Virus record (IMG/VR): IMGVR_UViG_3300031787_000784
Coordinates: 1-24,831 of that record
Length of the DNA stretch: 24,831 bases
Strand: one strand, 5' to 3'
From: a virus
Made by a program: the position numbers and the translations under genes. This document shows positions 1-24,831 of this stretch, one piece after another; position 1 is the stretch's first letter; the number at the start of each line of letters is the position of its first letter. The notes under the pieces were generated by a model, which saw only the letters and a program-made list of their open reading frames with translations, had not been told where the DNA came from and did not search any database.

Positions 1-777
1 CTGATTGGCCATCTGTGCTTGCAGGTTGGCTTGCTGTTGTTGATTGAACTGTTGCTGCGCGTTCTGGAACGCCGCGTTCTGCCCCTGCGCTTGGATGTCC
101 CCCTTCTGGGTAGCCAAGTTACGCGCGGCTTCTGCTTCCATCAACCCCGCACGGGAGCCGCCAAATGCGCCAGAGCGCACGGCCTGACCAGCACGCTGGG
201 TGCCTGCAATATCGGCTTGGCGCTGGGCTTCGCGTTGCTGAATGTCCACCACATTTTGCATGTAGGGGTTCATGTACTGGCTGACGTTTGAGCCCGTGTA
301 ATCCTGCGTGCCAACTTGCTGTGCTGGCCCCATCTGGTACTGTTGCAACTGAGGCGCGGTTGCTTGCTGGGCGTTGAATTGCGTGGGGTCGTACTGGGAC
401 CCCATGGCGCGTTGGCCTGCCAAGCCTGCCAGCCCGGATGCCGTGTCCAACTGAGGCGAAGTGCCCATATTGGCCGCGCCCTTGAATGACTGCTCCTGCA
501 TGGGGCTAAACCCTGCAACGTACTTGGACGGGTCTTCGCTAAAAGGCGTGTAGCCCTTTATGCTGGTGGCAAACTTCTGCCCCGTAGCCGGGTCAGTCTC
601 GTAGTTGTACAACTGCTGCTGGGTTGTGCCCAACATCGTTTCTACATACGGACGCGCATATTCAGGAATATTGGTGTTGGCAACAGTGGTTTGCGTAGGA
701 GCTTGTTGCCCGCCCCCTCCGCCCACATACAGGCGTGGCCCCATGAAAAAGTCAAGTATGTCGGTAAATTTGAACAT
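1..777 (-). CDS. Putative internal virion / ejection protein, C-terminus cut by window edge
   Basis: The reading frame is open from an ATG at 777 to base 1, giving 259 codons with no stop, so the protein continues beyond the window. The start has GAGG about 8 bases upstream, and lies 10 bases after the GNAT-like gene. An in-frame GTG sits just before it. After a Gly-rich stretch near residue 20, the protein becomes rich in Gln, Ala and Asn and predicted helical, with the segment NPYMQNVVDIQQREAQRQAD and then RSGAFGGSRAG. From memory this pattern recurs in uncharacterised phage proteins encoded next to tail-hub genes. Composition and position suit a protein stored in the head and ejected with DNA (compare P22 gp7/gp16/gp20 in role). 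The role is inferred; the reading frame is certain. Confidence 0.75.
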   Translation of the reverse strand, partial: MFKFTDILDFFMGPRLYVGGGGGQQAPTQTTVANTNIPEYARPYVETMLGTTQQQLYNYETDPATGQKFATSIKGYTPFSEDPSKYVAGFSPMQEQSFKGAANMGTSPQLDTASGLAGLAGQRAMGSQYDPTQFNAQQATAPQLQQYQMGPAQQVGTQDYTGSNVSQYMNPYMQNVVDIQQREAQRQADIAGTQRAGQAVRSGAFGGSRAGLMEAEAARNLATQKGDIQAQGQNAAFQNAQQQFNQQQQANLQAQMANQ

Positions 778-787
778 CACAATGCCC

Positions 788-1201
788 TCATATTTTTGTT
801 TCAACCACGGTATAGCGCCGTGTAAATCCCTGGCTCTCCAAGAGACGCACCATGGCTGGACGCCCTCCTGCTTGAATCTTGGTAGCGCCCATGCCGCGCA
901 ACACCGCTTTTAACTGGTCCAGTACTGGCTCGTTGACAATCCCGGCACCCCCGGCGCTGGTCACAAACGCCACCCGATCATTGGGGTAGTTTTGAAAAGC
1001 AATTGTCATCGCCCCGTTAACTTGATTGTCTTCGTCAGTAGCCACTAACAAAGTCCAGTGTCCCAACGTGACGTACATTTTGATCTGCTCAAGCGAGTAG
1101 TCGTCTTCGCCAAACTTTTCTGTTGCAGCAATGAATTTCTCCACCAGCGGCCAAGTCTGGGCAGCGTACTGTTGCGGAACATGCTGGACAGTGAGCGTCA
1201 T
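788..1201 (-). CDS. GNAT-like acyltransferase-fold protein
   Basis: 137 aa. The layout resembles a small GNAT domain: an N-terminal helical part (about residues 10-45), a central beta segment (WTLLVATDEDNQVNGAMTIA), and a C-terminal part ending GGRPAMVRLLESQGFTRRYT, like the last helix-strand of acetyltransferases. The usual acetyl-CoA loop (Q/RxxGxG/A) is not obvious, so catalysis is uncertain. The ATG overlaps the preceding stop as ATGA, and no good ribosome-binding site is visible, suggesting translational coupling. From memory similar proteins sit between tail and ejection genes in other phages. It may modify a virion or host protein, or be a structural use of the fold. Confidence 0.7.
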   Translation of the reverse strand: MTLTVQHVPQQYAAQTWPLVEKFIAATEKFGEDDYSLEQIKMYVTLGHWTLLVATDEDNQVNGAMTIAFQNYPNDRVAFVTSAGGAGIVNEPVLDQLKAVLRGMGATKIQAGGRPAMVRLLESQGFTRRYTVVETKI

Positions 1202-2193
1202 GCTGGCATGTACTTGGTCGGGTTGATCTGCTTGGCTTGAGCCTTTTTGCCTGTCCTGGCGGCGCGAACCCGGTCCATCATCTTGTACAACTGCTTGGCC
1301 CCAGCGTCCGATGAGCCGTTACCCAAGCCCGACACCACATCGGCAGAAACCACAAACTCGTCGTTGGCCAACCGGGCGGGTTGCTTGCCTGCAATGGTGG
1401 CAGGGATGCTGTCACTCATGCCGTCTCCTGGGCCTTTGAGCATGCGCCCACCACCTGCGTAGTCCGCGTAATCACCAAGGTCAGCCAAACCGCCGCCAGC
1501 CATGTTGCGGTAGTCTTTGTACACCGGGGTGTAGGGGGTAGGCGGCTTGACCTCAAGTGGCTGGTAGCGGTTGGGGTCGTACTTAAGTTGATTTAGCGGG
1601 CCGTCATACGGGGTTTGGCCGGGAGGAGCGCCCTTGCGATCTGCGTACATAGCAGCGGCGGCAAGCGGGATGCCATATTTGGCTACGGTAGGGAGTTTTC
1701 CGTATGCGGTAGTGGCTTGGTCAAACAGACTTGGAAGGCCGGGAGTAGGAGTGGGTGCGGCAGTACTCGCGCCTGCATTAGCAACAAGATCAGGACCGCC
1801 CATAGGAACCGCGCCGGGAGCCGCCCCCGGCACAGGAACAGGAGTTGCCGTTGTAACAGGAACCGCCGCACCTTCTCCGCCAGACATTGCATCTAACCCA
1901 ATCGCTGAGTCGTACCCGCCAGTAGGGGTGGGGGTGGCAAATGCGGAAGCACCAGCAGCGCCAAGTGAAGCGCCAGCGTAACCTTGAAGACCGTAATTTA
2001 TGCCTTCGCTAATGCTGCCTTTGTCAATTGCCCGGCCAGCCCCAAGAATTGCTCCCATTTCAACAGGCGACAAAGGCACGCCAAAATAAGTAGCAGTCGC
2101 AGAAGCGATCAACGGCGCATTCTGTGAAAGACTCAAATCTTTATCAAGTTGGGCAAGCTCTTTGCCGGGGTCGAATCCGCCGCCACCGCTCAT
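1198..2193 (-). CDS. Ala/Gly/Pro-rich virion-associated protein with conserved C-terminal domain
   Basis: 331 aa, ATG with AGGAG six bases upstream. The N-terminal third (about residues 1-90) is Ala/Gly/Leu-rich and includes AAGASAFATPTPTGG. The middle (about 95-160) is a Pro/Thr/Ala/Val linker. Residues 254-331 are a compact domain beginning GPGDGMSDSIPATIAGKQPA, followed by EFVVSADVVSGLGNGSSDAG and a helical, basic tail. From memory the same C-terminal domain occurs on otherwise different proteins in many metagenomic phages. Neighbours are the GNAT-like gene (ATGA overlap) and the jelly-roll gene 31 bases upstream. Position among hub and ejection genes suggests a minor virion or ejected protein; function is unknown. 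Confidence 0.75.
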   Translation of the reverse strand: MSGGGGFDPGKELAQLDKDLSLSQNAPLIASATATYFGVPLSPVEMGAILGAGRAIDKGSISEGINYGLQGYAGASLGAAGASAFATPTPTGGYDSAIGLDAMSGGEGAAVPVTTATPVPVPGAAPGAVPMGGPDLVANAGASTAAPTPTPGLPSLFDQATTAYGKLPTVAKYGIPLAAAAMYADRKGAPPGQTPYDGPLNQLKYDPNRYQPLEVKPPTPYTPVYKDYRNMAGGGLADLGDYADYAGGGRMLKGPGDGMSDSIPATIAGKQPARLANDEFVVSADVVSGLGNGSSDAGAKQLYKMMDRVRAARTGKKAQAKQINPTKYMPA

Positions 2194-2224
2194 AGCGTAC
2201 TCCTGGTTAATTGTTCAAATGGTA

Positions 2225-2875
2225 TCATGTTGAGAGCGCCGAGACAAATGAAAGCGTTGCTACGACGGACTGGGTTGACGGCTTGGTTGGAGTTCCAGAT
2301 GCAGCGAGGTGCTGGATACTTACAGCGGTATTAGTTACAGACCAGTAAATCTCAACGTAGTCGCTTGCCTGCAGCTCGACAAAATAATTCCAGCCAACAA
2401 TTGAATGCCCGTCTGTTCCAGCGTGCCTGTTTGGAATAGAAACAAAGCCAGTCGAACCCGGTATATCTACCCCATCTTGCTTTAACCAAATGTAGACATC
2501 TTGGAAAGCGGTGTCGGTGTTTTGAAACTGCGCACTGAACTGAAGGTTGTAAATCCCTGCATTTACTACCGTGATCTTTGACGAACTGATACTGACTTCA
2601 TTGGCAAAGTCTGTGGTGTTGAGCGTCATCAGCGTGGCTGTATTTGCCGTGGCGGTCTGGTCTTGATCGCTGGAAAACGCCCCGTAAGGAAACCGAATAA
2701 ACCTGCCCCCAGACTCACCCAGCACAACGCCCGTCAAGTTATCAAGCTGGTTGAAGTACAACCGCAAGATGTTCATGAATTGCTCTTGGTACTGGGCGTT
2801 GTATTCCTGCGGAGCCGAAGGCAGGCGCGGCGCAACGACAGGCCGATAACGATTGGTGATTACGTTAGTTGCCAT
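2225..2875 (-). CDS. C1q/TNF-like jelly-roll structural protein
   Basis: 216 aa. Residues 1-55 are an N-terminal segment that may anchor to the particle (RLPSAPQEYNAQYQEQFMN). Residues about 62-216 have the strand pattern of a C1q/TNF-like jelly roll: hydrophobic strands such as GIYNLQFSAQFQN and DVYIWLKQDGVDIPGST, then a Trp-rich strand and a final VVATLSFVSA strand. Such domains form trimers on phage tails and heads. The ATG overlaps the stop of the hub gene (TAATG), so translation is probably coupled. Likely a tail-tip or decoration protein; no binding target can be read. Confidence 0.75.
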   Translation of the reverse strand: MATNVITNRYRPVVAPRLPSAPQEYNAQYQEQFMNILRLYFNQLDNLTGVVLGESGGRFIRFPYGAFSSDQDQTATANTATLMTLNTTDFANEVSISSSKITVVNAGIYNLQFSAQFQNTDTAFQDVYIWLKQDGVDIPGSTGFVSIPNRHAGTDGHSIVGWNYFVELQASDYVEIYWSVTNTAVSIQHLAASGTPTKPSTQSVVATLSFVSALST

Positions 2876-5400
2876 TAACGTCTGCCGTCCGGGCGAATGT
2901 CAATGCGAGGAGCACCCAGTTGCCACTGCACCCCCAGCCCGTCTGTGGTGCTGCCTGTAGTACCAGAACTGACCTTGAACGCCATCTGCCGCCCACGAAT
3001 CCGCACGTAGACCTGCTGAGTGAACTGCTGTATGTTGTACGTGATCTGGTTCTGATAGTTCTGGGCGCTGGTCACGCCAGGGGAGTTTGAAGGCCCATAC
3101 GCCGCGCCGGGGAAAGTTCTTGGGATGGCAGTGAAATACGCAGTCGGCTGGTTCACGTTGGAGCCGTCAAACGTCAAGTCAGGAATCAAACGCCACACAA
3201 ACCCAAAGTTGTTGCCGTCCCCAATGTCAAAGTCGGAGGACTGCACATTGGCCACAATAGGAACTGAAGGGTTGACCGTGCCATCATCAACGCCGTCCTC
3301 GTGGTAGACCAGTATTCCGTTGTCATTGCCACCAGCAGAGCCATAAGTTACTGCCATAGGGTATCGGCGCAGTGCGCTGTCAAGCCATGCTGTACGCCCT
3401 TGATATGCACCGTTATAGTTTGTCCAGTCGCCGTAGTACCAGACATTATCCAAGTAGTTGTATATGACGTAGCGGTCAATCACATTAGATGTGGCGGAAC
3501 AGTATTGCCACCAGACTTCGCTGTAGCCCTCATTGGTTCCCGCCACAAACTGGAAAGACTGCGCAATATTGATGTCAGTGAAAACGTACTCACGCAGCGT
3601 AGATGGCAACGTTTCCACCCGGCCTGAGTACATATAGAACTTATCCAACCCCATCCAGTACGTAATGTTGTTGGCGGTAGCCACCGCGTTGGGACCAACA
3701 ATGGAGATGTTGTCGCCCAGAATCTGAAAGCTCCACACATAGGGTGGGCCCAGGTACTGCATGGAGTAGATGGCCGAATCCGTGAAGACCAAAATCTCTT
3801 GGCGCGTCTGCTGGGCCGTGATGATAGATGACCCGTGGCTGAGCCGGTAGTCTCCAGCTTGGTTGATAACGGCTGGCGTCCATGTCCAAATGCTTTCCTG
3901 ATCCGACCAACGAATCAGCATGGGGTCTATGTAGCTTTCAATACCTGTGCCCGCAGAGTTGATTGGGTTGGCACCAAAAGCAATCACAAACCGGGACGCA
4001 TCGGACACAACTACGTAGTTAACGAGTGATGGGCAAGTGGCATCAACTGTGAAGCCAGCAACTGTTGCGCCTGCTTCAATTTCAACACCTCTGTTAAAAA
4101 TGTTGGGGTTTGCGTTGGTGTCCCAGTAATACAGTGCGCCGCCACGGGGGTTAAACACAAGGTTTTCACCGAAGTTTGACTGGCTCCACAAACGCAACTG
4201 AATGCCAATCCCAAGACCTGCGGGTGCCGCAACGCCCCAACCTGTAGCAGTAGAGGGGTACTGATAAACGCTGGCTCCACTGGCATGGGCAGTAACAAAC
4301 CCCGCATAGCCGCGTACGCAGCCTGTGAACGAAGTGCCTGTTTTGCCCGAGTAGGAGATCACTTCACCACCAACACTGAATGTGCCCGTGGCGGAAAAAG
4401 CTGCCGCTGATGTGACGTTGATGGTGACCGTGGAATACTGAATCACTCCAGTAGCGGAAACGTGCGCGGCTGCGGTAGATCCACTTGCTGCACGGGTGCA
4501 ACCAGTCAAAGTCGTAGCCGTTACGCCTGAGTAAGAGATGATCTCGCTGTCAATTAAAACACTACCAGACGCGGCAAGAGGGGCGGTGCTGGCAACGCCA
4601 ATAGTTGTTACTGCACTGTCGATGGCGGCGGATAGTATGGTGTTCCCAACTGTGGCCAGAGCACCGTTTAAAGTGGTTGTAGCTGTTGGCCCCGTAGAAC
4701 CGCCCCAGCCACCTGCGCCCCACCCCACGCCCACCGTATATGTGGAGCTACCAGTGGTAAGTTGATAGGCAAAAGTTGCGCTGACCGCAGGAGTGCCGCT
4801 GCTCGTAGCATTCCCATCCACAACAATTGAGTACGTGCTGGAACTTATATACGTGATTTGGTGTTCGCCGTTTATGTTGGATACCGCCACACCATTTACG
4901 TCGCCCGATGTAGCGGAGATCGTTACAAAGTCCCCTGTTTGTGCGCCGTGTCCGGGGTCGTTGACAATCAACGTGGTTTGAGTAGCCGCCCCTACTGGCG
5001 GGGGAGTGTTGGTCGCGGTGTTGGTGGTAAATGCGTTGGGTACCGCAGTGGCTGTGTCCCGTATGGGGGTTACATCAAAGAAGTTGCCGTCTTTACTGTT
5101 TTGAATGTAGTACTTGAGGTTGGAGCCAAGCGACAACAAGTTGTAACCAGACAGCGTTACCCAGTTCCACATGGAGCGCACAACGCCCCAAATAACGCCA
5201 GTTGACGGGTAAACAATTGGGGTGGTTAAGCCTTCCACATCAGTGGACAAAACACCTCTGTCTTTATTCCAGCCGCCAATCTTCTCTGGTAGACCCGAAC
5301 GAAAACGCACCTTGTTAGTTTGGTACCAGCCGCCTTCATTGCCGTAGTTGGTACTTTCTCGGTTGGTTCCCGGCCTGAATGCAAGTTTCTGTAAGGGCAT
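2875..5400 (-). CDS. Tail hub / nozzle-like protein (P22 gp10-like role) with inserted beta-domains
   Basis: 841 aa, ATG with AGGA six bases upstream. The N-terminus (PLQKLAFRPGTNRESTNYGN) and C-terminus (RGRQMAFKVSS, then WQLGAPRIDIRPDGRR) have the look of phage hub/packaged-DNA-stabilisation proteins related to P22 gp10, which form the propeller-like tail nozzle. Residues about 430-800 are Trp/Tyr-rich strands suited to a propeller. An insert of about 250 residues (130-385) interrupts this. Within it are two tandem copies (about 262-322 and 324-382) of a beta-domain with a GxxxIxxEIISYSGxTxxxxTGCxR core. A third copy lies in the adaptor at 16672-17601. Length exceeds P22 gp10 (about 470 aa), explained by the insert. 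Confidence 0.75.
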   Translation of the reverse strand: MPLQKLAFRPGTNRESTNYGNEGGWYQTNKVRFRSGLPEKIGGWNKDRGVLSTDVEGLTTPIVYPSTGVIWGVVRSMWNWVTLSGYNLLSLGSNLKYYIQNSKDGNFFDVTPIRDTATAVPNAFTTNTATNTPPPVGAATQTTLIVNDPGHGAQTGDFVTISATSGDVNGVAVSNINGEHQITYISSSTYSIVVDGNATSSGTPAVSATFAYQLTTGSSTYTVGVGWGAGGWGGSTGPTATTTLNGALATVGNTILSAAIDSAVTTIGVASTAPLAASGSVLIDSEIISYSGVTATTLTGCTRAASGSTAAAHVSATGVIQYSTVTINVTSAAAFSATGTFSVGGEVISYSGKTGTSFTGCVRGYAGFVTAHASGASVYQYPSTATGWGVAAPAGLGIGIQLRLWSQSNFGENLVFNPRGGALYYWDTNANPNIFNRGVEIEAGATVAGFTVDATCPSLVNYVVVSDASRFVIAFGANPINSAGTGIESYIDPMLIRWSDQESIWTWTPAVINQAGDYRLSHGSSIITAQQTRQEILVFTDSAIYSMQYLGPPYVWSFQILGDNISIVGPNAVATANNITYWMGLDKFYMYSGRVETLPSTLREYVFTDINIAQSFQFVAGTNEGYSEVWWQYCSATSNVIDRYVIYNYLDNVWYYGDWTNYNGAYQGRTAWLDSALRRYPMAVTYGSAGGNDNGILVYHEDGVDDGTVNPSVPIVANVQSSDFDIGDGNNFGFVWRLIPDLTFDGSNVNQPTAYFTAIPRTFPGAAYGPSNSPGVTSAQNYQNQITYNIQQFTQQVYVRIRGRQMAFKVSSGTTGSTTDGLGVQWQLGAPRIDIRPDGRR

Positions 5401-5408
5401 TTCGATTC

Positions 5409-5885
5409 CTATGACAAGAACATGGCGCGTTCGTCAATCCGACGATTTTGCAGCCCTTTGAGTATTTTCCCACCAGCCATGCAATACTTCAAGAGTTCTT
5501 CCGCAGCACCCGCTTTATCGCCCCGAAGCAGCTTTTGACGAAGCGTTGAACGCTGGAGTGTTCCAAGACCGACATTGAAACTAAAGCTAACAAGGCTATC
5601 ATACATACCTTGTGTAAGGGGAACGGGGCAGAACTGAGCCACTCCACGCTCAAACCTTGCAAGATCGCTTCTGAGAATCCCATCTACTTCTTCCTTTGAA
5701 AAAACCCGGCTATCTTCTGGCCGAAGCGGGTAAGCTCCTCTTTGATCCATTGGTATCTTAGCTTGGTCTGGGTAAAGTACATGTCCAACTCCTATTGTCC
5801 AAAGCAGGGCTGGGCACCGATACGGCTTGTATCGAATGCCCTCGTGGTGGCAGATGACCTTGATGGCCTCTGGGCTGAGCTTCAT
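5409..5885 (-). CDS. Endolysin, T4-type lysozyme (glycoside hydrolase family 24)
   Basis: 158 aa. It hydrolyses the MurNAc-GlcNAc bond of peptidoglycan. The catalytic pattern E-x8-C/D-x5-T is present as E15, C24 and T30, with Cys replacing the T4 Asp20 as in the P1- and phage-21-type enzymes. GVGH follows, and the second lobe carries SFSFNVGLGTLQRSTL and LQNRRIDERAMFL. There is no N-terminal signal-anchor, so it should accumulate in the cytoplasm and depend on the holin encoded just upstream (ATGA overlap). Length matches the family. Confidence 0.95.
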   Translation of the reverse strand: MKLSPEAIKVICHHEGIRYKPYRCPALLWTIGVGHVLYPDQAKIPMDQRGAYPLRPEDSRVFSKEEVDGILRSDLARFERGVAQFCPVPLTQGMYDSLVSFSFNVGLGTLQRSTLRQKLLRGDKAGAAEELLKYCMAGGKILKGLQNRRIDERAMFLS

Positions 5886-6397
5886 TTGCCGAACGCCCTG
5901 CCACCGAAGTGAAACGCAATAATCGAAGCGAACAGAGCCTGGGTTTCATCATCCCACAGTTGGTTTGCCATTTCCGCAAAGCTTACGCTGTTGGTGAAGC
6001 CATGCCAGATCAAGGCACAGTCAATGCCCACCAGAAGCAGGAAGAAGCCGTAGGTGATGACTGGCCGTACCGATGCCCTCAGATTCTTCATCCAGACGCT
6101 TGTGCCCTCGTTTAAGGCCGTGTCGTGGGCGTATATGGCCTGCATCTCAGCCTGTTGAGCGCCAATCAGGGCTTGCTTCTCATTGGATTTGGTTTCCATC
6201 TCCAGTTGCTCTGACTTGATATGCTCAACCCGCTCCTGGGCTTCAAAGCCCAGTTTTCGCATTTCTAACTCCCGCTGAATCTGAAGCTGGGCCAGGGCCA
6301 TCTCATGCTTCTTGTCGCTGCGGTCTTGGAAGAACTCCAGCAACTTGGGCAAGCCACCCATCAGGAAAGAGATCAGGGTTGAAAATAGGGTCAGCAT
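5882..6397 (-). CDS. Holin, three-transmembrane phage holin type
   Basis: 171 aa, ATG with AAGGAG nine bases upstream, overlapping the previous gene by one base (TAATG). Layout: a hydrophobic N-terminal helix (about 3-20), a long charged coiled coil rich in Glu, Gln and Lys (about 27-90), then two hydrophobic helices (about 112-132, ITYGFFLLLVGIDCALIWHG, and about 153-168). Before the second helix is the pattern ASVRPVITY, typical of the 3TM-holin / gene-transfer-agent holin family. Directly upstream of and overlapping the endolysin. Inferred role: timed permeabilisation of the inner membrane to release the endolysin. Confidence 0.85.
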   Translation of the reverse strand: MLTLFSTLISFLMGGLPKLLEFFQDRSDKKHEMALAQLQIQRELEMRKLGFEAQERVEHIKSEQLEMETKSNEKQALIGAQQAEMQAIYAHDTALNEGTSVWMKNLRASVRPVITYGFFLLLVGIDCALIWHGFTNSVSFAEMANQLWDDETQALFASIIAFHFGGRAFGK

Positions 6398-7011
6398 TAC
6401 TGTTTACTCCTTGAAAGCATTGTTGCCGCTATGAGCAGCAGGTTGTTAATCTTTTCCATGTCTTCAGGCTGTTCGGCCCATCCAACGGTAATCTGTCCAA
6501 TGAACCTGCTGGGGTCAGGTGGAACACCCACTCTACACCCAAAGGCCATGCCCTTCTCAATGTACCAAAGGCCAATCTCACTCTGCGCCTGGGTGTAGCT
6601 GCCGCAGGGTATCTCCCCCGCCATCAGCGCCACCACATCCTTGTTGTTGGCCGCATTGGATGTAAACAGCCCAATGTCCAGCCCGTCATTGATCTTGTCC
6701 CGGCCTTCCTTTGTGTAGGCTCTGTGTAGCACCCGTGTGCCAAACATGGGGTTGGCCTTGAACACTGCCACAACCACTGCCCCAGTATGCTTGAACAGGT
6801 GTGACGCCGCATCCTCAATTCTGTCTTCTGCAATGGAGGGCATCTTCTGGTTCTCCCGGTATGCCCCCACCAACAATTCTTGGTTCTGCCAAAGAAAATA
6901 CCCTGAGAAGGCCACAACCCCCATCACCAGGATGGCGATCAACTTAAACGGGCTGTCCACATAGGCCAGCACCTTGCTCAAGGTGTCATCTGGGTTCGGC
7001 TTCTCGTTTGG
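6397..7011 (-). CDS. Single-TM protein with soluble, probably periplasmic, domain
   Basis: 204 aa. I chose the ATG at 7011 (MPNEKPNPDDT) with GAAGAAG just upstream, rather than a longer in-frame version from 7044; it overlaps the previous gene by 26 bases. Residues about 23-42 form one transmembrane helix after a short polar N-terminus, so the following 160 residues are probably outside. This domain contains SHLFKHTGAVVVAVFKANP and, later, IPCGSYTQAQSEIGLWYIEK, with Cys residues that could pair, reminiscent of a GAF/PAS-like fold. It sits in the lysis module just upstream of the holin. It could tune lysis timing or sense superinfection, like a periplasmic antiholin; this is inference only. 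Confidence 0.75.
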   Translation of the reverse strand, partial: PNEKPNPDDTLSKVLAYVDSPFKLIAILVMGVVAFSGYFLWQNQELLVGAYRENQKMPSIAEDRIEDAASHLFKHTGAVVVAVFKANPMFGTRVLHRAYTKEGRDKINDGLDIGLFTSNAANNKDVVALMAGEIPCGSYTQAQSEIGLWYIEKGMAFGCRVGVPPDPSRFIGQITVGWAEQPEDMEKINNLLLIAATMLSRSKQ

Positions 7012-7291
7012 CATCTTCTTCAACCTGCTTCCGCAGCTTTTCAACCTTCTCCATTTGGGCCTTGGCCTCTCGCTTCACTACCATCGTGTCCACATACAAC
7101 ATCCCAACCAAAGGGAGCACCAACACAAAGACCAGCGCAAACAGGACTAAGACAAAAAGGTATCCAATCGACCCCGATGATGAAGACTGATTATCCACAG
7201 CAGGCATATCAGGTAACCGATTACGAAAACCACCACCGCCGTTTCCAACACCCTGTCCAGTATCTGATTTTTTAACTTTTGTCGCCGCCAT
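6986..7291 (-). CDS. Small single-TM protein with C-terminal coiled coil (lysis module)
   Basis: 101 aa. A Gly/Ser-rich polar N-terminus (1-41) is followed by one very hydrophobic helix (about 42-66, YLFVLVLFALVFVLVLPLVG) and a charged Lys/Glu helix (70-98) suited to a coiled coil. The ATG lies inside the C-terminal part of the preceding gene, so 145 bases are read in two frames; the ribosome-binding site is weak (GGTGA). The architecture recalls an i-spanin or antiholin. However, no partner o-spanin lipoprotein with a lipobox is evident, so the role stays open. The strong transmembrane signal argues that the frame is real. Confidence 0.65.
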   Translation of the reverse strand: MAATKVKKSDTGQGVGNGGGGFRNRLPDMPAVDNQSSSSGSIGYLFVLVLFALVFVLVLPLVGMLYVDTMVVKREAKAQMEKVEKLRKQVEEDAKREAEPR

Positions 7292-7716
7292 GCTTTCACC
7301 CGCTTTTCGTGCAATTCACGAGCCGCTTGCTCCGATTTTTGATCCAACAGCCGTTGATACTCTTCAACGATCTCACGCCAGAGATCAGGCATTCCCATCT
7401 CCCAGCGCACCATTCTCTCAAGATCGGCATAAAACTGCTTGGTCTGCCGCAGATACATCACGTTGTCTATGGCTTGTGTGGCAAGGTCGTCTTTGATCCC
7501 CTTTTTCCTGTTGTCTTCCCGTTGAAATTCCGCTTTTTCGTGGCTGGTTTCTAGTTCCGCTTGGCCTTTGAAGAAGCTTGAGAGCGCCCCACCAACCTCA
7601 GTTGTGATCTTTGTCAGATCATTGCCTGTTTTCTTCAGGTCTTGGTAGACGGCAACGCACCCCTTTATGCCCTCATAGGCCGACTTGCAAAGTGCAAATG
7701 CCGTGATAGGATCAAT
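7147..7716 (-). CDS. Membrane-anchored phage protein, apparent AUU start
   Basis: 189 aa if translation starts at ATT 7716-7714. The frame has no ATG, GTG or TTG until a GTG at 7461, yet the 85 upstream codons are fully open and protein-like: DPITAFALCKSAYEGIKG, then a Lys/Glu/Gln-rich helical region. From memory a phage family begins with IDPxTA at its N-terminus, which fits this start. GGAG lies 7 bases upstream of the ATT, ideal spacing. The in-frame TAA (7719-7717) just before it ends the upstream gene. Residues about 157-177 form a transmembrane helix (VVFVIGYLICLLWIISL). A short 104-aa form from the GTG at 7461 is possible but loses the conserved N-terminus. Probably part of the lysis module. 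Confidence 0.75.
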   Translation of the reverse strand: MDPITAFALCKSAYEGIKGCVAVYQDLKKTGNDLTKITTEVGGALSSFFKGQAELETSHEKAEFQREDNRKKGIKDDLATQAIDNVMYLRQTKQFYADLERMVRWEMGMPDLWREIVEEYQRLLDQKSEQAARELHEKRVKAWRRQKLKNQILDRVLETAVVVFVIGYLICLLWIISLHHRGRLDTFLS

Positions 7717-8148
7717 TTAAGTGCTCCAATTTGCCGTTGGTTTATTTGGCCAAGATAAATCTCCAGTCGTAGGGCTTATAACGATAGCGCGAAGCAGGTT
7801 TCGATATGCAACAAAATCCGCTTTGTTTGTCAGATATGGATTACTGAGCGTTGCATCCGCTACATCTGGAACCATAGCCCAATCGGTGTCAGCCAACAGT
7901 TGAGACGCTATTGATTTATTTGCTTCCGCAGTATTCGGTGGTCGTACAGGTTCAACATAGTCTTCAATTGGTCCCCATTTACCAGACACGCATTCAGAAT
8001 ATATCTGTACGCCATGTGCTTCTACGTCATGGGGTACGGCCCCAAACGGAAAATACTCGGACTGCCCCTCAAATAGCACTTGGCATACGACAGCGGTTCT
8101 GTCCGGGTTAGCCCAAATAGGGTTTTTTACATCTGTGTAGTACATCAT
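7717..8148 (-). CDS. Tail-fibre assembly chaperone-like protein
   Basis: 143 aa starting at ATG 8148, which overlaps the fibre stop (ATGA); AAGGA is 4 bases before this ATG and 7 before a second ATG at 8145. A longer in-frame version to 8226 would run deep into the fibre gene and is unlikely. The C-terminal half reads ASQLLADTDWAMVPDVADA, then NKADFVAYRNLLRAI and a Trp/Pro-rich end. This pattern (LL..tDW, eF..yR..LR, WP..P) is typical of small phage tail / fibre assembly chaperones encoded right after a fibre. Function is inferred from motif and position. Confidence 0.75.
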   Translation of the reverse strand: MMYYTDVKNPIWANPDRTAVVCQVLFEGQSEYFPFGAVPHDVEAHGVQIYSECVSGKWGPIEDYVEPVRPPNTAEANKSIASQLLADTDWAMVPDVADATLSNPYLTNKADFVAYRNLLRAIVISPTTGDLSWPNKPTANWST

Positions 8149-9407
8149 GCAATCCTTACAAAAAGTCCAACTGGATAATACTGACCGTAGCCAGCGCTGT
8201 AATACGCAAAAGTCATTAATCGCCAAGTCCCACTTAGTCCTAGATTTGTATCAGCAAAACTACTTGCCATCGTAGTCCCGTTTCCATACCCGTTAAAGCC
8301 ACCGCCAAACCACATATTTAACGCTACGTTATTTGCACCAGACCCAGAACCACCACCTTGGTTACCAGATGATCTGGTTAGAGTGCTTCCAGCAACCGTC
8401 GTACCGGCGCTATAGGTGGTAGACACCGTATTAAAATCGGTTGATCCAGCAATTACATATGAGCCAATATCACCATAGCCCGTCATACTAACAGCGCCAG
8501 TCAAACCATTAACTGAAGTTACCCCACCATTGGCAGCGGTTGTTGAGTTAGTGGCAAACCCTGCGTTGGTGGCAGACCCTGCGGAAGTGGCAAAAGTTGC
8601 ATTGGTGGCGGACCCCGCACTGGTCGCAAACCCCGCGTTAGTAGCAGCCCCGGCATTGGTGGCAGACCCTGCGGAGGTGGCAAAAGTTGCATTTGTTGCG
8701 GAAGACGCTAGTGTTGCAAGCGTAGCCAGCGTAGCTGTAGTGGCCAAAGTGGCAGTAGTAGCTAAAGTGGCCAAAGTGGCGGTAGTAGCCAGAGTTGCAT
8801 TTGTGGCGCTGGCTGCGCTGCCTGAGACGTTAATACCCCAAGTACCTGACGCCCCGGTTCCAGTAGGAGAAGGTACGTTTGTACCAATGACCAAACCTAA
8901 ATTTGTTCTTGCTCCTGCCGCAGTGGTTGCGCCTGTACCACCATTGACAACCGCCAAAGTACCAGTCAGGTTTGCGGCTTGCAGTTCATAGAAGTTGGTC
9001 GCATCAGACCAGACCATGACTTTGGAGCCGTCGGTGACCGTGACCCCTGTTCCCGCTGCTGTGGTGTTGCCAATCACAGACGAGTTGTAGATGGTCATTG
9101 AATAACCACTGTTGTTCCAAACGATGTACGCTTTGGAGGCAGGGGGTGCATAGACAGCGAAGGCAGCACCAGTCGTGGTGGTGAACCGCAACATGGCATA
9201 CACAGCTTGGTTGCTTGCTGCTGTGGACGTTGGGCCGTTTGTGTATGTCAGGGCTTGGCTGGCAGAAGTCACGCTGACCGTCTGATACCCACTGACAGCG
9301 GTATCTAGGATATACGCCAAATTGTTGTTGGTCGTGTCTCCCCAAACACCCGCCTGGGTGCCGCTAGTCGGCAGTTCAATCCGAAGATTTGAGGAATATG
9401 TGCTCAT
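8145..9407 (-). CDS. Tail fibre protein with A/T/N-rich tandem repeats
   Basis: 420 aa. The N-terminus (STYSSNLRIELPTSGTQAGV, then WGDTTNNNL) matches the start common to phage fibre proteins that attach to a virion. Residues about 75-140 are a beta-rich domain. Residues 147-170 contain LAVVNGGTGATTAAGARTNL, a frequent fibre motif. Residues 196-288 are short repeats of SATNATFATSAG and ATLATTATL type, expected to form a repetitive trimeric stalk. The Gly/Tyr-rich C-terminus (about 340-420) should be the receptor-facing tip. ATG overlaps the preceding gene by four bases. Confidence 0.85.
   Translation of the reverse strand: MSTYSSNLRIELPTSGTQAGVWGDTTNNNLAYILDTAVSGYQTVSVTSASQALTYTNGPTSTAASNQAVYAMLRFTTTTGAAFAVYAPPASKAYIVWNNSGYSMTIYNSSVIGNTTAAGTGVTVTDGSKVMVWSDATNFYELQAANLTGTLAVVNGGTGATTAAGARTNLGLVIGTNVPSPTGTGASGTWGINVSGSAASATNATLATTATLATLATTATLATTATLATLATLASSATNATFATSAGSATNAGAATNAGFATSAGSATNATFATSAGSATNAGFATNSTTAANGGVTSVNGLTGAVSMTGYGDIGSYVIAGSTDFNTVSTTYSAGTTVAGSTLTRSSGNQGGGSGSGANNVALNMWFGGGFNGYGNGTTMASSFADTNLGLSGTWRLMTFAYYSAGYGQYYPVGLFVRIA
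8544..8822 (-). repeat. In-frame tandem repeats in fibre stalk
   Basis: Codes for residues 196-288 of the fibre. Short Ala/Thr/Asn/Ser units of 4 to 7 residues recur. At DNA level, bases 8566-8603 and 8656-8693 form a 38-base direct repeat with one mismatch, spaced by exactly 90 bases (30 codons). All repeats preserve the reading frame, so unit gain or loss would change stalk length without frameshift. Confidence 0.85.
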
Positions 9408-9772
9408 TGGTTTTCCTTTATAAATTCAACCCAAGCTGCCGTTGTTTCATCCCATTGATATATCCCACCGTTAGTAGGATAAGAAACAGGCGCAATCCAA
9501 TTACAAGTTTCTTCTACCAACACCCAGCTTGGATACGGTTGAGGGGGAATAAACGCATCACGCTTAGCGTCGTAGGTATACCCAAGACCAGCGTAATTTT
9601 TCCGAATACTTCCACTGTAGCTTGTTTGTTTCCAGTCGCCGCCAAACAAAGACTGACAAAAAGCAACCCCCTTTGCTTCGTCCTCTACGCCATCCACCAA
9701 CAATTCATCATTAGCCACAACAATAACTTGTGTGACTATGCCTTGTTCATTAAGTTGTGCAAAATGTGCCAT
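9404..9772 (-). CDS. Conserved phage protein of fibre region (unknown function)
   Basis: 122 aa, beginning AHFAQLNEQGIVTQVIVVAN. It contains GVAFCQSLFGGDWKQTSYSG, RKNYAGLGYTYDAKRDAFIP, and a Trp-rich end with PSWVLVEETCNW and WDETTAAWVEF. From memory this is a widespread small protein encoded near fibres or structural genes in aquatic myo- and podoviruses. Cys is present but no catalytic pattern is seen. It lies between two fibre-type genes, overlapping the next by four bases. Probably a small virion or fibre-associated protein. Confidence 0.8.
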   Translation of the reverse strand: MAHFAQLNEQGIVTQVIVVANDELLVDGVEDEAKGVAFCQSLFGGDWKQTSYSGSIRKNYAGLGYTYDAKRDAFIPPQPYPSWVLVEETCNWIAPVSYPTNGGIYQWDETTAAWVEFIKENQ

Positions 9773-9776
9773 GTCT

Positions 9777-10775
9777 CTAGAGTGTTATTGATCCTGACCC
9801 CGTCCACCTGTAAATAAGATAGCCGCCAGTATTTGTAAGAGATGGGCTCCCTGTTGTTGACGCTGCGGCTGGATATGCGTTTGAATATCGAACAATCACA
9901 ACTCCAGAACCGCCAGCAGCCGAGTATGCGCCATTGCCGCCACCACCGCCACCTCCGCCTGTATTTGCAGTTCCGGCAGTTGCGGGCGCGGTTGGTCTTG
10001 CTCCGTCACCACGTCCGTCGCCACCAAATCCACCTCCACCAAGCCCACCGGGGCCACCGTCAACTTGTCCACCAGCACCGCCCCCACCAGCGTAATAAGT
10101 TGATGACCCTGTAATAGAAGAAGTTAAACCGTTACCACCTGCAACACCTTGAATACTGCCAGTACCAGTCGCACCAACTGCACCTGCGCCACCGCCACCG
10201 CCACCGCATTGCCCGCCATTTGCATCGTAGCCACCATTTCCGCCGGTATTTCCTTGCCCGGCTGTACCTGCACCGCCAGAAGTGGCTCCGTTTTGTCCGC
10301 CGCCCCCGCCTGAACCACCAGAAAATCCGTTTTGTCCGGGAGGGCCACCGCCAGCGCCACCGCCAGTTGATGTTATTGAGGAAAATACAGAATTGCCACC
10401 ATTTGAAGACGCCCCTGAAGAGGTCGCACCACCACCGCCTACGGTGACTGTATACGTCACACCCTTTGATACGCCTACTGAACCAGTGAGCATACCCCCC
10501 GCACCGCCACCACCGCCACGGGAATCGTTATTACTGAAGCCACCACCACCCCCGCCAGCAACTACAAGATATTCAACGGAAGGAGTTACATTTGATTTAC
10601 CGTATAACGAACTCATGCTCCACGTTGTACCGCTACCGCCAACACCAGCAAGAGTCCGCACATTGGCTTGGTTCATTGAAATAGTTGTAGTCAAACCAAG
10701 TCCAAGTTCTTGGGCGACACTAACCGGGCTGGATGTACCACCCATATTCAGTGCCCCACTGGATGGCATCGTCAT
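9777..10775 (-). CDS. Glycine-rich tail adhesin-like protein
   Basis: 332 aa, ATG with GGGAG seven bases upstream, overlapping the previous stop (TAATG). Residues 1-60 are a conserved-looking N-terminal module (PSSGALNMGGTSSPVSVAQE, ending SLYGKS). Residues 67-290 are over half glycine with runs of GGGGG and short polar or aromatic inserts, opening with VEYLVVAGGGGGG and closing with GGSGVVIVRYSN. This matches glycine-rich domains predicted to pack as polyglycine-II helices, as in phage S16 gp38 adhesin, where variable loops bind receptors. Residues 290-332 form a beta cap. Likely a receptor-binding tip or fibre partner. Confidence 0.8.
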   Translation of the reverse strand: MTMPSSGALNMGGTSSPVSVAQELGLGLTTTISMNQANVRTLAGVGGSGTTWSMSSLYGKSNVTPSVEYLVVAGGGGGGFSNNDSRGGGGGAGGMLTGSVGVSKGVTYTVTVGGGGATSSGASSNGGNSVFSSITSTGGGAGGGPPGQNGFSGGSGGGGGQNGATSGGAGTAGQGNTGGNGGYDANGGQCGGGGGGAGAVGATGTGSIQGVAGGNGLTSSITGSSTYYAGGGGAGGQVDGGPGGLGGGGFGGDGRGDGARPTAPATAGTANTGGGGGGGGNGAYSAAGGSGVVIVRYSNAYPAAASTTGSPSLTNTGGYLIYRWTGSGSITL

Positions 10776-13282
10776 TATTTAGCTCCCAGTGCTTTCAGGC
10801 TCTCTTCAAGCATTGTTACTTTGGCAGTTAACTCTTTGACTGCCTCAATTAAAATTGGAGCAAATTTATCGTATGCAACTGTTTTGTATTTGTCCCCTTC
10901 CGGGGCTTCGTGCATCGAATCACTGACCAATTCAGGCAACACCTTCTGTACCTGATCTGCTAACACACCGTAGTCGTACTCCCCCGGATGCCCAATTATG
11001 GAGCTTTCAATCCACTTAAATTTAACACCATTAAGTTGCTGGACAATGGAAAGAGCGGACTGGATTGGGGTAATTTCTGTTTTTAATCGTGGGTCAGAAT
11101 ATGCAGTGACGTTTCCTGCCGCAGTCATATCCCCATTGCCTAGATATGTGTACCATCTCCATGAGCTTGCTGACCATCCGCCAACGCCGAAGTAACCGTC
11201 TGGCCGTAAGTGGAGTGACGTTCCATAAGTCCCTTGGCAATGGAATGTGATGTTTGCAAGGTTTGAATCACCAGTGCCGCCGTTGTTTCTGACTTCAACT
11301 GCACTTGTGTTTCCAGATTGAGACCCAGCAATTGCCGCACTTGTCCACTTCGCACTTGCGTTATTCGAGTACGTAGCGTTGGTAGCGGAACCTGCCGAAG
11401 AGGCATAACTTGCATTAGAAGCAGAGGACACAGCAAAGTTGCTGGGGTTGTAAACGTAAAAATTAACGCCATCATTGCCGCCCCAAAGCCAAGTTGGTTG
11501 CCCGCCTTGGCCAGACCAATAAAAGTTAATGCCCGTACCGTCAGACCGATTAGGGTACGCCCTACCAGCATTTGTGGCGTAGCCTGCGTTGGTAGCTGCG
11601 CTGGCGTTGGTGGCCGAAGAAGCAAAAGTTGCATTGGTAGCCGAAGTCGCAAAAGTGGCGTTTGTGGCCGATGATGCAAAAGTAGCGTTGGTTGCTGAAC
11701 CCGCAGCGATGCTGGATTGAGAAAGCCAAGTGGGGGCCGCTGCCCCGTTGCTTTGCAGGACCTGCCCGGAAGTGCCCGCCACTGAGTACGCATGGGCCGT
11801 GCCCGTACCATAGCCAATACCCCCGTTTGTCGCCGTCGCCGTAGAGTTTGTACCGCCGTTGGCGATTGGCAGTGTGCCGCTGACATGCGTTGCCATGCCA
11901 ATCTTGCCCCAGCTTGGAGCCGCGCCTACACCCCCAGAGATCAGTGCATTGCCTACGGCTACGTCTGCAAGTTTGGCCAGCGATGTGGTTGTGTCTGCAT
12001 AGATCAAGTCGCCAACGGCATAAGAGGTTTGCCCAGTGCCGCCCAGAGGAGCCGATACTGCCGTGAAGCCTGAAGCCAACGAACCCGCAGCCAATGCCCC
12101 CGTCCCAGTGATACCCGTGTAAGAACCCGTGAGCCTTGAAGTACCCAACGAACCAGAGGTGATGTTGTTTGCATTGGTCGTGTCCGTGGTAGCTGAAGCT
12201 GCAAGACCAGACACCGCCCCTGCGGCAATGGCAATGGCTGTGTCGGTAGCCGAAGTAATCTGGCCTTGGGCGTTGACTGCCACGACTGGGACAGAACTTG
12301 CGGAGCCGTAGGTTGTTGCGCTTACCCCAGTGTTAGCGATGTTGAACGTGTAGGTGGGAGACTCAGACAGCCCCGTCCCTGCGGTGTAAGTGATTGGTGC
12401 GGAGAACTGCTGAAAAACAAGTGCTGTTGTGCCAATCGTTATAGGAGGTGCAGTCTGTTGTACCCAAGCAGTATTAAGGTTAGCAACGCCGCTGGTCACC
12501 AAGAAAAAGTCACCCTCGTCAATCTGGTCAACTCCGGTACCAACAGAATCAAAGTCTGTAGCACGAGTCAGAATGTAAGGCGTTCCGGCAGAACCTACCT
12601 GAGTAACAACATACACGCCGTTATTTGCACCAGCCGCTTCATTCTTTACCAGTATGCGTTCTGCGGCAATAGTAAGTGTTGAGTCCACAGACAAAGCGCC
12701 GTTAGCGTTTCCTGTAAGCGTAGCTCCTACCCCAGATGTGCCGTTGTTGTATGTGTTTGCTGGTAGAGTTGTTGTAGTTGCTAAGGCTACGGCTTCATGA
12801 AAGTGGATGCCAGACGCAATGGCGTCGGCGTACTGCTTGTTAACAATGTCTGTGTTGTTGGTTGGTGTTGTTGATACTGTGCCGGACGTAATATTTGCCG
12901 TGGTGATGTTGGCCGTGCTGGTGCCCAGTGTGCCAATGTCAAGAACGTCAACAGCCAGCCCCGCCGCGCTCAGATAAACCGAACGCGAAGACGGGTAGGT
13001 CACAAAGACATTCTTTGTGCCCGCAGCGAAAGGAACCAACGAGCCTGCATTGCTGGAAGACAACACGGTTGTACGAGACAGAGTTGTACCCGAAGCAGTG
13101 TACGTACCAATACCAACTTCCCAGTCCCCTGCGGTCAGGTCTACGATGGTGTAGTACGTGGTATTGCCATTACCAACTGTGGCAAAGGACTGATACCCAA
13201 GGACAGCCCCACCAAGCGTAACAGTGCCCGTCCCCGTTGTTGAGGTGGTTTCTTGTACTCTGTCTTTTACTACGAGTGCCAT
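10775..13282 (-). CDS. Tail fibre with C-terminal intramolecular chaperone (peptidase S74)
   Basis: 835 aa. Residues 1-105 are an N-terminal attachment domain (VKDRVQETTSTTGTGTVTLG, then YPSSRSVYLS). Residues 140-300 include NKQYADAIASGIHFHEAVALA, a common phage fibre motif, quoted here in part. Residues about 410-480 carry PLGGTGQTSYAVGDLIYA-type repeats. Residues 528-573 and 621-645 hold SATNATFA repeats. The C-terminus (about 728-832) is an S74 chaperone domain: YSDPRLKTEITPIQSAL with S729 and K734 as the probable self-cleavage residues, then DYGVLADQVQKVLPELV and a C-terminal trimeric coiled coil. The domain folds the trimer and is released by autocleavage before S729 in known members. 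Confidence 0.9.
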   Translation of the reverse strand: MALVVKDRVQETTSTTGTGTVTLGGAVLGYQSFATVGNGNTTYYTIVDLTAGDWEVGIGTYTASGTTLSRTTVLSSSNAGSLVPFAAGTKNVFVTYPSSRSVYLSAAGLAVDVLDIGTLGTSTANITTANITSGTVSTTPTNNTDIVNKQYADAIASGIHFHEAVALATTTTLPANTYNNGTSGVGATLTGNANGALSVDSTLTIAAERILVKNEAAGANNGVYVVTQVGSAGTPYILTRATDFDSVGTGVDQIDEGDFFLVTSGVANLNTAWVQQTAPPITIGTTALVFQQFSAPITYTAGTGLSESPTYTFNIANTGVSATTYGSASSVPVVAVNAQGQITSATDTAIAIAAGAVSGLAASATTDTTNANNITSGSLGTSRLTGSYTGITGTGALAAGSLASGFTAVSAPLGGTGQTSYAVGDLIYADTTTSLAKLADVAVGNALISGGVGAAPSWGKIGMATHVSGTLPIANGGTNSTATATNGGIGYGTGTAHAYSVAGTSGQVLQSNGAAAPTWLSQSSIAAGSATNATFASSATNATFATSATNATFASSATNASAATNAGYATNAGRAYPNRSDGTGINFYWSGQGGQPTWLWGGNDGVNFYVYNPSNFAVSSASNASYASSAGSATNATYSNNASAKWTSAAIAGSQSGNTSAVEVRNNGGTGDSNLANITFHCQGTYGTSLHLRPDGYFGVGGWSASSWRWYTYLGNGDMTAAGNVTAYSDPRLKTEITPIQSALSIVQQLNGVKFKWIESSIIGHPGEYDYGVLADQVQKVLPELVSDSMHEAPEGDKYKTVAYDKFAPILIEAVKELTAKVTMLEESLKALGAK
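11564..11701 (-). repeat. SATNATFA repeats in S74 fibre
   Basis: Codes for residues 528-573 of the S74 fibre. Units of 7 to 8 residues (SATNATFA / SSATNATFA / ATNAGYA) repeat in tandem. The 17 bases at 11622-11638 are identical to 8590-8606 in the second fibre, in the same coding sense. Confidence 0.8.
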
Positions 13283-13291
13283 TTGTGCCTC

Positions 13292-14116
13292 TTACGATTG
13301 GGTTTTCACAACCTGCCAAGTGGTAGATTGCGAGTTGTTTATTTCGGTCCAATTTGCCGTTTGTGAGTCATTGATGATTTCCCACAAGAACTGAGCAAGT
13401 ATCACATCCGCCCCTACCGCACTATCCTGTATGGTAGCAAGAAAGACGGCTGAAGCCAAGAGCGAATCCAGAGCAGCGGCGGTGTCGCTGACAGCGGCGT
13501 TAAACGTGGAAGGGGCTACCAAAGTAGTGTCAGACCCTGCGGCAGTGTCGGCCACAGAAACCCCAAATCCAGCAGCGGCGGCGGTTGTATCAAACCCTGT
13601 AGCAAGCTCAGCCAAAAACGCCAAAAGGTCCGCATTTGAACTTGGCGTATCCAACGCTGACATTAAATCTTGGGCGAGTGAGGCATATACCTGTCCCCCA
13701 ACAAACGAGTCGGACACTGTTCCAGTATCCGCATATGCCCCGTTAAAATCTGCTTGGGCTGAATACAGATCAGACACGCTGGCAGTGTCTGCACACAACC
13801 CTCCAAAAATCGCCGCAGCGGCGAACGTGTCCGAAGCAGTTGCCGCGTCTTCAAAGTACGCCGGGAACACCATCAAAGCTGAAGGCGTGTCCAGTGCAGT
13901 GGCGATCTCTGCTATGGCCGCGCTGAAGTTCGATTCAGCGACAACAATATTCTCACCAACCGCAATCTCTTCCAAAATCAGGGGCGCAAACAACGCCACC
14001 GCATTGACCGCTGTATCTGACGCCGTTACAGCTTCATCAACCGTGCTGTCATAGCTCGCGCCTGCCCCTGCTAAAGCAGCAAAGGGCGCGGCGGCAAATG
14101 CGGATGTACCGAACAC
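13292..14116 (-). CDS. Structural protein built of about eleven 20-aa repeats
   Basis: 274 aa from a GTG at 14116; no ATG is available and no good ribosome-binding site is visible, so translation may depend on coupling (the previous stop is 6 bases upstream). Residues about 20-245 consist of some eleven imperfect 19-22 aa units with consensus F-x-A-x-x-x-(D/E)-x-A-x-x-x-D-(T/S), for example FSAAIAEIATALDTPSALMV. The acidic residue and the Asp near positions 7 and 13 are the most constant. The last 30 residues hold three shorter W-x-(I/V)-x-x-(S/T)Q units. Located between tail structural genes and the first fibre, so possibly a tail appendage or fibre-network protein. Not assigned to a family. 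Confidence 0.8.
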   Translation of the reverse strand: MFGTSAFAAAPFAALAGAGASYDSTVDEAVTASDTAVNAVALFAPLILEEIAVGENIVVAESNFSAAIAEIATALDTPSALMVFPAYFEDAATASDTFAAAAIFGGLCADTASVSDLYSAQADFNGAYADTGTVSDSFVGGQVYASLAQDLMSALDTPSSNADLLAFLAELATGFDTTAAAAGFGVSVADTAAGSDTTLVAPSTFNAAVSDTAAALDSLLASAVFLATIQDSAVGADVILAQFLWEIINDSQTANWTEINNSQSTTWQVVKTQS

Positions 14117-14122
14117 AAAGGA

Positions 14123-14698
14123 TTACGCAGCGTCAAGGCTGAACGTGTAGGTCACATTCAACGTGTCACCGCTCACCACGGTACGGTCGCCAGGAGACTG
14201 GAAGTCGGCTTCAGAGAACAAAACCCCCGAAGTGCCACTGCTCACAGTACACAGGAACGCCCCGGCAACAACACCCCCGGCACCAGAAATAGTGAATGAG
14301 GCAGGCGAAGCAGAGTTACTGATGACGGACGGGTCAGCAGTAGTAGCCGTACCAAAAGTCACAGACTTGCGTGAGCCAGCGTAGTCGGTGAATTCAGTCC
14401 ATGATTTAGAACCTAAAGTGTCAGAGGCGGAATATGTCGTGCCAGAACCGGGGCCAGTTACCAATCCAAGGAAAAACGAAGCCGTATACGTAGTACCTGT
14501 GAAGTACTGAGTATTCATGTTTTGCAGCCCCACATTGACCACGAGATTGTGCATCTCGTCTTCCCACTTTAAGTTGCCATCTTTATCTAGACATTGAACG
14601 TGAAACACGCCCCCGCCATGAGCGCCATTTTTCAGGGCTGTACCAGCAACTAGACCCGCAGTTACGGTGTCAGTAGATTGAGCTTTTTCGTTGAACAT
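14123..14698 (-). CDS. Beta-rich phage structural protein
   Basis: 191 aa; start ATG 14698 has AAGGAG six bases upstream, preferred over an in-frame start at 14716. It contains GGVFHVQCLDKDGNLKWEDE, then HNLVVNVGLQNMNTQYFTG, a pattern (W-x-x-x-x-x-NLVxNxGL) that I recall from many phage tail-region proteins. The rest is Ser/Thr/Gly-rich strands ending VVSGDTLNVTYTFSL. Adjacent to another small beta-rich structural gene. Probably a tail or neck accessory protein. Confidence 0.75.
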   Translation of the reverse strand: MFNEKAQSTDTVTAGLVAGTALKNGAHGGGVFHVQCLDKDGNLKWEDEMHNLVVNVGLQNMNTQYFTGTTYTASFFLGLVTGPGSGTTYSASDTLGSKSWTEFTDYAGSRKSVTFGTATTADPSVISNSASPASFTISGAGGVVAGAFLCTVSSGTSGVLFSEADFQSPGDRTVVSGDTLNVTYTFSLDAA

Positions 14699-14708
14699 AG
14701 GATACTCC

Positions 14709-15131
14709 TTAAACAAACCGAATGAGCGCCGATGTGCTTGTGTTTGCAGGCATCGTCACGGGAAAAGTGTTGGTGGATGTTTTGTTACTGCCAAAGTCTA
14801 AGACGCACACAGCGCCATTATCTCCGGCCTTGTAAATCAACGCACCTCTGGCAGTAATCGCGCCCGTCCAAGCAGGGGACGAGAAGTTGATGAACACGAT
14901 GCTCCCAGCGGAAGTGGTTTCCGTACCTACAGTGGCTGTGACAATTTGCCCACCAGCAACATAGTTGCCACCCGAGGCTTCTCCAGTCGTGGTGTATGCA
15001 GTGGTGGTCTCATCAAGCGTGGCTGCGTTGGTGTACAACGCCAGATAAAAGGTGTTTGACGAGAAGTTGAACGACCCGTTTATCAAGCCTGACCGAAGAG
15101 TGTTGCAACTGTAGTTGCCCGTAAACGCCAT
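14709..15131 (-). CDS. Small beta-rich phage tail-region structural protein
   Basis: 140 aa. It starts AFTGNYSCNTLRSGLINGSF and contains FYLALYTNAATLDETTTAY, GEASGGNYVAGG and ARGALIYKAGDNGAVCVLDF, ending in ALIRFV. From memory this arrangement (N-terminal TGNY/NF, 'ALYTN', 'TARGALIY', 'VLDFG') is widely shared among small phage virion proteins next to adaptors. ATG overlaps the adaptor stop by one base (TAATG). Probably a tail or neck decoration; no enzymatic signs. Confidence 0.75.
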   Translation of the reverse strand: MAFTGNYSCNTLRSGLINGSFNFSSNTFYLALYTNAATLDETTTAYTTTGEASGGNYVAGGQIVTATVGTETTSAGSIVFINFSSPAWTGAITARGALIYKAGDNGAVCVLDFGSNKTSTNTFPVTMPANTSTSALIRFV

Positions 15132-15859
15132 TACACAACCCCAGTATTCTGTGGCAGTGCGGGTGTGCGGTACTGCCCACTGCGGTACGCATCACTGCGC
15201 TCAAGCCCATCGCCCAAACGTTTGGCCAATGCAAGAGCTTCCATGTACTTTTGGTTGTAGCCAGTGATGATGTCCACTTCACCCTTCATGAAGGTGTACG
15301 CCTCAACCAAAGAACCGTACAGCAACACGCTGTCAAAGTTGTCACCAAGCCATGTTTGGCCAGAAGCCGCCGTGGTGATGGAAGTGGGGTAATAGTAGTA
15401 ATGCAACTCAACGGAGTACACCGCATCTGGCGTGGGGCCAAGAATGAACGACAACTCGTTGGTAATTACAGGAGACGCATCGTTTGAGGTCGTTGGGCCA
15501 AACAGCGCGTAGTACTTGGGCGTTGCTGTATCGGTGGCTTTGGGATACGCCTGACGGATGAAGTTCACATCTTTGTTGAGCAAGAACTCTTGCCCATCAA
15601 CAGTCTCAACCGCCAATGAAAATGTGGAAAGAAAGTCGCCGGGGCACGACAAGTACTTGTTGCCCGTAGACGTTACCCCCGTTACGTTTTTTCGCAGCGA
15701 GGGGAACTGAACCGAGTTGTATATACGTTGTTCAGCCTGCGTGATGAAAGTATTGATCTGTGTCGTGGCAGACACAGTACTCCCACTCGCAAGGTATACA
15801 TCCGGAAACTGATTCTCGGTGTACGACTGAATTGTGTTGTACAACTCGGTGTAGTTCAT
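15131..15859 (-). CDS. Head-to-tail adaptor, SU10-adaptor type
   Basis: 242 aa. Helical N-terminus (MNYTELYNTIQSYTENQFPD, then FITQAEQRIYNSVQFPSLRK), a central beta part with LSCPGDFLSTFSLAV and YYALFGPTT, and a helical C-terminus with LLYGSLVEAYTFMKGEVDII and YMEALALAKRLGDGLERSDA. This helix-beta-helix pattern with a conserved SLVEAY..MKGE helix fits podovirus adaptor proteins (T7 gp11 / phage SU10 adaptor group), which form a 12-fold ring below the portal. Start overlaps the preceding gene as ATGA. The second adaptor-like gene in the window. Confidence 0.8.
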   Translation of the reverse strand: MNYTELYNTIQSYTENQFPDVYLASGSTVSATTQINTFITQAEQRIYNSVQFPSLRKNVTGVTSTGNKYLSCPGDFLSTFSLAVETVDGQEFLLNKDVNFIRQAYPKATDTATPKYYALFGPTTSNDASPVITNELSFILGPTPDAVYSVELHYYYYPTSITTAASGQTWLGDNFDSVLLYGSLVEAYTFMKGEVDIITGYNQKYMEALALAKRLGDGLERSDAYRSGQYRTPALPQNTGVV

Positions 15860-16056
15860 GCCATTGGGCCTCTGGCCATCAAGCCTTTAGTAGCCGCGCC
15901 AGTACCACGGATTTTGATGCCGCTGGTCTTGGTGGGGGGATAGTCTTGGCTGCGCGTGTTGGCCACAGACACGTTTGCTTTACGCATCGTCTCTTTTGCT
16001 GGCTCTTCGCCAACAACCACAGTGGCCACTTTTTTGGGTACCTTGTATGTTGCCAT
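15856..16056 (-). CDS. Small basic protein, conserved C-terminal GTGAATKG / ARGPMA
   Basis: 66 aa from ATG 16056, which has GGAGG five bases upstream; a GTG twelve bases further upstream is less likely. N-terminus MATYKVPKKVATVVVGEEPA, C-terminus KIRGTGAATKGLMARGPMA. Basic and small. The end resembles the recurrent tag of the 18106-20258 block only loosely (RG-x-GAATKG against RADGIATKG). I recall short phage proteins ending in ARGPMA near adaptor genes. Overlaps the adaptor by four bases and follows the 58-aa gene after one base. Function unknown; perhaps a minor virion component. Confidence 0.75.
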   Translation of the reverse strand: MATYKVPKKVATVVVGEEPAKETMRKANVSVANTRSQDYPPTKTSGIKIRGTGAATKGLMARGPMA

Positions 16057-16057
16057 A

Positions 16058-16234
16058 TCAGCCTCCACGACCAGGGCTACGCTGGTTCATTACTTTGGCC
16101 ATATTACGCCCATACTTAAGCATCTGGGAGTTGGTCTTGCCACCAGCAGCCATCTTTTTTGCACTGGGGTGCAGGCGTTTTTCATGCGCCATGACTTCCT
16201 TGTCGGCAATTTTCTTCACTGTCTTCGTGTCCAT
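16058..16234 (-). CDS. Very small basic protein (58 aa)
   Basis: 58 aa, ATG 16234 with AAGGAG five bases upstream. The sequence is basic and helical: KTVKKIADKEVMAHEKRLHP, then KKMAAGGKTNSQMLKYGRNM and a Gly/Arg end. It fills the gap between the zinc-ribbon gene and the 66-aa gene with normal spacing, and its stop is two bases before the next start. From memory similar proteins (VKAHE..MH, then a K-YGRN helix) recur in aquatic phages. Probably packaged with DNA or bound to the virion; unproven. Confidence 0.75.
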   Translation of the reverse strand: MDTKTVKKIADKEVMAHEKRLHPSAKKMAAGGKTNSQMLKYGRNMAKVMNQRSPGRGG

Positions 16235-16243
16235 TTCGACTCC

Positions 16244-16672
16244 TTATGTCGTTGATACCGATACTGTACCCAATTGCACGCTCAAAACCAAGTTATTTGG
16301 TGTGAGGGCCGCGTCAAAAAATGATGATCCCCCCACAGGGCTCCACCCCCACTGAAAGATTCGGCTACCCGCTTCCACAGTTCCCGTGCCCGTAGGCCCA
16401 GTCCCACCGTTCACATTGATCTGCAACCCGCTTGTCCCTGACAGCACATAGCTCCGATCAGGACGGGGATTACGCAAACCCTGTGGGTCGTCTACTGGAA
16501 ACTCGCCCAAGTGCAATTGTGGCTGATCTGGGTCCCAACACTCCGGGCAAACCAAGAGGTCGTAGTTACGACCCTTGATGACTTCACGCTTCAAGATTGA
16601 AAGCTTAAAACGCTGGTCACAGCGATCACACTGGGAGATCGCATTTTTGCCAGAAGCAAACCTATTCCCCAT
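16244..16672 (-). CDS. Zinc-ribbon phage protein
   Basis: 142 aa from ATG 16672, which shares one base with the stop of the adaptor (TAATG). Two Cys pairs, C15-x2-C18 and C42-x2-C45 (SQCDRCDQRF and LVCPECWDP), form a probable zinc ribbon separated by about 23 residues. Then comes EFPVDDPQGLRNPRPDRSY and a Gly/Ser/Thr-rich beta tail (about 85-142). Placement between the tail-tubular-like gene and two tiny genes suggests a virion-assembly or neck protein, not a transcription factor. An in-frame start at 16753 lies deep inside the upstream gene and is rejected. Confidence 0.8.
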   Translation of the reverse strand: MGNRFASGKNAISQCDRCDQRFKLSILKREVIKGRNYDLLVCPECWDPDQPQLHLGEFPVDDPQGLRNPRPDRSYVLSGTSGLQINVNGGTGPTGTGTVEAGSRIFQWGWSPVGGSSFFDAALTPNNLVLSVQLGTVSVSTT

Positions 16673-17601
16673 TAAGTTCCACCAATGAACTGCTGACGAG
16701 GCACAAAGCGAACAGACGCTTTCTCTTGGTCTTCGCCAGCCGCTATCTGCCAAGCTTCGTCATACTGAGACTTCAGCATGGGAATACGCTCAAAACCAGA
16801 AGGAATCTTGCCAGCAATGTAGTAGGACAAGCCCGCCGCCATACAGGGAATGAACCTGAACGGCACGTCCATAACGTTGACACCGCCACCCGCATCTTGG
16901 GTACGGCGCAGTCTCCAGTACACAAACTGATACGTCTGGGCATTGTCGGGAGTCGGCCAAACTGTGACTGCCGGGACTTGCGCCCAGTACACAATCGCCC
17001 CAGCAGTGTGAGCCGCCGCAGTGGTATTTTGTTGGCCACGAAAGCAGCTATACAGGGTATTGCCTGTTATGTATCCGTAGTTGATGATCTCGTTGTCGAT
17101 CTTGATGAACCCAGATGCGGGTAAACCCGTAGCATTGCTTAACACAATCTCAGTAGACGACGAAGTAATTGTGGTGCTCAGAGTTGCGCTCACGGGCGAG
17201 TTCTGGCCATTAAACCGCTGCACCCACACTTGAATTGGGCGAGCTTGTTGAATCTTGTTAGGGATCGTAGCGTAAGTAGAAACACTGATACGGGTGATGG
17301 TCAGGTCGGCTTGCGTTGCCGCCACGTTCCCACCCGTGCGAATCACATGCTCCAGCAGATCAATGGTGTCGTCTGGCAGTGCGTAGGTGTTTTGCCCTTG
17401 AACCAAGTCAATGATGCCCGGCTCGAACGTCCACATATTGATGCCGCGACTGGCCCAATCTGCAAACATGATGTTGAGGCTACGCCGCGCTGTACGCAGG
17501 TCGTAACCCGTGCGCAACTCCGAACCAGCACGCTCGTAGGCTTCCTCGACCAACTCTGTCAGGTCAAGGTTGAATGTTGTTGCGCCAGATGTGACTGCCA
17601 T
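16672..17601 (-). CDS. Tail tubular protein A-like adaptor with inserted beta-domain
   Basis: 309 aa. N-terminal helices LVEEAYERAGSELRTGYDL and RTARRSLNIMFADWASRGIN, followed by MWTFE and ALPDDTIDLLEHVIR, then a C-terminal pair DVPFRFIPCMAAGLSYYIAG and IPMLKSQYDEAWQIAAGEDQ. This fits the T7 gp11-like tubular A / adaptor class (ARR.LN...W..RG..W.F). Residues about 143-206 are an inserted domain (TEIVLSNATGLPASGFIKID, then a Cys-Phe-Arg-Gly and a TAAAH motif) also found twice in the hub protein. Shares its first base with the previous stop (TAATG). Confidence 0.75.
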   Translation of the reverse strand: MAVTSGATTFNLDLTELVEEAYERAGSELRTGYDLRTARRSLNIMFADWASRGINMWTFEPGIIDLVQGQNTYALPDDTIDLLEHVIRTGGNVAATQADLTITRISVSTYATIPNKIQQARPIQVWVQRFNGQNSPVSATLSTTITSSSTEIVLSNATGLPASGFIKIDNEIINYGYITGNTLYSCFRGQQNTTAAAHTAGAIVYWAQVPAVTVWPTPDNAQTYQFVYWRLRRTQDAGGGVNVMDVPFRFIPCMAAGLSYYIAGKIPSGFERIPMLKSQYDEAWQIAAGEDQEKASVRFVPRQQFIGGT

Positions 17602-17834
17602 TATCTAAACCCTGCTGTTTTCTTCGCAATGCTTTTTGGTTGCGCTACGAATTGTTTTCCGGCTTTTTTACCTGCTCGCTTTGCCCGCGTTGTCGCAGCG
17701 TACTCAGCAGGGCTGAGACTTTTGATCGCAGCTTCTGGAAGGTATCGCTCACCTGTTTTGCTAGACGGTTTTCCACTTTTGGTTCTCCATTTTTGGTCAG
17801 TCCAATTTTTAAGGGAAGCCTGCGGCGCTTTCAA
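17601..17834 (-). CDS. Small basic protein, SLKNWT...KWRTKSGKPS family
   Basis: 77 aa if started at TTG 17834, which overlaps the previous stop as TTGA and has GGGGG about eight bases upstream. A GTG at 17900 would add 22 residues inside the upstream gene, so I prefer TTG. The sequence has SLKNWTDQKWRTKSGKPSS, GERYLPEAAIKSLSPAEYAA and a strongly basic C-terminus. From memory similar short proteins occur in aquatic phages and in large DNA viruses of algae. Lys/Arg-rich, so perhaps DNA-associated. Function unknown. Confidence 0.7.
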   Translation of the reverse strand: MKAPQASLKNWTDQKWRTKSGKPSSKTGERYLPEAAIKSLSPAEYAATTRAKRAGKKAGKQFVAQPKSIAKKTAGFR

Positions 17835-18109
17835 TCTCTGTACCCCCCGCCTTTTGCCTTGTACCGTTTGGCCAGCAACTGCGCTTTTCTGGCTGACCAC
17901 TGACCTGCCGCCGTACCCTGCGTTGCTGAATTCTTGATGGAATTGAACAGCGACTTACGCATACCCGGTTTGGTGTAGTTGCCAGCAGCATTCACGCCGC
18001 CGCCCTCTTTGTACATGTCCACATCGTCAGGATTATCCGTGCGATGGATGACCTTCTTGGTCGGCATCTTCCTGGGGTTGATTGCCCCCATCCCACGGCT
18101 TGCCATCAT
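17831..18109 (-). CDS. Small basic protein, GNYTKPGMRK / GQWSARKAQLLAK family
   Basis: 92 aa, overlapping the previous gene as ATGA. Two ATGs are adjacent (18109 and 18106). Landmarks are NPRKMPTKKVIHRTDNPDD, then GNYTKPGMRKSLFNSIK and GQWSARKAQLLAKRYKAKG, ending GGGYRD. The GQWSARKAQ..A..YK..GGGY end is a recurring module that I recall from phage and giant-virus proteins of unknown function. Strongly basic. It may share a functional context with the neighbouring 77-aa protein, since both motifs occur side by side here. Confidence 0.75.
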   Translation of the reverse strand: MMASRGMGAINPRKMPTKKVIHRTDNPDDVDMYKEGGGVNAAGNYTKPGMRKSLFNSIKNSATQGTAAGQWSARKAQLLAKRYKAKGGGYRD

Positions 18110-18510
18110 TTGATGATCGTCCCACGGGTCTTACCCCGCTGAGCACAGCCATCAGCACGAGAGGAAGCAGTACCACCCTTGGCGTACTTTTGATCCGGGG
18201 TTTCCTTGGTGTACTTCTCATCGTCTGAAATAACTTTGGCGGCTTCCCGCGCTCTGTCAGTACCAGACTTCTCTACCCCTCGGGTTTCGCGCTTCATCTC
18301 AGCGGCAGCCTCCCGCTTCTTTCCAGCAGCGGCTTCACGTTCTTTTGCCAACTCGTTGGCCTTATAGGCAACACCAATAGGAGTGGCTGCTACCCCGGCA
18401 GCACCAGCGGCACCAATAGCATTTCCAATTTTGCTGGCAATACCACTCCCACCCCCGCCACCGCCCTCAAGCGGTTGGTTGTCCATGCCATGTCTTGTAA
18501 AGCGCCCCAT
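18106..18510 (-). CDS. Basic helical protein carrying the RADGxAxRGKTRG C-terminal tag
   Basis: 134 aa, ATG with AGGTGA upstream. N-terminus has a Gly-rich run (GGGGGGSG, about 17-24), a small hydrophobic Ala/Gly part (about 26-50), then a long Lys/Glu/Ala/Arg helix (about 50-100, KREAAAEMKRETRGVEKSG). The last residues are SSRADGCAQRGKTRGTIIK, the same signature found at the ends of the 18519 and 19935 genes and near the end of the 19200 gene. Function unknown; possibly a virion-associated or DNA-packaged protein. Confidence 0.75.
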   Translation of the reverse strand: MGRFTRHGMDNQPLEGGGGGGSGIASKIGNAIGAAGAAGVAATPIGVAYKANELAKEREAAAGKKREAAAEMKRETRGVEKSGTDRAREAAKVISDDEKYTKETPDQKYAKGGTASSRADGCAQRGKTRGTIIK

Positions 18511-18518
18511 GATTCACC

Positions 18519-19187
18519 TCAATAGATTTTGTACTTGGTCTTGCCGCGAGTGGCAATACCGTCAGCACGTTTAGAAGCCGAAGACATGCCACCACTGGCC
18601 ATCTTTTTGGTCTTGACTGCGCCGCCTTTTTTGTACTGCCTATTGCGAGACATGATATTCCCGTTGACATCTACATACCCTATGCCGGGAACAAATTTAC
18701 CAATGGTTGCATCCGGATCAGCAGAATACTTTTGTTCAGCGGCAGAAGGGCGAGCGGCGGCTCGGGCGGGAGCTTGGGCTTGCGGGGTACGACGAGGAAC
18801 GTAGTTCTTCATTCCTTCTTCTGAAGAGGACACTGTACTGGCAGGCGGTTTGCGGCGAGGAACGTAGTTCTTCATTCCTTCTTCCCGACTCACAATGTTG
18901 GGGCGGGCAGGGGCCGCAGCAACAGAACGAGTAGGAGCGGCACGAGCGGGTGCAGGCGCGGAATCCCCACCGGGCTCCTTCGTGTACATACCGGGCTCGA
19001 AGTCAGGGTTGTCTAAAGCTGCCATACGCGCCATCTCGGCGTTGCCACGGGCGTCCTCGGGGGAAACTGCGCCAGCGCCCATAGCCGCATCGGGGTCAAC
19101 CCCGGTGGTTTCTTTGCCTTTTTTGTTGGCCATGTAGGCCAACCCAGCGAGGGCTGCAAGCCCAGCTAAATCTCGTCCTCGTGCCAT
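18519..19187 (-). CDS. Ala/Pro-rich protein with EEGMKNYVPRR duplication and C-terminal tag
   Basis: 222 aa, ATG with AAAGGAG six bases upstream. A hydrophobic Ala/Leu helix at 5-20 (RDLAGLAALAGLAYMANKKG) is followed by a Pro/Ala linker. EEGMKNYVPRR then appears twice, 21 residues apart, before a short folded-looking part GKFVPGIGYVDVNGNIMSRN. The end is KRADGIATRGKTKYKIY, the shared tag. The early helix might insert in a membrane. Function unknown; the duplicated peptide could be a binding site for the same partner used twice. Confidence 0.75.
   Translation of the reverse strand: MARGRDLAGLAALAGLAYMANKKGKETTGVDPDAAMGAGAVSPEDARGNAEMARMAALDNPDFEPGMYTKEPGGDSAPAPARAAPTRSVAAAPARPNIVSREEGMKNYVPRRKPPASTVSSSEEGMKNYVPRRTPQAQAPARAAARPSAAEQKYSADPDATIGKFVPGIGYVDVNGNIMSRNRQYKKGGAVKTKKMASGGMSSASKRADGIATRGKTKYKIY
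18793..18884 (-). repeat. 29-base perfect direct repeat
   Basis: Bases 18793-18821 and 18856-18884 are identical over 29 bases, spaced by 63 bases (21 codons), and encode the duplicated EEGMKNYVPRR peptide. Identity at DNA level means the duplication is recent or kept homogeneous. Confidence 0.9.
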
Positions 19188-19199
19188 GTCAGGCTCCTT

Positions 19200-19700
19200 T
19201 TAGGCTTTGCCGCCCTTTTTCATACCCAGAGGTTTGCTGCCAGCCATTTTGACTTGAGTGCCTTTGGTCTTACCCTTGGCAGCAAGTCCGTCCACACTGG
19301 GAGCGGCGGTTCTAACAGAACCCATTTTTGAAGCGGCGATGCCACCAGAGGCCATCTTCTTCATGCCACCTTTTTTCATGCCCATCATCTCGGCCTTCTC
19401 ATGTTTCATCATGGAAGCAGGAGCGCCCTTCTTTTTCATGAAGGCCATCTCTTTACCGACCATTGCTTTAGATTCTTTCATTTCGCCACCTTTGTTAAAA
19501 AGTTCAGTTTTGCCCTGATTGGTTTTGGGCTTGTTCACACCTTGCAAATCAGCACGGGTACCCGCGCCAAACTTCTTGCCTTTGTCAGCAGCGGCAAAAT
19601 CTTGCCCCACGCTTTTAGGGACCCCAACCTTCTTGGCAAACGCTGGATTGTTGGCCACCGCCGCCATGAAGTTATGTTGTTTCTTGCTAACTGAGGGCAC
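19200..19700 (-). CDS. Lys/Met/Gly-rich basic protein with N-terminal SKKQHNF module
   Basis: 166 aa from GTG 19700, supported by AAGGAG seven bases upstream; no ATG lies nearby. N-terminus PSVSKKQHNFMAAVANNPAF and DFAAADKGKKFG form a recognisable small module that I recall from many phages. Then a Lys/Gly region (GGEMKESKAMVGKEMAFMKK, KAEMMGMKKGGMKKMASGG), Met-rich and basic. The tag appears as VDGLAAKGKTKG but is internal, followed by 19 more residues. Overlaps the previous gene by 14 bases. Probably a DNA-binding or packaged virion protein; unproven. Confidence 0.75.
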   Translation of the reverse strand: MPSVSKKQHNFMAAVANNPAFAKKVGVPKSVGQDFAAADKGKKFGAGTRADLQGVNKPKTNQGKTELFNKGGEMKESKAMVGKEMAFMKKKGAPASMMKHEKAEMMGMKKGGMKKMASGGIAASKMGSVRTAAPSVDGLAAKGKTKGTQVKMAGSKPLGMKKGGKA

Positions 19701-19935
19701 TTCGTTGCTCCTTCATGAACATGTCGATCTTGGTTTCTAGCCTGTCCAACCTGTCCATGATTCGATTGATATCTGTGTGCAAGTCTATCTTGGTCACGTA
19801 CTCTTTGGGCATTTCTTCTCGGGTCTTGTTAATCAAAATCTGAAGGCGTTTGATCTCATCGGACTTCTCTTTCAGATTCCAACCAATTAGCCCCAGAAAG
19901 GCCGTCAAAATAGCGTTCCAAACAGCCATCTCCAT
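19687..19935 (-). CDS. Small membrane-anchored coiled-coil protein
   Basis: 82 aa. One hydrophobic N-terminal helix (about 3-20, MAVWNAILTAFLGLIGWNL) followed by a charged helical region with heptad spacing (DEIKRLQILINKTREEMPKE, then DINRIMDRLDRLETKIDMFM). It resembles small XhlA-like haemolysin/holin-accessory proteins in architecture, but similarity is only in layout. It lies among basic tag proteins, far from the lysis genes, so a structural role is equally possible. The ATG overlaps the previous stop. Confidence 0.7.
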   Translation of the reverse strand: MEMAVWNAILTAFLGLIGWNLKEKSDEIKRLQILINKTREEMPKEYVTKIDLHTDINRIMDRLDRLETKIDMFMKEQRSALS

Positions 19936-20258
19936 CAGACAAACCTACCCTTAGTTTTGCCTTTGGTGGCGATGCCATCTGCTGAGTTCACATACCCACC
20001 CTCGGCGCAATTCCAAGCCCGTAGGCTCTTGTTAATCCGACTGTTTGGGTCGTTGGCTGTCTTCTCGGATGTGAGTTTTTTCTTCATCCCAGTCATCCTT
20101 GCACAGAAAGAGTCGCGCCTGCTGCCGCCCTTGGGCTGCGGGGCTTTTAACCCCGGCTTGCCCGGATTGGCTGCGTTGTAGGAAGCCCGTCCCTTGGCGT
20201 TCAAGCCGCCCTTCTCGGATTTGCCTTCCTTGCGTTGCCATGCAGGTGACTTAGCCAT
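19935..20258 (-). CDS. Basic protein, KSPAWQRKEGKS family, with C-terminal tag
   Basis: 107 aa from ATG 20258, overlapping the previous gene by eight bases; a TTG six bases upstream is possible. Landmarks: AKSPAWQRKEGKSEKGGLNA, SYNAANPGKPGLKAPQPKGG, FCARMTGMKKKLTSEKTAND and NSRINKSLRAWNC. I recall this combination as a conserved domain of unknown function in many aquatic phages. The end is SADGIATKGKTKGRFV, the first and clearest copy of the shared tag. High Lys/Arg. Function unknown. Confidence 0.8.
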   Translation of the reverse strand: MAKSPAWQRKEGKSEKGGLNAKGRASYNAANPGKPGLKAPQPKGGSRRDSFCARMTGMKKKLTSEKTANDPNSRINKSLRAWNCAEGGYVNSADGIATKGKTKGRFV

Positions 20259-20538
20259 AGACAATTGTCACGCCCGTGATGTTGGTCACATCAACGTAAA
20301 CGCCTGCGGTAAACAAGACGCCTTCACCGGGGATTGGTAGAAGAAACGTATTTGCTGTGCCTGCGGGGGTGTCCACATCAAGCAATAAGTCGCCTGTGTT
20401 GTCTGTTCCGTTGTAGAACTTGACCGACCCTGCGCTTGCCCCTGCAAGGCCGTAGACAGTTTTTACACGAGTGCGGTACGCAACTGCTTGCCCGTCTGCC
20501 GTCAGTCGCGTTGATTTAACATCAGTCTGCATTCCCAT
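20251..20538 (-). CDS. Small beta-rich structural protein
   Basis: 95 aa. Start ATG 20538 (MGMQTDVKSTRLTADGQAVA) has AGGAG seven bases upstream; a TTG six bases earlier is less likely. The rest reads as beta strands: TVYGLAGASAGSVKFYNGTD, LLLDVDTPAGTANTFLLPIP, and a hydrophobic end VYVDVTNITGVTIVYG. From memory this is a common small phage protein, possibly a head decoration. A UACG-loop hairpin lies just upstream of its ribosome-binding site. Confidence 0.75.
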   Translation of the reverse strand: MGMQTDVKSTRLTADGQAVAYRTRVKTVYGLAGASAGSVKFYNGTDNTGDLLLDVDTPAGTANTFLLPIPGEGVLFTAGVYVDVTNITGVTIVYG

Positions 20539-20550
20539 AATCAAACTCCT

Positions 20551-20572
20551 TTAAAACAGGGGCCGTAGCCCC
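20551..20572 (-). terminator. UACG-tetraloop hairpin with short U-tract (weak terminator / attenuator)
   Basis: On the minus strand GGGGC-TACG-GCCCC is followed by TGTTTTAA. A five-base G/C stem closes a cUACGg tetraloop, an unusually stable UNCG type. It sits between the 102-aa and 95-aa genes, a few bases before the AAGGAG of the latter. The U-tract is short, so partial termination or mRNA processing is more likely than full stop. Confidence 0.55.
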
Positions 20573-20582
20573 GTTGGGTTGA

Positions 20583-20891
20583 TTAACTCAGAGCAGCGCC
20601 AACAGCGGTAACCCAGGCAGAGCCAGTAGAGATCACAAGGCAGTACTCGTTGTTGCCTGCGCCGTTGTCGCTAATCAAGCGAACTTGACCAGCATTGGAA
20701 GCGGCTGCGGTAGGCAAAGCGGCAGTCAAAATGGCGGGCAGATCAACAAAAGAAGAGACCGTAACGCTGGCCACCGAGGTGGCAGTGCCAAAGGTTGCAT
20801 CAACAGTTACAGCGCCCGTGGTGCCGTTTACAGTGATAGACTGGAAGCCGTTTTGCGAGCGAACTGGGCCGCTAAAAGTCGTGTTTGACAT
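20583..20891 (-). CDS. Small phage structural protein (first gene after promoter region)
   Basis: 102 aa, ATG with AAGGA eight to nine bases upstream. Begins SNTTFSGPVRSQNGFQSITV, then TGAVTVDATFGTATSVASV, and ends with GNNEYCLVISTGSAWVTAVG. The FSGPVRSxNGF start and ISxGxxW end recur in phage virion proteins, sometimes annotated as decoration or head fibre. It is the first gene after the capsid terminator and probable promoter, so likely made in quantity. Confidence 0.75.
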   Translation of the reverse strand: MSNTTFSGPVRSQNGFQSITVNGTTGAVTVDATFGTATSVASVTVSSFVDLPAILTAALPTAAASNAGQVRLISDNGAGNNEYCLVISTGSAWVTAVGAALS

Positions 20892-20975
20892 GATTGTTTC
20901 CTTACATGCAAGTGGGGCGTATCTGTCTGCATGTCGTCAGCCGGGACTGTCAGATACACCGGGAACCCCGGAATG
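20892..20975 (-). promoter_or_regulatory. Structured leader of the 102-aa gene
   Basis: About 85 bases between the predicted transcription start and the ATG, with three inverted repeats: 20904-20910 with 20928-20934 (ACATGCA/TGCATGT), 20919-20925 with 20951-20957 (GTATCTG/CAGATAC), and 20959-20963 with 20967-20971 (CCGGG/CCCGG). The first two are interleaved, so they are mutually exclusive or form a pseudoknot. The first arm lies directly next to the ribosome-binding site. Confidence 0.4.
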
Positions 20976-20982
20976 GAGCCAA

Positions 20983-21012
20983 TATATCACGGTTTTTTAT
21001 GGGGCGCAACAA
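20983..21012 (-). promoter_or_regulatory. Probable sigma70-like promoter
   Basis: On the minus strand a TTGTTG box (21012-21007) and a GATATA box (20988-20983) are 18 bases apart, within an A/T-rich stretch. It overlaps the 3' U-tract of the capsid terminator, so transcription of the small-protein and tail genes may restart here. The match is partial and no experimental support is available. Confidence 0.45.
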
Positions 21013-21038
21013 ATAAAAAGGGCTCCCGAAGGAGCCCT
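21011..21038 (-). terminator. Strong intrinsic terminator after the major capsid gene
   Basis: Minus strand AGGGCTCC-TTCG-GGAGCCCT: a perfect eight-base stem with a cUUCGg tetraloop, followed by TTTTTATTTG. It lies 36 bases past the capsid stop. On the plus strand there is no U-tract, so the direction is unambiguous. Confidence 0.9.
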
Positions 21039-21074
21039 AGTGGCAGGCCAGTCACCTCTACCGTACTGAATCTA

Positions 21075-21986
21075 TCAGGTTGAACCTGAAGAACCCCACA
21101 TACCGAGGGGATCAGACCAGCCGAAGCTGTAACGCTCACGGGCCTTGTAGCGGACGTTGCCAGTGTCGAAATCACCGTCCATGCTGTTCTGCAAGGGGGT
21201 GCGGACAAAGTGCTTCATACCGTTAGGCACGTCAGTGGTCAAGTACCAGCCATTGGTGTCAGTCAAGAAGTGATTGACACAGTAGCCTTCAGGGATTGCA
21301 CCCATCTGCTTGATAGCGTTGATATCGTTATCAGCAGTAGAGACCCGCAGTTCGGTGTCCAGCAAACGCTTGGCCACGAACATCAGGGCAGGGGGAACAA
21401 CCATCTTCTTGGGCTTGGCTGCGATCAACAAACCACGCTCGTCCGTCCAAGCGGCGATCTGAATAACGGCGGCTTCCAAAGAAGTCTCGTTCAAATCAGC
21501 TTGAGTGGAGGGAGTGTTGCTGTTGACACCACCGGAGATCAAGGGGTGGCTGGCATTGAACAGGGAAACGCCATCACCACCTGCGTAGGTGTTGGAGAAA
21601 CCGTTGTTAATGACCGAAGCAGCCTTGACTTGCTTGGTGTAAGCCATAGCGCGAGCCAAGGACTTGGTGTAGCGAGCAGACAAGCTGTCGTACAAGTTAT
21701 CTTCGACCGCTTCTTCAGTGATCGAGAAACCCAAGGCAATGGTTTCGTGCGTATAGCGGGTTGACCAAGCTTCCTGCGCATTGTCATAAGCAATTGCAGA
21801 GCCTTCGTTCTTCACCGGAGCGGCGGAGAATCCAGACAGTTTGGTCTCTTCTTCAAACGAACGCTCAGAGGTCTCAGTTTCGTAGATCTCTTTGTGTTCT
21901 TCGCCGTAACGAGAATACTCCATACCGAACAAAGCGTTCAGACCAGGGAGCAACTCTTTCAGCAGTTGTGCGCGTGAAATAGCCAT
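21075..21986 (-). CDS. Major capsid protein
   Basis: 303 aa, ATG with AAGGAG seven bases upstream. N-terminal LLKELLPGLNALFGMEYSRY, then EEHKEIYETETSERSFEEET, SITEEAVEDNLYDSLSARYT and a long central helix-like part; the C-terminus has VRYKARERYSFGWSDPLGMW. These recall Mu gpT-like / HK97-fold head proteins of aquatic phages. Position supports this: it follows co-chaperonin, scaffold and a capsid-associated gene and is followed by a strong terminator. The exact family was not checked. Confidence 0.88.
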   Translation of the reverse strand: MAISRAQLLKELLPGLNALFGMEYSRYGEEHKEIYETETSERSFEEETKLSGFSAAPVKNEGSAIAYDNAQEAWSTRYTHETIALGFSITEEAVEDNLYDSLSARYTKSLARAMAYTKQVKAASVINNGFSNTYAGGDGVSLFNASHPLISGGVNSNTPSTQADLNETSLEAAVIQIAAWTDERGLLIAAKPKKMVVPPALMFVAKRLLDTELRVSTADNDINAIKQMGAIPEGYCVNHFLTDTNGWYLTTDVPNGMKHFVRTPLQNSMDGDFDTGNVRYKARERYSFGWSDPLGMWGSSGST

Positions 21987-22001
21987 GATTTAGCTCCTTG
22001 A

Positions 22002-22658
22002 TTAAACGCCAGAAGCGATAGTGGTGGTATGAATCTCAAAGTTCCAGCGAACGATGACCTCGGGGAACACAACGTTGCCAGAACCGTTGACATAAGACGT
22101 GTCTTGAACAACGTCAACAACGTTCATGGGTAAGGTTCCAGTGGTTGCAGACGACGCAACGGCTACGCGGCTGTCGCCAGTAGTCGTCAAACCGCTGTTT
22201 TGCACCAAAGCTACGTTGGTACCAATGACGGTAAATTGCGTAGTAGAGGAAGGCAGCAAACCAGAAGTTGCGTCATCAGCAGTTGCGCCTGCGGCGATCA
22301 CAGCTTTGAACAGGGTGTTGGGATCATTACACACGTAAGCGGTAATGAACGTACCCGTAGGAGCCGTGGTGTTTGCAGGGAAGTATTGGGCAAAAGTGGT
22401 CTGACCTTGCGCGTTAACGTAAGAACAGCCCAAGAAAATGCCAATGACCTGTGAAGTCGTTACGGTTGCGCGAGCGGTCGTAATAGCAGATTTGATAATC
22501 GTGCCATCGTTAATCATCTCAACAACATCGCCGTAAAAAATTCCAGTGTTGTATGCCGAAGCAATCCGATACTGGCGAGTAGCGCCCGCGAAGGGGGTAC
22601 CGCCATACAGATTGATCGGCTTCAAGCCGTAAGGCTTGTCGATCGTAGGATATGCCAT
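22002..22658 (-). CDS. Capsid-associated / decoration-like protein
   Basis: 218 aa, ATG with TTGGAG six bases upstream. N-terminus AYPTIDKPYGLKPINLYGGT, then TRQYRIASAYNTGIFYGDVV and a beta-rich Thr/Ala/Val remainder ending VVFPEVIVRWNFEIH. The gene lies between the 159-aa gene and the major capsid gene. From memory similar proteins are found upstream of the capsid in aquatic podoviruses. Probably a head decoration or minor capsid protein; no specific family seen. Confidence 0.75.
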   Translation of the reverse strand: MAYPTIDKPYGLKPINLYGGTPFAGATRQYRIASAYNTGIFYGDVVEMINDGTIIKSAITTARATVTTSQVIGIFLGCSYVNAQGQTTFAQYFPANTTAPTGTFITAYVCNDPNTLFKAVIAAGATADDATSGLLPSSTTQFTVIGTNVALVQNSGLTTTGDSRVAVASSATTGTLPMNVVDVVQDTSYVNGSGNVVFPEVIVRWNFEIHTTTIASGV

Positions 22659-22672
22659 TTAAGACTCCAAGT

Positions 22673-23152
22673 TTATGAACCAGAACCGAAAGTAACCTTC
22701 GTTTTCTTCTCTGAAAAAAGAGGCATACGAGGATCACTGTCACGAAGAAAATTGTTGTCCACGGAATCCATTTGGGCTCTATTTTGAGTGTCGTAGTATT
22801 TCATACGCTGCTCCAAGAACTCAGTCGGAATCCGACAGAGCAACAGTCCACCCACCTCAATGTTGCCTTTAAAGCGACCTTCGGTGGTAGCGTGCATCAT
22901 TAGCTCGGGATACTCGTCCGCTTTACACGGCTCGTAGCCTTCGCGTAACTTTGAAGAAATGTTGCTTGGATCAGCGGTGCCCAACGTACTGATGCGAACG
23001 TAGCGGTGTTTCCACCCCGGACGTTCATCTGGCATGGGCAGGGTCTCAGGCGGACGCCACGCTGTTGGGCGTTGCATCACGGCACGAGAGTCCAACTCAC
23101 GACTCATACGATTTTGTGCTTTTTCAGCAGCTTTGACTTGCATTTGATCCAT
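22673..23152 (-). CDS. Conserved phage head-module protein, unknown function
   Basis: 159 aa. ATG shares one base with the scaffold stop (TAATG) and has AGAGGTG upstream. Contents: a helical N-terminus (QMQVKAAEKAQNRMSREL), a Pro/Trp segment (PTAWRPPETLPMPDERPGWK), a middle with YVRISTLGTADPSNISSKLR, and ELMMHATTEGRFKGNIEVGG, then LCRIPTEFLEQRMKYYDTQN. No known fold is recognised. It lies in the capsid-assembly block, so an assembly or minor capsid role is inferred. Confidence 0.75.
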   Translation of the reverse strand: MDQMQVKAAEKAQNRMSRELDSRAVMQRPTAWRPPETLPMPDERPGWKHRYVRISTLGTADPSNISSKLREGYEPCKADEYPELMMHATTEGRFKGNIEVGGLLLCRIPTEFLEQRMKYYDTQNRAQMDSVDNNFLRDSDPRMPLFSEKKTKVTFGSGS

Positions 23153-24141
23153 TATTCACCTCTTCTTAGTTTGGCAACCTGTTTAGCGTATTCTTCAATC
23201 GGGACCCCAAGCCTGCGAGCAATCGCAGCTTCGGACCCCTTTAACTTAATACGGTTAGGCGGGGTGCTACGGGAGGCCGGGGCCACCACCGCAGCGGGTT
23301 TTGTTGCACGGCGTGGAGGATCATCCTCGTAGGCCGGTTCTGACGTTCTTTTATTTGGAGGCGGTTCGTCATCCTCATCGCTCTGAGCGTCTTCAAACTT
23401 CTCAGGAAATCTCTTGCGCATCGTTTTATCGATGGTTTCAAAGTACTCTTCAGTACCTATATAGTCGGCACCATACTGCTTCTGTAACTTCTTGTCAAGC
23501 CCCATAGCAGTCATAGTCATCTCATCGTCTACCCCCCACCATTCTTTGTTGGAATCTATCCACTTTTGAGTGCGGCGATCCAACTTAGGAGCGGCGGGTT
23601 GGGCGGAGACAAACTGTTTGTCCTCCACCTCGATAGGCTTCATATCAGAGGCTTTGTCCATCCTCAAGGTAGCTTTGGCAATATCCGCTTGTGCGTCGGC
23701 AAGTGCATCTACATCCCCTGCTTCATAAGCCTCTTTGTACCGCTTTTTGGCGGCACCAAGCTGGATTTCAGCGGTGGATTGCGTCTGCTCAATAAACGCC
23801 TTGCTACCCGTAGAAAGCTGCTGTTGGAGACGTTTGTTCTCCTCAAACACTTGTCGGGCGAAGGTTTCGGCTGCTTCTCGTTCGCGCAGGGCTTCCTCTT
23901 TGGCGCGACGCTCATCGTGATAGCCACGGGTGAACTTTTTGATGCGAGCCTGTACCTTCTCGTCATAGGAGGATAGTTCGTCTTCGGTCGGGTCTTCCAC
24001 AGGCTCCTTCATAGGCTTGCGCCCACGGTCCTCTGGAGGGGTATCGTCCTCGATTTCTACCTCAAACTTGTCTTCAACAACGGCCTCCTGTTCGTCAGGA
24101 AACTTGTAGTCTTCACCTTTAAATGCAGGCAATGTTGCCAT
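23152..24141 (-). CDS. Probable capsid scaffolding protein
   Basis: 329 aa, ATG with AAGGAG five bases upstream. Very acidic N-terminus (about 10-60), a long Glu/Lys/Gln-rich coiled coil (about 60-170, ERREAAETFARQ-type heptads), a middle helical part (about 190-250), an acidic/Pro linker, and a basic C-terminal helix (RIKLKGSEAAIARRLGVPIE, then a Lys/Arg-rich end). Acidic helical body with a small basic C-terminal domain is the layout of phage scaffolds such as P22 gp8, where the basic end contacts the coat. Position before the capsid gene agrees. Confidence 0.75.
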   Translation of the reverse strand: MATLPAFKGEDYKFPDEQEAVVEDKFEVEIEDDTPPEDRGRKPMKEPVEDPTEDELSSYDEKVQARIKKFTRGYHDERRAKEEALREREAAETFARQVFEENKRLQQQLSTGSKAFIEQTQSTAEIQLGAAKKRYKEAYEAGDVDALADAQADIAKATLRMDKASDMKPIEVEDKQFVSAQPAAPKLDRRTQKWIDSNKEWWGVDDEMTMTAMGLDKKLQKQYGADYIGTEEYFETIDKTMRKRFPEKFEDAQSDEDDEPPPNKRTSEPAYEDDPPRRATKPAAVVAPASRSTPPNRIKLKGSEAAIARRLGVPIEEYAKQVAKLRRGE

Positions 24142-24150
24142 GATTACTCC

Positions 24151-24561
24151 TTATGATGCTCGTGTGATGCCACGGGGGTCTTCCACAACTGCTTCAACCG
24201 AGTCATCGTTGATGATGCGGAATTCACGGCCATGAATCTTCAGGCGGGTGCCTGTATTGGGTCGGACGATGACAAAATCACCTTCCTTGCACGACGGTCC
24301 ATTGGGGAACCGGGTAGCGTCTTTGTAGCAATCTGGGCCAAGCTTCACAACAAATAGAACCGGAGTGAGTACTTCCTCATAGTGCATTGTCTTGGCATCT
24401 TTAATCAGCCCCACTTCACTGTCGTGGTATTCCTCCATTGCTTCGGGAACGACACACAACATATGAAACCGCTTGGGGTCAGGCAACTGCTTGGCTTTTT
24501 GCTCCGCAGTGGTGTTCAAGATTCCAGACAGGTCTACTGCCGCTACGTCAAACTCAGTCAT
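24151..24561 (-). CDS. Phage GroES-like co-chaperonin (Cpn10 fold)
   Basis: 136 aa from ATG 24561, which has GGAGAAG four bases upstream; an in-frame upstream start at 24585 lacks a site. After an unusual 30-residue N-terminal extension, the Cpn10 pattern appears: strand RFHMLCVVPEAMEEY, a mobile-loop-like segment with VGLI (residues 50-53, compare GIVL of GroES), VLFVVKLGPDCYKD, then KEGDFVIVRPNTGTRLKIHG, with the final EFRIINDDSVEAVVED. It likely helps the host GroEL fold the capsid or scaffold, as T4 gp31 does. It sits directly upstream of the scaffold gene. Overlaps the 67-aa gene by eight bases. Confidence 0.85.
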   Translation of the reverse strand: MTEFDVAAVDLSGILNTTAEQKAKQLPDPKRFHMLCVVPEAMEEYHDSEVGLIKDAKTMHYEEVLTPVLFVVKLGPDCYKDATRFPNGPSCKEGDFVIVRPNTGTRLKIHGREFRIINDDSVEAVVEDPRGITRAS

Positions 24562-24757
24562 CAGACTTCTCCATTTTTTGCACAAGGTCGTTAATGATGT
24601 TTTCTGCGAGGTTCAGACCCCGGATGACTCCGCAGACTTTTTTGTATTCGTCAAAGGTATCGGCTCGACTTGCAGCGACAAAGGCAATTTGCTCCTGTCG
24701 CATCTTCTCGATCTCTTTGGCAACTACAGCCAACAACTTGTAGTCGTTCAATCTCAC
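24554..24757 (-). CDS. Small helical phage protein
   Basis: 67 aa from GTG 24757, which overlaps the previous stop as GTGA. GGAG ends directly at this GTG; a TTG six bases later (24751-24749) has better spacing, and would give 65 aa. Charged and helical: LLAVVAKEIEKMRQEQIAFV, then DEYKKVCGVIRGLNLAENII, ending LVQKMEKSDD. No known family. Located before the co-chaperonin; role unknown. Confidence 0.7.
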   Translation of the reverse strand: MRLNDYKLLAVVAKEIEKMRQEQIAFVAASRADTFDEYKKVCGVIRGLNLAENIINDLVQKMEKSDD

Positions 24758-24831
24758 TCCTTCTTGGGTTTACTAGGCGTTTTTTGCGCTGCCCGTTGCG
24801 CTTGCTGTACAGCCATTTGAGCGCGGTGTTT
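24754..24831 (-). CDS. C-terminal end of a gene running in from the right edge
   Basis: 25 codons plus stop are open from the window edge. The sequence is Gln/Ala-rich then Lys-rich (RAQMAVQQAQRAAQKTPSKP, ending KKE). Frame and basic tail suit a C-terminus; the stop overlaps the next start. Its identity cannot be told from this fragment; in this gene order a portal or another head gene would be plausible. Confidence 0.6.
   Translation of the reverse strand, partial: KHRAQMAVQQAQRAAQKTPSKPKKE

Follow-up and report, generated by a model that had tools for sequence, protein, structure and literature searches.

The window analysed here, the full 24,831-nucleotide stretch of virus record IMGVR_UViG_3300031787_000784, contains four minus-strand genes between 18106 and 20258 that each encode a copy of the same short peptide tag (Table 1). 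As the earlier note had claimed, every copy is in frame in its gene and three of them lie near the stop codon, copy 4 being one residue beyond the common stop spacing. A six-frame search for DG.A..G.[TS] found these four copies and no other match in the window.

Table 1. Genes and tag copies in and around the tagged cassette of the window.
Feature	Position	Strand	Description
Head-tail adaptor-like protein	16672..17601	minus	beyond the cassette; relatives annotated 'adaptor protein', 'tail adaptor'
Tagged protein 4, 134 aa	18106..18510	minus	no family match above weak level
Tag copy 4, ADGCAQRGKTRG	18121-18156	minus	in frame; then TIIK and stop
Tagged protein 3, 222 aa	18519..19187	minus	body: no family match above weak level
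Tag copy 3, ADGIATRGKTKY	18531-18566	minus	in frame; then KIY and stop
Tagged protein 2, 166 aa	19200..19700	minus	N-terminal 'SKKQHNFM' helical domain, phrog_16759
Tag copy 2, VDGLAAKGKTKG	19260-19295	minus	in frame; 19 residues after
Untagged gene within the cassette, 82 aa	19687..19935	minus	best matches phrog_462, phrog_12220
Tagged protein 1, 107 aa	19935..20258	minus	DUF6321 domain (PF19846, E 1e-18), linker AEGGYVNS, tag
Tag copy 1, ADGIATKGKTKG	19947-19982	minus	in frame; then RFV and stop
Gene after capsid gene	20583..20891	minus	counterpart in phage DSL-LC04 annotated cement protein; synteny only
Major capsid protein	21075..21986	minus	Phage_capsid_4, phrog_371

The four proteins are otherwise unlike, as had been supposed: without the tag and the 30 residues that precede it, their bodies fall in separate clusters. 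Whole-protein BLASTP without low-complexity masking or composition correction gave weak E-values among them (down to 4e-7, 27% identity over 131 aa), which we do not take as full-length homology because the alignments take in the tag and K/G/A-rich stretches. The copies also differ at synonymous positions: over the six copy pairs, the same codon is used at 15 of the 49 pairs of equal residues. Untagged relatives of tagged protein 1 stop at a conserved W-x-C. Tagged protein 2, whose GTG start is backed by homologues beginning MPS, belongs to a large family in which about 8-30 residues regularly follow the tag; its SKKQHNFM domain has further matches at the N-terminus of phrog_22033 and phrog_25121, which are PHROGs annotated as virion structural protein.

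Form, frequency and placement of the tag

In its common form the tag reads S-A-S-x-R-[A/G]-D-G-[I/C]-A-x-[R/K]-G-K-T-[R/K]-G-[K/R]-hydrophobic-[V/C/I/L], and a K-G-G stretch often precedes it. Searching with a tag DNA pattern yielded at least 120 stretches, and over all loci there are at least 313 distinct tagged proteins (the count after identical sequences and ORFs without a stop were dropped), 187 of them with the exact C-terminal spacing. These 187 tags give 179 distinct 36-mers, in which the search itself fixed DG, A, G and T[KR]; the DNA pattern also dictated other tag residues in one or more copies at each locus. Conserved positions that were not imposed, counted from the C-end, include A at -19 (134 of the 179) and S at -18 (147). 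Position -16 is R in 153 and K in 2, a hydrophobic residue stands at -2 in 176, and the last residue is V, C, I, L, Y, M or F in 170; at -9, -5 and -3, K and R interchange freely. Net charge is positive for 312 of the 313 proteins (median +14) and, once the tag region is stripped, for 243 of 282 (median +7).

Frequency was estimated in a tag-blind sample made up of the window and the best 80 of 599 capsid-gene relatives, all close to the window's capsid protein. It held 87 strict tags, as against 0.05 in shuffled ORFs, and all 87 lie on the capsid gene's strand. Lack of C-terminal enrichment had been named beforehand as grounds for giving up the idea of a tag; enrichment is strong, with one exact stop distance shared by 50 of 86 tagged ORFs where 0.8 were expected. 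In thirty of these loci (29 of the 80, plus the window) the sequence extends past the capsid gene by 4.5 kb or more; a strict tag is present in 27 and two or more in 18, and two of the three negatives have looser forms.

The tag is not bound to a free C-end, since the SKKQHNFM family carries residues beyond it, and in a small family of about 60 aa (24 proteins) it is N-terminal. Both structure models have low confidence at the tag: its blocks score 31-37 in the DUF6321 model, where the body scores 69-81, and 50-55 in the second, most of which is low.

One peptide on many bodies

After removal of the tag, 267 bodies could be clustered (46 of the 313 proteins left too little) and gave 136 clusters at 40% coverage, 88 without a coverage cut and 166 at 60%. 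At 40% coverage no body cluster is repeated in any of the 78 multi-tag loci, so that full-length homology of the kind seen in a duplicated gene family was not found in them, and the tag, carried by many unrelated bodies, is not restricted to one homologous family. Among 135 of the 136 cluster representatives (the window's own singleton cluster was left out), a strong Pfam match was found for one, DUF6321, with one more marginal; no Pfam or PHROGs family matched more than three of the 135, and no profile covers the tag across bodies. A weak match to phrog_38764 (E 0.0035) takes in the opening residues of one tag in the window. DUF6321 (PF19846) and phrog_16759, which supply the bodies of two of the window's four proteins, are both defined by the body.

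Tag copies in one genome share few codons beyond codon bias: same-residue codon identity is 0.456 within loci and 0.408 between them, with 0.366 expected from the codon use of the same ORFs, while residue identity of the tag is 0.76 within loci and 0.69 between.

Only 13 of 108 distinct DUF6321 proteins are tagged and 95 are not, so the domain's own function, whatever it is, does not depend on the tag. The most direct comparison is with L121, whose capsid protein is 100% identical to the window's. The DUF6321 proteins of the two agree at 82 of 84 residues, yet the L121 copy is untagged and it is the gene next to it that ends in the tag; the DNA similarity ends with the DUF6321 core and restarts at the first tag codon. 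The two differ by an event, in either direction, that placed the tag in frame on another protein. Because nearly identical DUF6321 proteins occur with and without the tag, and different bodies carry it in frame in two close relatives, tag and body are inherited apart, and the tag is a module separable from its body. The earlier note's preference for selection on the peptide over recent duplication is thus strongly upheld by codon identity, body clusters, stop spacing, DUF6321 with and without the tag, and the L121 comparison.

Genomic position of the tagged genes

In one capsid lineage, the tagged genes form a cassette on the downstream side of the capsid gene. In 19 long records, some chosen by tag and some by capsid gene, a pattern that misses some tag variants matched in 17, and 26 of its 27 matches fall 1.5-5.7 kb downstream of the capsid gene; a reversed control pattern had no matches in the same records. 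Of 40 tag-bearing records hand-picked from the at least 120, mostly for length, 33 have a capsid protein with 75-95% identity to that of the window and seven have no capsid match. One of these seven, L095, is a contig that begins at the gene after the capsid gene.

Tag-bearing tailed phages are known almost only from environmental DNA. Among seven cultured relatives the strict tag was found in Planktothrix phage Pag-Yong1 only, whose protein UMO75986.1 ends DGCAKRGRTKGRFI. No strict tag occurs in the stretches read from HTVC023P, HTVC027P, HTVC115P, CRP-901, DSL-LC04 and a Manatee Spring phage, and their whole records gave no match at 0-1 mismatch; allowing two mismatches gave one match in CRP-901 (control 0) and four in the Manatee Spring phage (control 2), and none of the five is tag-like. 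A conjectured sister-tag pattern for pelagiphages had no matches in viral_contigs, and a looser version, which matched three of the seven cultured relatives, two of them beside control matches, was dropped. In bacterial genomes an arginine-only pattern had no matches and the full pattern matched nine contigs: three (L208, L210 and L216) have strict regex tags in ORFs of at least 84 residues, one (L211) has a tag in a 29-residue open segment, and five have none by the strict regex. The first three are MAG contigs, which we guess to be phage sequence sorted into bacterial bins.

A PDB sequence search with the tag consensus, the capsid protein, the adaptor-like protein and two profiles found no match, Foldseek with the DUF6321 model gave a single, meaningless match at E 3.4, and tblastn of the tag consensus against phage records gave one weak match (E 4, 52% identity). 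In open-licence PMC text, judged by titles and abstracts, the tag strings and the conserved C-terminal motif led to no relevant account among the papers listed, and there were no papers on DUF6321 or Pag-Yong1; the available portions of two roseophage papers (PMC10149686, PMC11288001) contain no virion proteomics of relatives. As far as open-licence PMC text shows, the tag is undescribed.

Proposed role of the tag

We somewhat favour the reading that the tag is a transferable targeting peptide, marking small, mostly basic proteins for the assembling head, where they would be packaged as internal and probably ejected cargo. We infer both the partner and the presence of the tagged proteins in the virion: while the head assembles, a phage protein (capsid protein, scaffold or portal) would bind the exposed tag, and the cargo would travel in the virion and perhaps act early in infection, which might explain the turnover of bodies in what would be an open, fast-changing set. 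The genomic position agrees with the function suggested in the earlier note, namely that the tag directs proteins to the capsid, an assembly partner or DNA. More tentatively, and with slightly more doubt than belief, we suggest a lineage-wide C-terminal 'loading code' that stocks capsids with an open-ended, rapidly exchanged set of unrelated proteins delivered with the DNA; this would amount to about a hundred undescribed cargo families and a tailed-phage counterpart of encapsulin loading. If right, the tag would make it possible to pick out virion cargo from phage proteins that lack a recognisable domain and to tell what proteins a phage of this kind introduces into its host, and it would provide a portable loading peptide. 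Even without a mechanism, a selected in-frame peptide on many unrelated phage proteins is unusual.

The tag could instead dock the proteins on a partner outside the head in the infected cell, a phage or host factor such as a takeover or anti-defence hub, with no packaging into the virion. Its separability from the body (DUF6321, L121), the low model confidence typical of disordered peptides, and the great variety of the bodies with their near lack of Pfam matches, as might be expected of host-interaction proteins, would all suit such docking, but the position downstream of the capsid gene and the one capsid lineage shared by 33 of 40 tagged records argue against it, and we regard it as unlikely. 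Decidedly less probable is a nucleic-acid-binding tail, through which small basic proteins would coat or condense the packaged DNA. It would account for the nearly universal positive charge and the free exchange of K and R, and the tag's G-x-x-x-x-G-K-T spacing is P-loop-like and, we presume, might hold phosphates; however, bulk charge would need neither the near-exclusive R at -16 nor the conserved non-basic A, S, hydrophobic -2 and end residue.

Like C-terminal degrons, the tag stands at a constant distance from the stop and has a hydrophobic C-end, and it might thus be a signal for a host protease, or else a site for a head maturation protease, but the SKKQHNFM family and the 24 small N-terminally tagged proteins bear the tag away from the C-end, which makes a protease signal very improbable. 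Least credible of all is that the tagged proteins are old duplicates whose bodies have diverged beyond recognition while their ends stayed alike: in favour are their shared neighbourhood, their likeness in composition, the weak scores of unmasked BLASTP among the window's four and the small within-locus excess of codon identity, but the occurrence of almost one and the same DUF6321 body both tagged and untagged, and of the in-frame tag on different bodies in two close relatives, points firmly the other way.

Loading of tagged cargo into the head would have precedents. According to the excerpts available, a stretch of ten residues directs internal proteins that are unrelated and poorly conserved to the inside of the T4 head (PMC9026906, PMC7697877), and for IPIII the first 10 suffice (PMC9026906). 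The likeness to this capsid targeting sequence (CTS) is one short peptide common to small, poorly conserved proteins, and ours is likewise found on otherwise unrelated head-region proteins. The T4 peptide, however, is N-terminal and cut by the prohead protease, whereas the window's tag, unrelated in sequence and only putatively a packaging signal, is mostly C-terminal, being N-terminal in the 24-protein family only. Inner-head proteins of the giant phage SPN3US have long propeptides, for which the authors inferred head targeting (PMC5694885); as that paper describes them in the parts available, these are N-terminal, several exceed 100 residues, they are cut by the prohead protease, and no common short peptide was seen. 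Encapsulin cargo-loading peptides, in the sections available of PMC7355545, are short, usually C-terminal and sufficient for loading, and like them the tag is a C-terminal modular peptide on different proteins encoded near an HK97-related shell gene. They differ from it in sequence and serve bacterial compartments with few cargo types per shell rather than DNA-filled phage heads. Our best reading, by analogy, is that the tag would resemble the T4 CTS and encapsulin cargo-loading peptides in its working, with an unrelated sequence.

Four tagged genes in the window

This 24,831-base IMG/VR virus record carries its head and tail module on the minus strand. The four genes in which the earlier note saw a short peptide around DG-x-A-x-x-GKT[KR] lie downstream of the capsid gene; we found all four copies in frame, with three of them ending 3-4 residues before the stop. 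Among these four copies, only 15 of 49 same-residue pairs use the same codon.

Minus-strand features of the window's head and tail module and nearby small proteins
Feature	Position	Strand	Remark
GroES-like protein		minus	head/tail module
Three proteins without assigned function		minus	between GroES-like and major capsid proteins
Major capsid protein	21075-21986	minus	
Two small genes		minus	between capsid gene and tagged cassette
Tagged cassette		minus	after two small genes, before adaptor-like protein
Tagged protein, DUF6321 body	19935-20258	minus	in cassette
Tagged protein, SKKQHNFM family	19200-19700	minus	in cassette
Tagged protein	18519-19187	minus	in cassette
Tagged protein	18106-18510	minus	in cassette
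Adaptor-like protein	16672-17601	minus	
Tail and lysis genes		minus	after adaptor-like protein
Small protein	16058-16234	minus	C-terminal end GRNMAKVMNQRSPGRGG
Small protein	15856-16068	minus	different conserved ending, TSGIKIRGTGAATKGLMARGPMA

Frequency and anatomy of the tag

A degenerate DNA pattern of the tag, run against IMG/VR, matched at least 120 loci; these and the window hold 1-6 copies each by a protein regular expression. Because that set had been selected by the tag itself, we built a tag-blind set from the best 80 of 599 loci by capsid protein alone, plus the window. It contains 87 strict tags, all 87 on the strand of the capsid gene, versus 0.05 expected when residues are shuffled within the same ORFs, and exactly four residues follow T[KR] in 50 of its 86 tagged ORFs (0.8 expected). 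Thirty tag-blind loci extend 4.5 kb or more beyond the capsid gene on its downstream side; 27 of them have at least one strict tag and 18 at least two. Two of the three negative loci, L187 and L193, have looser forms (DGCASKVKTKGRIV, GGIESRGKTRGKYC, GGIESKGKTKG); the third, L143, has a different set of genes and lacks a tag over the 4.8 kb up to its contig end.

All loci taken together yield 313 distinct tagged proteins, of 15-394 aa as cut by our script (median 128, including some fragments at contig ends), and 187 show the exact C-terminal spacing. Conservation was read from 179 distinct C-terminal 36-mers at positions not imposed by the search: position -19 is A in 134, -18 is S in 147, -16 is R in 153, -2 is hydrophobic in 176, and the last residue is V, C, I, L, Y, M or F in 170. 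Extra residues follow the tag in the SKKQHNFM family, one small family (24 proteins, ~60 aa) has it at the N-terminus, and a profile of the tag found more variants, e.g. DGCCxKGKTRGKMV.

Two other small proteins of the window have endings of their own. TSGIKIRGTGAATKGLMARGPMA follows an N-terminal part that varies among relatives; this type of ending, present once per locus in 72 of 72 loci where found, resembles the tag core (G-x-A-x-K-G) and may be a sister signal. Relatives ending similarly to GRNMAKVMNQRSPGRGG start with the tag (MAYTRSADGIAKKGKTEGKNLGDSGP), and the window copy has another N-terminus.

Bodies, separability and selection

After removal of the tag and the preceding 30 residues, 267 bodies fell into 136 clusters at 40% coverage (88 without a coverage cut, 166 at 60%), although how many true families these represent is uncertain because most clusters are single proteins. 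At 40% coverage, every body lay in a different cluster in all 78 loci with at least two clustered bodies. Among 135 cluster representatives, Pfam at E 0.01 recognized just two, one as DUF6321 and one by a marginal cell-wall-anchor profile (E 0.0007), and PHROGs matched no more than four, namely the DUF6321 representative plus three of SKKQHNFM type. The SKKQHNFM domain (residues 1-43 of the window protein) is 79% identical to part of phiKZ protein PHIKZ165.1 and matches 100 phage records, many of them jumbo phages. A protein at 8421-8804 of L187 has an SKKQHNFM-family-like start and a DUF6321-like end, as if two cassette proteins had been fused.

Sequence comparison indicates that the tag is a module separable from its body. 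Of 108 distinct DUF6321 proteins in our data, 13 are tagged and 95 untagged, and 93 of the latter end in the alignment at a conserved W-x-C or no more than two residues from it. The clearest case is the window versus L121, a related locus with a 100% identical capsid protein: the L121 DUF6321 protein, sharing 82 of 84 residues with the window's, is untagged, and next to it lies a separate 99-aa protein with the tag at its end. DNA similarity breaks off where the DUF6321 core ends, restarts at the first tag codon and continues into the next gene; the window has 25 bases in the place of 265 in L121.

The earlier note favored selection on the peptide over recent duplication. In 52 loci with at least two C-terminal tags, same-residue codon identity is 0.456 within and 0.408 between loci, versus 0.366 expected from codon use of the same ORFs; residue identity is 0.76 within and 0.69 between. 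The small within-locus codon excess may reflect some copying; the remaining likeness is maintenance of the peptide, much as that note proposed.

Distribution and putative role

In 33 of 40 tag-bearing records hand-picked among the at least 120, the capsid protein is 75-95% identical to the window's. Across 19 long records (41-87 kb), the tag pattern matches 27 times, in 17 records, and a reversed control pattern not at all; 26 matches follow the capsid gene downstream at a distance of 1.5-5.7 kb (measured, for the long record G047, from the gene copy located at the end of that record); the 27th is on a record without a capsid match. The Planktothrix phage Pag-Yong1 (capsid 72% identical) has one tagged protein, UMO75986.1, encoded between the genes for its capsid and adaptor proteins. 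No tag was found in Manatee Spring phage, CRP-901, HTVC023P, DSL-LC04 or HTVC027P (capsid proteins 39-64% identical), nor in HTVC115P (20%). Within our sample, the tag therefore tracks a single capsid lineage.

In structural models, both from shallow alignments and of low overall confidence, confidence in the DUF6321 protein is lowest at the tag (blocks 31-37 versus 69-81 for the body), and the SKKQHNFM protein is weak past its N-terminal helices (tag 50-55). A peptide both conserved and transferable, carried by many unrelated basic proteins encoded in the head region, looks like a targeting peptide, and by analogy we lean slightly toward the tagged proteins being packaged into the head. We found no Pfam or PHROGs profile spanning the tag, and no description of it among the open-licence papers listed in our searches. 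Its putative role, as a targeting peptide, is of an already known kind; what appears new is its sequence, its placement at the C-terminus in a tailed phage and the range of bodies that carry it. The T4 internal proteins, described in the cited accounts as poorly conserved between relatives and as needing only a short sequence for head incorporation, offer a precedent for such targeting (PMC9026906, PMC7697877), and encapsulin cargo peptides, as presented in PMC7355545, offer one for a C-terminal peptide paired with an HK97-related shell.
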